Of a stretch of 62,707 nucleotides of DNA, positions 1 to 62,707 are shown in pieces. Every line of letters begins with the position of its first letter. Within the stretch, counting starts at the first letter, position 1. Position numbers and translations under genes: made by a program. The notes beneath the pieces are model-generated. The model searched no databases. It saw nothing but the letters and a program-made list of their open reading frames with translations, and was not told where the DNA came from. The DNA is from Paralimibaculum aggregatum (GTDB lineage Bacteria; Pseudomonadota; Alphaproteobacteria; Rhodobacterales; Rhodobacteraceae): positions 1-62,707 of the forward strand of contig NZ_BSYI01000028.1 of assembly GCF_030270585.1 (NCBI RefSeq). Direction: 5' to 3'.

Positions 1-820
1 GTCCGGGCGCCACGCCCGATCCCTCAGCCAGGCCGGCACGGACCATGCCAGCCTCGGACAACCGCACCACCGCCCGCTCTGCACAGGCCGCCGGCCCATC
101 CGCCTCGCCAAGGGCCCCTCCCGTCGCAGGGACCAAGTGAGCAAATGGCTCGGGACATTGGACAAAGGTCATCATGTAGCCAGCCGGGATTGAGGATCGG
201 GTCGATCCGCGCCAGCACATGTCGGCACAAGATCGCCGGACATTCGTTCACGTAGCAAAACGCAGACGAAGACAAGGACTCCAGCTGCATTTCTCCTTAC
301 CACCCCAGAATCCGTGAGCTCTCCGATATCCTCGGATGTATCCAGTGGATCGGCGACCGGCGTCGTCTTCAGCGGCTCCGTGCAGCAGTGCGGCCTACGC
401 ACCTGGAAGACATGCGCGATGACTGCGTTGAGGCCGGTGTGGACGGTGCTGGTCAGCAGCTTGGGGTCGGTCGGTTCGAGCGCCGTCTCCGGGGGCGTGC
501 CGGGGCTCGGACTGTCCGGGCGCTTGTGCCGCTTCGGCGTCCGCAGGTTCGGTGCGATGGGCCGGGTGCGAGGCTCCGGTCGCTGTCAGCGTTCCGAAAC
601 GTCGTGCGAATCTCTACCCGCTATCGGTGGCGCCGGACGGCGGTGGCATTTCGCGGCGGGTTTCGGCGGTCGCCGCCTCCCTTGGGTTGCATCTCGACGG
701 TCATTCCGCTTGTGCCGATCATGGTCCAGAAAGTTGCAAAGAGCCTCGGATGTCCTGGCCGGCACGACCGGAGCGGCCATCACGACCGAGCTCAGCGGGG
801 CGAGCTGCGCCGCCGGCGGC
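1..820. other. No supported gene; possibly eroded DNA
   Basis: I cannot tie any reading frame here to a protein family. On the minus strand, from about 560 down to 172, one frame keeps GC-rich third positions for a while (it contains TDPKLLTSTVHTGLNAV) and then loses that pattern, so it may be a decayed coding fragment. Bases 130-320 are visibly less GC-rich than the neighbouring genes. The histidine kinase gene that follows ends at 821. Confidence 0.4.
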
Positions 821-2218
821 CTATCGCGCCGGGCCGGTCCGCGCCGCCGGAAGGGGCAGCGTCACCGCCGCACGCAGGCCGCCGCCGGGGCGCCGGCTCA
901 GGGCCACCTCGCCGCCATGGGCGCGGAGGATCGCCCGCGCGATGGGCAGACCGAGCCCGACCCCGCCGGTCTCGCGCGAGCGCGAGGGCTCGAGCCGGGT
1001 GAAGGGATCGAACACCCGCTCGAGATCGGCCTCGGGAATGCCGGGGCCGTCGTCGTCGACCAGGATCTCCGCCCGGCCCGCCTGCACCCGGAGCTGCACC
1101 CGCGCGCCGCCGCCATAGCGCTGCGCGTTCTCGAGGATGTTGCGCAGCGCCCGGCGGAAGGGCATCCGCCGCAGCGGCACGGTCACGGGCCCGGACGCGG
1201 CCAGCGCGATGCGCGGCCCGGTCTCGGAGAGTTCGGCCGCGAGGCCGGCGAGCTCCGCCGCGAGGTCGGTCTCCTCCATCGGCTGGTCGGTGGAGACGCC
1301 GCGGGCGAAGGCCAGCGTCGCCTCGACCATCTCCTGCATCTCGTCCAGCGTCGCCACCATGCGCTCGCGGGTCTCCTCGTCGTCCACCATCTCGGCGCGC
1401 AGCCTGAGCGCGGTGATCGGCGAGCGCAGGTCATGCCCGAGCGCCGCCAGCATCCGCGTGCGCTCGGCGATCATGCCGGCGAGCCGCCCATGCATCCGGT
1501 CGAGCGCCTCCGAGAGCGCCCGCACCTCGCGCGGGCCGCCGCGGGGCATCTCGGGCGGCGGGCCGTCGAGGCCGAAGCCGTCCGCCGCCGCCGCCAGCCG
1601 CCGCAGCGGCTTGGTGATCCGGCGCAGACCCAGCCAGAGCGTCACGAGGATCAGCAGGAGCGAGAGCAGCGAGGTTCCGAGCACCGCCGGCCCGAGCTGG
1701 AAATCCGGCCGGTGGAACCGCGCGCGCACGTTCAGCCATTGCCCGTCCGACAGCGCCAGCGACAGCCGGAGCTCCGTCGGCTGCACGCCCATGGCGCGCA
1801 GCCGGTCGCGCAGCCAGCCGCCGCGGTGCTCGTGATCCTCGCGCCGCCAGCGCCGGATCGGGGCGAGCGCCTCCTGCGCCCGAAGCTCGCGCGCGCCCTC
1901 GAGCAGCGTGCGCACCCGGCTGCGCACCGCCTCGAGGCCGGACTGGTCGGCCTCCACCAGCGGCCGGTCGGCGAGTTCGTAGCGCACCGCGCGCGACCGT
2001 GCGGCGACGAGGATGCCGGGCCGGCTCGCCGGTGGCGCGATCTCCAGCGCCCGCGCCACCGCGGCCACGCGCTCTGCGGTCTCCAGCCGCTGCGCCGCCC
2101 TGACCGCCGCGCCGCGCTCGTCAGCGAAGAACCAGACGCTCATCACCTGCGCCGCGAGGAAGGCGCCGAGGATCAGCAGCGCGAGCTGCCCGGCAAGGCT
2201 GCGCGGGAGGAGCCGCAT
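821..2218 (-). CDS. Sensor histidine kinase (HAMP, HisKA, HATPase)
   Basis: Membrane histidine kinase of 465 residues that would autophosphorylate and pass phosphate to the adjacent response regulator. Membrane segments lie at about 9-30 and 179-199 and flank a periplasmic domain of about 150 residues. A HAMP linker follows (about 199-250), then the H-box LGHDLRSPITALRL with His262. The ATPase domain shows the N-box (RNILENAQRYGG, Asn near 364), the G1 box DDDGPGIP near 388-395 and a GVGLGL box near 419. The ATG at 2218 overlaps the regulator stop by one base (TGATG), which indicates translational coupling. The stimulus is unknown; the divergent secreted EF-hand gene is a plausible target or partner, by inference only. 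Confidence 0.93.
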   Translation of the reverse strand: MRLLPRSLAGQLALLILGAFLAAQVMSVWFFADERGAAVRAAQRLETAERVAAVARALEIAPPASRPGILVAARSRAVRYELADRPLVEADQSGLEAVRSRVRTLLEGARELRAQEALAPIRRWRREDHEHRGGWLRDRLRAMGVQPTELRLSLALSDGQWLNVRARFHRPDFQLGPAVLGTSLLSLLLILVTLWLGLRRITKPLRRLAAAADGFGLDGPPPEMPRGGPREVRALSEALDRMHGRLAGMIAERTRMLAALGHDLRSPITALRLRAEMVDDEETRERMVATLDEMQEMVEATLAFARGVSTDQPMEETDLAAELAGLAAELSETGPRIALAASGPVTVPLRRMPFRRALRNILENAQRYGGGARVQLRVQAGRAEILVDDDGPGIPEADLERVFDPFTRLEPSRSRETGGVGLGLPIARAILRAHGGEVALSRRPGGGLRAAVTLPLPAARTGPAR

Positions 2219-2952
2219 CACGTCACCTCGCGGACATCCGCCGCGAGGCTGTAGCCGCCGGAGCGGATCGTCGCGATGATCTGCGGCTGCGAGGGATCGG
2301 CCTCGATCTTGCGGCGCAGGCGGCTCACCTGGTTGTCGATGGTGCGGTCGAAGACATCCGCGGTGCGTCCGCTGGTGATATCCAGCAGCTGCTCGCGCGA
2401 GAGCACGAAGCGCGGCCGCTCGAGAAAGGCGGTGAGCAGCTTGAACTCCGCCGTGGTGAGCGAAACCTCGGTGCCGTCTTCCTCGCGGGTCAGCGCGCGG
2501 GTGTCGGTATCGAGCACCCAGCCGGCGAAGGCGAGGCGCCGCCCGCCGAGATTGCCGGCCAGCGGCTCCGGGCGCTCGCTCCGCCGCAGGATCGCCTTGA
2601 CCCGGGCCAGCAGCTCGCGCGGGTTGAAGGGTTTCGGCAGGTAGTCGTCGGCGCCGATCTCGAGCCCGACGATGCGGTCGGTGTCCTCGGTCAGGGCGCT
2701 CAGCATCAGGATCGGCGGCCCGCCGGAGGCCGCGAGGCGCCGCGCCGCCGAGAGCCCGTCCTCGCCGGGCATCATCACGTCGAGCACCACGAGATCGAAG
2801 CGCCCGGCACGGAGCTGGGCATCCATCTCGACGACATCCTTCGCCGCGCTGGCGCGCATCCCGTTCTTCTCGAGATAGCGCGTCACCGCATCGCGGATCT
2901 CGCGATGATCGTCCACGACCAGAATATGGGGCACCCGGGCTTGCTCGCTCAT
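2218..2952 (-). CDS. OmpR-family response regulator
   Basis: A 244-residue two-domain response regulator. The receiver domain holds the acidic pair at Asp14/Asp15, the phosphoacceptor Asp58 in VVLDVMMPGEDG, and the switch lysine in YLPKPF. The C-terminal winged-helix DNA-binding domain (about 140-240) ends in the usual RTIDNQVSRLRRKIE and TIRSGGYSL elements. It is first in a two-gene operon with the kinase. I place the start at MSEQARV. The frame stays open upstream, but codon use is poor there. The 168-base gap to the EF-hand gene on the opposite strand is a divergent promoter region that the regulator may bind. Confidence 0.93.
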   Translation of the reverse strand: MSEQARVPHILVVDDHREIRDAVTRYLEKNGMRASAAKDVVEMDAQLRAGRFDLVVLDVMMPGEDGLSAARRLAASGGPPILMLSALTEDTDRIVGLEIGADDYLPKPFNPRELLARVKAILRRSERPEPLAGNLGGRRLAFAGWVLDTDTRALTREEDGTEVSLTTAEFKLLTAFLERPRFVLSREQLLDITSGRTADVFDRTIDNQVSRLRRKIEADPSQPQIIATIRSGGYSLAADVREVT

Positions 2953-3120
2953 GACCCTGAGATAGCGCGGCAGGCGGGCCCGCGGGAAGGCGTTGCGTCG
3001 CACTCCGTCGCAACCGGGCGGCCTGCGACAGAGCGTTACAAATCCCCGCCTCCGCCGGCACATTCCTGCGACAGGCCGGGCCCATCTCATGCCCATCGAA
3101 ACACCAACCAACGAGGTGAG

Positions 3121-3699
3121 ATGATGAAACGTTCCAATATCCTGGCCATCGGCGTTCTGGCTGCCACCGCCGCGATCGGCGCCGTCGCGATCCCCGCCTT
3201 CGCGCATTCCGAGAAGGGCTGGGGCGGCCCGGCCGCCCATGGCTGGATGGACGGCCCGCGCGGCGAGGACCGGGCCGAGGGTCGCCGCGGCCACGGCCAT
3301 GGCGAGCACCGCCGGATGAAGCATCGCGGCGGCCACGGCCCGATGGGGATGCGCGCGCTGATGAAGAGCCCGATCTACCAGTCGTTCGACACCGACGGGG
3401 ACGGGCGGGTGACCGCCGCCGAGGCCGAGGCCGGGATCACCGCCCTGCATGCCCGCCACGACGCCAACGGCGACGGCCAGATCGACCCGGCGGAGTTCTC
3501 GACGCTGTTCGCCGAGGTCACGGCGGAGTTCCAGAAGCGGCCCTTCGCGATGCTCGACGCCGATGGCAACGGCGAGATCAGCGCCGAGGAGATGTCGTTC
3601 CCGGCGGAGATGGCGGCCCGGATGCAGGCCTGGCGCGATGCCGGCCCGAAGCATGGCCCGAGGGGCGGCCCGCGGCATGAGCGCGGCGCCGAGGAGTAA
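3121..3699 (+). CDS. Secreted EF-hand calcium-binding protein
   Basis: A 192-residue exported protein. An N-terminal signal peptide (about 1-29, ending in AFA before HSEKG) is followed by a His/Gly/Arg-rich linker and three canonical EF-hand loops: DTDGDGRVTAAE (about 90-101), DANGDGQIDPAE (about 114-125) and DADGNGEISAEE (about 146-157). All three keep Asp/Asn at loop positions 1, 3 and 5 and Glu at position 12, so calcium binding in the periplasm or outside the cell is likely. Two ATG codons lie in tandem. The ribosome-binding GAGGTGAG abuts the first, so the second ATG (3124) is equally likely. It is divergent from the two-component system. The His-rich linker could also bind transition metals. 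Confidence 0.88.
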   Translation: MMKRSNILAIGVLAATAAIGAVAIPAFAHSEKGWGGPAAHGWMDGPRGEDRAEGRRGHGHGEHRRMKHRGGHGPMGMRALMKSPIYQSFDTDGDGRVTAAEAEAGITALHARHDANGDGQIDPAEFSTLFAEVTAEFQKRPFAMLDADGNGEISAEEMSFPAEMAARMQAWRDAGPKHGPRGGPRHERGAEE

Positions 3700-3722
3700 C
3701 CCGGCACCGGCCTGAAGCAGGA

Positions 3723-3750
3723 CGGCCGCCGGCAGCTGCGCCGGCGGCCG
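3723..3750. terminator. Bidirectional hairpin between convergent genes
   Basis: A perfect 11-bp inverted repeat (CGGCCGCCGGC, six-base loop, GCCGGCGGCCG) lies between the convergent 3' ends of the EF-hand gene and the substrate-binding protein gene. There is no long T tract, so function as an intrinsic terminator is inferred from position and stem strength. Confidence 0.6.
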
Positions 3751-3756
3751 CAAGGA

Positions 3757-4968
3757 TCAGAACTTCAGCCGCTCCAGCACGACATCCTCGCCGCCGCGGA
3801 TCTCGGCAAGCTGGAAATCGCGGCCCAGCACCATGCCCTCGGCATCGAACTCGATGCTGGAGCTGGCGCCGGAATAGTTGATCTCCTCGCCCGCCCGGAT
3901 CGCCGCCAGACCGTCGGTGACGTTGTAGACGGTGCGCTTGCCCTCGCCGGTGGTGACCTGCCAGATCGCCTTGGCGACCGCGGCGGTGTCGGTGGTGCCG
4001 GCCTTCTCGATGGCGAGCAGCAGCGTGCTCATCTGGTCGCGCCCGGCGGTGCCGAAGGGGTGCTGGACATTGCCGGTGTCCTCGAGCCCGGCCTCCTTCA
4101 GATACTCGCCATAGGCCGGGCTCTCGAGCGGCGGCACCGGCAGGCCGTGGATCACGCCATCCGCCGCATCGCCCACGGCCTCCTTGAACTTCGGCCCCAC
4201 CGAGAGGCCGGTGGTGATCACCGCGCCCTCGTAGCCCTGGCGGTAGAGCTCCTTGTAGACCGCCGTGAAGTCGGTGACATAGGAGGGGATGAACACCGCA
4301 TCCGGCTCGTCCTCGATGAGGCTGGTGACCTCCGAGCGATAGCTCGCCTGCGCGGCGTTGTAGTAGAGCGGCTCCTTGATCACCTTGTCGGCGCCGACCA
4401 CCGCGGCGAAGGCATCAACCATCGACTTGGTGAAATCGTTGTTCAGCGCCATCAGCCCGTAGCTGCCATAGCCGCGGGTCACCGCCAGCTTGGCGATCGC
4501 GTCGCCCCAGACCGGCGAGAGCGCCTGGAAGTTGAACACGAGGCCCTTCTCGTCCGCCATCGGGATGTCCGAGGAGGAGGAGGTGCACATCTGGATCACG
4601 CCCGCGGTCTGGCATTTCGGCATGATGCCGAGCGTCACCGAGGAGGACCAGGTGCCGAGGATGCCGACCACGCCGTTGACATTGATCAGCTTGTCGGCGG
4701 CGCGCACCGCGGTCTCGGGGTTGGTCTCCGAGTTCTCCTGGTAGAGCCGGATCTGCCGGCCGAGCACGCCGCCCTGCCCGTTCACGAGATCCGCCACCCG
4801 CTTGTGCGAGGCGGTGATGTTCGGGCCGAAGGGGCCGCCGCCGCCGGTGTTGGGGGTGAGGCTGCCGACATTGATCTCGGCCCCCTGGGCCCGCAGGATC
4901 GAGGGCGCGAAGACCGCGGTGGCAGCGCCGAGCTTCAGCGCGTTGCGGCGCGTGAGATTGATGGCCAT
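3757..4968 (-). CDS. Liv-type ABC transporter substrate-binding protein
   Basis: Periplasmic binding protein of 403 residues from the branched-chain amino acid/amide (LivJ, type I fold) family. The N-terminus has a twin-arginine-like leader (LTRRNALKLG, then a hydrophobic stretch and a cleavage site near LRAQG), so export may be by Tat, as in many alphaproteobacterial members. The mature part begins with INVGSLTPNTGG and shows the family elements LGTWSSSVT and DAVFIPSYVTDF. It is the last gene of tetR-livG-livF-livH-livM-SBP, 25 bases after livM. Ligand specificity cannot be read from the sequence. The neighbouring aminotransferase and ThDP enzyme suggest an amino-acid-like ligand. Confidence 0.9.
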   Translation of the reverse strand: MAINLTRRNALKLGAATAVFAPSILRAQGAEINVGSLTPNTGGGGPFGPNITASHKRVADLVNGQGGVLGRQIRLYQENSETNPETAVRAADKLINVNGVVGILGTWSSSVTLGIMPKCQTAGVIQMCTSSSSDIPMADEKGLVFNFQALSPVWGDAIAKLAVTRGYGSYGLMALNNDFTKSMVDAFAAVVGADKVIKEPLYYNAAQASYRSEVTSLIEDEPDAVFIPSYVTDFTAVYKELYRQGYEGAVITTGLSVGPKFKEAVGDAADGVIHGLPVPPLESPAYGEYLKEAGLEDTGNVQHPFGTAGRDQMSTLLLAIEKAGTTDTAAVAKAIWQVTTGEGKRTVYNVTDGLAAIRAGEEINYSGASSSIEFDAEGMVLGRDFQLAEIRGGEDVVLERLKF

Positions 4969-4993
4969 GACTGGATGACTCCCGTTGGTTGCT

Positions 4994-5905
4994 TCAGGAT
5001 TTTCGTTGGAACTTGTTGCGGTAGCGCGGTTCGGGGATCAGGCCCTGGGGCCTCAGATGCAGCGTCACGATCAGCAGCACGCCGATCAGGATGATGCGCC
5101 CCGCCGAGAGCTTCTCGGCGTCGATCCAGGGCGCGATGTCGCCGATGAAGCGGCTGCCCTCGAGCAGCACCATCACGATGCCGGCGCCGAGCAGCAGCCC
5201 CCAGTTGTTGCCGGCGCCGCCGACGATCACCGACATCCAGATGAAGATCGCCACCATCGGCAGGAACACGTCCGGGCTGATGTTCTGGACGTAATGGGCA
5301 TAGAGCGCGCCGGCGAGGCCCATGATCCCGCCGCCGATGGCGAAGATCCGGATCTTGTGGCGCAGCACCGCCTTGCCGAGCACCGAGGCGACCAGCTCGT
5401 CCTCGCGGATCGCGCGCAGCACCCGGCCCATCGGCGCGCGCCGGATCGTCTCCGACAGCGCGAAGGCCACCGCCACCGCCAGCACCACAAGCCCGAGATA
5501 GAGCAGCGGGTAGTTCTCCACCGAGACCCAGCCGGCGAGCGGCTGCTCGGCGATGCGCAGCCCGCGCGGGCCCTCTGTGATCTGGTCCTCGTTGAGGATG
5601 ATGAGGCGCACGATCTCGCCGAAGCCGAGCGTGACGATGGCGAGATAGTCGTCGCGCAGCCGCCCCGAGAGCAGCGCCAGCGCCGCCCCTGCCGCAAGCC
5701 CGGCCAGCACCGCGACCATCATCGCCAGCCCCACCGGCAGCCCCAGCTTGGACGAGAGGATGCCGCTCGTGTAGGCACCGAGGGCATAGAACCCGGCGAT
5801 GCCGAAATTCACCATCCCCGTCATGCCCCATTGCAGGTTGAGCGCGATGGCCAGCAGCATGAAGAAGCCGACGAAGGTCGCGAGCGAGACGATATAGGCG
5901 AGCAT
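4994..5905 (-). CDS. livM: Branched-chain amino acid-type ABC permease LivM
   Basis: Inner-membrane permease of 303 residues with about eight hydrophobic segments. It carries the LivM-type N-terminus (LAIALNLQWGMTGMVNFGIAGFYALGAY) and the cytoplasmic coupling segment around GRVLRAIREDELVASVLGK that contacts the ATPases. The conserved GGAGNNWGLLLGAG element is present, and the tail HLRPQGLIPEPRYR is typical. It pairs with LivH, encoded 10 bases upstream, to form the translocation pore. Confidence 0.93.
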   Translation of the reverse strand: MLAYIVSLATFVGFFMLLAIALNLQWGMTGMVNFGIAGFYALGAYTSGILSSKLGLPVGLAMMVAVLAGLAAGAALALLSGRLRDDYLAIVTLGFGEIVRLIILNEDQITEGPRGLRIAEQPLAGWVSVENYPLLYLGLVVLAVAVAFALSETIRRAPMGRVLRAIREDELVASVLGKAVLRHKIRIFAIGGGIMGLAGALYAHYVQNISPDVFLPMVAIFIWMSVIVGGAGNNWGLLLGAGIVMVLLEGSRFIGDIAPWIDAEKLSAGRIILIGVLLIVTLHLRPQGLIPEPRYRNKFQRKS

Positions 5906-5915
5906 CAGGCGGCCC

Positions 5916-6779
5916 TCACTTCTTGATTTCGGGCTGGCCGAACAGCCCCTGCGGGCGCAGCAGCAGGAAGACGGCGATGATCAGGAAGCCGACGGCGATC
6001 TTGTAGGTCGAGGGCAGCACCAGGATGGTCAGCTCCTCCGCCATGCCGACGCAGATCGCCCCCACCAGCGCCCCCATCGGCGAGCCGATGCCGCCGAGGA
6101 TCGCCGCGGCGAAGATCGGGATGGTGAGGTTCCAGCCGATCAGCGGCTCGATCACCAGGTCGAGCCCGGCAAAGACCCCGGTCAGCCCGAAGATCGCGCC
6201 GGCCAGCGCGCAGGTGCCGGCGGTGATCCAGCGCAGGCTGAGGCCGCGCACCTGCGCCAGCACCGGGTTGTCCGCCACCGCCCGCATCGCCTTGCCGAAG
6301 CGGGTGAAGCGCAGCACCACATGCACCGCGACCGTGATCGCGAAGGCCAGCATCAGGATGTCGAGCTGCTCCGGCGTGATCCGCGCGCCCATCACCTTGA
6401 TCGGCCGTTCCAGCGGGATGTCGAAGCCCCGCACGTCGGAGGCGAAGAACAGCCGCACGAGGTTCTCGAGGATCAGCGAGAAGGCGATGGAGACCACCAG
6501 CAGCGTCACCGGCTCCTGGTTCCTCAGCGGCGCGAAGACCACCACGTCGCTCAGCCAGACCACCAGCGCCGTCACCGCCATGGCGAAGAGCGTCGCCGCC
6601 ACCAGCGGCCAGGCGAAGATCACGTTGGCGGTATAGGCCATGAAGGCGCCCACGGTGATGTAGCCGCCGATGGCGAAGTTGGGAAAGCGCAGCACCCCGA
6701 AGAGCAGCGTGAAGGCAATGGCCGGCGGGGCGATCAGCGAGGCGTTGACCAGCCCGTTGACGAAGAGCTGCAGGTTCAT
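5916..6779 (-). CDS. livH: Branched-chain amino acid-type ABC permease LivH
   Basis: Inner-membrane permease of 287 residues. The N-terminal segment (NGLVNASLIAPPAIAFTLLFGVLRFPNFAIGGY, read in parts) is the LivH family entry helix. The coupling segment FGKAMRAVADNPVLAQVRGL is clear, followed by the ILGGIGSPMGALVGA motif. The start ATG overlaps the livF stop by four bases (ATGA), which fixes the start at 6779. It forms the pore with LivM. Confidence 0.93.
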   Translation of the reverse strand: MNLQLFVNGLVNASLIAPPAIAFTLLFGVLRFPNFAIGGYITVGAFMAYTANVIFAWPLVAATLFAMAVTALVVWLSDVVVFAPLRNQEPVTLLVVSIAFSLILENLVRLFFASDVRGFDIPLERPIKVMGARITPEQLDILMLAFAITVAVHVVLRFTRFGKAMRAVADNPVLAQVRGLSLRWITAGTCALAGAIFGLTGVFAGLDLVIEPLIGWNLTIPIFAAAILGGIGSPMGALVGAICVGMAEELTILVLPSTYKIAVGFLIIAVFLLLRPQGLFGQPEIKK

Positions 6780-7492
6780 CGGCGGGTCCCCAGATAAAGC
6801 TCGGATACGTTCTCGGAGGCGAGCAGCGCGCTGGCATCGTCGATCAGCGCGATCTCGCCGCCGGCCATCACCACGCCCCGGTGCGAGATGTCGAGCGCTT
6901 GGATCGCGTTCTGCTCGATCATCAGCACGGCGACGCCGGTCGCATTGACCTTCTTCACCGCGGCGAACATCTCCGCGACCATCTTGGGCGAGAGCCCGGC
7001 CGAGGGCTCGTCGAGCAGCAGCACCGAGGGCGCCACCATCAGCGCCATGCCGAAGGCGACCATCTGGCGCTGTCCGCCGGAGAGGTTGCCGGCGCGGGTG
7101 CCGAGATGGACGCGCAGGTCCGGAAAGAGCTCCAGCACCCGCTCGCGGCGCTCGCGGACATGGCCGCGATCGACCCAGCCGCCGATCGTGAGGTTCTCGT
7201 CCACCGTCATCTGGCGGAACACGTTGGCCTCCTGCGGGACATAGGCCAGGCCGAGGCGCGCCACCTCCGAGGGCGGCCGGTTGGCCACCGTCTCGCCCTT
7301 GATGCGGATGTCGCCGGCCGAGCAGCGCAGCACCCCGGCGATGGCCTTCAGCAGGGTCGACTTGCCGGCCCCGTTGGGCCCGATCACCGAGACGATCTCC
7401 CCCGCCGCCACCCCCAGCGAGGCGCCGAAGACGATGTCGATCTTGCCGTAGCCGGTCGAGACGTTCTCGACCTCGAGCAGCGCTTCGCTCAT
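6776..7492 (-). CDS. livF: Liv-type ABC ATP-binding protein LivF
   Basis: ATPase subunit of 238 residues. It shows Walker A GPNGAGKST, the signature LSGGQRQMVAFG, Walker B VLLLDEPSAGLSPKM and the switch-histidine region. LENVSTGYGKIDIV-like N-terminal spacing and the short length identify the LivF rather than the LivG branch. It overlaps livG upstream and livH downstream by four bases each. Confidence 0.94.
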   Translation of the reverse strand: MSEALLEVENVSTGYGKIDIVFGASLGVAAGEIVSVIGPNGAGKSTLLKAIAGVLRCSAGDIRIKGETVANRPPSEVARLGLAYVPQEANVFRQMTVDENLTIGGWVDRGHVRERRERVLELFPDLRVHLGTRAGNLSGGQRQMVAFGMALMVAPSVLLLDEPSAGLSPKMVAEMFAAVKKVNATGVAVLMIEQNAIQALDISHRGVVMAGGEIALIDDASALLASENVSELYLGTRR

Positions 7493-8280
7493 GCCGCACC
7501 TCCGAGATAGGCGTCGAGCACCTGGCGGTTCTGCCGGATCTCGTCGAAGCTGCCGGAGACCAGCGTGCGGCCCTCCGCCATCACCGTGACGCTGGTGCAG
7601 AGGCTCGCGATCAGGTCCATGTCGTGCTCGACGATCAGGAATGTCTTGCCGTGGTCGTTGCGCAGCATCTGGATCATGTCCGAGAGGGTCTTCATCAGCG
7701 CCGGGTTGACGCCGGCGCCGGGCTCGTCGAGCAGGATCAGCTTGCTGTCGACCATCAGCGTGCGGGCAAGCTCGAGCAGCTTCTTCTGCCCGCCGGACAG
7801 GTCGCTCGCGCGGTTGTTCTCCACATGCTCGAGCTTGGCGATAGCCAGCACCTCCTTGGCGCGGTCGAAATGCCGGCGCTCGATCTCGTCGACCTCGCGG
7901 CGGCGGGTGAAGAGCGGCAGCAGATCCTCGCCAAGCTGGACCTGTGGCGCCACCAGCAGGTTCTCGAGCACCGTCATCCGCGAGAACTCGCGCGAGAGCT
8001 GGAAGGTGCGGAGCATCCCCAGCCGCGCCCGCTTGCTCGGCGAGAGCTTGGTGATGTCGGCACCGTCGAAGACCACCCTGCCCCGGCTCGGCCGCATCAC
8101 CCCGCTGAGCAGGTTGAAGAAGGTGGACTTGCCCGCCCCGTTGGGGCCGATCAGCCCGACGATCTCGCCCTCGCGGACGGAGATGCTCATCCGGTCCACC
8201 GCGACGAAGGCACCGAAGTTGCGGCTGACCTCCGTCGCCTCGATGATCGGGCGCGGCCCGGCTGGCTGTGATCCTGTCAA
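7489..8280 (-). CDS. livG: Liv-type ABC ATP-binding protein LivG
   Basis: ATPase subunit of 263 residues with Walker A GPNGAGKSTFFN (about 45-56), signature LSGGQKKLLELARTL, Walker B LILLDEPGAGVNPALM and the LivG-type insertion between Walker A and the signature. The C-terminal extension ending in VLDAYLGG is typical of LivG. It overlaps the upstream tetR-family gene by four bases, so the regulator and transporter are translated from one message. Confidence 0.94.
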   Translation of the reverse strand: MTGSQPAGPRPIIEATEVSRNFGAFVAVDRMSISVREGEIVGLIGPNGAGKSTFFNLLSGVMRPSRGRVVFDGADITKLSPSKRARLGMLRTFQLSREFSRMTVLENLLVAPQVQLGEDLLPLFTRRREVDEIERRHFDRAKEVLAIAKLEHVENNRASDLSGGQKKLLELARTLMVDSKLILLDEPGAGVNPALMKTLSDMIQMLRNDHGKTFLIVEHDMDLIASLCTSVTVMAEGRTLVSGSFDEIRQNRQVLDAYLGGAA

Positions 8281-8945
8281 GCGTCGTTCTCCGATGTCCT
8301 GGTGGCGTCCTCGGCGACGACCCGGTCGAGCACGCCCTCGAGATCGAGCGCGCCCTTCAGGATCAGCGTCACCATCTGGCGCAGCGCCACGGCCACCTGC
8401 GGGTCGTTGCGCATCATGTTCTGAATCCGCAGGCCGCGGAGCAGCGAGGTCAGCATGTTCATCGCGAGGCCGCGCTTCTCCTTCGAGAGATTGCCCGCCG
8501 CGAAGAGGATTTCCGCCGCCTCGTCATAGCTTTCGAAGAGCTTCTCCACCGAGGCATCGACATGCAGCAGGATGCGCTCCTCGGCCCGTGCCGCGATGAT
8601 CATGTCCATGGTCACCGAGACGTAGTTCTCGGTGAACGAGCGCTCCCAGAGCGCATCGACGAAGCCCTCGAGATCGACCTCGCCATCGACGTAGCGCCGG
8701 CAGATCCCGCGCGTCGAGGCGATCGAGGTGTCCCACATCTCGCGGGTGGCATCGATCACCAGCTCGGTCTTGTCCCTGTAGTGGTGCATCAGGGCGCCGC
8801 GGGTCACGCCGGCGCGCTTGGCGATGTTGACGGTGGTGGTGTTGGCGAGCCCGATCTCGGAGATCAGCTCGATCGTGGCCTTGCGCAGCTTCCGGCTGGT
8901 GATCGCCGAACGCTGCTCCTGCGTCAGCCGCTTCGCATCCGTCAT
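8277..8945 (-). CDS. TetR-family regulator heading the liv operon
   Basis: A 222-residue regulator. The N-terminal helix-turn-helix (about residues 30-62, VNIAKRAGVTRGALMHHYRDK) is a typical TetR DNA-binding domain, followed by an all-helical ligand-binding domain. The start at MTDAKRL is favoured by AGGAGG seven bases upstream; the frame is open for 17 further codons without a ribosome-binding site. It is the first gene of its operon and sits directly below an AT-rich palindromic site (8987-9013) that recurs upstream of the hydrolase gene at 12927. The sequence supports autoregulation and control of the neighbouring operon, but not the identity of the inducer. Confidence 0.9.
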   Translation of the reverse strand: MTDAKRLTQEQRSAITSRKLRKATIELISEIGLANTTTVNIAKRAGVTRGALMHHYRDKTELVIDATREMWDTSIASTRGICRRYVDGEVDLEGFVDALWERSFTENYVSVTMDMIIAARAEERILLHVDASVEKLFESYDEAAEILFAAGNLSKEKRGLAMNMLTSLLRGLRIQNMMRNDPQVAVALRQMVTLILKGALDLEGVLDRVVAEDATRTSENDA

Positions 8946-8986
8946 GCCCGCCCCTCCTGTCGCCGGTCCGGGTGGCCCGATCCAGA

Positions 8987-9013
8987 AAAGATGCATTCAT
9001 GTATGTATGTATT
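8987..9013 (-). promoter_or_regulatory. Candidate TetR operator/promoter, copy 1
   Basis: An AT-rich island in very GC-rich DNA, 42 bases upstream of the tetR-family start. The core ATGCATTCATGTATGTAT (8991-9008) matches its own reverse complement at 14 of 18 positions. The 27-base site matches the site at 12979-13005 at 22 positions. On the minus strand TTGCAA could serve as a -35 element, with the palindrome filling the spacer, which suits a repressor. Confidence 0.65.
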
Positions 9014-9069
9014 GCAAGCGTTTTTCTGCTGCATATGCGAGATTCCCTCCGTCATCCCCGATATGCCCG

Positions 9070-10269
9070 TCAGGTCAGGGCGTTGACCGCCCCGGCAATC
9101 CGCGCGCTGGCGCTGCGCAGGGCCTCGGCGGGGGCCGCGGTGGAGATCCTGAGATGCGGCGAAAGCCCGAAGGCCGCCCCGGGCACGGCAGAGACGAAGT
9201 GCTGCTCCAGCAGGTAGCGGCAGAAATCGGTGTCGCTCCCGATCACCTCGCCGGCGGGCGTGCGCCGCCCGATCACCCCGGCGCAGCGCGGATAGACATA
9301 GAACGCCCCCTCCGGCACCAGGCACTCGATCCCGTCGACGGCGTTCAGCGCCGCCACCACGATGTCGCGCCGCGCCTCGAAGCTGCGCGCGCGCCCGGCG
9401 AAGAAATCCGTCGGCCCGGTCAGCGCCGCCACCGCCGCGGCCTGCGAGATCGAGCCGGCATGGGTGCAGCTCTGCCCCTGCACGGTGTTCATCGCGGTGA
9501 CGATCTCCTGCGGGCCGGCGGCATAGCCGATGCGCCAGCCGGTCATGGCGAAGACCTTGGAGACGCCGTTGACCACCAGCACCCGCGGCTTCAGCGCCGG
9601 TGCCACCTCGAGGATCGAGGCGAAGCGGTGACCGTCGAACATCAGGTGCTCGTAGATGTCGTCGCTCAGCACGTGCACATGGGGGTGGCGCGCCAGCACC
9701 GCCGCCAGCCCGGCGAGATCGGCCCGGGAATAGACCCCGCCCGTCGGGTTGCTCGGCGAGTTCAGCAGGAGCCAGCGGGTGCGCGGCGTGATCGCCGCCT
9801 CGAGCTGCTCCGGCGTGATGAGAAACCGCTGCTCCTGGGGGCAGTCGACGATCACCGGGCGGCCCTCGGCCACGGCGACGATGTCGGGATAGGACGACCA
9901 GTAGGGCGCCGGCACGATCACCTCGTCACCGGGCGAGAGCGTCGCCATCAGCGCGTTGAAGATCACCTGCTTGGCGCCGTTGCTCACCGTGATCTCGGAG
10001 AGCGCGTAGTCGAGCCCGTTCTCGCGGGCGAGCTTGCCGCGGATCGCCTCGCGCAGCGCCACGGTGCCGGGCACCACGGTATAGCGCGTCTCGTCCGCCC
10101 CGATCGCCGCGATGGCCGCCGCCTTGACGTGGTCGGGGGTGGTGAAGTCCGGCTCGCCGATGCCGAGATCGATCACCGGCTTGCCCTCGGCGGCAAGGCT
10201 GCGGGCCTTCTGCACGAGGCCGAGGATCATCGAGGGCCGGACCGATCCGAGGCGTTGCGCTTGCATCAT
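9070..10269 (-). CDS. Class I/II pyridoxal-phosphate aminotransferase
   Basis: A 399-residue aminotransferase of the aspartate aminotransferase superfamily (class Ib-like). Visible residues include NPTGG near 174, the internal aldimine Lys238 in NGVSKVFAMTGWRIGYA, and the C-terminal carboxylate-binding arginine in PHLRIS. It would remove the amino group from an amino-acid substrate to give a 2-oxo acid. It lies 45 bases downstream of the ThDP enzyme gene and just upstream of the operator for tetR-liv. That places it between uptake and a 2-oxo-acid-processing enzyme. The natural substrate is unknown. Confidence 0.9.
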   Translation of the reverse strand: MMQAQRLGSVRPSMILGLVQKARSLAAEGKPVIDLGIGEPDFTTPDHVKAAAIAAIGADETRYTVVPGTVALREAIRGKLARENGLDYALSEITVSNGAKQVIFNALMATLSPGDEVIVPAPYWSSYPDIVAVAEGRPVIVDCPQEQRFLITPEQLEAAITPRTRWLLLNSPSNPTGGVYSRADLAGLAAVLARHPHVHVLSDDIYEHLMFDGHRFASILEVAPALKPRVLVVNGVSKVFAMTGWRIGYAAGPQEIVTAMNTVQGQSCTHAGSISQAAAVAALTGPTDFFAGRARSFEARRDIVVAALNAVDGIECLVPEGAFYVYPRCAGVIGRRTPAGEVIGSDTDFCRYLLEQHFVSAVPGAAFGLSPHLRISTAAPAEALRSASARIAGAVNALT

Positions 10270-10314
10270 CCGTCTCTCCCTGTTTCCCCGGCCTCGCGCG
10301 GATCAGTGCGCGGG

Positions 10315-11934
10315 TCAGTGAGCTGGGCCGGCGGGGGCCGGCAGGCCCTCGATCATCACGTTGACACAGGCCGGCTTGCCGCTCTGCACCGCGCGGGCCA
10401 ATGCCGCGTCGAGCTCGCCCGGGTCGGTGACGAACTCGCCATGCCCGCCCATCGCCGCCGCGGCGAGGTCGTAGCGCGCCGCGCTGAGCTCGCAGCCGAT
10501 GGTGCGCTGGGGGCCATAGTTGCGGAGCTGGATCTGGTGCTCGGCGTTCCAGCGAAGATCGTTCCCGATCACCACCACCATCGGGATACCCTGGCGCGCC
10601 GCGGTCTCGAACTCGGCGAAGTGAAAGCCGGCGGTGCCGTCGCCCATCAGCGAGAACACCGTCGCCCCCGGCCGCGCATAGCGCGCTGCGATGCCATAGC
10701 AGAGCCCGCCGCCGATGGCGCCCGAGACGCCGTTGATCACCCGCGCCGGGGCCTGCACGCAGGCCTGCGACCACTGGCCGAACTCGCCGCCGTCGCAGAT
10801 CAGCACGGCCTCCGGAGCCGCATCGATCTGGCGCTGCACCGCGGCGCAGAGCGCGGCAGGGGAGATCCGGCCCTCCGGCACCTCTGCCGTCGAGCGCGCC
10901 GCCAGGAGCTTCGCCGCCTCGTCCCGCCAGGCGGCACGGGCGCTGCCGGCGCCGGTGTCGAGAAGCTGCCGGGCGACATCCCGCGGATCGGCCGCGACGC
11001 ATTGCGCGAGCCGGTCGCCGAGATTGCGATGCGCGCGGTCGCGCTCCTCGGCGCTGGCCTGCACCACGTGCCAGCGGGCGGCGGCGTCGAAGAGCCTGGT
11101 GCTGCCGAAGCCGAGCGTGAAATCGACCTTCTTGCCGAGGCTCACCACCAGATCCGCGCTGGCGAAGAGCTGGCCGATGGCGCCGAGGGCCGGGTCCTTG
11201 AGCCCGCGCGGGCTCTCCATCGGCACCACCGGCGCGTCGAGCGCCCCGGCGAGGGCCGCGAGCGCGTCGAAGCGGGTCGCGGTCAGCACCGGCCCGGCCA
11301 GCACCACCGGGCGCGCCGCGCCGGCCAGCGCCGCCCGCAGCGCCGCCAGATCACCCGCGCCGGCCGGCATCGGCTCGCGGGCGAAGGCGCTCTTCTGCGG
11401 CACCGCGCCTTCCCCCGCATCGCCCTCGACCACGTCGAAGGCCAGCGCCATGTGCACCGGCCCCGGACGGCCCGACTGCGCCAGCCGCAGCGCCCGCGCG
11501 GTGTCGCGCCCCATGTCGGCGGCACGCAGCGGGCGGATCGAGAGCTTGGCCAGCGGCCCGGCCATCGCGGTCTGCGGCATCTCCTGGAAGGCGCCCATGC
11601 CGTCCTGCGCCACCGGGCTGTCGCCGGTCAACAGCAGCACCGGCGTGTCGCTCTCGAGCGCGGTGAAGAGCGGGCCCATGGCATTGGCCATCCCGGCACC
11701 GGCGGTGACCATCGCCACCGCCACCTCGCCGGTGAGCTGGGCATGCGCCTCGGCCATGTAGAGCGCCGCCGCCTCGTGGCGGGTGTGCACGATCTCGATG
11801 CCAGCGTCGATGCAGGCGTCGTAGACCGGCATGATCTGGTTCCCGGAGAGGGAGAAAATCCGCGTGACGCCCGCTTCGGCAAGCGTCTTGATCAACAGGT
11901 CTGCGCCTCGCATCGTGCCGTTCTTCCTTGTCAT
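10315..11934 (-). CDS. Thiamine diphosphate enzyme, acetolactate synthase-like
   Basis: A 539-residue ThDP-dependent enzyme. The N-terminal Pyr domain has the catalytic glutamate in HTRHEAAALYMAEA. A central domain follows, and then the PP domain with the ThDP/Mg motif that starts GDGTAGFHFAEFETA and ends VVVIGNDLRWN. The family includes acetolactate synthase-like proteins and 2-oxo-acid decarboxylases; this member is not a canonical biosynthetic IlvB. The start is MTRKNGT at 11934, with MRGADLL at 11913 as the alternative. A decarboxylation or carboligation of the 2-oxo acid made by the adjacent aminotransferase is my inference. Confidence 0.85.
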   Translation of the reverse strand: MTRKNGTMRGADLLIKTLAEAGVTRIFSLSGNQIMPVYDACIDAGIEIVHTRHEAAALYMAEAHAQLTGEVAVAMVTAGAGMANAMGPLFTALESDTPVLLLTGDSPVAQDGMGAFQEMPQTAMAGPLAKLSIRPLRAADMGRDTARALRLAQSGRPGPVHMALAFDVVEGDAGEGAVPQKSAFAREPMPAGAGDLAALRAALAGAARPVVLAGPVLTATRFDALAALAGALDAPVVPMESPRGLKDPALGAIGQLFASADLVVSLGKKVDFTLGFGSTRLFDAAARWHVVQASAEERDRAHRNLGDRLAQCVAADPRDVARQLLDTGAGSARAAWRDEAAKLLAARSTAEVPEGRISPAALCAAVQRQIDAAPEAVLICDGGEFGQWSQACVQAPARVINGVSGAIGGGLCYGIAARYARPGATVFSLMGDGTAGFHFAEFETAARQGIPMVVVIGNDLRWNAEHQIQLRNYGPQRTIGCELSAARYDLAAAAMGGHGEFVTDPGELDAALARAVQSGKPACVNVMIEGLPAPAGPAH

Positions 11935-12045
11935 TCTCGGTCTTCCCGGTTGCAGGGTGGGGCCGCGGCGCCGCCCCGCCCGGGGCGGTGCAGGCGGCCG
12001 CAGCCGATCACCCGCCGCCCCGCCTTGCAAGCGGCAATCGGGCGG

Positions 12046-12927
12046 TCAGTCCCAGACCTCGTCGTCGCGGTACCAGGCATCGACATCGAAGGCGATGTTG
12101 TCGCCGAAATAGTCCACCGTGGTCTCGGCCGGCAGCGTCTCGCGGGTGTAGGTCGTGGTCGCGGCCTCGAGGCGGCGCACCCGGGGCTGGCCCTCGAGCC
12201 ATTTCTCCACCGGCAGCAGGGTGCTCTGCCGCTGCACCACCTTCCAGCTGTAGTAGTGGTGCGGCACCACCACCTTCGGCGCCAGGCGCTCGAGCACCGA
12301 GGCGACCATCGGATGGCCCATCACGTGCTGGCTGTCGTCCACCGGCATCAGCAGGATGTCGATCTCGCCGAGGCGCTTCCAGACATCCTCGGGCGGATTG
12401 TGGCGGTTGTCGCCCCAGTGCAGGATGCGCAGGCCCCCGGTCTCCACCACCACCAGGTTGTTGTCCCAGGAGCGGCAGTTGTTCGGCGGATCCAGCACCT
12501 GCTTGTTGAAGTAGCTGTTGATCTTGTTGAAATCATAGGTGCCGTAGCTCGCATCGGTGGCGTGCTTGTCCGGGATCGTGCGGATCGCGAGATCGCCGAC
12601 CTCGTAGCGCCCGATCGGCCGGTCGAGCAGCACCGAGGCGTCGAGCCGGTTCAGCGCGTCATGGTCGTAATGCGCATGGGTGGCGACGCCGATATCGACC
12701 TTGGTCAGCGGGAAATCCTTGAAATACCAGTTCCAGTAGCCGGTCGGGTGGTTGCGCCAGGGGTCGAGCATCACCGTGATCCCCGCCGGCGTGGTGATCC
12801 GGAAGGCCGAGGAGGCGAAGAAGGCGAGCTCCACCGGCCCGTCCTTCGGCGCCGCATCCTGGAGCTCCAGCATCCGGTTGTGGTTGGAGGAAAATCGCCA
12901 TGCGGTGAGGCCGTCGTCGATGCCCAT
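12046..12927 (-). CDS. Metallo-beta-lactamase-fold hydrolase
   Basis: A 293-residue protein with the metal-binding signature THAHYDHD (about 83-90) and further candidate ligands in LHWGDNRHNPP and VVVPHHYYSW. The family is metal-dependent hydrolases acting on esters, lactones or phosphates; the exact substrate is unknown. The start at MGIDDGLT is supported by GGGAGAC upstream. It is probably the first gene of an MBL-ThDP-aminotransferase transcription unit, because the second TetR-type site lies 52 bases upstream of its start. Confidence 0.85.
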   Translation of the reverse strand: MGIDDGLTAWRFSSNHNRMLELQDAAPKDGPVELAFFASSAFRITTPAGITVMLDPWRNHPTGYWNWYFKDFPLTKVDIGVATHAHYDHDALNRLDASVLLDRPIGRYEVGDLAIRTIPDKHATDASYGTYDFNKINSYFNKQVLDPPNNCRSWDNNLVVVETGGLRILHWGDNRHNPPEDVWKRLGEIDILLMPVDDSQHVMGHPMVASVLERLAPKVVVPHHYYSWKVVQRQSTLLPVEKWLEGQPRVRRLEAATTTYTRETLPAETTVDYFGDNIAFDVDAWYRDDEVWD

Positions 12928-12978
12928 TTCCGTCTCCCTTGGGGTGTCTCGCTCGGGTGAGACTGGCACGGGCCGAAC

Positions 12979-13005
12979 AAAGATACAATCATGTTTGTTT
13001 GTTTT
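12979..13005 (-). promoter_or_regulatory. Candidate TetR operator/promoter, copy 2
   Basis: The core ATACAATCATGTTTGTTT (12984-13001) is a 14-of-18 palindrome and shares 22 of 27 positions with the site upstream of the tetR-family gene. It lies between the LysR stop and the hydrolase start. On the minus strand it ends in GTATCT, a plausible -10 element, placing the palindrome in the promoter. Confidence 0.65.
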
Positions 13006-13018
13006 ATGGAGGGGCGCG

Positions 13019-14032
13019 TCAGCCCCCCTCCGCGGCGGGCGCATCCTCCTCGGGCGGCAGCACGCGGAACCCCGCTCCGAGCCAGGGCGCCGCGGCGGCC
13101 ACCGCCGCCACTGCGGTCTCCGCGAGCATCCCGCGCAACGCGTCCGACAGCTCTGCCGGCAGCGCCCCCAGCGGGCCGCGCCGGGCCATCAGCGAGAGCC
13201 GCCGCGCGAAGCCGGGAAACGGGTTCGGCGCCAGCGACACGCCGCCATGCGCCTGCCCCGCGCTCAGCCAGCAGAGCGGGGTGACCAGCGCCCAGCCATC
13301 GAGCCGCGCCACGCAGCCGAAGAGCGCCTGCGTCGAATGGCAGATCACCCGGCGCGGCGGCGCGGCGCGCAGGCGGTGCAGGTGCCGCTCGGTCTGCCGG
13401 CCCATGAAGAGCGCCTCGGAAAAGCGGATCATCGGCGCCGCCATGAGCCCCGGCAGGGACACGCCGCCCGCCACCAGCCGGGGCGCCGCGGCCAGCATGT
13501 AGGGGTCGCGCAGCAGCGGATGGCGCTCCACCCAGTCCGGCGCATCGCCCTCGTCGGCCGCGATCACGAGGTCCACCGCCCGGTGCCCCAGCGCGTCGAT
13601 GTTGAGATGGCTGGGGCCCGAGCGGATCTCGATCTCGCAGCCCGGCAGGCGCGCCGCCAGCAGCGCCGCGAGCGCCGGCGTGATCTCGCCGTCGAGATCC
13701 TCCACCACGGCCAGCCTGAGCCGGGGCAGCCGCGCCAGCGCCAGCGTCGCCAGCTCGGAGCGCGCCCGCTCCGCCTCGCCGAGGATCGCCGCCGCGCGCC
13801 GGGCAAAGACCTGGCCCGCCCCGGTGAGCGCCAGCGGCCGGGCCGAGCGCTCCACCAGCCGCGCGCCGAGCGCGGTCTCCAGATTGGTGATCTGCTGCGA
13901 CACGGTCGACGGGCTCGCCCCGAGGCGGCGCGCGGCGGCGGCGACGGAGCCCTCCTCCATCACCGCCACGAAGACCTCGATGCCGCGGAGCGTCAGCCGT
14001 CCGCCCTCGGGCATCAGTGGCGCCTTCGCCAT
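13019..14032 (-). CDS. LysR-family transcriptional regulator
   Basis: A 337-residue LysR regulator. The N-terminal winged helix reads LRGIEVFVAVMEEGSVAAAARRLGASPSTVSQQITNLE in parts and is followed by the linker helix. The effector-binding domain spans about 100-310. It lies 24 bases downstream of the class V aminotransferase gene on the same strand, so it is co-transcribed rather than divergent, which is less common for LysR genes. Target and inducer are not evident. Confidence 0.9.
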   Translation of the reverse strand: MAKAPLMPEGGRLTLRGIEVFVAVMEEGSVAAAARRLGASPSTVSQQITNLETALGARLVERSARPLALTGAGQVFARRAAAILGEAERARSELATLALARLPRLRLAVVEDLDGEITPALAALLAARLPGCEIEIRSGPSHLNIDALGHRAVDLVIAADEGDAPDWVERHPLLRDPYMLAAAPRLVAGGVSLPGLMAAPMIRFSEALFMGRQTERHLHRLRAAPPRRVICHSTQALFGCVARLDGWALVTPLCWLSAGQAHGGVSLAPNPFPGFARRLSLMARRGPLGALPAELSDALRGMLAETAVAAVAAAAPWLGAGFRVLPPEEDAPAAEGG

Positions 14033-14056
14033 CCGCGCCTCCCCCGCCGCGCCGCG

Positions 14057-15250
14057 TCAGATGCTGCGGGCGAGCGCGGCCACGGCGCCGGCGATCTCGT
14101 CCTCGGTGTTGTAGACATGCGGCGCGATGCGCAGCATGACCGGCAGGCCCCGGCGCTCGCTGTCGAGCCGGGTGCTGGCCGGGTCGGAGGCGCCGATCAC
14201 GAAACCGGCCTCGGCCATGCGCGCGACCACCGCGGCCGGCTCGGCGCCCTCGACCGTGAAGCTGACGATGCCGCAGGGCGCCGGCCCGAGATCGCGGACC
14301 GTGACCCCCGGCACCGCCGCCAGCAGCGCCCGGCACCGCTCGGCGAGCTGCCCGATCCGCGCGGCGATGCGCACGATCCCGATGGCCTCGGCATAGTCGA
14401 CCGCGGCCCCGAGGCCGGCGCGCAGCGCATAGGCGTTCTCCCAGGTCTCGAAGCGGCGGGCGTCCGGGCGGAGCGCGTAGCGGTCCCGCGCCACCCAGGG
14501 CGCGCCGAAATGGTCGATCATCGCCGGCTCGAGGCGCTCCAGCCAGCGCCCGGCGACATAGAGGAACCCGGTGCCGCGCGGCCCGCGGAGGAACTTCCGC
14601 CCGGTGGCCGAGAGAAAGTCGCAGCCGATCGCACCGACATCGATCGGCAGCTGGCCCGCCGCCTGGCAGGCGTCGAGCAGATAGGGCACGCCGTGGCGCC
14701 GCGCCACCGCGCCGACGGCGGCGGCCGGGTTCACCAGCCCGCCATTCGTCGGCACCCAGGTGATCGCGATCAGCCCGACATCGCCGTCGATCATGGCCTC
14801 GAGCGCCGCGACGTCGAGCGCGCCGGAGGCGTCCGACGGCACCACCTCGATGCGCAGGTCCTCGCGCTTCGCCCGCTGCAGCAGCGCGACGTAGTTGGCG
14901 GCATATTCCGCCTCGCAGGTCAGGATCCGCACGCCGCGCCGGAGCGGCAGGGCATAGAAGGCATGGCACCAGGCAACGGTGGCGTTCTCCAGCAGCGCGA
15001 TCTCGCGGGGCTGCGCGCCGACAAGCCGGGCGACGCTGGCATAGACCGCCTCCAGCGCCTCCGCCTGCATGGCCGCCGCCTCGTAGCCGCCGTGCTCTGC
15101 CTCGAGCCGGGTATGCCCGATCACCGCATCGACCACCGGCTGCGGCATCAGCGCCGAGCCGCAGGCCAGCAGATGCACCGGCCCGCCGATCCCCGGCGTC
15201 TCGGCGCGGATCCGCGCGATGTCGAGCTCCTGCGTGCCATCTGCTGCCAT
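14057..15250 (-). CDS. Class V aminotransferase-family enzyme
   Basis: A 397-residue PLP enzyme of the class V (cysteine desulfurase/isopenicillin N epimerase-like) superfamily. It has the PLP-binding [13 protein letters not shown] block with Asp193 and the Schiff-base lysine Lys219 in [20 protein letters not shown]. No cysteine desulfurase catalytic-cysteine loop is evident, so a transaminase, lyase or epimerase role is more likely. The start at MAADGTQ follows GGAGAGG; the upstream 21 codons of open frame lack a ribosome-binding site. It leads the transcription unit containing the LysR gene and is divergent from mgsA. Confidence 0.85.
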
Positions 15251-15381
15251 TGCGGCCTCTCCGTGCTGCCCCGCTCCTGCATAGGAGGCCGGCGGGGCCG
15301 GCGCAACGCGCACCGCTCGACAGCGGCGCCCGCAGGGGCGAGTATCGCGCTGGCAGGACGCGTCATCCCGGGAGGCCAGAG

Positions 15382-15756
15382 ATGCCGAAGACCATCGCGC
15401 TCGTCGCGCATGACCAGCGCAAGGATGCGCTCGTCGCCTGGGCCAGGACCCACGAGGCGGCGCTCGGCGCGCATGCGCTCTATGCCACCGGCACCACCGG
15501 CGGGCGGATCAATGCCGAGACCGCGCTCTCGGTCACCGCGCTGAAGAGCGGGCCGCTCGGCGGCGATGCGCAGATCGGCGCGATGATCGCCGAGGGCCGG
15601 CTGGACGCGCTGGTGTTCTTCATCGACCCGCTGACCGCGATGCCCCACGATGTCGACGTGAAGTCGCTGCTGCGCCTGGCGATCCTCTACGACACGCTGC
15701 TCGCGGTGAACGAGGCCTCGGCCAACATGCTGCTGCGCGGCGGGCTGGCCGACTGA
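15382..15756 (+). CDS. mgsA: Methylglyoxal synthase
   Basis: A 124-residue enzyme converting dihydroxyacetone phosphate to methylglyoxal and phosphate. Family hallmarks are the N-terminal VAHDQRKD, the phosphate-binding TGTTGG, the catalytic aspartate in [11 protein letters not shown] (Asp62) and [20 protein letters not shown] with His89. GGGAGG upstream supports the start. It is convergent with the liu operon, with only 16 bases between the stops. It is a single gene with no visible pathway partners nearby. Confidence 0.96.
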
Positions 15757-15772
15757 CGCGTCCGGCGGCGGC

Positions 15773-16567
15773 TCAGCCGCCCTGCACCCAGCGCGCCGGC
15801 CGCTTCCCGAGAAAGGCGTCGATGCCGTGCGCGGCCTCCTCGGTCTCCCAGGTGTCCGCGAGGCGCCGGATGGTCTCGTCGATCACGCCGGCGTCGATCC
15901 GCGGCCCGAGCGCGCGGGCCAGCGCCTTGGCCCGGCCCACCGCCCCCGGCGCAACCGAGAGATAGGGCGCGATCTCCGCCTCGACCGCGGCATCGAGCCC
16001 GGCCTCCGGCACCGCGCGGGCGAGGATGCCGAGGTCCACCGCCTCCGCCGCGCCGAAGACCCGGGCCGACATGAAGACCCGCCGCGCCCGGCCCTCGCCC
16101 ATCCGTGCGATCACATAGGGCCCGATGGTGGCCGGGATCAGCCCGAGCCGCGTCTCGGTCAGGGCGAGCCGGGTGCCCTCGGCCGCCAGCGCCACGTCGC
16201 AGACGCAGGCGAGCCCCACCGCGCCGCCGAAGGCGCCGCCATGCAGGCGCCCGATCAGCGGCGTCGGCATCTCGTTGAGCGCGCCCAGCATCTCGGCGAG
16301 CTTGCGCGCCTCGGCCATGCGGGTCTCGCGGTCGGCCTCGATCTGCGCCTGCATCCAGCCGAGATCGGCGCCGGCGCAGAACACCTTGCCCCGGCCCGAG
16401 AGCACGATGGCGCGGGTCTCCTCCGCCGCGCCGAGGCTGCGCGCCATGTCGGTCAGCTCGGCGATCATCGCGGCGTTGAGGGCGTTGCGCTTGTCCGGCA
16501 GGTTCAGCGCGACATGCGCCACGCCGCGGTCGTCCTGCCGGATCTCGAGGGTCTCGTAGTCGCTCAT
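15773..16567 (-). CDS. liuC: Enoyl-CoA hydratase, probable methylglutaconyl-CoA hydratase
   Basis: A 264-residue crotonase-superfamily protein. The oxyanion-hole segments are SGRGKVFCAGADLGWM and LHGGAFGGAVGLACVCD. Its place as the last gene of liuA-B-D-E-C makes 3-methylglutaconyl-CoA hydration to HMG-CoA, a step of leucine catabolism, the best assignment. Its ATG overlaps the HMG-CoA lyase stop by four bases. Confidence 0.92.
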   Translation of the reverse strand: MSDYETLEIRQDDRGVAHVALNLPDKRNALNAAMIAELTDMARSLGAAEETRAIVLSGRGKVFCAGADLGWMQAQIEADRETRMAEARKLAEMLGALNEMPTPLIGRLHGGAFGGAVGLACVCDVALAAEGTRLALTETRLGLIPATIGPYVIARMGEGRARRVFMSARVFGAAEAVDLGILARAVPEAGLDAAVEAEIAPYLSVAPGAVGRAKALARALGPRIDAGVIDETIRRLADTWETEEAAHGIDAFLGKRPARWVQGG

Positions 16568-17413
16568 GCCGCGCTCCTCAGGGTGTTCGCGAAGGCCGCC
16601 GCGGCGGCCAGGCGCCGGGGGTCGATGCCGGTCTCGAAGCCGCGCATGGCGAGCATGGCGACCACCGCCTCGGTGGCGACATTGCCCTTGGCGCCGGGGG
16701 CATAGGGGCAGCCGCCGAGCCCCGCCACCGAGCTGTCGAAGACGCGCAGGCCCCGGTCGAGGCTCACGCCGATGTTCTCGAGCGCCCGGCCGCGGGTGTC
16801 GTGGTAGTGCCCGGCCAGCCGCGATGCCGGCACCGCCTCCAGCACCGCGTCGAGCATCGCGGCCACGGTTTCCGGCATGCCGGCGCCGATGGTGTCGCCG
16901 AGGCTCACCTCGTAGCAGCCGAGCCCGATCAGCGCCGCCGCCACCTCCGCGACCCTGCCGGGCGGGGTCGGCCCGTCATAGGGGCAGTCGGTCACGCAGG
17001 AGACATAGCCGCGCAGCGGGATGCCGGCCGCGCCCGCCGCCTCCGCCACCGGGGCGAAGCGCTCGAGACTCTCGGCGATCGAGCAGTTGATGTTCCTCGC
17101 GCTGAACCCCTCGGAGGCCGAGCCGAAGATCGCCACCTCGTCGGCGCCCGCCGCCCGCGCCGCCTCGAAGCCACGCAGGTTCGGCGTGAGGGCGGCATAG
17201 GAGACGCCCTCGGCCCGCGCGATTCCGGCCAGCACCTCGGCGGCATCGGCCATCTGCGGCACCCATTTCGGGCTGACGAAGCTCGTCACCTCGATCCGCG
17301 CGAAACCGCAGGCCGAGAGCAGATCGACGAGGCGGATCTTGTCCGCCGCCGCGATCTGCACCGGCTCGTTCTGCAGCCCGTCGCGGGGCGACATCTCGAA
17401 GATCGTGACGCGC

Positions 17414-17421
<8 letters not shown>
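16564..17421 (-). CDS. liuE: Hydroxymethylglutaryl-CoA lyase
   Basis: A 285-residue TIM-barrel lyase that splits HMG-CoA to acetyl-CoA and acetoacetate. It has the N-terminal EMSPRDGLQNEP motif with the catalytic arginine and aspartate, and the signature loop VAGLGGCPYAPGAKGNVATE with the active-site cysteine. Its start overlaps the end of liuD by eight bases. It is the final carbon-splitting step of the leucine pathway encoded by this operon. Confidence 0.95.
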
Positions 17422-19417
<1,996 letters not shown>

Positions 19418-19427
19418 CGCCCGCTCC

Positions 19428-21035
19428 TCACATGCGGAACACGCCGAAGCGCGTCTCCTCGATGGGTGCGTTGAGCGCCGCCGAGAGCGACAGCGCCAGC
19501 ACGTCGCGCGACTTGCGCGGATCGACGATGCCGTCGTCCCAGAGCCGGGCCGAGGCATAGAGCGGGTGCGACTGCTGCTCGAACTGCGCGATGGTCGGGG
19601 CCTTGAAGGCGGCCTCCTCCTCGGCCGACCAGGCGCCGCCCTTGCGCTCGATGGCATCACGGCGGACGGTGGCGAGCACGCCCGCCGCCTGCTCGCCGCC
19701 CATCACCGAGATCCGGGAATTCGGCCAGCTCCAGAGGAAGCGCGGCGAATAGGCCCGCCCGCACATGCCGTAATTGCCGGCGCCGAACGAGCCGCCGACC
19801 AGCATGGTGATCTTCGGCACCTTCGTGGTGGCCACCGCGGTGACCAGCTTGGCGCCGTCCTTGGCGATGCCGCGGCTCTCATAGGCCCGGCCGACCATGA
19901 AGCCGGTGATGTTCTGCAGGAACACCAGCGGGATGCCGCGCTGCGAGCAGAGCTCGACGAAATGCGCGCCCTTCAGCGCCGACTCGGAGAACAGCACGCC
20001 GTTGTTGCCGATGATCCCGACCGGCATCCCCATCACATGGGCGAAGCCGCAGACCAGCGTGGTGCCGTAGCGCGCCTTGAACTCGTCGAAGCGCGAGCCG
20101 TCGACCAGCCGGGCGATCACCTCGCGGATGTCGTAGGGGGTGCGCAGATCCGCCGGGACGACGCCGAGGATCTCGTCCGGGTCGTAGGCCGGCGGCTCCA
20201 CCGGGGCGCGCTCGAGCTGCGCCGGCTTCACGGTGTTGAGATGGCGCACCGCCTGGCGCGCCAGCGCCAGCGCATGGGCGTCGTCCTCGGCGAGATAGTC
20301 GGCGACGCCCGAGAGCCGGGTGTGCACGTCGCCGCCGCCGAGATCCTCGGCCGAGACCACCTCGCCGGTCGCCGCCTTCACCAGCGGCGGGCCGGCGAGG
20401 AAGATGGTGCCCTGCGCCTTGACGATGACGGTGACGTCCGACATCGCCGGCACATAGGCCCCGCCGGCGGTGCAGGAGCCCATCACCACCGCGATCTGCG
20501 GGATGCCCATCGCCGACATGTTGGCCTGGTTGTAGAAGATCCGGCCGAAATGGTCGCGGTCGGGGAACACCTCGTCCTGGTTCGGCAGGTTGGCGCCGCC
20601 GCTGTCCACCAGGTAGATGCAGGGCAGCCGGTTGGCCTCGGCGATCTCCTGCGCGCGCAGGTGCTTCTTCACCGTCATCGGGAAATAGGTCCCGCCCTTC
20701 ACGGTGGCGTCGTTGCAGACGATCATCGCCTCGCGCCCCTCGACCCGGCCGATGCCGGTGACGATGCCCGCCGAGGGGCTGGCGCCGTCATACATCCCGT
20801 GCGCCGCGAACATGCCGATCTCGAGGAAGGGCGAGCCCGGGTCGAGCAGCCGCGAGACGCGCTCGCGCGGCAGGATCTTGCCGCGGCCGACATGGCGCGC
20901 GCGCGGCCCCTCGCCGCCGCCGGCCACCGCCAGCGCCGCCGCCGCGTGGACCTCGGCCATGGCGCGGGCATGGGCCTCGCGATTGGCCGCGAAGCCCTCC
21001 GACCGGGGCGAGGCCGTGGACTTGAGGACCGCCAT
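19428..21035 (-). CDS. liuB: Methylcrotonyl-CoA carboxylase carboxyltransferase subunit
   Basis: A 535-residue beta subunit of the carboxyltransferase superfamily. Landmarks are [20 protein letters not shown] (read in parts), the oxyanion-hole segments [15 protein letters not shown] and [16 protein letters not shown], and [23 protein letters not shown]-like C-terminal elements. The start at 21035 overlaps the liuA stop by one base (TGATG). It works with LiuD to carboxylate 3-methylcrotonyl-CoA. Confidence 0.95.
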
Positions 21036-22198
21036 CAGCCCATGGCCCCGACCAGCTCGCGCCCGATCAGCATCCGCCGGATCTCCGAGGTGCCGGCGCC
21101 GATCTCCATCAGCTTGGCATCGCGGAACAGCCGGCTGACCGGGGTCTCGTTCATGAAGCCGGTGCCGCCCATCGCCTGCACCGCCTGATGCGCCACCACC
21201 ATCGCCTCCTCGGAGGCATAGAGCACGCAGGCCGCGGCGTCCTGCCGGGTCACCTCGCCGCGGTCGCAGGCCCGGGCCACCTCGTAGGTATAGGCCCGCG
21301 CCGAGTTCAGCTTGGTGTACATGTCGGCGATCTTGCCCTGCATCAGCTGGAAGCTGCCGATCGGCTGGCCGAACTGCCGGCGCTCCGCCACATAGGGCAT
21401 CACCTCGTCGAGGCAGGCGGCCATGATCCCGGTGCCGATGCCCGAGAGCACGACGCGCTCGTAGTCGAGCCCCGACATCAGCACCCGCACGCCGCGGCCC
21501 TCCTCGCCGAGGATGTTCTCGAAGGGCACCTCGACATCCTCGAACACCAGCTCCACCGTGTTGGAGCCGCGCATCCCGAGCTTGTCGAAATGCTTCGACT
21601 GGCTGAAGCCCGGCATCGACTTCTCGACGATGAAGGCGGTGATGCCGCGCGAGCCTGCCTCCGGATCGGTCTTGGCATAGACCACCAGCGTGTTGGCCTC
21701 GCCGCCATTGGTGATCCAGAACTTGTTGCCGTTGAGCACGAAACGGTCGTTGCGCTTCTCGGCGCGCAGCTTCATGCCCACCACATCGGAGCCGGCGCCG
21801 GCCTCCGACATCGCCAGCGCGCCGACGCTCCGGCCCGAGATCAGGTCGGGCAGGTAGCGCGCCTTCTGCGCGGGCGTGCCGTTCAGCTTGATCTGGTTGA
21901 CGCAGAGGTTGGAATGCGCGCCGTAGCTCAGGCTGACGCTGGCGCTGGCCCGGGCGATCTCCTCGGTGGCGACCACATGCGCCAGATAGCTCATGCCGGC
22001 GCCGCCCTCCTCCTCGGGCACGGTGATGCCGAGAAGGCCGAGTTCGCCCATCTCCTCCCAGAGCGCCGGCGGGAAGCAGTTGGTCCGGTCGATCTCGGCG
22101 GCCATCGGCTTGACCCGCTCCTGCGCCCAGCGATGCACCGTCTCGCGCAGCGCCTCGACATCCTCGCCGAGATCGAACTTCATCGATGCCGTGAACAT
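21035..22198 (-). CDS. liuA: Isovaleryl-CoA dehydrogenase
   Basis: A 387-residue acyl-CoA dehydrogenase. The FAD-binding block [30 protein letters not shown], the catalytic glutamate in [12 protein letters not shown] typical of the isovaleryl branch, and the C-terminal [17 protein letters not shown] are all visible. As first gene of liuABDEC it oxidises isovaleryl-CoA to 3-methylcrotonyl-CoA. No LiuR-type MerR regulator is encoded in this window, so regulation is not evident here. Confidence 0.95.
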
Positions 22199-22585
22199 TC
22201 CCCGGTATCCTCCTCATGCCGACGCGCCCGCCGGTCGGTCGTTGCCTGGCCCTGCCGGGGCCGCGCCGCCCGGCCCCGTGCCGGCAGAGGATTGCATCAT
22301 CGGGCGCCCCGGCCAAGGCGTCGCGACATGGCAACGGCGCGCGAAAGGTTGCCCGCGCGCACCCCGCCCCCATTGACATTCATGCCGCGATGCATCATTT
22401 CGGGCCCCAGACGCCGCGCTGCCGCGTGAGCAAGCCGCGCCCGGTCCCCGGGTGCCCGGCGTCGCCTCATCTCGAGCTCCCCATCACGCAGGGTTCACCA
22501 CACGAGGCCGGACGGCGCGGGACACGCTCGCCCAGTCCGAGGTCTCGCCAACCCTCGTGCGCCGCGCATCCGCGGCCCGAAAGGA
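22199..22585. other. Divergent intergenic region liuA / helicase
   Basis: A 387-base non-coding gap between divergent genes. On the plus strand TTGACA occurs at 22373-22378 and could be a -35 element. There is no convincing -10 element, operator palindrome or small ORF. Confidence 0.35.
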
Positions 22586-23872
22586 TTGACATTGTTCGAC
22601 TTCGACATGCTCGGCCTCGCGCCGGCGCTGAACGACGCGCTCGCCCGTTCCGGGTTTACCGAGCCCACCCCGATCCAGAACCAGGCCATTCCGCTGGCGC
22701 TGGAAGGCCATGACATCCTCGGCCTCGCCCAGACCGGAACCGGCAAGACGCTGGCCTTCGGCCTGCCCATGATCGACCACCTGCTGGCCCAGCCCGGCAA
22801 GCCCGCGCCGAAGACCGCCAAGGCCCTCGTGCTCGCCCCCACCCGCGAGCTGGTCAACCAGATCTCCGAGAGCCTGCGCGGGCTCTCGGCGAGCACCCGG
22901 ATCCGCGTCGCCACCGTGGTCGGCGGCCAGTCGATCGGCCGCCAGATCGCGGTGCTCAGCCGCGGCGTCGACATCCTCGTCGCCACCCCCGGCCGGCTCA
23001 TCGACCTGATGGACCGCGGCGCGGTGGATCTCTCGACCGTGCGCCACCTGGTGCTCGACGAGGCCGACCAGATGCTCGATCTCGGCTTCATCCACGCGCT
23101 GCGCAAGATCGCGCCCAAGCTCGGCACGCCGCGCCAGACCATGCTGTTCTCGGCCACCATGCCGAAGCAGATGGAGGAGCTGAGCCGCGCCTATCTCAAG
23201 GACCCGCGCCGGGTCCAGGTCTCGCCCCCGGGCAAGGCCGCCGACAAGGTCACCCAGTCGGTGCATTTCGTCGACAAGGCCGCCAAGCCCTCGAAGCTGC
23301 GCGAGATCCTCTCCGCCGACATGGACGCGCTGACGCTGGTCTTCGCGCGCACCAAGCACGGCGCCGAGAAGCTGATGAAGGGCCTCGTGGCCGACGGCTA
23401 CAACGCCGCCTCGATCCACGGCAACAAGAGCCAGGGCCAGCGCGACCGCGCCATCAAGGCGTTCCGCGACGGCACGGTGACGGTGCTCGTGGCCACCGAT
23501 GTGGCGGCCCGCGGCATCGACATCCCCGGCGTCGCCTATGTGGTGAACTACGATCTGCCGGAAGTGCCCGACAGCTATGTCCACCGCATCGGCCGCACCG
23601 CGCGCGCCGGGCGCGAGGGCGAGGCCATCGCCTTCTGCGCGGCGGACGAGATCGACCTGCTGCGCCAGATCGAGCGGCTGATGAAGGTCGAGATCCCGAC
23701 CGGCAGCGGCACCCGCCCGGCCGATCATGTCAGCGGCAAGCCCGTGCGCAACAGCGGCCCGGCCCGTCGCCGCGGCGGCGGCGGCGGTGGCGGCAAGCCC
23801 GGCGGCCATGCCGCGGCGAAGCCCGATCACGTCAAGGCCCGCCGCCCGCGCCGGCGCCGCGTCGCGGCCTGA
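22586..23872 (+). CDS. DEAD-box RNA helicase
   Basis: A 428-residue ATP-dependent RNA helicase. Motifs are FTEPTPIQNQAIP (Q motif), AQTGTGKT (I, about 49-55), PTRELVNQ (Ia), DEAD (II), SAT (III), ATDVAARGIDIPGV (V) and HRIGRTARAGREG (VI). A basic Gly/Arg/Lys-rich tail after about residue 370 suits an RNA-binding extension. There is no ATG at the N-terminus. A TTG at 22586 opens the frame, but AAAGGA is better spaced for the TTG at 22592, so translation probably begins there (LFDFDMLG). The last 30 bases lie inside a 209-bp tandem duplication. Confidence 0.94.
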   Translation: MTLFDFDMLGLAPALNDALARSGFTEPTPIQNQAIPLALEGHDILGLAQTGTGKTLAFGLPMIDHLLAQPGKPAPKTAKALVLAPTRELVNQISESLRGLSASTRIRVATVVGGQSIGRQIAVLSRGVDILVATPGRLIDLMDRGAVDLSTVRHLVLDEADQMLDLGFIHALRKIAPKLGTPRQTMLFSATMPKQMEELSRAYLKDPRRVQVSPPGKAADKVTQSVHFVDKAAKPSKLREILSADMDALTLVFARTKHGAEKLMKGLVADGYNAASIHGNKSQGQRDRAIKAFRDGTVTVLVATDVAARGIDIPGVAYVVNYDLPEVPDSYVHRIGRTARAGREGEAIAFCAADEIDLLRQIERLMKVEIPTGSGTRPADHVSGKPVRNSGPARRRGGGGGGGKPGGHAAAKPDHVKARRPRRRRVAA

Positions 23873-23900
23873 CCGGCGCCCCCCGCAACGGGTACGAGAA

Positions 23901-23930
23901 CGGGCGCGCCCTCAGCCGGGGGCGCGCCCG
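23901..23930. terminator. Hairpin, left copy, downstream of helicase
   Basis: A perfect 11-bp stem (CGGGCGCGCCC and GGGCGCGCCCG) with an eight-base loop, 29 bases after the helicase stop. It is followed by TCCTTGG without a long T tract. It is the left copy of a duplicated hairpin and is likely the helicase terminator. Confidence 0.6.
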
Positions 23931-24060
23931 TCCTTGGTTCCGGCCCGCGGCCCGGTGTCGAAGCTCGAGCGGCGCAGCACCGTGGCCTCGGCATCCACCA
24001 CCAGCCGCAGCGCCCGGCCGCCGTGGCAGAAGGTGAGCCGCCAGCGGCCCGCGCCCGCGC
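23912..24060 (-). pseudogene. Truncated copy of the DUF6522 gene 3' end
   Basis: The minus-strand frame reads WRLTFCHGGRALRLVVDAE and then the same C-terminus as the intact DUF6522 gene to its right. Its 5' end is replaced by copied helicase-tail DNA (an Arg/Gly/Ala stretch). It has no start signal of its own and arose from the 209-bp duplication. Confidence 0.8.
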
Positions 24061-24109
24061 CGGCGCCGCGTCGCGGCCTGACCGCCGCCGCCCGCAACGG
24101 GTACGAGAA

Positions 24110-24139
24110 CGGGCGCGCCCTCAGCCGGGGGCGCGCCCG
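24110..24139. terminator. Hairpin, right copy, overlapping the DUF6522 stop
   Basis: Second copy of the 11-bp stem hairpin. The DUF6522 stop codon (TGA at 24121-24123, minus strand) lies in its loop, and the final codons form one arm. The terminator therefore overlaps the coding sequence. Confidence 0.55.
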
Positions 24140-24408
24140 TCCTTGGTTCCGGCCCGCGGCCCGGTGTCGAAGCTCGAGCGGCGCAGCACCGTGCCCTCGG
24201 CATCCACCACCAGCCGCAGCGCCCGGCCGCCGTGGTAGAAGGTCAGCCGCCAGCGGCCTTCGTCCTCGCCGATGCCGCGCTCGCTGCGGCTGGTGATCGC
24301 GCCGCTGCGCATCATCCGCGGCACCGCCGCTGGCTCGAGCCCGAAGAACCCGGCCAGCAGCTCCGCCTCGACGGTGAAATCCGCCCCCTCGCGCGCCACG
24401 CTCGCCAT
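24121..24408 (-). CDS. DUF6522-like small protein
   Basis: A 95-residue protein beginning MASVAREGADFTVEAELLAG, with a central WRLTFYHGGRALRLVVDAEG segment. I recognise it as resembling the DUF6522 family, which has no established function. It is third in nsrR-hthp-DUF6522, eight bases after the heme protein gene, which suggests a role in the same nitric oxide or heme response. Its 3' half is duplicated to the left. Confidence 0.75.
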   Translation of the reverse strand: MASVAREGADFTVEAELLAGFFGLEPAAVPRMMRSGAITSRSERGIGEDEGRWRLTFYHGGRALRLVVDAEGTVLRRSSFDTGPRAGTKDGRAPG

Positions 24409-24415
24409 CGCCCGC

Positions 24416-24643
24416 TCAGTCCCGCCAGTAGCGGTTGGCGGCGGCGATCGTGGCGAAGTTGGTCGCCACCACCTGGCTCGCGGCGATCAGCGCATCCGCA
24501 TCGCCGGCATAGCCCGGGCGCAGCGCCTCGCGCATCGCCGGATCGGGCTGGGTGAACTTCACCGCCATGCGCGAGAGCTTCACCGCGAGATCATAGCCCG
24601 CCTGCGGGGTGGGCGTGACGAGGCTGGGCAACCAGTCATCCAT
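24416..24643 (-). CDS. Hexameric tyrosine-coordinated heme protein (HTHP)
   Basis: A 75-residue protein matching the HTHP family first characterised from a marine roseobacter. It forms a hexamer with one heme per subunit bound through a tyrosine and has weak peroxidase/catalase activity. The sequence runs WLPSLVTPTPQAGYDLAVKL, then VKFTQPD, and ends IAAANRYWRD; tyrosines in AGYDLAV and NRYWRD are candidate ligands. AAGGGAG upstream supports the start. It lies 27 bases after the nsrR gene, so its expression probably responds to nitric oxide (inference). Confidence 0.9.
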   Translation of the reverse strand: MDDWLPSLVTPTPQAGYDLAVKLSRMAVKFTQPDPAMREALRPGYAGDADALIAASQVVATNFATIAAANRYWRD

Positions 24644-24670
24644 CTTGGGGTCTCCCTTTCCGTGATCGGG

Positions 24671-25087
24671 TCAGGCTTCGGTCGGCGCCGGCAGCGCCAC
24701 ATCGGCGAGCGTCGCGCGGTCGAGCTGGGCGAGGAAGGCGGCCTCGGCCACGCGCAGCCGGGCCTTGAGCCGGCAGCAGCCGTCGATCGAGCAGGCGCCG
24801 CCGGCCTCGCCGAAGCACTCGACCAGCGCCTGCCCCTCCTCGAGCAGCCGCACCAGCTCGCCGAGCCGCAGCTCGCCGGGCGCCCGCGCCAGCACCGCAC
24901 CGCCGCCGCCGCCGCGCCGGGTCTCGACGACCCCGCCCCGCGCCAGCCGCTGCATGATCTTGTTGAGATGGTGGCGCGAGAGGCCGAACTCCGCCGCCAG
25001 CTCGGCGGTGGAGAAGGCCCGGTCCGGCGCGCTCGCCAGCCGCATCAGCATCCTCAGCCCGTAGTCGGTGAAGGAGGTGAGCCGCAT
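24671..25087 (-). CDS. nsrR: Rrf2-family nitric-oxide-sensing regulator, NsrR-like
   Basis: A 138-residue Rrf2 regulator. It has an N-terminal winged helix (MRLTSFTDYGLRMLMRLA, LSRHHLNKIMQRLARGG) and cysteines at 91, 99, 104 and 105 in ECFGEAGGACSIDGCC, the cluster-binding pattern of NsrR. NsrR binds an Fe-S cluster and derepresses its targets on exposure to nitric oxide. The start at 25087 is chosen because GGAGG sits five bases upstream; an in-frame ATG at 25099 is less well placed. A candidate operator lies 18 bases upstream. It heads the operon with HTHP and DUF6522 and is divergent from the truncated hemoglobin gene. Confidence 0.9.
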   Translation of the reverse strand: MRLTSFTDYGLRMLMRLASAPDRAFSTAELAAEFGLSRHHLNKIMQRLARGGVVETRRGGGGGAVLARAPGELRLGELVRLLEEGQALVECFGEAGGACSIDGCCRLKARLRVAEAAFLAQLDRATLADVALPAPTEA

Positions 25088-25104
25088 CGGGGCCTCCATT
25101 GAAT

Positions 25105-25121
25105 TGGTATTTACAATGCTT
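25105..25121. promoter_or_regulatory. Candidate NsrR operator
   Basis: TGGTATTTACAATGCTT lies in the 80-base gap between divergent nsrR and the truncated hemoglobin gene. It agrees with the family consensus (ATGCATTT-N-AAATGCAT) at about 11 of 16 informative positions. It stands out as an AT-rich patch and could control both directions. Confidence 0.55.
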
Positions 25122-25167
25122 ATTACGCGGACTAGACAGGATTGCAAGCCATAGCCGCGAGGCCACC

Positions 25168-25635
25168 ATGACCCATGCCCCGTTCCCCGAGACGATTCCC
25201 GAGACGATCCGCTCCGCCCGGCCCGCCGCCACCGCCGCGCTGATGGCCGAGACCGGGCTCGACGAGCCGCGCCTGCGCCGGCTGGTGCACCGCTTCTACG
25301 ACCGGGTGCGGGCCGACCCGATGCTCGGCCCGGTCTTCGCCGCGCGGATCGCCGACTGGGGGCCGCATCTGGCGAAGATGGAGGCGTTCTGGTCCTCCGT
25401 CGCGCTGATGACCGGGCGCTATCACGGCAAGCCGGTGGAGCGGCACGCCGATCTCCCGGTCGACTGGGCGCATTTCGAGCGCTGGCTGGCGCTGTTCCGC
25501 GAGACCGCCGCCGAGACCTGCCCGCCGGAAGGCGCCGCGCTGGTGATCGAGCGCGCCGAGCGCATCGCCCGCTCGCTGCACATGGCCGTGCAGGATGCCC
25601 GACAAGGGCCCGCCGGCATTCCCGTCCTGCGCTAG
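25168..25635 (+). CDS. Group III truncated hemoglobin
   Basis: A 155-residue globin. The segments LVHRFYDRVRADPMLGPVF, KMEAFWSSVALMTGRYHGKP and HADLPVDWAHFERWLALF are characteristic of group III truncated hemoglobins. These bind heme and are linked to nitric oxide or oxygen chemistry. The start at 25168 is used; the frame remains open for 23 codons upstream, across the candidate NsrR site, where coding is unlikely. Divergence from nsrR suggests NO-responsive control. Confidence 0.9.
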   Translation: MTHAPFPETIPETIRSARPAATAALMAETGLDEPRLRRLVHRFYDRVRADPMLGPVFAARIADWGPHLAKMEAFWSSVALMTGRYHGKPVERHADLPVDWAHFERWLALFRETAAETCPPEGAALVIERAERIARSLHMAVQDARQGPAGIPVLR

Positions 25636-25648
25636 AGGAGCCCTGCCG

Positions 25649-26731
25649 ATGCCCCCTGCCCCGCCACTCGACGACCCGCTGCCCGATCCGCGCGACCCCG
25701 CCGGCGGACGGCTGCGCACCCCGGTCTGCGATCTGCTCGGCTGCCGCTGGCCGGTGCTGCTGGCGGGCATGGGCGGGGTCTCGCACTGGGAGCTCGCCGC
25801 CGCGGTGGCCAGGGCCGGCGGCTACCCGACGCTCGGCATGGTGCGCGAGGACCCAGCGCTGATCGCGCAGGAGGTGCTGGCGCTGCGCCGGGCGACCGAC
25901 CGGCCCTTTGCCGTCAACCTGATCCCCGCCGCCACCGACCCGGCGCTGCTGGAGGCGCAGCTCGACCGCTGCATCGAGCTCGGCGTGCCGGCCTTCTCGT
26001 TCTTCTGGGACGTGCGGCCGGAGGCGATCCGGCGCGCCAAGGATGCCGGCTGCCTGGTGCTGCACCAGGTCGGCACCCTCGAGGCGGCGCGCGAGGCCGA
26101 ACATGCCGGCGCCGACCTGCTGATCGCGCAGGGCATCGAGGCCGGCGGCCATGTGCACGGCCGCATGGGCGCGCTCGCGCTGGCCGCCGGGATGATCGCG
26201 CAGAGCGCGCTGCCGGTGGTGGTGGCAGGCGGCATCGCCGACGGGCGCGGGCTGGCGGCGGCGCTGGCCATGGGGGCGGCCGGGGTGCAGTGCGGCACCG
26301 CCTTCCTCGCCACCGAGGAATCCTTCGCGCATCCCTATCACAAGGCGCGGGTGGTGGAGGCGACCGCCGCGGACACGCTGCTGACCGATGTCTTCGTGCT
26401 CAACTGGCCGAAGGGCGCGGCGGTGCGGGTGCTCGCCAACAGCATCACCGAAAAGCTCGACGGGCGGCTGATGGGCCACGATCCGGCGGAGCTGCCGCGC
26501 GAGGCGATCGCCTGGGACGGCGAGCTGCCCCGGCTGCGCTACAGCACCGACTCGCCGCTGCGCACCACGCGCGGCGATCTCGAGGCGATGGCGCTGTTTG
26601 CCGGCCAGGGCGTCGGCGCGCTGCGCGACATTCCCCCCGCCGGCACGCGGCTGGCCCGGATCGTCGCCGAGGCCGACGCCCTGCTGGCCGGCGCCGCCGA
26701 GCGCCGCCACGAGCGGGAGCCGGTGCGATGA
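25649..26731 (+). CDS. Nitronate monooxygenase family flavoprotein
   Basis: A 360-residue TIM-barrel FMN enzyme of the nitronate monooxygenase/2-nitropropane dioxygenase family, which oxidises alkyl nitronates. It shows the glycine-rich start PVLLAGMGGVSHWELAAAVARAGG, AQGIEAGGHVHGR with the catalytic-region histidine, and the FMN phosphate-binding VVAGGIADGRGLAAALAMGAAGVQ. GAGGAG upstream supports the start. It lies 14 bases after the truncated hemoglobin gene and overlaps the next gene by four bases, so the three are probably one operon. Other family members act on enoyl-ACP or acyl-CoA substrates, so the substrate is uncertain. Confidence 0.88.
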   Translation: MPPAPPLDDPLPDPRDPAGGRLRTPVCDLLGCRWPVLLAGMGGVSHWELAAAVARAGGYPTLGMVREDPALIAQEVLALRRATDRPFAVNLIPAATDPALLEAQLDRCIELGVPAFSFFWDVRPEAIRRAKDAGCLVLHQVGTLEAAREAEHAGADLLIAQGIEAGGHVHGRMGALALAAGMIAQSALPVVVAGGIADGRGLAAALAMGAAGVQCGTAFLATEESFAHPYHKARVVEATAADTLLTDVFVLNWPKGAAVRVLANSITEKLDGRLMGHDPAELPREAIAWDGELPRLRYSTDSPLRTTRGDLEAMALFAGQGVGALRDIPPAGTRLARIVAEADALLAGAAERRHEREPVR

Positions 26732-27456
26732 CCGGGCAGAAGCCGCAGGCCGCCGGGGACCGCGCCGGGGATCACGGCGGGGAAGGCGCCGGGGCCGGCG
26801 AATGCGCCTCCCCGCCCTGCTATGCTGCGGAGATCGACCCGGGCTATTTCGACCCGCCGGCGGCGCCGGAGGACATCCCCGCCTGGCGCCGGGCGGAGCG
26901 CAGGCGGCTCCGCGCCGCGCGCATGGAACTCGCCGTCGAGGCCCGCGCCGGGATCTCGGGCGGCCTGATGCGCGCGCTCGAGGCGTTTCTCGAGGCCCGC
27001 CTCGACGGCGCCCGCGGCCGCGTCTTCTCGGCCTACTGGCCGATCAAGGGCGAGCCGGATCTGCGCCCCCTGATGCACGCGCTGCACGAGGCCGGCGCGC
27101 TGGTCGCGCTGCCGCTGGTCGAGACCAAGGCCGCGCCGCTGGTGTTTCGCCGCTGGACGCCGGAGACCCGCATGGTGCGCGGCGACTGGAACATCCCGGT
27201 GCCGCCGCCGGAGGCGCCCGCCGTCACCCCCGAGATCGCGCTGGCGCCGCTGGTCGGCTGGGACAGCCAGGGCTTCCGCCTCGGCTATGGCGGGGGCTAT
27301 TTCGACCGGACGCTGGCCCGCGAGCCGCGGCCCTACACCATCGGCATCGGGGTCCAGTCGGCGCGGCTCGCCACGATCCATCCGCAGCCGCACGACATCC
27401 CGCTCGACGCGATCGTCACCGAGGCCGGGCTCCAGGTGCTCCGCCGCGCACCCTGA
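26728..27456 (+). CDS. 5-formyltetrahydrofolate cyclo-ligase
   Basis: A 242-residue enzyme that converts 5-formyl-THF to 5,10-methenyl-THF with ATP. Visible are the N-terminal basic helix WRRAERRRLRAAR, the central YWPIKGEPDLRPL and PLVETKAAPLVFR, and the signature GFRLGYGGGYFDRTLA. The first 45 or so residues (Gly/Ala-rich, ending ECASPPCYAAEIDPGYFDPP) are an extension beyond the usual family start. The start is fixed by an ATGA overlap with the upstream gene. Confidence 0.92.
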   Translation: MTGQKPQAAGDRAGDHGGEGAGAGECASPPCYAAEIDPGYFDPPAAPEDIPAWRRAERRRLRAARMELAVEARAGISGGLMRALEAFLEARLDGARGRVFSAYWPIKGEPDLRPLMHALHEAGALVALPLVETKAAPLVFRRWTPETRMVRGDWNIPVPPPEAPAVTPEIALAPLVGWDSQGFRLGYGGGYFDRTLAREPRPYTIGIGVQSARLATIHPQPHDIPLDAIVTEAGLQVLRRAP

Positions 27457-27544
27457 AGCCGCCGCGGCATCCCCTCCCGGGCGTGGCACGCAGAAACCGG
27501 TTGAAAGCGCGCCGCCCCTGCGCTCAATTGCGTGAACACAAACG

Positions 27545-27559
27545 ACCGCCCAAGGCGGT
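27545..27559 (+). promoter_or_regulatory. Inverted repeat upstream of the TRAP genes
   Basis: ACCGCC, CAA, GGCGGT form a six-base inverted repeat 20 bases before the start codon. The surrounding 27500-27545 DNA is less GC-rich (TTGAAA at about 27500) and probably holds the promoter. The repeat could be a regulator site or a 5' UTR hairpin. Confidence 0.35.
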
Positions 27560-27578
27560 TCACATCCGGGAGGAAGGG

Positions 27579-28571
27579 ATGAGGAAATTCTTCTGGGGCG
27601 GCGCGCTCGCCCTCGCGCTCGCCGTGCAGGCGTCCGCAGGCCATGCCGCCGATCTCACCGCGCGCATCTCGCTGCAGCTGCCGCTGAAGAGCCATCTCGG
27701 CCAGAACCTGCTGATGTTCAAGCAGGAGGTCGAGGAGAAGTCCGGCGGCGCCATCGAGGTCGAGATCTACGACAGCGCCCAGCTCTACAAGGACAAGGAG
27801 GTGCCCGCCGCGGTCGGCTCCGGCGCCATCGAGATGGGCGTCGCCTCGCTCACCCGCTATGTCGGCGACATCCCGGCGGTGGACGTCTTCTACATGCCCT
27901 TCCTGTTCAACACCGACGAGAAGGTGCGCGCGGCCGTGGCGCCGGGCAGCCCGATCCGCCAGCCGATCGACGAGGCGATCGCCGGCACCGGCGCCACCGT
28001 GCTCTGGTGGCAGGCCTATGGCGGCGCGATCCTGCTGTCGCAGGGCGGCCCGCTGAAGACCCCGGCCGACATGGAGGGCAAGAAGGCCCGCGTGTTCGGC
28101 AAGACGCTCGGCGATTTCGTCTCCGCCACCGGCGGCGCGCCGACGCTGATCTCCGGCTCCGAGCAGTATCTCGCCTATCAGCGCGGCACCGTGGATATCG
28201 GCATGACCGGCGTCTCGGGCGTCAAGTCGCGCAAGCTCTGGGAGGTGATGGACACGATCACCGTCACCAACCACGCCGATATCGAGTTCATCGTGGTCGC
28301 CAACACCGAGTGGTGGAACGGGCTCACCGACGAGCAGCGCAGCATCCTCTCGGAAGCCGCGCGCAACGCCGAGACCCATGTCCGCGACGAGATGGCCAAT
28401 ATCGAGGCCGAGGCCTATGCCGCGGCGGAGGCGAACGGCATGGCCGTCTATCGCCCGACCGAGGCCGAGATCGCGGCCTGGAAGGCGGCGGCGCAGCCGG
28501 TCTACGACGCCTATCGCGAGAAGGCGGGCGAACTCGGCGCGCAGCTTCTCGACGCCGCCTCCGGGCTCTGA
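27579..28571 (+). CDS. TRAP transporter substrate-binding protein (DctP family)
   Basis: A 330-residue periplasmic binding protein. A signal peptide (about 1-24, ending GHAADL) precedes the DctP fold. Family segments include KSGGAIEVEIYDSAQLYKDKE, the arginine-bearing KKARVFGKTLGDFVSATGG region for carboxylate binding, and LAYQRGTVDIGMTG. GGGAGGAAGG gives a strong ribosome-binding site. The two permease genes and a PEP mutase-family enzyme follow, so the ligand is probably a small organic acid. The exact ligand is unknown. Confidence 0.93.
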   Translation: MRKFFWGGALALALAVQASAGHAADLTARISLQLPLKSHLGQNLLMFKQEVEEKSGGAIEVEIYDSAQLYKDKEVPAAVGSGAIEMGVASLTRYVGDIPAVDVFYMPFLFNTDEKVRAAVAPGSPIRQPIDEAIAGTGATVLWWQAYGGAILLSQGGPLKTPADMEGKKARVFGKTLGDFVSATGGAPTLISGSEQYLAYQRGTVDIGMTGVSGVKSRKLWEVMDTITVTNHADIEFIVVANTEWWNGLTDEQRSILSEAARNAETHVRDEMANIEAEAYAAAEANGMAVYRPTEAEIAAWKAAAQPVYDAYREKAGELGAQLLDAASGL

Positions 28572-28601
28572 GGCGCAGATGCCCGTGATCGTCGTCGCGG
28601 C

Positions 28602-28623
28602 GCCGGCCGGTTCTCCGGCCGGC
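28602..28623 (+). promoter_or_regulatory. Hairpin between binding-protein and permease genes
   Basis: A nine-base-pair stem built on CCGGCCGG-TTCT-CCGGCCGG lies in the 129-base gap after the dctP-type gene. Such intercistronic hairpins can stabilise the upstream message or attenuate read-through, giving more binding protein than permease. That role is inferred from position only. Confidence 0.4.
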
Positions 28624-28700
28624 CCGGCACGCCGCGGCGCCGGTCGCGCCTTGCCTGCCCGGGGCCGCCCGGGCAGCGCCGCAGGCCGAGGACCCGCCCC

Positions 28701-29204
28701 ATGCCGATGATCCTGTTCCGCGCCTTCGTGACGCTGCTGGCGCGCGTCGCCTCGGCGCTCTTCGTGCTGGCCGGCGCGATGCTGACCTACGAGGTGATCG
28801 CGCGCTACTTCTTCACCGCGCCGACGATCTGGGCGGCCGAGCTCAGCCAGCTCTGCCTGATCTGGGGCACGCTGGTCGCCATGGCCTGGTGCCTGCGCGA
28901 GCGCCGCCACATCCGCATCACCGCGGTGATCTCGCTGCTGCCGCCGGGCCCGCGCCGGGTGGCCGATATCGGCGCCATGCTGGCGGTGGCGCTGTTCTCG
29001 GCGCTGGTGGTCTGGAAGGGCTGGGAAATCTTCCTCGACAGCTTCGAGCGCGGGCGCACCACCGGCTCGATGCTCGACCTGCCGAGCTGGGTGGCCGAGC
29101 TGGCGGTGCCGGCCGGCTTCGCGGTGCTGCTGGTGCAGGCGCTGATCGAGGCGACGCGGGCCCTCCGCGGCGAGGTGATCGAGGAAGGACACGTCTCCGA
29201 ATGA
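28701..29204 (+). CDS. TRAP transporter small permease (DctQ family)
   Basis: A 167-residue membrane protein with four predicted helices and the family segment YEVIARYFFTAPTIWAAELSQ (read in parts) followed by CLRERRHIRITAV. It forms the membrane complex with the large permease. Its stop overlaps the large permease start by four bases. Confidence 0.92.
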   Translation: MPMILFRAFVTLLARVASALFVLAGAMLTYEVIARYFFTAPTIWAAELSQLCLIWGTLVAMAWCLRERRHIRITAVISLLPPGPRRVADIGAMLAVALFSALVVWKGWEIFLDSFERGRTTGSMLDLPSWVAELAVPAGFAVLLVQALIEATRALRGEVIEEGHVSE

Positions 29205-30472
29205 CCGTCGCGCTGATCCTGCTTGCCCTCTTCGGGCTCCTGCTCGCCGGGGTTCCGGTGGCCTTCGCGCTCGGCGGCATCGGGCTCGGCATGCTGCTGG
29301 CCGGCGGCTTCTCGCCGCTGATGGCGCCGCAGGCGGTGCTCTCCACGCTCGACGGCTTCATCCTGCTGGCGGTGCCGCTGTTCCTGCTGATGTCCAACGT
29401 GCTGCTGAAGGGCGGCGTCGGGCGCGACCTCTTCGCCGCGGTGCAGGCCTGGGTCGGGCACTGGCCGGGCGGGCTTGCGGTCGCCACCATCCTGTCCTGC
29501 GGCATCTTCGCGGCGATCTCGGGCTCCTCGGTGGCGACGGCGGCGACCATCGGCACCGTGGCGATCCCGGAGATGCTGGCGCGCGGCTACGAGCGGCGCT
29601 TCGTCTACGGGCTGCTGGCGGCGGGGGGCACGCTCGGGATCCTGATCCCGCCCTCGATCCCGATGATCGTCTACGGCTTCGTCACCGAGGAATCGGTGAT
29701 CGCCCTCTTCCTCGCCGGGATCGGGCCGGGGCTGGCGCTGGTGGTGCTCTTCATCGGCTTCTCGATGATCTATGCCGCGGTCAACGGCATGGGCCGCAGC
29801 GAGGCCGCGAGCTGGGAGACCCGCCGCGCCGCCACCATCCGCGCGCTGCCCTCGATCGCGCTGGCGCTGCTGGTGATCGGCGCGATCTATACCGGCGCCG
29901 CCACCCCCACCGAGGCCGCCGCCATCGGCTTTGCCGCGGCGCTGCTGATCACCGGGCCGCTGCTCGGCACGCTGACCTGGCCGACCTTCCGCGAGGCCGC
30001 CATCGAGGCGATGGCGACCACCGCGGCAATCCTGCTGATCGTCGCCGGCGCCAAGGTCTTCGGCAAGGCGATCGCGCTCTACCGCATCCCGCAGGAGATC
30101 TCGACATTCATCGGCCAGGTGATCGAGACCCCGCTGGCCTTCGTGGTGGTGGTGGCGCTGGTGCTGCTGGTGATGGGGCTGGTGTTCGAGGCGCTCTCGA
30201 TGGTGCTGATCATGACCCCGGTGCTGCTGCCGGCTGCGATGGCGCTCGGCTTCGACCCGATCTGGTTCGGCGTCTTCATGGTCATCATGGTCGAATGCGC
30301 CCTGATCACGCCGCCGGTCGGGCTCAACCTCTACGTCATCCAGGCGGTGGCGCGGACCACGCTCGGCGATGTCGCCCGCGGCGTGCTGCCCTTCCTCGGG
30401 CTGATGTTCCTCACCGCGGCGCTGCTCTTCGTCTGGACCGACCTCGCCCTCTACATCCCCTTCAAGCTCTGA
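29201..30472 (+). CDS. TRAP transporter large permease (DctM family)
   Basis: A 423-residue polytopic membrane protein that forms the sodium-coupled translocation channel. Landmarks are GVPVAFALGGIG, CGIFAAISGSSVATAATIG, LGILIPPSIPMIVYG, GAATPTEAAAIG and ITPPVGLNLYVIQ, all typical of DctM. ATGA overlap with the small permease fixes the start. Confidence 0.94.
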   Translation: MTVALILLALFGLLLAGVPVAFALGGIGLGMLLAGGFSPLMAPQAVLSTLDGFILLAVPLFLLMSNVLLKGGVGRDLFAAVQAWVGHWPGGLAVATILSCGIFAAISGSSVATAATIGTVAIPEMLARGYERRFVYGLLAAGGTLGILIPPSIPMIVYGFVTEESVIALFLAGIGPGLALVVLFIGFSMIYAAVNGMGRSEAASWETRRAATIRALPSIALALLVIGAIYTGAATPTEAAAIGFAAALLITGPLLGTLTWPTFREAAIEAMATTAAILLIVAGAKVFGKAIALYRIPQEISTFIGQVIETPLAFVVVVALVLLVMGLVFEALSMVLIMTPVLLPAAMALGFDPIWFGVFMVIMVECALITPPVGLNLYVIQAVARTTLGDVARGVLPFLGLMFLTAALLFVWTDLALYIPFKL

Positions 30473-30479
30473 GAATGCC

Positions 30480-31352
30480 ATGACCCCTGCCGACCGTCTC
30501 CGCGCGCTCCTCGCCGAGGACCGCCTGCTGACCATGCCCTGCTGCTTCGACGCGCTCTCGGCCAAACTGATCGAGCAGGCCGGCTTCGACCTCACCTTCA
30601 TGTCGGGCTTCGCCGCCTCGGCGAGCCGCATCGGCGCGCCGGATCTCGGGCTGATGAGCTATGCCGAGGTGCAGGACCAGGCGCGCAACATCTGCGAGGC
30701 GGTCTCGCTGCCGCTGATCGGCGACGGCGACACCGGCTACGGCAACGCGATGAACGTCCGCCGCACGGTCGCCGGCATGGCGCGGGCCGGCTGCGCCGCG
30801 GTGATGATCGAGGACCAGGTCGCACCGAAGCGCTGCGGCCACACGCCGGGCAAGGATGTCGTCGGCCGCGAGGAGGCCTTCGACCGGATCCGCGCCGCGG
30901 TGGATGCGCGCAACGAGGGGCCGGACATCCTGATCCTCGCCCGCACCGATGCGCGCCACACCCTCGGGCTCGACGAGGCGATCGCCCGCGCCGCCCGCTT
31001 CGCCGAGCTCGGCGCCGACATCCTCTTCGTCGAGGCGCCGAAGACCGAGGCCGAGATGCGCCGGGTCTGCGACGAGCTGCCGGGGCCGAAGATGGCCAAC
31101 ATCGTCGAGGGCGGCGAGACGCCGGATCTCCCCGCCGCGGTGCTCGAGGAGATCGGCTACCGCATCGCCGCCTATCCGCTCAGCCTGATGGCGGCGGCGA
31201 TGAAGGCGATGGTCGAGACGCTGGAGAGCATGGCCGCCGGGCACCCGCGCGCGCCGCACCTGATGGATTTCGCCGAGCTCCGCCGGCGCATCGGCTTCGA
31301 CGACTACTACGCCCGCTCAGAGGCCTACGCCTCCGCCGCCCGCCCCCGCTGA
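30480..31352 (+). CDS. PEP mutase / isocitrate lyase superfamily enzyme
   Basis: A 290-residue TIM-barrel enzyme of the PEP mutase/isocitrate lyase superfamily. It has the metal-binding GDGDTGYGN (about 81-89), Glu111 in MIEDQ, the lyase-type catalytic loop PKRCGHTPGKDV with Cys119, and ILARTDARHTLGLDEAI. The KRCGH loop points to a C-C lyase (2-methylisocitrate, dimethylmalate or related 2-hydroxy acid lyase) or an oxaloacetate decarboxylase rather than a phosphonomutase. It begins seven bases after the TRAP large permease, so it probably acts on the imported acid. Confidence 0.88.
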   Translation: MTPADRLRALLAEDRLLTMPCCFDALSAKLIEQAGFDLTFMSGFAASASRIGAPDLGLMSYAEVQDQARNICEAVSLPLIGDGDTGYGNAMNVRRTVAGMARAGCAAVMIEDQVAPKRCGHTPGKDVVGREEAFDRIRAAVDARNEGPDILILARTDARHTLGLDEAIARAARFAELGADILFVEAPKTEAEMRRVCDELPGPKMANIVEGGETPDLPAAVLEEIGYRIAAYPLSLMAAAMKAMVETLESMAAGHPRAPHLMDFAELRRRIGFDDYYARSEAYASAARPR

Positions 31353-32524
31353 GCCACCTGCAGCGCCGCGCCCCCCGCCCGCAGAACGCGCGCTCCCGCG
31401 CGAGCCCGCGGCAGCCCGTACTCCCGACCCCGGGGCGCGGCCCGTCTCCCCGCCCCAAGGCGCCGCCCGCCTTCCCGGCCCAAGACGCGCCGTGACCGCC
31501 GGGCCATCCCGGTCTGCCGCGCCGTGGCCATGCCGGTTCGGGTTCGGTCAACGGAGCGCCCCACTTCGGCGACTCGTGGTGCGGGCTGATGGCGCGCGTA
31601 CCGTGCCGCCCTGACTGGCCCGCCGGGCCTGTCGAGCCATCCCGGTTTGCCCCGCCGCGCCATGCCGGTTCCGGTCCGGTTCAGCGGAGCGCCCCGCTTC
31701 GGCGACTTGAGGCGTGGGCTGGCGATGCGCGCACCGTGCCGCCCTGATCGAGCGTGCCCGCCGGGCCTTCCCGATCTCCTGCGCCGCGCCATGCCGGTTC
31801 CGGTCCGGTCGACGGTGCGCCCCGCTTCGGCGACTGGAGGTGCGGGCTGGTGGCGCGCGTACCGTGCTGCCCTGACTGGTCTGCCGGGCCTGGCGGGCCT
31901 TCCCGTTCTCCTGCGCCGTGGCCAAGCCGGTTCCGGCCCGGTTCAGCGGAGCGCCCCGTTTCGGCGACTCGAAGCGCGGGCTGGCGATGCGCGTACCGGG
32001 CCGCCCTGATCGAGCCGTGCCCGCCGGGCCATACCGATCTACCGGGCCGCCCCGCGTCGGTTCCGGCCCGGTTCATCGAAGCGTTCCGCTTCGGCGACTT
32101 GTGGCGTGGGCTGGCAGTGCGCGCACCACGCCGCCCCAACTGGCCCACCGGGCCTGCCGAGCTATTCCGATTGGCACCATCGGCGGCCATGCCGGTTCCG
32201 GTCCGGTCAACGGCGCGTCCCGCTTCGGCGACACGCGGTGCGGGCTGGTGGCGCGTGCGCCGTGCCGCCCTGGCGGACGCGGCGGGGGCGCCGGGGCTGC
32301 CGGGCGTCCTCGCCCCCCTCCGCCGGGGCCTTGCCCGGGGCGGGCGCGGGGCCATGCGCCGCGGCTTTCCCTCGCCCTGCGGCTCTCGATGCCGCCCTGC
32401 CCCGCCGGTGCGGCACCGACAACCGTACAACCATGGCGGCATAGCCTCCCCAGAATCCGCCACCACCGGTTGATCCTCTTCCACCGGGGCAGCCGATCCA
32501 GCAGACTGGGGCCGGGGACGAAGC
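31353..32524. repeat. About 131-bp imperfect tandem repeats, six copies
   Basis: A non-coding gap of about 1.17 kb. From about 31531 to 32330 six diverged units of 129-135 bp follow each other. The shared word tgccggtt or its variant falls at 31531, 31663, 31792, 31925, 32055 and 32190. Each unit then has CGCCCCGCTTCGGCGACT, a gcgggctgg block and a CCGTGCCGCCCTGA block. Open frames across it on both strands are repeat shadows: unit length is not a multiple of three and no frame is conserved. The remaining DNA on either side shows nothing recognisable. Confidence 0.85.
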
Positions 32525-33487
32525 ATGAGCGAGGACGACATGACCACGGAAACCGACACCCTCCCGCCCTTCGCGGCGATCGACGGGTTCATCGCCTATG
32601 GCGAGACGGGCCCGGCGGCGGCGGCGGGCGACTGCCGCCTGCTCGCATGCGCGCCCGGGGGCGACGCCGCCGAGGCCGCGCGGGTGCTGGGGCGGACGAT
32701 GGAGCTGGCGCGGCATCTGGCACCGCCGGGCTTCGGCGGCGGCGTCGCCGCGCTCTGGGAGGGCGGCGCCTGCCTGGTCCAGCCGGCCAGCGGCCGCGGC
32801 GTGCTCGGGGCGCGCGGCTTCAATCTCGGGCTCGCCATGCGCGGGCTGGCCGAGGGCGCGCCGGCGGGCACGGCCGATGATGCGGCCGGGGATGCGCCCC
32901 AGGCGGAGACGCCGGACGCGGAGGCGCCGGTTGCCCTGCCGCCCGGCCCGGAGGCAGCGCTCTGGGAGCTGGCCGACCTGATCGAGCGGACCGAGCTGCC
33001 GCGCCGGTTGCGGATCATGCTCGGCGACGACGCGCTGACCCTTGCCATTGCCCGCGGCGCGGCATGGGGCGACAGCGCGGAGGCGCAGCTTTCCGGGCTC
33101 GCGGCGCGGCTTCGCGCGGCCCTCGGCTCGGGCGCGGGCCTGCGCTATCGGCTCGAGCCCGACCCCGGTGCGGCGCATGCCGGGCCGCCGGTCGATGCCG
33201 CCGCGCTGTTTCGCGGAGCGCATGATGCGGGCCGGAGTTCCGAAGAATCATGGGCGTTCAATGCCGCGGGATGGCCGGATAGCGTCCCTACAGATGCACA
33301 GTTTTCGCGCATCCGTAAAGAAACGTTACAGGCGAACAGGGTCAGGGCCTGGGCGAAGTTCGTTTCCGTGCAAACGTCTTTTCGATTCGGGTTGCTGACG
33401 CCCGGCGCCGCGATTTGTCTTGTTGTGGTCGGCGATGGCGACGGTACGGTCCGGATACGGAACCCCGCCGCGCCGAAGATTGGTTAA
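32525..33487 (+). CDS. Hypothetical protein upstream of the GTPase operon
   Basis: A 320-codon frame starting MSEDDMTTETDTLPPFAAI (ATG at 32525, alternative at 32540). I do not recognise it. Residues about 15-105 have a mixed alpha/beta look, and the segment ACLVQPASGRGVLGARGFNLGLAM lines up loosely with HLIRPLSAN...AANLGMA of the roadblock-like protein encoded downstream, so a remote roadblock-type domain is possible. A Pro/Ala linker follows, then a second domain. From about 33230 the DNA becomes much less GC-rich and codon bias weakens, so the last 80 or so codons may not be genuine or may be of different origin. Confidence 0.5.
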   Translation: MSEDDMTTETDTLPPFAAIDGFIAYGETGPAAAAGDCRLLACAPGGDAAEAARVLGRTMELARHLAPPGFGGGVAALWEGGACLVQPASGRGVLGARGFNLGLAMRGLAEGAPAGTADDAAGDAPQAETPDAEAPVALPPGPEAALWELADLIERTELPRRLRIMLGDDALTLAIARGAAWGDSAEAQLSGLAARLRAALGSGAGLRYRLEPDPGAAHAGPPVDAAALFRGAHDAGRSSEESWAFNAAGWPDSVPTDAQFSRIRKETLQANRVRAWAKFVSVQTSFRFGLLTPGAAICLVVVGDGDGTVRIRNPAAPKIG

Positions 33488-33498
33488 TTTTCGGTTAA
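33482..33498 (+). promoter_or_regulatory. GGTTAA direct repeat in AT-rich leader
   Basis: GGTTAA occurs twice with 11-base spacing (33482 and 33493) in the least GC-rich part of the region, 170 bases upstream of the first dynamin-like gene. One-helical-turn spacing fits a direct-repeat activator site. The promoter of the GTPase operon is probably in 33480-33660. Confidence 0.35.
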
Positions 33499-33667
33499 CG
33501 TCGCAAAAAACAATTCTCGTGACAGGCCGAACCCGTCAATCCAAGATGGTTTCCGTGGGTGAGATTCAACCGGAAGTAGGGCCACCGGGCCGGGGCGGTT
33601 CCATGCCGGGCGCGTGGAATGACCGGCCGTTGCGGCCCTGCGCCCCGATTGGATTGCGGAGAGCGTC

Positions 33668-35782
33668 ATGTCCGGAACGGGCGACAGAATTGCATGTGCA
33701 GGATTGGGCCGGGAGCGGCACCTCGCCGCTCTCGGGGAGCGCCTCGAGGCGCTGGGCGAGCATCTCGGCAAGCTCGAACGGCTGGTCGACGGCGAGCACC
33801 GCGAGAAGGTGCTGCAGACCGGCGCCGCGCTGCGCCGGTTCTCGCCGGTGGTCAATGTCGTCGGCCAGATCAAGGCCGGCAAGACCGCGCTGATCAACAG
33901 CCTCGCCGAGTCCGGCGGCGTGCTGCCCACGGATGTGAACCCCTGGACGGCGGTGGTCACCTCGCTGCATCTCAACAGTGCCGAGACCGCCGGCGAGGCC
34001 GCGGTGTTCCGCTTCTTCACCGCCGAGGAATGGGACCAGCTGACCTGCGAGGGCGGGCGTGCCGGGCTGCTCGCACGCTCCGCCGAGCTCGAGACCGAGC
34101 TGGCCACGCTGAAGCGGCAGATGGCGGAGGTCCATGCCAAGGCGAAGGCCCGGCTCGGGCGCAATTTCGACATGCTGCTCGGCGCCGAGCACCGCTTCAA
34201 CAGCTATGACCGCGCGCTGATCGAGCGCTATGTCTGCCTCGGCATGGACGACGGCGAGGCCGGCACCCGGCGCGGCCGCTTCGCCGATCTCACCCGCTCG
34301 GCCGATCTCTACATGCAGGCGCCGCGCTTCGGCGCGCCGATCACCCTGCGCGACACGCCCGGCGTCAACGACCCCTTCCTGGTGCGCGAGCAGGTCACGC
34401 TGCGCAGCCTCGGCGACACCCAGGTCTGCGTCGTGGTGCTGAGCGCGCACCAGGCGCTGAGCACCACCGATCTCGCCCTCGTGCGCCTGCTGACGACGAT
34501 GAACGACAACCAGATCCTCGTCTTCGTCAACCGCATCGACGAGCTCGACGACCCGGCGGCGCAGGTGGCGGAGATCCGCGAGCGGATCCGCGACACCTTC
34601 GCGATGCGCCGGATGGCGGCGGAGGTGCCGGTCCTGTTCGGCAGCGCGCTCTGGGCCAATGCGGCGCTCGGCGGGAGCCTCGATGCCCTGCCGCCGGCCA
34701 GCCGCCGGACCCTCGCCGCGGCGATCGCGCGGGATGGCGCGGCGGACCCGGCGGCGGGCCCGGCAGCGGGGCACACGGCGGGGCAGGACGAGATCGCCGC
34801 CGCCTGGGCCGCCTCCGGCGTGCCGGCGCTGCAGGCCCGCATCGCGGCGCTGATCGAGGCCGGCGACGGGCGCCGCCAGGTGCGCACCCTGGCCGGCCAG
34901 GCGCTCAACATCGCGCGGCAGGCCGAGGCCCGGCTGCGGGCGGCGCCGCGCGACCCGGCGCGCGAGCCGAACGCGCTCGACACCGAGGCGCTGTTCGCGC
35001 GGATCAACCCGATGACCGCCCGGCTCAACGGCCGCATGGAGACCATCACCGACACCGCCTGGATCGCCCTGCAGCGCGAGCTCCACCGGCTGATCAACGC
35101 CTATGCCGAGCGCGAGTCGGCGGCCTTCGCGGCGGCGCTCGACCGGCAGGGCCAGGTGCCGGAATGGACGCCCGACCCGGTGGCCTTCCGGCAGTCGCTC
35201 GGCACCGCCTACTACGCCTTCCTCGCCGAGGTGCAGGAGCAGACCCAGGCGCTCTACGACGAGGCCGCCCGCGAGATCCGCACGCTCTACGGCCTGGTCC
35301 TCGCGGAGGGCGCGATGCCGGCGCGGATCGAGCCGCCGCAGGTGCCCTTCACCGCCGCCCCGACGACGCTCGGCGCGGCGCTGACGGTGGACATGAGCTC
35401 CGGCTGGTGGACCGGCTGGTTCGCGCGCTTCCGCTCGAGCCGCACCAAGGCGGCGCAGCTCGCCCGGCAGATCCGCACCGAGGCCCGCGGCGTGGTGCAG
35501 GGCCTCGAGGAGGGGCATATCGGGCCGGTCTTCCGCGACTACCGCGCGGTGCTCGCCGACTTTCTCGAGGAGCACTGCGCGACGCTCTACGACCTGGTGC
35601 CGGATGACGGGCGCGGCGAGCAGACCGGCACCGGCCGCTGGCTCGGCCGGCGCGCCGCCGACAAGGCGCGGCTGCTGGTCATCGCCGAGCTGACCGCCGG
35701 GCTCGAGGCGCTGTTCGACGCGCCCGGCCGCCCCGCCCCGGCCGCGGCCGAGCCGCTGAAGGCGCTGGAGGCGACCCGATGA
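33668..35782 (+). CDS. Dynamin-family GTPase, long form
   Basis: A 704-residue protein with a dynamin-like GTPase domain: G1 GQIKAGKT (about 66-73), G2 threonine in NPWTAVVT (about 94), G3 DTPGVNDP (about 229-236) and G4 NRID (about 288-291). A coiled-coil-like insertion (about 135-165) splits the domain. The rest is a helical stalk-like region with a short segment MSSGWWTGWFARFRSS (from about residue 577) that could be a membrane-contact paddle. GGAGAG precedes the start. It overlaps the second GTPase gene by four bases. Bacterial dynamin-like proteins act in membrane remodelling or fusion; the function here is unknown. Confidence 0.87.
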   Translation: MSGTGDRIACAGLGRERHLAALGERLEALGEHLGKLERLVDGEHREKVLQTGAALRRFSPVVNVVGQIKAGKTALINSLAESGGVLPTDVNPWTAVVTSLHLNSAETAGEAAVFRFFTAEEWDQLTCEGGRAGLLARSAELETELATLKRQMAEVHAKAKARLGRNFDMLLGAEHRFNSYDRALIERYVCLGMDDGEAGTRRGRFADLTRSADLYMQAPRFGAPITLRDTPGVNDPFLVREQVTLRSLGDTQVCVVVLSAHQALSTTDLALVRLLTTMNDNQILVFVNRIDELDDPAAQVAEIRERIRDTFAMRRMAAEVPVLFGSALWANAALGGSLDALPPASRRTLAAAIARDGAADPAAGPAAGHTAGQDEIAAAWAASGVPALQARIAALIEAGDGRRQVRTLAGQALNIARQAEARLRAAPRDPAREPNALDTEALFARINPMTARLNGRMETITDTAWIALQRELHRLINAYAERESAAFAAALDRQGQVPEWTPDPVAFRQSLGTAYYAFLAEVQEQTQALYDEAAREIRTLYGLVLAEGAMPARIEPPQVPFTAAPTTLGAALTVDMSSGWWTGWFARFRSSRTKAAQLARQIRTEARGVVQGLEEGHIGPVFRDYRAVLADFLEEHCATLYDLVPDDGRGEQTGTGRWLGRRAADKARLLVIAELTAGLEALFDAPGRPAPAAAEPLKALEATR

Positions 35783-37425
35783 ACATGCTGCGGAGCGTCT
35801 GCCCCGGGGCGCCGCCGGCGGCCGCGGCCGACCGGGCCCGGCGCATCGCGCGCTGGCTCGAGAGCCCGCCCCGCTGCGCACTGATGGGCGAGTTCAGCGC
35901 CGGCAAGTCGACCCTGCTGAACCTGCTGCTCGGGCGCGACGCGGTGCCGACGCGGGTGACCGCGACACAGCTCCCGGCGCTGCGCTTCGGCCATGGCGAG
36001 ACGGTCCGCGTGCTGCGCCGCGACCACGACGGCAGCCGCCGCATCATCGCGCCCTCGGAGATCCCGGCCTGCGGGCACCGGAGCTGCGCGATGCTGGAGA
36101 TCACCGCCCCCGACGCGGTGCTGCGCGACTGCACGATCTTCGACACGCCGGGGATCTCGGACCCGATGCTGGCGCATGACGTGCTGCCGCGGGTCGCCGG
36201 CGCCAGCCGCTTCGTGCTGTGGTGCACCAATGCCGCGCAGGCCTGGCGCCAGACCGAGAAGGAGCGGTGGCTGTCGCTGCCGCCGCGACTCAGGGCCGAG
36301 AGCGTGCTGGTGGTGACCCGCGCCGACATGCTGAGCCCGGCCGATGCCCGCAAGGTCCGGGCCCGGCTGGAGCGCGAGACCGCGGGGCTGTTTCGCGATG
36401 TCGTCTTCATCGCAACGCCGCGCGCCACGGAGGCCCTGAACATGGCAGATGAGGAGAAGCGCCAGTCGGCCTGGGCCGCGAGCGGCGGCGAGGACCTGTT
36501 CGCGGCGTTCCGGACCTCGATCGACCGCGCCAGGGCCTGGCGGCGCGAGCTTCTGAAGCGGCGCGGCCCCGCCGGCCGCGACCTCGGCCCCGCCGGGGAC
36601 GACCTCGGCCCCGCCGGGGGCAATGCGGCGCCGGGCATCGCGACACCGGGCGATCCGGCACCGGACGATCTGGCGCCGGGCGATCTGGCGCCGGGCAATC
36701 CGGCACCGGGCGATCTGGCACCGGGCGATCTGGCACCGGGCGATCTGGCGCCGGGCGATCTGGCGCCGGGCGATCTGGCGGCGGGCAATCCGGCACCGGG
36801 CAATCCGGCACCGGGCGGTCTGGCGCCGGGCAATCCGGCACCGGGCGATCCGGCACCGGGCAATCCGGCACCGGGCGATCCGGCACCGGGCGATCTGGCG
36901 CCGGGCGATCCGGCACCGGGCGATCCGGCGCCGGGCGATCTGGCGCCGGGCGATCTGGCGCCGGGCGATCTGGAGCCGAACGACCGCGCACCCGGCGATG
37001 CGCGCAACGGGTCCGCCTCCGCACCGCCGGAGCCGCCCGCGCCCGCGCCCCCGGCCAGGCCCGAGACCCCGCCGCTCGCGGCCTGGGACGCGATCTGTGC
37101 CGAGACCGCCGGGCCGCCGGAGATCGACCGCATCCGCGCCGCCGCCGCGCGCTTCGCCGACAGCCTGGCGCGCCGCACCGATGCCGAGGCGCCGCCGATC
37201 CGGCTGCTGCGCCGGCTCGTCGACCTGCGCGGCGAGGGCGATCTCGACGGGCTCGATCCGCAGCGGCTCGCCCGGCAGCTGCGCCGCGAGATCGCGACGT
37301 TTTCCACGAGTGACTGGCGCGAGCCCGGAGCGGCCCGCGCCGACACGGAGACACCTACCAGGAGGGGTGCCGAGGGAGTGGCTCCTGGCATGGACGACGG
37401 CAGACAAGGAGTGAGAGATGCCTAA
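35779..37425 (+). CDS. Second dynamin-like GTPase with pentapeptide-repeat linker
   Basis: A 548-residue protein. The GTPase domain has G1 GEFSAGKS (about 37-44), a G2 threonine in TRVTATQLP, G3 DTPGISDP (about 122-129) and G4 TRAD (about 180-183). Residues about 287-405 are roughly 24 pentapeptide units of the form APGDL, APGDP or APGNP, a flexible Pro/Gly/Asp-rich linker. A small helical C-terminal domain follows (WDAICAETAGPPEIDRI to LARQLRREIATF). It is shorter than, and clearly different from, the first GTPase, so the two may form a heteromer as paired bacterial dynamins do. Its start overlaps the upstream gene by four bases and its end overlaps the roadblock gene by eight. Confidence 0.86.
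   Translation: MNMLRSVCPGAPPAAAADRARRIARWLESPPRCALMGEFSAGKSTLLNLLLGRDAVPTRVTATQLPALRFGHGETVRVLRRDHDGSRRIIAPSEIPACGHRSCAMLEITAPDAVLRDCTIFDTPGISDPMLAHDVLPRVAGASRFVLWCTNAAQAWRQTEKERWLSLPPRLRAESVLVVTRADMLSPADARKVRARLERETAGLFRDVVFIATPRATEALNMADEEKRQSAWAASGGEDLFAAFRTSIDRARAWRRELLKRRGPAGRDLGPAGDDLGPAGGNAAPGIATPGDPAPDDLAPGDLAPGNPAPGDLAPGDLAPGDLAPGDLAPGDLAAGNPAPGNPAPGGLAPGNPAPGDPAPGNPAPGDPAPGDLAPGDPAPGDPAPGDLAPGDLAPGDLEPNDRAPGDARNGSASAPPEPPAPAPPARPETPPLAAWDAICAETAGPPEIDRIRAAAARFADSLARRTDAEAPPIRLLRRLVDLRGEGDLDGLDPQRLARQLRREIATFSTSDWREPGAARADTETPTRRGAEGVAPGMDDGRQGVRDA
36645..37000 (+). repeat. 15-bp in-frame repeats, about 24 units
   Basis: Units such as gcgccgggcgatctg and gcaccgggcgatccg are repeated head to tail inside the second GTPase gene. 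The unit length of 15 bp keeps the frame, and variation is mostly CTG/CCG and GAT/AAT, so the array is free to change copy number without disrupting the protein. Confidence 0.93.
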
Positions 37426-37792
37426 CGAAATGACGATGTCGACCAATATTTCCGGTCTGAACGAGATCGCCGGCTTCATCGGCGCCTGCCTCGTGGACAG
37501 CGAGACCGGCCTGATGCTCGGCTCGGAGGGCGGCGGCTCGCGCTTCGACCTCGAGGCCGCCGGCGCCGGCAACACCGAGGTGGTCAAGGCCAAGCTGGCG
37601 ACCATGCAGGCGCTCGGCCTGAACGACACGATCGAGGACATCCTGATCACGCTCGGCAAGCAGTACCACCTGATCCGGCCGCTCTCGGCCAACCCGTCGA
37701 TCTTCATCTATGTCGCGCTGGACAAGAAGGCCGCCAATCTCGGCATGGCGCGGATCCAGGTGAAGAAGGTCGAGCAGACCCTGCGCCTCTGA
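37418..37792 (+). CDS. Roadblock/LC7-like protein
   Basis: A 124-residue protein starting MPNEMTMSTNISGLNEIAGF. Its order of elements (helix, GACLVDSETGLMLGSEGG hairpin, long helix VVKAKLATMQALG, strands ILITLGKQYHLIRPL and IFIYVALDK, final helix) fits the roadblock/LC7 fold, whose bacterial members such as MglB regulate small GTPases. It is the last gene of the three-gene operon, overlapping the second GTPase gene by eight bases, and could act as a GTPase regulator or scaffold. The assignment is by pattern, not by a strict signature. Confidence 0.7.
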   Translation: MPNEMTMSTNISGLNEIAGFIGACLVDSETGLMLGSEGGGSRFDLEAAGAGNTEVVKAKLATMQALGLNDTIEDILITLGKQYHLIRPLSANPSIFIYVALDKKAANLGMARIQVKKVEQTLRL

Positions 37793-37807
37793 CCCCCGGC
37801 GCCCCCC

Positions 37808-37835
37808 GGCGGGCGCCCCGCGGCCGGCGCCCGCC
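37808..37835 (+). terminator. Hairpin after the GTPase/roadblock operon
   Basis: A perfect 10-bp stem (GGCGGGCGCC, eight-base loop, GGCGCCCGCC) begins 15 bases after the roadblock stop. There is no T tract. Confidence 0.55.
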
Positions 37836-37899
37836 GCCCCTGCCGCCCGATGGCAGAGCGGCCCGGCGCCGGCCGCCACCGGCGCCGGCTGGCACCGGA

Positions 37900-38035
37900 C
37901 CGGGCCGGCACCGCGGCAGGCTGGCACCGCGGCAGGCTGGCACCGCGGCAGGCTGGCACCGCGCCGGCTGGCACAAGGGCGGGCTGGCACAAGGGCGGGC
38001 TGGCATATGGGCGGGCTCGCACGGGCCGGCCCGGA
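37900..38035. repeat. 16-bp tandem repeats, about eight units
   Basis: Three exact units of ggcaccgcggcaggct are followed by drifting units (ggcaccgcgccggct, ggcacaagggcgggct twice, ggcatatgggcgggct). They lie just past the operon's terminator hairpin. The unit is not a multiple of three and there is no coding support. Confidence 0.9.
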
Positions 38036-38394
38036 CCGCGATCCGCCCGGCCGCCCGGTCGGTCATCCGGCCCGCGGCCAGGTATGTGGCCCGGCCGCCG
38101 CCCCGCGCCGCCAAACTCCCTCCCGCCACATCGGCGGGCAGAAGGCATGCCTTGCCGCATGACCAGGAACAGACCCGGCCCGCCCGCCGGCCCGCGCCAT
38201 CGAAGACCCTCCCGCCGCAACGGCGGTCAGGAGGCATGACTGGCCGATGCGGCAAGCCTCCGGCCCGCCGCGCCGCACCTGGTCCGGAGCACTGGCCGCA
38301 CCGACCGGAAAGATACCCGACCCGCCCGTAGTCCGGGGGAACCCGGAGCCCCCCGCCGCCACCCGTATGCACCGCATGACCCCGCCCCGCCGCG

Positions 38395-39666
38395 GCGCCG
38401 GGCAAGCCGATGGCCACACCGCCCGCCGCCAGCCGATCCCCATGGCCCCGCGCTAGGCTCCGCACGATCGGCTGATACCGGCGGCCCACCCGGCCCCGGA
38501 GGCCGCGCTTCCGCAACGCCGGGCAAGTTGTTGGCCGCGCCGCCCGCCTCCAGCCGATCTTCGTGGCTCCGCGCGAGGACCTGCAAAGACGGTGGATACC
38601 GGCGACCCACCCGGCATCGGAGGCCGCAAAGGCGTCCCAGACCGCTGAGCTTCCGAAACGCTGGGCAAGTCGGTCGCCGTGCGCCTGTCGCCAGCCGATC
38701 ACCGTGCCTCTGCGCGGGGCCCCGTGCGGTCGGCGGTTACGGGCGACCCACCGGGCGTAAGAGGCCATGAGCCCGTCCCCGACCGCCGTGCTCTTGCAAC
38801 GCCGGCCAAGCCGGTGGCCGCGCTGCCCGCCGCCCGCCGATCTTCGTGGCCGCACGCGGGGCCCCGCGGGATCCGCGGATACTGGCGACCCACCCGGCAC
38901 CGGAGGCCGCGAGCCCGTCCCCGACCGCCATACTTCCGCAATGCCGGCCAAGCGGTGGCCGAACCGGCCGCCGCCAGCCGATCTCCGTGGCCCGGCGCGA
39001 GGCCCCGTGCGGTCGGCGGATACCGGCCGCCCAACGGGCAGCGGAGGCCGCGAGCCCGTCCGCGACCAGCCTCGCCGCCGGGCGCGCAGCCGCCCCCGCG
39101 CGGTCGCGCCGCATCCGCCTCACGGTCCCGCCGGACAGGCAGGGGGTATTCGCGGCAGCGGCGCGCAGGGGCCCGGAACCGGTCAATGCGCAGGTTGCCG
39201 GTCTGCGCCATGGGCGACGGGCGGGCCGGGTGGGCGCCGCGGGAAAGCCCTTCAGCCCATCGGCGACCGCGACGGGGAGGCCCTGAGCCCGGATCCGGAG
39301 CGCGTGCATTGCCGGCTGTTGGACCATCGGCCGCCGCGCCCGGCAGCCCGTCGGCGGGCGGTGGCGGGAGAGGCGGCGCCGCTCCTGCCCGGCGCGCGGC
39401 ACGGTGTCCTCGGGTCGGGGCACGGGCACGGGCACGGGATGCGGGATGCGGGAAACCCGTCGCCAGCGGGCCCGCAACGCCGCAGCTTCGGAGCCGATGC
39501 CTCAATTCCGGGCCGATCCGGGCGCATCCGCCGCTGGCGGGCCGCAGGCCGGGATGGCGGGCAAGGCCCGGATGCGCCGGAGCAGCGCCGCCGCCTCCCG
39601 CGCCGCGGGCGCCGCCTGCCCTGGCCGAGACGCCGGCCGGCGCACCCGGCGGACCCGCGCTCCGGG
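38395..39666. repeat. About 142-bp imperfect tandem repeats, five copies
   Basis: From about 38395 to 39075 five diverged units follow one another, marked by ggcaag or gccaag at 38401, 38522, 38664, 38805 and 38947 (spacing 121, 142, 141, 142). Each contains CGCCAGCCGATC-like, GCGCGAGGCC-like and GGATACCGGCGACCCACC-like words. It is unrelated in sequence to the 131-bp array upstream. From 39076 to the PAS gene at 39667 I see no further gene or repeat. Confidence 0.85.
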
Positions 39667-40089
39667 TTACCTCGCGGCGCGCAGGCGCTTGCGTTCCTCG
39701 AACTCCGCCGTGACGTCGCGGAGCACCGCGATCACGCCCTCCAGCCCGCCATCCGGCCCCGGCATCGGGATCATCGAGAACTGGACCGAGATCCGGCTCC
39801 CGTCCTTGCGCAGGGCCGGAACGGAGAGCAGGTCGCCCGCGCCGTAGCGGCTCTCGCCCGTCTCCATGGTGCGCGCGAAGGCGCTCCAGTGCCGCGCGCG
39901 CTGGCGATCGGGGATGATGATGTCGAGCGAGCGGCCGGTCGCCTCGCCGGGCGTGAAACCGAAGATCCGCTCCGCCCCGGCATTCCAGAACCGGATCACG
40001 CCGCCGGCATCCGAGACCACGACCGCATCCGGCAGGGCATGCAGCAGCAGCGCGGCGATCCGCTCCGGCGTGAAACCCCCGGCCGTCAT
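39667..40089 (-). CDS. PAS-domain protein
   Basis: A 140-residue protein consisting of one PAS domain: ALLLHALPDAVVVSDAGGVIRFWNAGAERIFGFTPGEATGRSL (read in parts), then a PALRKDGSRISVQFSM strand pair and GVIAVLRDVTAEFEERKRL, which is the typical PAS exit helix. No output domain follows, so it is a stand-alone sensor or partner-binding module. The start MTAGGFTPE at 40089 overlaps an upstream ORF stop by four bases (ATGA). The frame continues upstream into Pro-rich repeat DNA but is broken by stops near 40615. Confidence 0.85.
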   Translation of the reverse strand: MTAGGFTPERIAALLLHALPDAVVVSDAGGVIRFWNAGAERIFGFTPGEATGRSLDIIIPDRQRARHWSAFARTMETGESRYGAGDLLSVPALRKDGSRISVQFSMIPMPGPDGGLEGVIAVLRDVTAEFEERKRLRAAR

Positions 40090-41174
40090 CGCGCCGCCCC
40101 CGGCCCGGAGCGGCACCGGCCCGCGCCGCGAGGGAGCCGCACCGGCGCGGCCCCCGCGGGAGCGGTGACTGGCCGGGACGCAGCCACCGGGCACGCCGGT
40201 CGGCGCGCATCCGAAGGGCCCAAGGGGCGGCGCTCGATCCGCCGGCACGCGATCTGGCGGCACATGTTCAGGCAACGCACGGTCAGGTGGCGTGCGATTG
40301 GGTGGCGTGCGGTCCGACGGCACAAGGTCGGGCGACGCGCGGTCAGATGGCGTGCGATCCGATGGCACGAGGTCGGGCAACGCGCGGTCGGGTGGGGTTC
40401 AACCGGGCGACGCGCGCTCCGACGGCATGTGTTCAGGCAATGCGCGGTCAGGTGGCGTGCGATGGGGTGTGCGATCTGACAACCCGAGGTCGGGCGGCGC
40501 GCAGTCAGATGGAGCGCAATCAGACAGCGCACGGTCAGGCAGCCAACGGACGGGCGACCAATGGGCGAGCGGCGCTTGATCAGGTGGCGAGCGATTGGGC
40601 GCTGCGCAACCAGGTTACGTGCGGTCTGTCGGACAATGGTCTGCCGGCGCGAGGTCAGGTGGCGCGCGGTCAGGCGGTGTACGGACAGGCGGTGTATGGT
40701 CAGGGGACGCGCGATTGAGCGGCACCTGGACGGGCGGCGCGCGATTGGGTGGCGCGCGATCCGGGGGCGCGCGACCATGTGGAGCGCGGTCAGGGGGTGC
40801 GCGCCGCGCGGGTGCGGGGTCGCGGCGTGTCTGGACGGGCGGCGCGTGGTTGGGTGGCGCGTGATCCGGAGGGGCGCGGCCATGTGGAGCGTGGTCAGGG
40901 GGGGTGCGCCGCGCGGGTGCGGGGTCGGGTGGCGTCCGGCCGGGCGGCGCCCACACTGGCGGGGTGCACACTGGCGGGGTGCGCACTGGCGGGGCACCAT
41001 CCGGCGGTGCACCATCCGGCGGGGCGTGGTCCGGCGGTCCGGGGCGGCGCTGCGGCTTCGGGCGGGGTGGCGGCGCGCCGGGCCGGTGGCGGCGGGCCGG
41101 TTCCGCGCCGGCGTCCGGTCCCCGGCGGGGCCGGGGGTGGCGGCGGCCCGGCGGCGCCGTGCTCGCGGGGTCAT
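40086..41174 (-). CDS. Arg/His/Thr-rich repeat ORF, possibly translated
   Basis: A 362-codon frame with no recognisable family, made largely of decayed five-residue repeats (ARHLT, RRPTS, RHPIA) encoded by 15-bp DNA units. In favour of translation, its ATG overlaps the stop of the upstream 108-aa gene by four bases and its TGA overlaps the PAS start by four bases. It is uninterrupted, and it has higher GC at third positions than the Pro-rich frame, which contains stops. Against: the composition is extreme, and 15-bp repeats keep all frames open easily. It would be a highly basic, probably disordered protein. Confidence 0.4.
   Translation of the reverse strand: MTPRARRRRAAATPGPAGDRTPARNRPAATGPARRHPARSRSAAPDRRTTPRRMVHRRMVPRQCAPRQCAPRQCGRRPAGRHPTPHPRGAPPLTTLHMAAPLRITRHPTTRRPSRHAATPHPRGAHPLTALHMVARPRIARHPIARRPSRCRSIARPLTIHRLSVHRLTARHLTSRRQTIVRQTARNLVAQRPIARHLIKRRSPIGRPSVGCLTVRCLIALHLTARRPTSGCQIAHPIARHLTAHCLNTCRRSARRPVEPHPTARCPTSCHRIARHLTARRPTLCRRTARHPIARHLTVRCLNMCRQIACRRIERRPLGPSDARRPACPVAASRPVTAPAGAAPVRLPRGAGRCRSGPGAAR
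40230..41100. repeat. 15-bp degenerate tandem repeats
   Basis: Units close to ggtcaggtggcgcgc recur for about 870 bp with frequent single-base changes, on the plus strand as written. The array fills the space between the PAS gene and the 108-aa gene. In one minus-strand frame it reads PPDRA/PPDHA-type pentapeptides with stops, and in another the uninterrupted Arg-rich ORF. Confidence 0.85.
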
Positions 41175-41497
41175 GGCAGGCTCCTGTCCGCGCCGATCTG
41201 CGGGTCCGGCGGCGGCGGCGCGTTGCCGGCCTCGAGCTCGAGCAGGCGGACCCCGCAGCGCAGGATCCGTGCGGCGACCGCGGCCTCGCCCCGGCGCGCC
41301 GCGGCATCCACCACGATCGCGGTGAGCGCCCAGATCACCCGCCGGTCGCCGTGGCAGCGGCTCGCCGCCACCAGGCCGGGCCGGATCGACGCGATGCAAT
41401 CGGCCATCAGCATCATCCGGCCGGCGTCGAAGGCCGCGCCCCCGCCGAGCCAGAAGGTGCCCTCGACGACGTCCTGTGCAGCGACATCCGCATCCAT
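41171..41497 (-). CDS. Small hypothetical protein (108 aa)
   Basis: Starts MDADVAAQDVVEGTFWLGG, with AGGAGG six bases upstream. A helical core follows (GRMMLMADCIASIRPGLVAA, then RVIWALTAIVVDAAARRGEAAVAARILRCGVRLLELEAG in parts) and a Pro-rich tail. It contains two cysteines (MADCIAS and LRCGVR). No family is recognised. It is the first gene of a minus-strand unit that ends with the PAS gene. Confidence 0.7.
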   Translation of the reverse strand: MDADVAAQDVVEGTFWLGGGAAFDAGRMMLMADCIASIRPGLVAASRCHGDRRVIWALTAIVVDAAARRGEAAVAARILRCGVRLLELEAGNAPPPPDPQIGADRSLP

Positions 41498-41623
41498 CCG
41501 ACCCTCCTGCCGGCCAGCGCCCGGTCGGCCCCGATCGCCGACAGCTTCCGGATAAACCATTGGCCATAATCGATAAAGCGAATATTAATGGATTTTTATA
41601 TCGCGATTCCCGATAGGTTCTGT

Positions 41624-42472
41624 ATGGATACCGAGCTCGCCCGCACCTTCCTCGCCGCGCATGGCTCCGGCAGCTTCGTCGCCGCCGCCGAGCGGCTGCA
41701 TGTCACCCAGTCCACCGTCAGCGCCCGGATCCAGCTGCTCGAGGCCGAGCTCGGCTGCGTGCTGTTCACGCGGAACCGGGCCGGCGCGCGGCTCACCGAT
41801 GCCGGGCGGCGCTTCCACAAGCATGCGCTGCTGCTGGTGCGCACGGTCGAGACCGCGCGGCACGATGTCGGGCTGCCCGAGGGGATCCGGGCGAGCGTCT
41901 CGGTCGGCGCCCGGATCGGGCTCTGGGAGGGGCTGATGCTGGGCTGGCTCGGCGAGGTGCGGCGCGCCCTGCCCGACATCTCGATGCGCACCGAGATCGG
42001 CCTCGAGGCCGACCTGATGCAGGGCCTGATCGACGGCCGGCTCGATATCGGGGTGATGTACACGCCGCAGCGCCGGCCGCGGCTCGAGATCGAGATGCTG
42101 CTCGAGGAGCGGCTGGTGCTGGTCGCCTCGCCCGGGCCGGAGGCCGGCGCGCGCTATGTGCATGTCGACTGGGGCCCGGAATTCGACGCGCAGTTCAGCG
42201 CCAGCTTCCCCGATGCCGGCGGGCCGATGCTGTCGGCCAATATCGGCTGGCTCGGCCTGCGCTACCTGCTGGAGAACGGCGGCTCGGGCTATTTTCCGCT
42301 CCGCCTAGTCGGGGACCTGCTGGCGCGCGGCACCCTGGTGCGCATCGCCTCGGCGCCGGATTTCGTGCTGCCGGCCTGGGTCGTCTATGCCAGCGACCGC
42401 GACCGCTCGGTGATCGACGCGATGATCGGGCTGCTGCGGAGGCGGGTCAGGGAGGGCAACGCTGCCGCCTGA
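41624..42472 (+). CDS. LysR-family transcriptional regulator
   Basis: A 282-residue regulator with the N-terminal helix-turn-helix LARTFLAAHGSGSFVAAAERLHVTQSTVSARIQLLE (read in parts) and a LysR effector domain. The start MDTELAR is preceded by AGG at suitable spacing. A frame extension to 41588 runs through AT-rich promoter-like DNA and is less likely. It is divergent from the 108-aa gene. The intervening 41530-41620 is unusually AT-rich and probably holds both promoters. Confidence 0.9.
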   Translation: MDTELARTFLAAHGSGSFVAAAERLHVTQSTVSARIQLLEAELGCVLFTRNRAGARLTDAGRRFHKHALLLVRTVETARHDVGLPEGIRASVSVGARIGLWEGLMLGWLGEVRRALPDISMRTEIGLEADLMQGLIDGRLDIGVMYTPQRRPRLEIEMLLEERLVLVASPGPEAGARYVHVDWGPEFDAQFSASFPDAGGPMLSANIGWLGLRYLLENGGSGYFPLRLVGDLLARGTLVRIASAPDFVLPAWVVYASDRDRSVIDAMIGLLRRRVREGNAAA

Positions 42473-42822
42473 CCCCGGGCGCCGCGCCGCCTCGCTGCCG
42501 GATCTGCCCCGCGGCCAAGAAACGCCAACATCTTCCGCTTCGGTCCGAAATATAGACGCTGTGCCGGCCCGAAAATCGCCGCCGCGGCTGCCGCCGTTTC
42601 GGCTCTGCCGCCGGTTCCGGCAGGCGGAATTCGCGGTCGTTGCAATTTGCGCTTGGTATTTTTGCGCACCGGACATAGCGTGTGCGCCGGCAGGGCATAT
42701 GAAACTGTTTGGTTTGCGCGTTTCTTGCCGGCCAGATCCTCAGTCCTCAGTCCCCAGCCCCGAGCGCCCGGTCGGGAAAGACCCGTCCGGAGAACCGAGT
42801 AGGCAACCGACGAGGAGACGTC
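42473..42822. other. Leader region of the DUF4214 gene
   Basis: A 350-base non-coding gap. Bases 42630-42720 are less GC-rich (GTTGCAATTTGCGC, GGTATTTTTGCGC) and the likely promoter lies there. No repeat or small ORF with coding character is visible. Confidence 0.4.
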
Positions 42823-44697
42823 ATGGCGGAATTTCTTGTAACCACGGGCGGCGACACGACCGACGACAATGACGGTGTCCTCAGCCTGCGCGAGGCGGTC
42901 GCGGCGGCCTTCGGCACGGCCGAGGCCGATACCATCAGCTTCGCCGACAACGTCTCGGTCGCGACGCTGAACGCGGAGCTGTTCATCGGCGCCGAGCAGG
43001 ATCTGACGATCTTCGGCGACCAGGACGGCGACGGCGCCGCCGATGTCGCGATCAGCGGCGGCGACAGCACGCGCCACTTCAGCATCGACGCCAATGGCGC
43101 GCTGACGCTCGACACGCTGCGGCTGACGAACGGCTTCGCGTCCACCTCCACCGCCAGCTCCGGCGGCACCGGCGGGGCCGGCGGCTCGGCCGCCGATGCG
43201 ACCGGCTCGATCGTCAACGCCGGCACGCTGACGATGCTGCGCACCGTGATCGACGAGACCTCGAGCGCGGCCGGCAGGGGCGGCGCGGGCGGCAGCGGCT
43301 CGCGCGGCGCGGATGGCGGCGACGGCGCGGACGGCAGCGGCATCGGCAGCGACGGCAGCGACGGCGGCCGCGGCGGCAACGGCGGCCGCGGCGGCAACGG
43401 CGGCGACGGCGGCGATGCGGCGAGCATCATGAACCTGGCCGATGCCAGCATGTCCGTGCTCGACAGCGCCATCGGGTCCGCGGTCTTCGCCGAGGCCGGC
43501 GATGGCGGCGCCGGCGGCCGCGGCGGCACCGGCGGCAACGGCGGCGACGGCGGGCGCGGCGGCAGCGGCGCCTCGATCTTCTCGAGATCGGGCGATGGCG
43601 GCGACGGCGGCACCGGCGGCAATGGCGGCAATGGCGGCACCGGCGGCAATGCCGGCGACGGCGCCAACGGCATCCTCAATTACGGCTCGCTGACCCTGCT
43701 CACGCCCTTCGCCGCGGGCTCGCTGTTCAGCGACCCGGCATCCGGCGGCAGCGGCGGCAGGACCGAGGGCAACGACGGCGAGCCGGGCGCCGGCGGCCTG
43801 CCCGGTGCCAACACGCTGGGGCCGGTCGGCTCGGCCGGAAGCACCGGCGGCGCGGCGAGCGACGGCGCGCCGGGCCAGGCCGGCGCCGACGGCGCCTTCG
43901 CCACCGGGATCCTCAGCTTCGGCGAGGTCACCGGGCCGGAGGAGAGCGTCCAGACGCTGCTCTACGTCCACCCGACCGAGGAGCGGCGCACCGCCGACGA
44001 CATGATCGTCTTCAACGTCAACCGGATCGGCTCGGTGGATGACGAGCTCACCGTCGCCTACACCGTCGAGACCGAGGCCGGCGCCGAGGTGATGTCCGGC
44101 ACCGCGACCTTCGACGACGAGGACGAGAACGCGCTGACGCTGTCGGCCGATGTCGCCGGCTTCTCGAGCGACAGCTACATCGTGACGCTGGGCGCCGTCG
44201 AGGTCGTCGACGCCGGCGACGACGGCGAGGCCTCGGTCGGTCTCGGCACCGCGATGCTGGAGATCCCGGGCCTGCGCGTCGGCGACGGGCTGAGCGTGAT
44301 GGAGGCGCACCGGGTCGCCTATCTCTACGAGGCCGGGCTCGACCGCACCGCGGATACCGGCGGTGTGAACTTCTGGATCGACGCGCGCGAGGGCGGGCTC
44401 TCGCACCGGGCGCTCTCGCAGTCCTTCCTCGACTCGCCGGAATTCGAGGCCAGCGCCGGCGGCCCGGACGAGGACCTGACCGACCGCGAGCTGGTCGAGC
44501 TGCTCTATCGCAACGTGCTCGACCGCGACGGCGAGGAGGGCGGGATCCTGTTCTGGACCGAGGTGCTCGGCCAGCCCGGCTTCGACAATGCCGACCTGCT
44601 GATCGCCTTCGCCGACAGCCCCGAGAACATCGAGGGCTCGCCGCAGGTGATGGACCTGACGGAGGTGACGCCCGGCGAGTGGGATTTCGTCGTCTGA
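42823..44697 (+). CDS. Glycine-rich secreted protein with DUF4214 repeats
   Basis: A 624-residue acidic protein without a signal peptide. The N-terminus (FLVTTGGDTTDDNDGVLSLREAV) is a CSLREA-like start of a parallel beta-helix. Residues about 110-360 are dense GGxGG/GDGG repeats. The C-terminal part holds two DUF4214-type units (RVAYLYEAGLDRTADTGGVNFWI and LVELLYRNVLDRDGEEGGILFW in parts). It ends EWDFVV, a short hydrophobic tail after acidic residues, as in type I secretion substrates. I therefore infer export by a type I system and a surface or extracellular role. No transporter gene is adjacent. Cysteines appear to be absent. Confidence 0.8.
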   Translation: MAEFLVTTGGDTTDDNDGVLSLREAVAAAFGTAEADTISFADNVSVATLNAELFIGAEQDLTIFGDQDGDGAADVAISGGDSTRHFSIDANGALTLDTLRLTNGFASTSTASSGGTGGAGGSAADATGSIVNAGTLTMLRTVIDETSSAAGRGGAGGSGSRGADGGDGADGSGIGSDGSDGGRGGNGGRGGNGGDGGDAASIMNLADASMSVLDSAIGSAVFAEAGDGGAGGRGGTGGNGGDGGRGGSGASIFSRSGDGGDGGTGGNGGNGGTGGNAGDGANGILNYGSLTLLTPFAAGSLFSDPASGGSGGRTEGNDGEPGAGGLPGANTLGPVGSAGSTGGAASDGAPGQAGADGAFATGILSFGEVTGPEESVQTLLYVHPTEERRTADDMIVFNVNRIGSVDDELTVAYTVETEAGAEVMSGTATFDDEDENALTLSADVAGFSSDSYIVTLGAVEVVDAGDDGEASVGLGTAMLEIPGLRVGDGLSVMEAHRVAYLYEAGLDRTADTGGVNFWIDAREGGLSHRALSQSFLDSPEFEASAGGPDEDLTDRELVELLYRNVLDRDGEEGGILFWTEVLGQPGFDNADLLIAFADSPENIEGSPQVMDLTEVTPGEWDFVV

Positions 44698-44707
44698 CCC
44701 CGCACAC

Positions 44708-44735
44708 CGGCCCCGGGCACCGCGCCCCGGGGCCG
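44708..44735 (+). terminator. Hairpin after the DUF4214 gene
   Basis: A 10-bp perfect stem (CGGCCCCGGG, eight-base loop, CCCGGGGCCG) begins 11 bases after the stop. There is no T tract; the assignment rests on position and stem strength. Confidence 0.55.
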
Positions 44736-44744
44736 ACGGCACCG

Positions 44745-45052
44745 GCCGGCGCCTTCCGCTCCCGCGCCCGTGCCCCTGCCGGCACCCCGCCCGGCGCCAT
44801 CCGCCCCCGCGGCCGGTGCCCATGCCGGTGCCGGCACCCCGGCCGGCGCCATCCGGCCCTGCGGCCAGTGCCCGTGCCAGTGCCGGCACCCCGCCCGGCG
44901 CCATCCGCCCCCGCGGCCAGTGCCCGCGCCAGTGCCGGCACCCCGCCCGGCGCCATCCACCCCCGCGGCCAGTGCCCGCGCTGGTGCCGGCACCCCGCCC
45001 GGCGCCTTCCGCCCCGCGGCCGGTTCCCGCGCCGGCGCCGGCACCCCGGCCA
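44745..45052. repeat. 52-bp tandem repeats, six units
   Basis: The word ggcaccccg recurs at 44781, 44833, 44885, 44937, 44989 and 45040 (spacing 52, 52, 52, 52, 51). Units are well conserved and contain GGCGCCATCCGCCCCCGCGG and a gccagtgcccg segment. The array starts right after the terminator hairpin of the DUF4214 gene. The unit is not a multiple of three, so long open frames through it are shadows. Confidence 0.92.
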
Positions 45053-45179
45053 GCACACACCCGCAATGGCCGCCGCAGGCCCGCAACGACCGGCCGCACA
45101 GCGCATCGCCGCCCCCATCCTCCCGCACGCTGCGCCGCAGCACCCGCCCCGCCCCGGGCCACCGGCGAAAGCCCCGGCC

Positions 45180-46350
45180 ATCCGCCCCCCCACACCGGGC
45201 CACCGGCCACCCCCTCCCACACCGGACCGCCGATCGACCATTTCCGCACCGGGTGGCCAACCAGCCCAATCGCGCACCGGGCCATCGACCGCCCCAATCT
45301 AGCACCGCGCCACCAGCCGCCCATCCCATACCGAACCGACGGCCGACCCCTCCCGCACGGGACCGCCAACTCTCCCTCCCACGCCGGACTGCCTGCCGGC
45401 CCATCCCATACCGGGCAGCACGCCGGCCCATCCCATACCGGGCCGCCAGAAGACCCCTCCTGCACCGGATCGCCAGCTGCCTCTTCCCATACCGGGCAGC
45501 AAGCCAACCCTTCCCCAGCGGGTCCGTCAGCCGCCCCATCTCAAACCCGGCCTTCTGCCGGCCGTTGCCGCGCAAGGCCACCGGCCAACCCTTCCCGCGC
45601 CGGGCCAGCACCCTGTCCTTCACAGGCCGAGCCGCTCGCCACGCCTTCCTTTCCGGGTACCCGGCAGACCCCTACCGGGTGGGCCGCTGGACAACCCTTC
45701 TCGCACCGGGCCAGCGTCCGGCCCTTCACAAACCGAGCCGCTGGTTAGCGCCTTCCCTACGGGGCCGCTGGCTGGCACCTTCCCTACCGGGCACCCGGCC
45801 GATCCCTCCCGCACCAGACCGCCGGACAACCCTTCTCGCGCCGTGCCACCGTCCGGCCCGTCTCAGACCGAGCCGCTGGCCGACACCCTCCTTACCGGGC
45901 ACCCGGCCGACCCCTCCCGAGCGGGCCCCCGGACAACCCTTCTCGCGCCGTGCCACCGCCGGCCCTACACATTGCCGGGCCGCTGGTTAGCGCCTTCCCT
46001 ACGGGGCCGCTGGCCGGCACCTTCCTTACCGGGCACCCGGCCGATCCCTCCTGCACGGGCCGCCGGACAACCAATCTCGCGCCGGGCCACCGCCCGGCCC
46101 TCCACAAACCGGGCCGCTGGTCGGCGCCCCCCGCGCCCGGCACCCGGCCAATCCTTCCTGCACCGGGTTGCCGGACGACCCATCTCGCGCCGGGCGACCG
46201 TCAGGCCCTTCACCAACCGGACCGCTGGCCGGTGCGTTCCGCGCAGGGCGCCCGGCCAGCCCTTCCCGCGCCGGGCTGCCAACCGGCTGCCTTTGCGCCG
46301 GGCCGCCGAGCGCCCCTCCTGCACGCCGAACCCGGCGCCGAAATGATTGC
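45180..46350. repeat. 30-bp and 108/134-bp nested tandem repeats
   Basis: From about 45180 to 45650 degenerate units of about 30 bp (ending in accgggccgcc or accggaccgcc) follow each other. From about 45660 a larger unit appears, with ggacaacc or ggacgacc at 45689, 45823, 45931, 46064 and 46172. The spacing alternates 134, 108, 133, 108, because every other unit carries an extra 26-bp gcgccttccctacggggccg block. No coding support. DNA from 46350 to 46717 shows nothing recognisable. Confidence 0.82.
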
Positions 46351-46717
46351 CTTCGCGCCTGCCGCCCGGATCGGCACCCGGCGGGATCGCCTGCCCCGCC
46401 TCAGCATCCCTTCGGCCGGCAGCTCGCCCCCGCTGCAGATCGGCAACCCGCTCGGTCGTCGCCGGGCCCGCCGGCTGCGCCGGCCGCGGTGGCCTGCATC
46501 GCCGGCGCGGGGCAGCCGATCGCAGGCGCGGTGCCCATCGGAGGGCGGGCCTTCAGATGAGGCGCGCGCTACCCGGACGCTGCCGCCGCACCGCTTCCGA
46601 GCGCGCGAGGCCGTGGCGGACCGTCACGCCTTTGCGGGCCCGGTCGACCCGGACGTGCTCCCCGGGTTCCGGGCGGTGAGCGACGTCCGATCCGCTGGTG
46701 GAGAAGGACGGCCGGGT

Positions 46718-47855
46718 GGCAGGAAGGCGGAGACGGCACGGCGCCGCTTTCGAGGCGCAGGCGGCGCCGGAGGCGATCCGGGGCGAGGCGAGATCGCCGA
46801 GCTGGTCATGCGGCACGGCCTGCACCCGGCGCTGATCGACGCCTGGCAACGGCAGGCCATCGCGGACCTGGCCGCCGCGGTCTCCGGCAGGGCCGAGGCC
46901 GCCGCGGCCGAACGCGAGGGCGAGCTCGGGACGCTGCTGGCGAAGCTCGGGCGGCTCGTGGCGGAGCGCGATTCCCGGCGAAGTCCTCCGGCGGATGGGC
47001 CCGGCCCGGCGGCGGAAGATGATCGAGCCGCGGCACGCTCGGCTTTCGGAGCGCCGGCAATGCCGGCCCGTGGGCCTCCGCCGGCCGGTGTTCCGCCGGC
47101 CGAGAATGGAAGCAGCCCCGCTCGACCTTGCGCCCATGACATCGCGAAGCGGCGGGCGCGGAACGTCATCGACGCGCAGTGGAACGGGCGCCGGCGAATA
47201 CCCCGCCATCCGAGGCGTCCGGGCCATGTCGCCGGGCGCGGGCCTGTCCGGCGGCCGATGGCCGGGATGGGCCCGGGCGCGGTTTGCCGGCAGCCGCGGA
47301 CCGCCAAGCCCCGTCCCGGGCCCAGGACACAGCCATATCCGTCGCGGAAACCGGCGATCGACCGGCCGGGCGAGGCCTGATGCGCCGAGATCGGCGACAT
47401 CCCGATGCGCCCAGGCCTGCCCTGCCGCGTGGCGGACACGGGCGGGCGCGCCGGCGCGTGCCGGCCCGGCGGCTCTCCGACACCGTGACGGCCGGTTTCC
47501 GCATCGCGACCTCGCGGCAGCGATGGCGCATCGTGGCAAGCCGGGGATCGTCTCCCCCGATCGGGGCCGCCGGTTCACGCGCCCGCGGCTCACCGGGGCT
47601 CCGACCGCGGCGGGCGTTCGGATCGCCAGGGAGACCGGATCCGGCGGCGCGGCACCGTGCTCATCGCGCGCCCCTGGCGGACCCTGAAGTCCGGGTTGCG
47701 GGTATCCCGGCGCCTGCGGGACCGGCTCCGGCGCGCGCGCCGGCATCGGCGGATGGATCGCCTCCGACACCGCCGGGCGGCCCGGTTCGGCCCTCGGCGG
47801 ACAGAGGCCCCACGAGGCCCAGACCGGCCCCGCGGGCGCCGAACCGGCGGCACGA
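46718..47855 (+). mobile_element. Decayed IS3-family element (orfA and orfB remnants)
   Basis: Fragments of an IS3-family transposase appear in order but in shifting frames. From orfA: AAFEAQAAPEAIRGE, then after a frameshift AELVMRHGLHPALIDAWQ and LLAKLGRLVAERD. From orfB: MIEPRHARLSERRQC near 47020, RRLSDTVTAGFRIA near 47480, IVSPDRGRRFTRPRLTG near 47550, PWRTLKSGLRVSRRL near 47670, and RAGIGGWIASDTAGRPGSAL near 47740, which match the DDE-domain and C-terminal blocks of OrfB. Several frameshifts, and loss of most of the middle, make it inactive. I could not identify terminal inverted repeats. Confidence 0.78.
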
Positions 47856-48045
47856 GGGAGCTCGGATCCGGGAATGGAAAGGCCGCCGGTCTGGCCGGGA
47901 AACGGGGAGCCCTCAGCCCGCTCGTGGCGGCCGGCGCCGATCACACCCCCGGCGCCGGTCTGCATGAACGGCTGCAGGACGGCTTCGGCGGCAGCGCGGA
48001 GGAGATCACGCTCATCGTGCTCATCGAGGGGCGCGGCGAGGCTGA
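47855..48045 (-). mobile_element. IS256-family transposase fragment
   Basis: On the minus strand, DEHDERDLLRAAAEAVLQ, then FMQTGAGGVIGAGRHER, matches the N-terminal region of IS256-family transposases (EAVLQ...LMEADVEGLIGAGRHER). The conserved continuation is lost after about 60 residues. It abuts the end of the IS3 remnant in opposite orientation. No start codon context or terminal repeats remain. Confidence 0.7.
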
Positions 48046-49514
48046 AGGTGGCCCTGGTCTTCGGCGGTTGCTTCGGTGCCGGGTCGACGCGGCAAGCACC
48101 GCCCCCGGCCATGCACCGCGCTGGCCGCTCCGCCTGCACCGCCAGCGCGGTCGGACATTCAGCCACCGCCCCAGGCGCAATCGCATGTGCGTGCCGAACG
48201 GGTTTGCTCCAACGGTCATCTCCCGGGGTTTCGGCGGCGGTCTCGCCGCCCCCTCGCGACAGCATTGCCGCCCTCCTGCGGGGGGTCTCGCAGGGGGCAT
48301 CATCGGCTCGAAGACCGTTGGATCGTCCGGTGATCGCAGGGACAATGTCCGGGCGGGCCTGCCGGCGCGGGCCAGGCCGGGAGCCGGCCCGACTCCCGAA
48401 AATCCTGCCGCTGGTGCTGCGGCTCGCCAGCAACGCCGCGACGCGGAGGCATCTCGATATCGGGGGATCATTGGCCAAGCGCTCGGGCCACCGCGCCCTC
48501 GCCACGATCCTGCCCCTCTTGTTGCAGAGATGACCATGTCTCAGTCCGAATTGGCGCGAGAATTGTGGCGGGGATATCGCCGTTCTTCAGGGATGAAGAC
48601 GATGCGCGCGGTTGGCGGGCCGGCTGCGCCTTCCTGTATCGGATATTGCGACTGGAGTTTTCGGCCATTGCGGCGGGCGCGGCGTCGATCCTGGCGCGGA
48701 TGGCTTCGCCGGTTGCCCGGTCGCCGGGCCGCGCGGAGAGCCGGTCCGCATCCTCGCTGTGGATCACCGTCGTCGCGCTGGGCGCTGCGCGGAGCGCCGC
48801 CGCCGCGCACGGAGCGAGCGCGACACCCGTGGCACGCGGCGTAGCGAGGCCTCGAGGCTCGGTTTCCGTGCCCGTGCGGAATGCGTCTGCACGACGCGCC
48901 CGGTGAAGCGGGCGGGGTTGGCCGGGAGGCTGTACGCTCGGGATCGTCGAGGCGGCGCGGCAGGCCGCCGTTCCTGCAGCGACTTCGCCCCGAGGCGAAA
49001 GCCCGGCCCGAAGGCCTTCTCCATCCGGTGCCGGGCACCGCGCGCGCGGCGAGATACGTCGCGATGGCGGCGGCTCCGGGGAACCGGTAGTTCCCGGGGG
49101 GCTGGTCCTGATGCACCGGCATCGCCATGCGCGCCGGAGAGCCGCGCGCGCGAGGTCCCGGCCCCGGCCACGGTGTCGTCCGTCCGTGGCTCCCTTGGGC
49201 TTTGGGGGGGCCGTGCGTCCATGCCGGCGCGGCCCGGCGGGGCGGCCCGCGGCAGTCTCCAGATTGCGGAAGTCGCGCTCGGAGCGCGGCGCTGCCCGAT
49301 CCCCGACATGCGGGGCGTCTGCCGGCCGGTCGCTGCCGGGGTTCCCCCGCGAACCGAGGGGATCTTCGCCCGTCTGATGTTGCACCGATGTCGCGCGGCG
49401 ATGCCGGGCGTGGCTGGCAACGGTCGATCCCAAGGGGAAATCCCCGCCGCGCCGGTGCGATGCGGCCCGGTCGGACACCGCACCATCGGAGGATCGGTTC
49501 TCGGAGGAAATGGG
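48046..49514. other. No supported gene
   Basis: About 1.47 kb without a recognisable gene on either strand. Frames remain open only because of high GC content and show no coherent codon bias. A minus-strand frame around 48541-49128 begins plausibly (HQDQPPGNYRFPGAAAI) but changes character after about 40 codons. Given the adjacent IS remnants I regard it as degraded DNA. Confidence 0.45.
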
Positions 49515-49591
49515 TGGTGGCGGGGGAGGGACTCGAACCCTCGACCTCAGGATTATGAGTCCTGCGCTCTAACCAGCTGAGCTACCCAGCC
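49515..49591 (-). tRNA. tRNA with CAT anticodon (Met, or Ile2)
   Basis: A 77-base tRNA with encoded CCA. The anticodon arm is CAGGA-CTCATAA-TCCTG, giving anticodon CAT. The T arm is GAGGG-TTCGAGT-CCCTC and the D arm is GCTC...GAGC. The loop does not have the initiator form, so it is elongator methionine or lysidine-modified isoleucine tRNA; I favour methionine. The acceptor stem pairs GGCTGGG with CCCCGCC, leaving a T-C mismatch at position 4:69. Confidence 0.93.
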
Positions 49592-49677
49592 GCCGTGTGC
49601 AGCCGGATACGTCGCCCCGGCGCCCTCGTCAAGGGCCTAGCCGCAGCAAAGCCGCGGCCGCCCCCTGCCCCGCCGGT

Positions 49678-50280
49678 TCAGCGGCCCCAGTCGCGCTTCG
49701 GGCCGCTGTCGAGATGCACGAACTGCGCCCGGCTGTAGGTGCCGACGCCGCCCGCCGAGAGCGATTTCGCCGCCCCGGCGATCTGCCGGATCGAGCGGGT
49801 CTTCATCGTCAGGTCCACCGCCATGCCGCGGACATGGTAGGAGTTGCGCGCCACCCCGCGCGAGCGGCGGCGCAGCATCGCGTTGGTCTTCGGCGTGCGG
49901 TAGCCCGAGATCACCTCGAAGGGCTCGCCGCAGTCGAGCAGGTTGTGCGTCGCGGCGAGGATGTCGATGGTCGCCGGGGCGATCGGGATCTCCTCGTCCT
50001 CGCGCCAGTCCCGCATCAGGTGGCTGATCGCCTCGAGCGCGTCGGGGATGTAGGTCCCCTCGACCCAGTAGGCGGTCTTGATCCACTCGCCGGTGCGATT
50101 ATTTACGAGATTCAGGGAGCGATACTCGCCCTTGCCGCGTGCCAGTGCCGGTGCGGGCAGAAGGCTGGAGACGCCTGCGCCTGCCAGGCCCGCGAGCACG
50201 AATCGGCGCGACACGTTTGCTGTCGTCGATTTTGGATTGTCCACTGCTGGCCTCGTTCCGTCGTCGGTCCCGCCCGCCAC
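49678..50280 (-). CDS. DUF882 (YcbK-like) Tat-exported peptidase-fold protein
   Basis: A 200-residue protein with a twin-arginine leader (VSRRFVLAGLAGAGVSSLL, cleavage after ALA). The mature part is a DUF882/peptidase M15-like domain: EVISGYRTPKTNAML, SYHVRGMAVDL and AQFVHLDSG, which supply the His/Asp zinc-site residues of this fold. Related YcbK/MepK proteins trim peptidoglycan crosslinks made by L,D-transpeptidases. It is divergent from an L,D-transpeptidase gene 262 bases away, which supports a cell-wall role. Confidence 0.9.
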   Translation of the reverse strand: MAGGTDDGTRPAVDNPKSTTANVSRRFVLAGLAGAGVSSLLPAPALARGKGEYRSLNLVNNRTGEWIKTAYWVEGTYIPDALEAISHLMRDWREDEEIPIAPATIDILAATHNLLDCGEPFEVISGYRTPKTNAMLRRRSRGVARNSYHVRGMAVDLTMKTRSIRQIAGAAKSLSAGGVGTYSRAQFVHLDSGPKRDWGR

Positions 50281-50542
50281 TATCCCTGGCGGTGCTTAAC
50301 AGGTTATGCCACAGCCGCTAGCTGAGGCCAAGTTGCAACAGCGCAACGGCAAAATGCAGCCGCGCCACGGTCCGGTGCGAATTGCCCCGTGCAATGCGGC
50401 AGAACTGCCTCTTCAACCGGTATTGAAATGCGGGCTCGCGATTTCGCTATCGCGGATGGTTTGCGATTCAGGTCGCTTTGTGCGATGAACGCTCGGGTAA
50501 GGACCGCAGCCAATGTCGCCCCGGGGCAACACAGGTGATGTG
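50281..50542. promoter_or_regulatory. Divergent promoter region of two cell-wall genes
   Basis: A 262-base non-coding spacer between the DUF882 gene and the L,D-transpeptidase gene, with AT-richer patches (GTTGCAACAGCGC, GGTATTGAAATGC, TTTGCGATTCAGG). I do not see a clear operator. Confidence 0.4.
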
Positions 50543-52345
50543 ATGAGAGCAATTTCAAAACTGTCGGCCGACCTCAGCGCCCCCTCCCGCGGGACGGGCC
50601 TGGTGCGCGGCGCGATCTGCGCCGCCGTCGTCGGGCTCCTGGCCTCGGCGCCGCTGGCCGGTGCCCAGACCGTGGCGCAGGGCCTGGCCGAGGGCGCCGC
50701 AGCGCCCGCCGCCGCGGCGCCCGCCTATGCGCCGACCCCCCTCTCCGAGGCGCTGGCCGCGGCGCTGGCCGCCCGGCGCGCCGACGACACGGTGGCGAGC
50801 TTCTACGCCGCGCGCGGCTACCAGCCGATCTGGCTCGGGCGCGATGCCGGCACGGTGCCGCGGCTGATGGCGCTGATGTCGGCGCTGGAGCGGACCGCCG
50901 AGCACGCCCTGCCGGCCGGGCGCTATGGCCGGAGCGCGCTGGCCGCCGATCTCCGCGCCGAGCCGCTGGCCAGCGAGGCCGAGCGCGCGGCGATCGAGCT
51001 GCGGCTGACCGAGGCGTTCCTGCGCTATGGCCGCGATGTCAGCTCCGGCGTGCTGGAGCCCGGCAAGGTCGACCGCGAGCTGCACCACAAGCCGATGCGG
51101 CCCGATCCGTCGGCGCTGCTGGCCGGCATCGCCAATGCCAGCGACCCGGCGGCGATGATCGGGGCGCTCGCCCCGTCCGATCCCGAATATGCCCGGCTGC
51201 AGGCCCGCCTCGCCGAGTATCGCGGGCTCGCCCGCTCCGCCGCCTGGGCGACGGTGGTTCCCGATGGCCGCACGATCCGCCCCGGCGCCCGCTCGGCGCG
51301 GGTGACGGCGCTGCGCGAGCGGCTCGCGGCGATGGGCGAGCTCGGCGCCGCGGCCTATGGCGCCGAGCGCTTCGGCGGCAGCGATGGCGCCCGCGTCGCC
51401 TCGAACGACATCGTGACCGATGCGCCGCTGCACAGCTCCGGCGACCCGCGGCTGTTCGACCCGGCGCTGGTCGCGGCGGTCAAGAGCTTCCAGGCCCGCC
51501 ACGGCCTCAACCAGGACGGCGTGGTCGGCCCGGCCACCCTCGCCGCGCTCAACGAGAGCCCGGCCGACCGGGCCCGGCAGATCGCCGTCAACCTCGAGCG
51601 GCTGCGCTGGTTCAACCGCGATCTCGGCCGGCGCCACGTGATGGTCAACCTCGCCGGCTTCGAGGTCGCGCTGGTGCAGGACGGGCAGACCATCTTCACC
51701 TCGCGCGTGGTGGTCGGCAAGTCGACCAAGCACCGCACGCCGGAGTTCTCCGACGAGATGGAGCACATGGTGGTCAACCCGACCTGGCACGTGCCCGCCT
51801 CGATCGCCCGCGAGGAGATCCTGCCGAAGCTGAAGCAGGACCCGACCTATCTCTCGCGCAAGGGCATGCGGCTGGTCGGCGCCGGCGCCTCGGCCGAGGA
51901 GATCGACTGGAGCTTCGTCACCCCCTCGAGCTTCCCGGGCCGGGTCAAGCAGAGGCCGGGCGGCGGCAATGCGCTGGGGCGCGTGAAGTTCATGTTCCCC
52001 AACAAGTGGTCGATCTACCTGCACGACACGCCGTCGAAATCGCTGTTCAACCGCGACCGGCGGGCGTTCAGCCATGGCTGCGTGCGGGTGCAGAAGCCCT
52101 TCGAGTTCGCCTATGAGCTGCTGGCGCCGCAGCGGGCCGATGGCGCGGCCTATTTCGACGCCGTGCTGCGCCGCGGCCGCGAGGCGACGATCCGGCTCGA
52201 CGATCCGGTGCCGGTGCATCTCAACTACCGCACCGCCTGGGTCGATGCCGCCGGGGTCGACCAGTTCCGCGCCGATGTCTATGGCCGCGACGCGACGGTC
52301 TATGCCGCGCTGGCGCAGTCCGGGGTCGATGTCCTGGCCGACTGA
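50543..52345 (+). CDS. L,D-transpeptidase (YcbB/LdtD type)
   Basis: A 600-residue periplasmic enzyme that forms 3-3 peptidoglycan crosslinks. It has an N-terminal signal/anchor (AAVVGLLASAPLAGAQ), a scaffold domain (about 60-260), a peptidoglycan-binding module (FDPALVAAVKSFQARHGLNQDGVVGPATLAALN, read in parts) and a YkuD catalytic domain. The active-site motif FSHGCVRVQKP has Cys513. The start MRAISKLSA is preferred; an ATG 30 bases upstream gives a 10-residue extension. A T-rich terminator follows. Confidence 0.93.
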   Translation: MRAISKLSADLSAPSRGTGLVRGAICAAVVGLLASAPLAGAQTVAQGLAEGAAAPAAAAPAYAPTPLSEALAAALAARRADDTVASFYAARGYQPIWLGRDAGTVPRLMALMSALERTAEHALPAGRYGRSALAADLRAEPLASEAERAAIELRLTEAFLRYGRDVSSGVLEPGKVDRELHHKPMRPDPSALLAGIANASDPAAMIGALAPSDPEYARLQARLAEYRGLARSAAWATVVPDGRTIRPGARSARVTALRERLAAMGELGAAAYGAERFGGSDGARVASNDIVTDAPLHSSGDPRLFDPALVAAVKSFQARHGLNQDGVVGPATLAALNESPADRARQIAVNLERLRWFNRDLGRRHVMVNLAGFEVALVQDGQTIFTSRVVVGKSTKHRTPEFSDEMEHMVVNPTWHVPASIAREEILPKLKQDPTYLSRKGMRLVGAGASAEEIDWSFVTPSSFPGRVKQRPGGGNALGRVKFMFPNKWSIYLHDTPSKSLFNRDRRAFSHGCVRVQKPFEFAYELLAPQRADGAAYFDAVLRRGREATIRLDDPVPVHLNYRTAWVDAAGVDQFRADVYGRDATVYAALAQSGVDVLAD

Positions 52346-52371
52346 TCCCGGCCATCGGCGATGAGACGCGC

Positions 52372-52402
52372 GGCGCCGCCCCCGGGCGGCGCCGGTGCTT
52401 TT
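52372..52402 (+). terminator. Intrinsic terminator after L,D-transpeptidase
   Basis: A nine-base-pair stem (GGCGCCGCC, CCCG loop, GGCGGCGCC) followed by ggtgcttttt, a conventional Rho-independent terminator. Confidence 0.85.
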
Positions 52403-52509
52403 TGGGCCGCCCCGAGGCCTTCCCTGCCGCGGCCCGTGCCGGCGCCGCTTGCATCCTGTGCAGCCCCTTGGCTACAACAGCGCCCGAAACACCCGGCCGG
52501 AAGCCAGCA

Positions 52510-53589
52510 ATGCCCCACAGCGTGAGAGATATCGCCCGTCTGACGGGCCTCGTGGCGGAAGGCGCCCTCGACCTCGAGGTCGAGCGCCCGGCCGAACCGC
52601 AGGATGCCGGCCCGAGGGACCTCGCGCTGGCGATGAGCGAGGACTATGCCGCGGCGGTGAAGGCCGGCCAGGCCCGCGCCGCGATCCTCTGGGAGGGGGC
52701 GGACTGGCGCGCCCTCGGGCTCGAGGCGGCGCTCTTCGCGCCGCGCGCCCGGGTGGCGCTGGCCGCGGTCGGCGAGATGTTCGCGCCGGAGCCCGAGATC
52801 GCCGCCGGCATCCACCCCACCGCGCTGGTCGATGCCTCGGCCCGGATCGGCGCGGATGTCGGCATCGGCGCCTACGCGATCATCGGCGCCGGCGCGGAGA
52901 TCGGCGACGGCTGCCGCATCGGCGCCCATGCCAGCCTGGCCCGCGGCACCCGGCTCGGCGCCGGCTCGCGGCTCGCCGACGGGGTGCGCATCGGCCTCGG
53001 CGTGACCATCGGCGAGCGCGCCATCGTGCAGGCCAACGCGGTGATCGGCGCCGACGGCTTCTCCTATGTCACGCCGGAGCGCGGCTCGGTCGAGAGCGCC
53101 AAGCGCGAGGGCCGGATCGAGGACGACGCGCGCAACACCCAGGGGCTGCGGCGGATTGCCTCGCTCGGCGGCGTCGAGATCGGCAACGACGTGGAGATCG
53201 GCGCCGGCACCTGCATCGATGCCGGCACCATCGCCCCGACCCGGATCGGCCACGGCACCAAGATCGACAATCTCGTGCAGGTGGGCCACAACTGCCAGAT
53301 CGGCGCGAGCTGCATGATCTGCGGGCATGTCGGGCTTGCCGGGTCGGTCAAGGTGGGCGACAGGGCGGTGCTCGGCGGCAAGGTCGGCGTCGGCGACCAT
53401 CTGGAGATCGGCGAGGATGCGGTCCTGGCCGGCGGCAGCCTGGTCGGCAGCAACATCCCCGCCCGCAGCATCTCGGTCGGCGTGCCGGCGGTGCCGCGGG
53501 ACCAGTTCTTCCGCCGGGAGATGGCGCAACGGCGCCTTCCCAAGCTGGTCGAGCAGGTCAGGGAAATTCGCGCGAAGCTCGGGCTGTGA
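52510..53589 (+). CDS. lpxD: UDP-3-O-acylglucosamine N-acyltransferase
   Basis: A 359-residue left-handed beta-helix acyltransferase of lipid A synthesis that transfers a 3-hydroxyacyl chain from ACP to UDP-3-O-acyl-glucosamine. The N-terminal uridine-binding domain is about 1-100. Hexapeptide repeats follow from IHPTALVDASARIG, with the catalytic histidine in LVQVGHNCQIG, and end in a C-terminal helix. The start MPHSVRDI is chosen over an upstream open frame that lacks coding bias. It is followed by ACP and ketosynthase genes rather than by fabZ-lpxA, so it is not in the classical bam-lpxD-fabZ-lpxA cluster. Confidence 0.94.
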   Translation: MPHSVRDIARLTGLVAEGALDLEVERPAEPQDAGPRDLALAMSEDYAAAVKAGQARAAILWEGADWRALGLEAALFAPRARVALAAVGEMFAPEPEIAAGIHPTALVDASARIGADVGIGAYAIIGAGAEIGDGCRIGAHASLARGTRLGAGSRLADGVRIGLGVTIGERAIVQANAVIGADGFSYVTPERGSVESAKREGRIEDDARNTQGLRRIASLGGVEIGNDVEIGAGTCIDAGTIAPTRIGHGTKIDNLVQVGHNCQIGASCMICGHVGLAGSVKVGDRAVLGGKVGVGDHLEIGEDAVLAGGSLVGSNIPARSISVGVPAVPRDQFFRREMAQRRLPKLVEQVREIRAKLGL

Positions 53590-53671
53590 GCCCGGCAGCG
53601 CAGACGGAAACGAGCGGGAATACCATGTCCCGGCCGCCGCAGCGGCCCGCCGGGGCGGACAGGAGAGCGGC

Positions 53672-53938
53672 ATGAGCGACCAGGTGGCCGAGCGCATCGC
53701 TGAGATCATCGCCGAGCAGGCGCTGGTCGAGCCCGACCAGATCCGGCCGGAGACCACCCCGGAGGATCTCGGCCTCGACAGCCTCGCGCTCGTGGAGGTG
53801 GTGTTCGGCATCGAGGAGGCGTTCGACATCTCGGTGCCCTACAACGCCAACGATCCCGAGAGCACGGATTTCGACATCTCCAACTTCGCGGCCATCGTGA
53901 CGGGCGTGAAGAAGCTGATCGCGGACCGCGAGGCGTGA
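53672..53938 (+). CDS. Acyl carrier protein, probably specialised
   Basis: An 88-residue ACP. The phosphopantetheine serine is Ser37 in DLGLDSLALVEVVFGIEEAF. The C-terminal half (NANDPESTDFDISNFAAIV) has an acidic insertion compared with housekeeping ACP and recalls AcpXL-type carriers that bring very long acyl chains to lipid A. AGGAGAG precedes the start. It overlaps the ketosynthase start by four bases (GTGA). Confidence 0.92.
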   Translation: MSDQVAERIAEIIAEQALVEPDQIRPETTPEDLGLDSLALVEVVFGIEEAFDISVPYNANDPESTDFDISNFAAIVTGVKKLIADREA

Positions 53939-55164
53939 GCGCGGCCGGCTCCGATCGTCGCCGGGTCGTCATCACCGGCCTCGGGGTGGTCTCGGCGCTC
54001 GGCACCGGCCGGGCGGCGCATTTCGAGGGGCTGCGCGAGGGCCGCGTCGGCATCGGGCCGATCGAGCGCATCAGCGCCGAGCGGCTGATGATCAAGATCG
54101 CCGCCGAGGCCAAGGGCTTCGAGGGCACCGACTATTTCGACCGCTCGCAGCTCGCGCTCTATGACCGGGTGACGCAGATGGCGCTGGTCGCCGCGGCCGA
54201 GGCGATGGCACAGTCCGGCCTCGAGATCGACGAGGAACTCGGCCTGCGCACCGCCACCATCATCGCCACCGCGATGGGCGGGCTGCACACCCAGGACGAG
54301 AACTACTACGCCGTCTATCACGAGATGAAGAACCGGGTGCATCCGTTCATCATCCCGCGGCTGATGGCCAATGCGCCGGTCTCCCAGGTCTCGATGAAAT
54401 ACGGGCTGATGGGCCCGGCCTGGTCGGTCGCCACCGCCTGCTCCTCGGCCAACCACGCGATCGGCCAGGCGATGCAGCTGGTGCGCTCCGGCGCCTGCGA
54501 CGCGGCGGTCACCGGCGGCACCGAGAGCGTGCTCTGCTTCGGCGGCATCAAGGCCTGGGAAGGGCTGCGGGTGATGTCGAAGGACGGCTGCCGGCCGTTC
54601 TCCAAGACCCGCAACGGCATGGTGCTCGGCGAGGGCGCGGCGATCCTGGTGCTCGAGGAGCGCGAGCGGGCGATGGCGCGCGGCGCGACGATCCTCGCCG
54701 AGGTCGCCGGCACCGGCATGACCGCGGATGCCGGCGACATCGTGGCGCCGAAGATGGAGGGCGCGGCGCGGGCGATCAGCCTGGCGCTGGCCGATGCCGG
54801 GATGCCGGCCGAGGCGGTGGACTATGTCAACGCCCACGGCACCGCCACCGCGATCAACGACCGCACCGAGGCGGCGGCGCTGCGCGCGGCGCTCGGGGAA
54901 CATGCCGAGTCGATCATGGTGTCCTCCACCAAGTCGATGCACGGCCACGCGATCGGCGCCGCCGGGGCGCTCGAGGCGGCGGCGGTGGTGATGGCGCTGA
55001 CCGAGAACGTGGTGCCGCCGACCATGGGCTACGAGGAGCCGGACCCGGAGATCGGCCTCGACGTGGTGCCCAATGCCGCGCGCCAGGCGCCGGTGAAGGC
55101 GGCGCTGTCGAACTCCTTCGCCTTCGGCGGGCTGAACGCGGTGCTGGCCTTCCGCGGCGCCTGA
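53935..55164 (+). CDS. Beta-ketoacyl-ACP synthase (FabF-like)
   Basis: A 409-residue condensing enzyme with the catalytic triad Cys169 (VATACSSANHAIG), His301 (NAHGTAT) and His338 with Lys333 (STKSMHGHAIGAAG). It starts with GTG in a GTGA overlap with the ACP gene. Coupling to a dedicated ACP and lpxD suggests elongation of an acyl chain for lipid A or another envelope lipid, not housekeeping fatty-acid synthesis. That role is inferred from context. Confidence 0.93.
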   Translation: MSAAGSDRRRVVITGLGVVSALGTGRAAHFEGLREGRVGIGPIERISAERLMIKIAAEAKGFEGTDYFDRSQLALYDRVTQMALVAAAEAMAQSGLEIDEELGLRTATIIATAMGGLHTQDENYYAVYHEMKNRVHPFIIPRLMANAPVSQVSMKYGLMGPAWSVATACSSANHAIGQAMQLVRSGACDAAVTGGTESVLCFGGIKAWEGLRVMSKDGCRPFSKTRNGMVLGEGAAILVLEERERAMARGATILAEVAGTGMTADAGDIVAPKMEGAARAISLALADAGMPAEAVDYVNAHGTATAINDRTEAAALRAALGEHAESIMVSSTKSMHGHAIGAAGALEAAAVVMALTENVVPPTMGYEEPDPEIGLDVVPNAARQAPVKAALSNSFAFGGLNAVLAFRGA

Positions 55165-55184
55165 GGGCGCTGCCCCCCCGGGGC

Positions 55185-55240
55185 GATGCGGAACGGGTGA
55201 TGCGGAACGGGTGATGCGAAACGGGTGATGCGAAACGGGC
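55185..55240 (+). repeat. 14-bp direct repeat, four units
   Basis: gatgcggaacgggt occurs twice exactly and then twice as gatgcgaaacggg(t/c), directly after the ketosynthase stop. The fourth unit runs into the terminator stem. Confidence 0.95.
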
Positions 55241-55269
55241 CGCGCGGTTGCGCGGCCCGTGCGGTTTTT
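55235..55269 (+). terminator. Intrinsic terminator after the ketosynthase gene
   Basis: An 11-bp perfect stem (ACGGGCCGCGC, GGTT loop, GCGCGGCCCGT) followed by gcggttttt. It is oriented for the lpxD-acp-ketosynthase unit. Confidence 0.9.
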
Positions 55270-55287
55270 CCCTGCTGGCGCAGCGGC

Positions 55288-55830
55288 TCAGTCGAGATCG
55301 TTGAAGGCCGCCGTGAAGCCGCGCAGCGAGATCGTGACGCTGACCTCGCCGCGGCGCGGCGCCACCACGGTCATCGCCGCATTGGTGCCGCGCTTCATCT
55401 GGGCGAGGAAGTCGGCGCTCATCGGCGAGCGCATCAGGCAGCCGTTCTGCAGGCAGATGTCGAACGGCGCGGCGCGCTCCTGCCCGCCGTCGATCTTGAC
55501 CCGCAGGCCGGCCTTCAGCGCGACGCCGAGCGGCGCCAGCACATCCATCGCCGCGGGCACCACCTCGCCGTTCTCGGCCTTCACGTCCTTCAGCTCGCGG
55601 ATCGTGACGGCGAGCACCTCGTTGCCCTGCGAATCGCTGCCGATCTGGCGCATCGCGCAGACATCGCGGCCCTCGATGCAGACCACGTCCCAGTCGCCAT
55701 GGGTCGACTTCTTCACTTCCTTGGGAGGCTGGCCGTCCTGCGCCGCGGCGGGGCCGGTCGCGCAGGCGCCGAGGAAGCCGGCGATCAGCAGGGCAGAGAG
55801 CGGGGCGAGGGCGAAACGGCTCTTGGGCAT
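55288..55830 (-). CDS. Invasion-associated locus B (IalB) family lipoprotein
   Basis: A 180-residue envelope protein. The leader MPKSRFALAPLSALLIAGFL ends in a lipobox FLGAC (Cys23), so it is probably a lipoprotein. The IalB domain shows HGDWDVVCIEGRDVCAMRQIG and a paired-cysteine segment FDICLQNGCLMRSPMSADFL, the usual disulfide positions of the family. It is convergent with the ketosynthase gene. Function of the family outside host-associated bacteria is unclear. Confidence 0.9.
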   Translation of the reverse strand: MPKSRFALAPLSALLIAGFLGACATGPAAAQDGQPPKEVKKSTHGDWDVVCIEGRDVCAMRQIGSDSQGNEVLAVTIRELKDVKAENGEVVPAAMDVLAPLGVALKAGLRVKIDGGQERAAPFDICLQNGCLMRSPMSADFLAQMKRGTNAAMTVVAPRRGEVSVTISLRGFTAAFNDLD

Positions 55831-56355
55831 CAAGGTCTTAGCCTCCGGGCAAAAGGGGGACGGCAGCGCTTCCGCCGCGCGTGTCGCGGGCACCCTGCCA
55901 AGGCTTCGCGCCGAAATCAACCGCAGCCCGCCGCCGGTCTGCCGCGGCATCGGAGCCGCATCGCCCGGACAGCATAAGGGCGCCCCGGGGGCGCCCCTAG
56001 CCGCCACGGCGAACCGTGGCTGAATTGCTTCCCTGTCGAACTGGCTTTGCGCCTTGGCCCGAATGGTTAGCAAGTGTTGCGACAAGGTCAACCGGATAGT
56101 CCAAACAAATCCGCCTTTCCTGCAGATTTTTTCATCCGCCGAAACGGTATTGCGGAAACCTGGCGCAAATCGCTGCACTGCACGAAAAAAACGGCCGCGC
56201 TAGGCACGCGCGACCAAGTCGACAGGGAGGTGGTACGCCGCCGGCCTGCGAGACAAGTGCAGGAGCGGCACCAATTCGGGAACGATCGCCGAAACTAGTT
56301 AACAAATTCACCATATCCCGCTATCGGAGTAGGGAAATCGGGTTTGGGGGGCGAC
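55831..56355. other. Intergenic region between IalB and HerA-like genes
   Basis: About 525 bases. A strong hairpin built on gggcgcccc/ggggcgccc lies near 55978-55997. The remainder (56020-56340) is much less GC-rich, with runs such as gattttttc and cgaaaaaaac, and probably carries the promoter of the HerA-like gene near ccgctatcggagtaggg. No coding frame is supported. Confidence 0.45.
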
Positions 56356-57858
56356 ATGGACACGAGCTCTGGCACGATCTTCGTCGGCGGCGGCGGCGCT
56401 GCCCAGGACACGCCCTGCGTGCTGCGGCTCGACCTCGGCAACCGGCACGGGCTGATCACCGGGGCCACCGGCACCGGCAAGACCGTGACGCTGCAGATTC
56501 TGGCCGAGGGATTCGCCCGGGCCGGCACCAGCGTGTTCCTCGCCGATGTGAAGGGCGATCTCTCGGGCCTCGCCGAATCAGGCGCGCCGACCGATCCGCT
56601 GCATCCGAAGCTGCAGGAGCGCGCGGCGACCATCGGCCTCGACCCCTATCCCTACGAGAAGACGGCGGTCGAGTTCTGGGACGTGTTCGGCGAGCAGGGC
56701 CACCCGGTGCGCACCACCGTGACCGAGATGGGGCCGCTGCTGCTGGCCCGGCTGATGGACCTGAACGAGACCCAGGAGGGCGTGCTGACCATCGCCTTCC
56801 ATCTTGCCGAGGACGAGGGGCTGGCGCTGCTCGACCTCAAGGACCTGCGCGCCATGCTGACCCATCTCGGCGAGAACGCGCGCGAGGTCGGGCTGCGCTA
56901 TGGCCGGGTCTCGACCGCCTCGATCGGCGCGATCCAGCGCCGGCTGCTGGTGCTCGAGACCGAGGGCGCGGCCGGCTTCTTCGGCGAGCCGGCGCTCGAG
57001 CTGGCCGACCTGCTTGCCCCGGCCCCGGACGGCCGCGGCCGGGTCAACATCCTCGCCGCCGACAGGCTGATGCACTCGCCCCGGCTCTACGCGATCTTCC
57101 TGCTCTGGCTGCTCTCGGAGCTCTGGGAGGAGCTGCCCGAGGTGGGCGATCCGGAGCGCCCGCGCTTCGTCTTCTTCTTCGACGAGGCGCATCTGCTGTT
57201 CGACCGGGCGCCGCGGGTGCTGGTGCAGAAGGTCGAGCAGGTGGCGCGGCTGATCCGCTCCAAGGGCGTCGGGGTCTATTTCGTCACGCAGAACCCGGAC
57301 GACGTGCCGGAGGACGTGCTGTCGCAGCTCGGCAACCGCTTCAGCCATGCGCTGCGCGCCTATACCCCGCGCCAGCGCAAGGCGCTGCGCGCCGCGGCCG
57401 AGACCTTCCGGCCCAATCCGCGCTTCGACACCGCCGAGGCGATCCGCGATCTCGGCGTCGGCGAGGCGCTGGTGAGCTGCCTCGAGACGAAGGGCGTGCC
57501 GGCGGTGGTCGAGCGGGTGCTGATCCGCCCGCCCAGCTCGCGCCTCGGCCCCTGCGACCCGGCGACGCGGGCGCGCATCCGCGCCGCCTCGCCGCTGGCC
57601 CGCCGCTATGCCCGCAGCATCGACCGCGAGTCGGCCTACGAGCTGCTCGCCGAGCGCGCCGCGGCGCGGGCCGAGCGCGAGGCGCGCGAGGCCGAGGACG
57701 CGCTGCGCGAGAAGGAGCGCGCGCGGGCCGGGCGCGGCAGCGGCCGCAGCCGGCGGCAGAGCCCGCTGGAGGCCGGGGTCAGCTCGGCGATGCGCTCGGT
57801 CGGGCGGCAGCTCGGCAACCGGCTGGTGCGCTCGCTGATCCGCGGGCTGTTCCGGTGA
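56356..57858 (+). CDS. HerA-like / DUF853 ATPase
   Basis: A 500-residue P-loop ATPase of the HerA/FtsK superfamily, DUF853 type. It has Walker A GATGTGKT (about 36-43), VFLADVKGDLSGLAESG, Walker B RFVFFFDEAHLLF, the sensor-like VYFVTQNPDDVPEDVLSQLGNR and an arginine region HALRAYTPRQRKA. The C-terminal tail is charged and Arg-rich. Members are thought to act as DNA-associated hexameric ATPases, but the role of the DUF853 branch is not established. An ATG with GGGGGG upstream is used rather than the TTG 12 bases before. It overlaps the next gene by four bases (GTGA). Confidence 0.9.
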   Translation: MDTSSGTIFVGGGGAAQDTPCVLRLDLGNRHGLITGATGTGKTVTLQILAEGFARAGTSVFLADVKGDLSGLAESGAPTDPLHPKLQERAATIGLDPYPYEKTAVEFWDVFGEQGHPVRTTVTEMGPLLLARLMDLNETQEGVLTIAFHLAEDEGLALLDLKDLRAMLTHLGENAREVGLRYGRVSTASIGAIQRRLLVLETEGAAGFFGEPALELADLLAPAPDGRGRVNILAADRLMHSPRLYAIFLLWLLSELWEELPEVGDPERPRFVFFFDEAHLLFDRAPRVLVQKVEQVARLIRSKGVGVYFVTQNPDDVPEDVLSQLGNRFSHALRAYTPRQRKALRAAAETFRPNPRFDTAEAIRDLGVGEALVSCLETKGVPAVVERVLIRPPSSRLGPCDPATRARIRAASPLARRYARSIDRESAYELLAERAAARAEREAREAEDALREKERARAGRGSGRSRRQSPLEAGVSSAMRSVGRQLGNRLVRSLIRGLFR

Positions 57859-58880
57859 GCCTGCGCCTGCCGCTCGATCTCGCGGCGCTGGGGCGCTACC
57901 TGGCCGGGACGCTCGGCATCGACGGCCCGCTCGAGGCGCGGCAGTTCTCCGGCGGGCAGTCGAACCCGACCTATCTGCTGGAGGCGCCCGGGGCGCGGCT
58001 GGTGCTGCGCCGCAAGCCGCCGGGGGCGCTGCTGCCGAAGGCGCACATGATCGAGCGGGAATACCGGGTGATGGCGGCGCTCGGCGCGGCCGGCTTCCCG
58101 GTGCCGCGGATGCGGGCGCTCTGCGAGGACCCGGGCGTGATCGGCGCCGCCTTCTACGTGATGGACCATGTCGAGGGCCGGGTGCTGTTCGACACCGGGA
58201 TGCCGGGGCTCGCGCCGGCCGAGCGGGCGGCGATCTACCACGCGCTGGTCGACACGCTGGCGGCGCTGCACCGGATCGACCCGGCGGCCGCCGGGCTCGG
58301 CGATTTCGGGCGCCCGGGCGGCTATCTCGGCCGCCAGGTGGCGATCTGGGCCGGGCAGTACGCCGCCTCGGAGACGCAGGCGATCCCGGCGATGGACCGG
58401 CTCGCGGCCTGGCTGCCGGAGGCGGTGGCGCGGGTGCCGGACGAGACCTGCCTGGTGCATGGCGACTACCGGCTCGACAACGTGATCCTGGCGCCCGGGG
58501 CGCCGGAGATCCGCGCGGTGCTCGACTGGGAGCTCGCCACCCTCGGCCACCCGCTCTCCGACCTCGCCTATTTCCTGATGACCTGGCGGTTTCCCGCCGG
58601 GCTGCGCTACGGGCTGGCGGAGAGCGATCTCGCCGGCCTCGGCATCCCGCCGCTGGAGGCGCTGGCCGAGCGCTACGCCGCGGCCACCGGGCGCGGCCGG
58701 CTGCCGGATCTCGACCTGCTGCTGGCGTTCTCGATCTTCCGCATGGCGGCGATCATCCAGGGCGTCTATGCCCGCGGGCTGGCCGGCAACGCGGCCGACG
58801 AGGCGGCGCTCTCGATGGGCGCCGACGTGCCGCGCCTCGCCGCCATCGCCGAGGCCCATGCCGCCCGCGCCGGGCTCTGA
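57855..58880 (+). CDS. Phosphotransferase (APH) family protein
   Basis: A 341-residue aminoglycoside phosphotransferase-fold kinase. It shows QFSGGQSNPTYLLEA, the catalytic Brenner motif LVHGDYRLDNVIL and the metal-binding VLDWELATLGHPLSDLAY. This branch resembles the kinase domain found with acyl-CoA dehydrogenases (ACAD10/11-like), so a 4-hydroxyacyl-CoA kinase role is possible but unproven. It starts with GTG, coupled to the HerA-like gene. Its 3' end runs straight into a 12-bp repeat array. Confidence 0.87.
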   Translation: MSLRLPLDLAALGRYLAGTLGIDGPLEARQFSGGQSNPTYLLEAPGARLVLRRKPPGALLPKAHMIEREYRVMAALGAAGFPVPRMRALCEDPGVIGAAFYVMDHVEGRVLFDTGMPGLAPAERAAIYHALVDTLAALHRIDPAAAGLGDFGRPGGYLGRQVAIWAGQYAASETQAIPAMDRLAAWLPEAVARVPDETCLVHGDYRLDNVILAPGAPEIRAVLDWELATLGHPLSDLAYFLMTWRFPAGLRYGLAESDLAGLGIPPLEALAERYAAATGRGRLPDLDLLLAFSIFRMAAIIQGVYARGLAGNAADEAALSMGADVPRLAAIAEAHAARAGL

Positions 58881-58894
58881 GCCGGTCGCCGGGC

Positions 58895-59460
58895 CGCCGC
58901 GCTCCGGGCCACGCTCAGGGCCACGCTCGGGGCCGCACTCCGGGCCAGGCGCCGAACCGCGCTCCGGGCGGGGGCTCTCGGCCACGCGCCGAATCGTGCT
59001 CCAGGCCGGGCGCTGGGCCGGGCTTTCGGCTACGCTCCAAATCCCGCTCCGGGCCGGGCGCCGAACCGCACTCCGGGTCGGGCGCCAAACCGGATGCCGG
59101 GCCGGGTGCTGGGCCGCGCTCCGGGCCGCGCATCGGGCCGCTCTCCGGGCCGGGCGCCGAACCCGGCTCGGGGCCACGCTCCAGGGCGAGCGCTGGGCCG
59201 CTCTCCGGGCGGGGCGCCAAACCGGGCTAGGGGCCGGGCTCCAAGGCAGGCGCTGGGCGGGACTATGGGTCACACTCGGGGGCGGGCGCTGGGCCGCGCC
59301 CCGAACTGCGCTCCGGGCCGGGCGACGGACCGGACTCGGGGCCGGGCTCTCGGCCAAGCTTCGGAGCGGGCGCCGAACCGGGCGCCGAACCGTGCTCCGG
59401 GTCACGCTCCGGGGCGGGCGCTGGGGCTGGCACCGAACCGGGCGCCGATCCGGGGCGGCG
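58895..59460. repeat. 12-bp degenerate tandem repeats
   Basis: Dozens of 12-base units alternating between gggccgcgctcc, gggccgggcgcc and gaaccgcgctcc types fill the gap between the phosphotransferase gene and mmsA. The last coding bases of the kinase gene (gccgggctctgagcc) resemble the array word gccgggctctcggcc, so the array may have been seeded from the gene end. The unit is a multiple of three, so spurious open frames occur on both strands. From 59461 to 59701 nothing else is recognised. Confidence 0.88.
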
Positions 59461-59701
59461 GCGCGGCGACCGCGGCCGGCGGCCGGCGGCGCGGGGTTCG
59501 CGGGAACCTTCGGCCCGAACCTGTGCTCCGGGAACTTTTCCGCCGGGCGCGCGGCGCGCATCGGAACCTTTGTCCGTGCGGCACGGACGGCCGGCGCGGG
59601 CGAACCTTGCTGCCCGCCCCCCGCGACACCGGGCCAGACTTGACCGGCGCCGCGAAACGCGGGACGAGATCTGCAATCGCTCAACACGGAAGGATGCGGA
59701 C

Positions 59702-61204
59702 ATGACCCAGGAGCTCACCCATTTCATCGGCGGCCAGCATGTGAAGGGGACCTCGGGCCGCTTCTCGGACGTCTTCAACCCGGCGACCGGCGAGGTCCAG
59801 GCGAAATGCCCGCTGGCCAGCACCGACGAGGTGCGCGCGGCGGTCGTCAACGCCCGCGAGGCGCAGCCCGCCTGGGCCGCCACCAACCCGCAGAAGCGCG
59901 CCCGGGTGATGATGAAGTTCGTCCAGCTGCTGCACCGCGACATGGACAAGCTCGCCGAGGCGCTGTCGCGCGAGCACGGCAAGACCATCCCCGACGCCCG
60001 CGGCGACGTGCAGCGCGGGCTCGAGGTGGCGGAGTTCTGCATCGGCGCGCCGCATCTGCTGAAGGGCGAGTATACCGAGGGCGCCGGCCCCGGCATCGAC
60101 ATGTTCTCGCTGCGCCAGCCGGTCGGCGTGGCGGCCGGGATCACCCCGTTCAACTTCCCCGCGATGATCCCGATGTGGAAGTTCTGCCCGGCGATCGCCT
60201 GCGGCAACTCCTTCATCCTGAAGCCCTCGGAGCGCGACCCCTCGGTGCCGCTGATGCTGGCCGAGCTGATGCTCGAGGCCGGCGCCCCGGCCGGCGTGCT
60301 GAACGTGGTGAACGGCGACAAGGAGGCGGTCGACGCGATCCTCGACGACGAGGATATCGGCGCCGTCGGCTTCGTCGGCTCCACCTCGATCGCGCATTAC
60401 GTCTATTCCCGCGGCACCGCGGCGGGCAAGCGCGTGCAGTGCTTCGGCGGCGCCAAGAACCACATGATCGTGATGCCGGATGCCGATCTCGACCAGGCGG
60501 TGGACGCGCTGGTCGGCGCCGGCTATGGCGCCGCCGGCGAGCGCTGCATGGCGATCTCGGTGGCGGTGCCGGTGGGCGAGGAGACCGCCGACCGGCTGAT
60601 CGAGAAGCTGGCGCCGCGCGTCGAGAGCCTGAAGATCGGCCCCTATACCGCCGGCGAGGACGTCGATTTCGGCCCGCTGGTCACCGCCGAGGCCTATCGC
60701 CGGGTGAAGGGGCTGGTGGACCGCGGCATCGAGGAGGGCGCCAAGCTGGTGGTCGACGGGCGCGACTTCAGGCTGCAGGGCTACGAGAACGGCAACTTCA
60801 TCGGCGGCTGCCTGTTCGACAACGTGACCCGCGACATGGACATCTACCGCACCGAGATCTTCGGCCCGGTGCTCTCGACGGTGCGGGCGAGCTCCTACGA
60901 GGAGGCGCTCGGGCTGGCGATGGACCACGAATACGGCAACGGCGTCGCGATCTACACCCGCGACGGCGACACCGCGCGCAACTTCCTCAGCCGGGTGAAT
61001 GTCGGCATGGTGGGGATCAACGTTCCGATCCCGGTGCCGCTGGCCTACCACACCTTCGGCGGCTGGAAGAAATCTGTGTTCGGTGACCTGAACCAGCACG
61101 GCCCCGACGCCTTCCGCTTCTACACCCGGACCAAGACGGTGACCTCGCGCTGGCCTTCGGGGGTGAAGGAAGGGGCGGACTTCTCGATCCCGACGATGGA
61201 CTGA
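59702..61204 (+). CDS. mmsA: CoA-acylating methylmalonate-semialdehyde dehydrogenase
   Basis: A 500-residue aldehyde dehydrogenase that converts methylmalonate semialdehyde to propionyl-CoA (valine, thymine or inositol catabolism). Visible are ITPFNFPAMIPMWKFCPAIA, the cofactor loop GFVGSTSIAHYVYSRG, the FGGAKNHMIVMPDAD block in which the usual glutamate is replaced as in this CoA-dependent branch, and the catalytic cysteine Cys282 in AAGERCMAISVAV. The start MTQELTHF follows GGAAGGA. It stands alone between two repeat arrays. Confidence 0.95.
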   Translation: MTQELTHFIGGQHVKGTSGRFSDVFNPATGEVQAKCPLASTDEVRAAVVNAREAQPAWAATNPQKRARVMMKFVQLLHRDMDKLAEALSREHGKTIPDARGDVQRGLEVAEFCIGAPHLLKGEYTEGAGPGIDMFSLRQPVGVAAGITPFNFPAMIPMWKFCPAIACGNSFILKPSERDPSVPLMLAELMLEAGAPAGVLNVVNGDKEAVDAILDDEDIGAVGFVGSTSIAHYVYSRGTAAGKRVQCFGGAKNHMIVMPDADLDQAVDALVGAGYGAAGERCMAISVAVPVGEETADRLIEKLAPRVESLKIGPYTAGEDVDFGPLVTAEAYRRVKGLVDRGIEEGAKLVVDGRDFRLQGYENGNFIGGCLFDNVTRDMDIYRTEIFGPVLSTVRASSYEEALGLAMDHEYGNGVAIYTRDGDTARNFLSRVNVGMVGINVPIPVPLAYHTFGGWKKSVFGDLNQHGPDAFRFYTRTKTVTSRWPSGVKEGADFSIPTMD

Positions 61205-61227
61205 GCCGGGACTGGCGTGAAGGGGTG

Positions 61228-61292
61228 GCGGGCCGGGCCCGCCGCCTCCCCCGCCCCTGAGATGTCGCGGCGGCTGCGAGGACATCGCAGCC
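61228..61292 (+). terminator. Two hairpins after mmsA
   Basis: GGCGGGC-CGG-GCCCGCC lies near 61228-61244, and a perfect eight-base stem GGCTGCGA-GGACA-TCGCAGCC at 61272-61292. There is no T tract. They are the only stable folds between the mmsA stop and the repeat array. Confidence 0.45.
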
Positions 61293-61330
61293 CACCCATG
61301 GGAGGCGGCGGCCCCGGCTTAGGCGCGGCG

Positions 61331-62425
61331 CCAGTTCTCCGGCAGCGGTGCCCGCGGCAGGCCGGGTGGCGGAGCGGGCGGCGGCGACAGTGCCGGAAGA
61401 TCGGGGAGCCCCCTGCCCCATCCGATCCCCCTCCCTCTACCTCGTCGTCGGGTGGGGCCGTGGCGGCGGCGTTGCCGGCCCGGGCGCCGCGTCAGTTCTC
61501 CGGCAGCGGCGGCAGTGCCGGAAGATGGGGAAGACCCGCTGCGCCATCCGATCTCCCGTCATCTCCCCTAGCCTCGTCGTTGGCCGCGGGGGCGGTGGGC
61601 GAGGCCCGGCCGCCGTGTCACTTCTCCGGCAGCGGTGCCTCTGGCAGACCGGGCAGCGGTGCGGGTGGCGTCGGAAGACCGCGGAGATTGGCTGACCCGT
61701 CCGCTCTCCCGTCTTCTCCCTCATCCTCGCCGTCGGCCGTGGAGGCGGCGAGCCCGGCCCGGGCGCTGCGGAAGTTCTCCGGCAGCGTTGCCTGCGGCAG
61801 GTCGGGCAGCCGAGCGGGCGGCAGCGCCGGAAGTCCGGGGAGATCGGCTGCACCATCCGATCCCCCGTCTTCTCCCTCGTCTTCGTCGTCGGCCGGGGCC
61901 GCGACTGTCCCTGCCCGGACGCTGCATGAATTCTCCGGCGGCGGTTTCTACGGCGGGCCGGGCTGCGGTGTGGGTGGCGGTGCAAGCGCCGGAAGATCGG
62001 GAAGACCCGCTGCGCCATCCGATCCCCCGTCTTCTCCCTCATCCTCGTCGTTGGCCGCCGGGGTGGCGGGCGAGGCCCGGGCGCTGTGTCAGTTCTCCGG
62101 CAGCGGTGCATGCGGCGGGCCGGGCAGCGGTGTGGGCGGCGGCGCCAGAACCGGAAGACCAGGGAGTTCGGTTGCCCCGTCCGGTCCACCGCCCCATTCC
62201 TTGTCCTCGCCGTCGGCCGGGGCCACGGCGGGCGCGGCCCGGGCGCTGCGGAAGTTCTCTGGCAGGGGTGTCTGCGGCAGGCCGGGTGGCGGCGACAGCG
62301 CCGGAGGACCGGGGAGATCGGCTTTCCCGTTCGCACTCCCGTCTTCTTTCTCGCCCTCGTCGTCGGCTGGGGTCGCGGCGGCGGCGGTTCCGGCCCCCGT
62401 GCGGCGTCAGTTCTCCGGCAGCGGG
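61331..62425 (-). repeat. About 157-bp tandem copies of a gene 3' end
   Basis: The word agttctccggcagcgg or a close variant marks units at 61331, 61491, 61618, 61771, 61927, 62088, 62251 and 62410 (spacing 127-163). Read on the minus strand, each unit resembles the last 50 or so residues of the protein entering from the right end, LPGLPxLxPP...PLPEN, followed by an acidic DDEDEGEDG block. Some copies keep the TGA after PEN and others read ENFRSAR through it. The rightmost unit is the true gene end. Confidence 0.88.
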
Positions 62426-62707
62426 GCCTGTGGCAGGCCTGGCAGCGGAGCGGCGGGCGGGGACAGTGCCGGACGGCCGGGGAGATCGGCTGCGGTGTCC
62501 GCTCCGGCATCGTCGGCGGCTGCTTCTCCTCCGTCCGGTTCCCCGTCCAAGGCCCCGTCCTCTTCCCCGTGCTCGTCCTCGGCCGCGGCCGCGGCGGCGG
62601 CGGCGAGGGCCTCTGGCGAGGGGCGGGCGCGCGGCAGCGGCGTGCTTTCGGGCGCGAAGCTTTCCTCCTCGGGCCGCGCCGGCAGCGCGAAGCCCGGCGC
62701 CGCGAGC
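62407..62707 (-). CDS. C-terminal part of an acidic, Pro/Ala-rich protein (partial)
   Basis: A minus-strand frame enters from beyond the right edge and stops at TGA 62407-62409. The visible 99 residues include LPARPEEESFAPESTPLPRA, an eight-residue alanine run, EDEHGEEDGALDGEPDGG and the end LPGLPQAPLPEN. Codon third positions are GC-rich and composition is low-complexity and acidic, as for a disordered C-terminal tail. The family cannot be told from this part. Decayed copies of this tail form the array to the left. Confidence 0.65.
   Translation of the reverse strand, partial: LAAPGFALPARPEEESFAPESTPLPRARPSPEALAAAAAAAAEDEHGEEDGALDGEPDGGEAAADDAGADTAADLPGRPALSPPAAPLPGLPQAPLPEN

Follow-up and report, generated by a model that had tools for sequence, protein, structure and literature searches.

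A roadblock-type gene set with a dynamin pair in Paralimibaculum aggregatum and its relatives

Layout of the locus

The window analysed here, a stretch of 62,707 nucleotides from Paralimibaculum aggregatum, carries three overlapping genes that we refer to as D1, D2 and RB, with a further gene, U1, directly 5' of D1:

32525-33487, forward strand: U1, 320 amino acids (aa), of no known family
33668-35782, forward strand: D1, open reading frame of 704 aa, dynamin-like, with a GTPase domain, a long helical stalk and an aromatic tip
35779-37425, forward strand: D2, open reading frame of 548 aa, with a dynamin-type GTPase at about residues 20-250, a repeat-rich tail and a short C-terminus
36644-36973, forward strand: 22 copies of a 15-base repeat inside D2, encoding a linker of Ala-Pro-Gly-Asp-type pentapeptides
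37418-37792, forward strand: RB, open reading frame of 124 aa with a roadblock fold in its predicted structure; alternative starts at 37430 and 37436

A sequence-only reading of this DNA had described overlaps of 4 and 8 bases between these genes, and the open reading frames confirm both: D1 and D2 share the four bases ATGA, and D2 and RB overlap by 8 bases when RB is started at the ATG at 37418, which has an AAGGAG 6 bases 5' of it. Two more in-frame ATGs lie at 37430 and 37436, and many RB relatives (with starts picked by script) begin at residues matching 37436, so that the 8-base figure depends on the choice of start. A scan for promoters and terminators gave no signal above chance. Pfam searches with 10 neighbouring open reading frames returned a TRAP transporter, PEP mutase, PAS, LysR, DUF4214 and nitronate monooxygenase, with two frames left unmatched. 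The window also contains three stretches filled with tandem repeats (31489-32272, 38396-39067 and 40271-41025; periods of 15, 30, 45, 105, 121, 133, 141, 264 and 283 bases), of ambiguous coding status; the D2 linker, too, is built on a 15-base period.

D1 is a full dynamin and D2 a short one

Dynamin-type GTPases are membrane-reshaping proteins, and both D1 and D2 match Pfam Dynamin_N above the cut-off (E = 1.3e-10 and 2.1e-10, respectively). The motifs G1 to G4 had been reported for both proteins; we read G1, G3 and G4 in D1 (GQIKAGKT, residues 66-73; DTPG, 229-232; NRID, 288-291) and in D2 (GEFSAGKS, 37-44; DTPG, 117-120; TRAD, 180-183), and by our own assignment a conserved threonine region in each protein fits G2.

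The AlphaFold model of D1, built on 30 sequences (pLDDT 80.1, pTM 0.81), consists of a GTPase head and five long helices (residues 385-425, 439-494, 504-545, 591-643 and 655-684); the likely tip carries an aromatic stretch lying between residues 546 and 590. In a Foldseek search, the best match to D1 is BDLP (2j69; E = 3.1e-16, TM 0.46), followed by SynDLP, IniA and the C. jejuni pair, and a D1 profile searched against the PDB finds BDLP at 6.1e-14 and chain A of 5owv at 4.4e-12. The fold match to BDLP, SynDLP and mycobacterial IniA extends over most of the length of D1; to our knowledge, none of these three has a roadblock partner.

The best PDB match of the D2 profile is chain C of 5owv, the C. 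jejuni dynamin pair (E = 4e-24); going by chain lengths, chains A and C would be DLP1 and DLP2. In shorter D2 relatives of about 360 aa the GTPase domain ends near residue 250 and is followed by only about 110 residues, largely of low complexity with a short conserved end. Judged by this length and composition, D2 is a dynamin-type GTPase without room for a helical stalk; D1 is the full and D2 the short dynamin of the set. The C. jejuni genes Cj-DLP1 and Cj-DLP2 are likewise two unlike dynamin-type GTPase genes side by side, and heterotypic assembly of their products triggers GTPase activity and lipid binding; the accessible part of that paper names an HcpA-like beta-lactamase in the operon and no roadblock gene (PMC6104087). 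The locus described here differs from that pair in the missing room for a stalk in D2 and in the presence of RB.

RB has a predicted roadblock fold nearest to that of MglB

The 124-aa protein had been claimed to be of roadblock type, and structure prediction gave the fold on which that claim depended: by its model, RB is a roadblock protein, nearest to MglB. The AlphaFold model, based on an alignment of 70 relatives (pLDDT 93.1, pTM 0.85), has the element order a-b-b-a-b-b-b-a, which is that of roadblock/LC7 proteins, and its top Foldseek match in the PDB is Myxococcus MglB (6hjm, E = 5.7e-8, TM 0.78). The top 18 PDB rows are all chains of M. xanthus MglB or MglA-MglB entries, after which come Ragulator and Thermus MglB; MglC is ranked among the matches as well. 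Searches with the RB sequence found no match in Pfam or PADLOC and none over the cut-off in NCBIfam, and against the PDB the single protein gave nothing useful and the profile no match. The Pfam model Robl_LC7 (PF03259) matches 9 of 70 RB family members at E values up to 1 (best 1e-8) and no sequence in the window's own genome, where a single RB was found. A plasmid search gave 28 records, all below 60% identity.

Roadblock proteins are best known as regulators of small Ras-like switches, from MglA-MglB to Ragulator. As in our locus, a roadblock gene stands beside a GTPase gene in MglA-MglB and in the actinobacterial conservons (PMC4316618), and the RB fold is nearest to MglB; in those systems, however, the GTPase is small and Ras-like, whereas here it is a dynamin and RB lies outside the Robl_LC7 model. 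The same 2014 survey of prokaryotic small GTPases, which nowhere uses the word dynamin, reports 328 MglB homologues without coupling to MglA (PMC4316618). The sequence-only reading had considered the combination of a roadblock gene with a dynamin pair to be new, and we found no roadblock-dynamin operon among the open-licence papers that our searches listed; the parts are of known kinds, and it is their combination that we did not find there.

RB occurs with the dynamin pair inside the family and with Ras-like GTPases outside it

We searched 295 genomes, sampled evenly from the window's family, for D1, D2 and RB. The 77 genomes with D1 are also those with D2; RB occurs in 20, 19 of which also carry D1 and D2 (Fisher p = 2e-11, kinship ignored); the remaining RB genome (G239) has neither. 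A further 58 of the 77 genomes with the pair have no RB match. RB places within 5 kb of a D1/D2 pair make up 16 of 27, in 14 of the 20 genomes; the other 11, including one at a contig end, lie away from the pair. RB was found in none of the four other genomes of the window's genus that were searched, and in a class-level sample of 337 genomes D1 was present in two, both belonging to the window's family.

Pattern matches in genome contigs also included 447 stretches related to RB, from which the best 80 were taken; 41 of these 80 (L006-L045 and L053) were taken as Rhodobacteraceae-type by taxonomic label, L031 being labelled to phylum only. Among these best 80, D1 or D2 lies within 5 kb of RB in 27 of the 41 Rhodobacteraceae-type loci, and the three seeds used found no Ras-like GTPase near any of the 41, whereas in 33 of the 39 loci outside the family a Ras/MglA-like GTPase lies no more than 5 kb from RB, and D1/D2 stand beside it in none. 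Conservation of the trio, on which the sequence-only reading had staked its proposal, is thus borne out in both samples, and there is an apparent switch of RB partners between Ras/MglA-like GTPases outside the family and the dynamin pair inside it. No Ras-like GTPase is found among the open reading frames around the window's RB, and searches of the window's genome with MglA-type GTPase profiles gave either nothing, in a search run without a positive control, or weak matches (E = 0.012 and 0.016); an Arf-family match lies in a 964-aa frame of that genome. The orphan RB loci (n = 19, counting L053 and L190 as one place) share no neighbour family common to at least four of them.

Some individual loci deserve mention. 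A record labelled Oceanobacillus (L034, contig WNWL01000004.1) carries an alphaproteobacterial D1/D2/RB set whose RB does not differ from the one in G008, a member of the window's family; the record is probably mislabelled or contaminated. In Acinetobacter (L072, L077, L083) and Lysobacter/Xanthomonas (L061, L071), an RB relative, a Ras-like GTPase and a second roadblock-type gene stand in a row, the second roadblock gene matching Pfam over the cut-off in Lysobacter and just under it in Acinetobacter.

The gene upstream of D1 recurs with the set. A U1 profile matches 16 (14 distinct) of the 41 loci (35 distinct) that hold RB and D1, in each case just 5' of D1 on the same strand, so that with 14 of 35 distinct loci U1 is a frequent rather than a constant member; the profile search found it in none of 53 kinase-only loci (described below), and it has no convincing Pfam family. 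The N-terminal domain of U1 looks roadblock-like by eye, and we considered U1 as a divergent roadblock protein; profile comparison did not support this, with a score of 14.0 against RB where 60 column shuffles reached 15.0.

RB shares open reading frames with D2

A single open frame spans D2 and RB in five lineages (L011 (=L130), L018, L105, L034 (=L188) and L186, with RB domain scores of 176, 181, 180, 115 and 93 bits, respectively), joined by long low-complexity linkers. No stop separates the two parts, so translation of D2 must continue into RB, unless a stop is masked by an error in the sequence. Four of the five frames have a methionine at or next to the RB start, so free RB may be made too; in L034 there is none within the 25 residues before the RB part. 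No D1-RB shared frame was seen. A kinase domain shares an open frame with RB in two loci (L038:6807-8351 and L193:7978-9423, the latter with no methionine at the RB start); the kinase is of the same subfamily as in the module described below, and these frames suggest a second RB partner.

A conserved domain of about 105 aa ends the D2 of L012, L017, L019, L020, L030, L107, L171 and L174 (=L021), in the second copy where there are two. Against the RB profile it scores 25.8, above all 60 shuffles (maximum 21.6), in a collinear alignment; the probability is 21% in local mode (against A1) and 54% in global mode (against A1 and the RB parts of L186 and L188), and the RB profile search detects these domains weakly (best E = 0.25). 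These comparisons are suggestive of a diverged, hidden roadblock domain, which the D2 end may be.

A kinase-FHA-PP2C module takes the place of RB in most loci

We collected 88 D1 loci from the 77 genomes, 89 with the window, and built profiles from the collected loci; a locus was called kinase-type if at least two of the kinase, FHA and PP2C genes lay within 9 kb, and RB-type if RB lay within 5 kb. By these definitions, 53 loci have the kinase module, 14 have RB (in L186 as a weak fused RB domain only), one has both (L106, with the two sets side by side) and 21 have neither; since a contig edge cuts off, or lies close to, at least 7 of these 21, the module counts are lower bounds. The two modules are nearly exclusive of one another (p = 3.4e-6, kinship ignored). 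For two loci, Pfam searches bore out the kinase, FHA and PP2C assignments; a third GTPase, D0, usually accompanies these genes. A recurrent six-gene set of Ser/Thr kinase, FHA protein, PP2C phosphatase and three dynamin-type GTPases is seen in L102, L104, L111 and many of L114-L173; we did not find it in the literature searched for it. The window's genome has two partial matches to the kinase (4.3e-19 and 1.3e-15), far from the window.

In the RB tree, a 58-row group holds 38 dynamin-side and 20 orphan rows and no Ras-side row (support 94, not starred, with few columns and long branches). The D1 tree (99 rows, quick method, SH-aLRT only, unrooted) places 49 of 52 kinase-type rows in one 54-row group, together with four neither-type rows and one mixed row, and the other three elsewhere. 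RB rows sit on several deep D1 branches, so RB is either an old or a repeatedly acquired partner, and the unrooted tree fits both.

RB also evolves far more slowly than its neighbours. We compared 22 D1-D2-RB loci, including two duplicates, over the 227 of their 231 pairs in which RB identity is under 97%. Median identity is 73% for RB, 42% for the D2 GTPase and 38% for D1, and RB exceeds D1 in every one of the 227. This makes RB the most strongly constrained of the three, as would suit either a many-contact oligomer or a further partner, which RB may have, being so much more conserved than D1 and D2.

Proposed role of RB and competing explanations

We lean towards reading D1-D2-RB as a roadblock-type dynamin gene set in which RB is a regulator acting through D2 on D1. 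The set, (U1-)D1-D2-RB, which we saw in a single alphaproteobacterial family, would combine a membrane-binding, membrane-deforming dynamin (D1), a short partner GTPase (D2) and a roadblock protein expected to form homodimers as other roadblock proteins do. By analogy with the C. jejuni pair, D1 and D2 would probably act as a complex on the membrane. RB would bind D2, covalently in some relatives, and through it could control the timing and location of D1-D2 assembly and GTP hydrolysis, much as MglB does for MglA: an RB dimer could join two D2 molecules and so promote or gate assembly, or it could stimulate hydrolysis in the manner of MglB. Regulation through D2 is favoured because RB shares frames with D2 and none with D1. 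In most sister loci, the Ser/Thr kinase, FHA protein, PP2C phosphatase and third GTPase would replace RB as the control module. That RB controls membrane remodelling is what we infer, including both the membrane process served and the direction of any RB effect on GTPase activity. The larger claim, on which we are slightly more doubtful than confident, is that a roadblock protein left its small Ras-like GTPases for a dynamin pair, where it now serves as the dedicated and partly covalent control of a dynamin that remodels membranes, and that it and the kinase-FHA-PP2C module are interchangeable.

The long low-complexity linkers of the shared D2-RB frames are what one would expect of a tether, and Foldseek ranks Ragulator subunits and MglC for RB besides MglB; RB might thus be a passive dimeric scaffold like the roadblock subunits of Ragulator or MglC, crosslinking D2 and raising D1-D2 assembly without an effect on GTP hydrolysis. 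We think this rather unlikely, given that the Acinetobacter and Lysobacter relatives sit with a small GTPase and a Pfam-recognised roadblock gene, a setting tied to GTPase regulation in MglA-MglB. It is less probable again that RB serves another partner in trans, in kinase signalling or on another GTPase, with its adjacency to D1-D2 reflecting a habit of co-regulation. The RB places away from dynamins (11 of 27), the kinase-RB frames of L038 and L193, the slow evolution of RB and a Ruegeria RB (L022) that lies beside a response regulator and a histidine kinase would all suit such a partner, but D2 and RB share one frame in five lineages, their adjacency is kept while D1 drifts to about 35-40% identity, and no neighbour family recurs in four or more of the 19 orphan loci.

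The patchy distribution of the pair (77 of 295 genomes) and matches to PADLOC profiles raise a different prospect, that these genes encode a dynamin system for phage defence akin to Leo/Eleos, to which RB would add a sensor of roadblock type. LeoA matches D1 (5.3e-8) and D2 (3.1e-8), and 30 D1 relatives gave 21 matches to LeoA (best 1.3e-18) and 22 to LeoBC (best 3.4e-12). The window itself scores low, at about 30 bits for LeoA and 15 bits for LeoBC, a level that could arise simply from having a GTPase domain of dynamin type in common; the roadblock gene is extra relative to Leo/Eleos systems, and the 10 neighbouring open reading frames have no defence-type Pfam name. We regard this explanation as very improbable.

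We know of no widely known dedicated regulator gene of bacterial dynamins. Regulation of D1 by RB through D2 would make this gene set a possible new way to control bacterial dynamins and, if true, RB the first roadblock regulator of a large GTPase; the set suggests that roadblock proteins can be re-used on large GTPases. With one dynamin pair and two candidate control modules, roadblock or kinase-FHA-PP2C, dynamin control becomes testable by gene swaps and simple biochemistry. In Hasllibacter (L010/L106), D1-D2-RB and then kinase-FHA-PP2C-D0-D1-D2 occupy a single stretch of about 14 kb.
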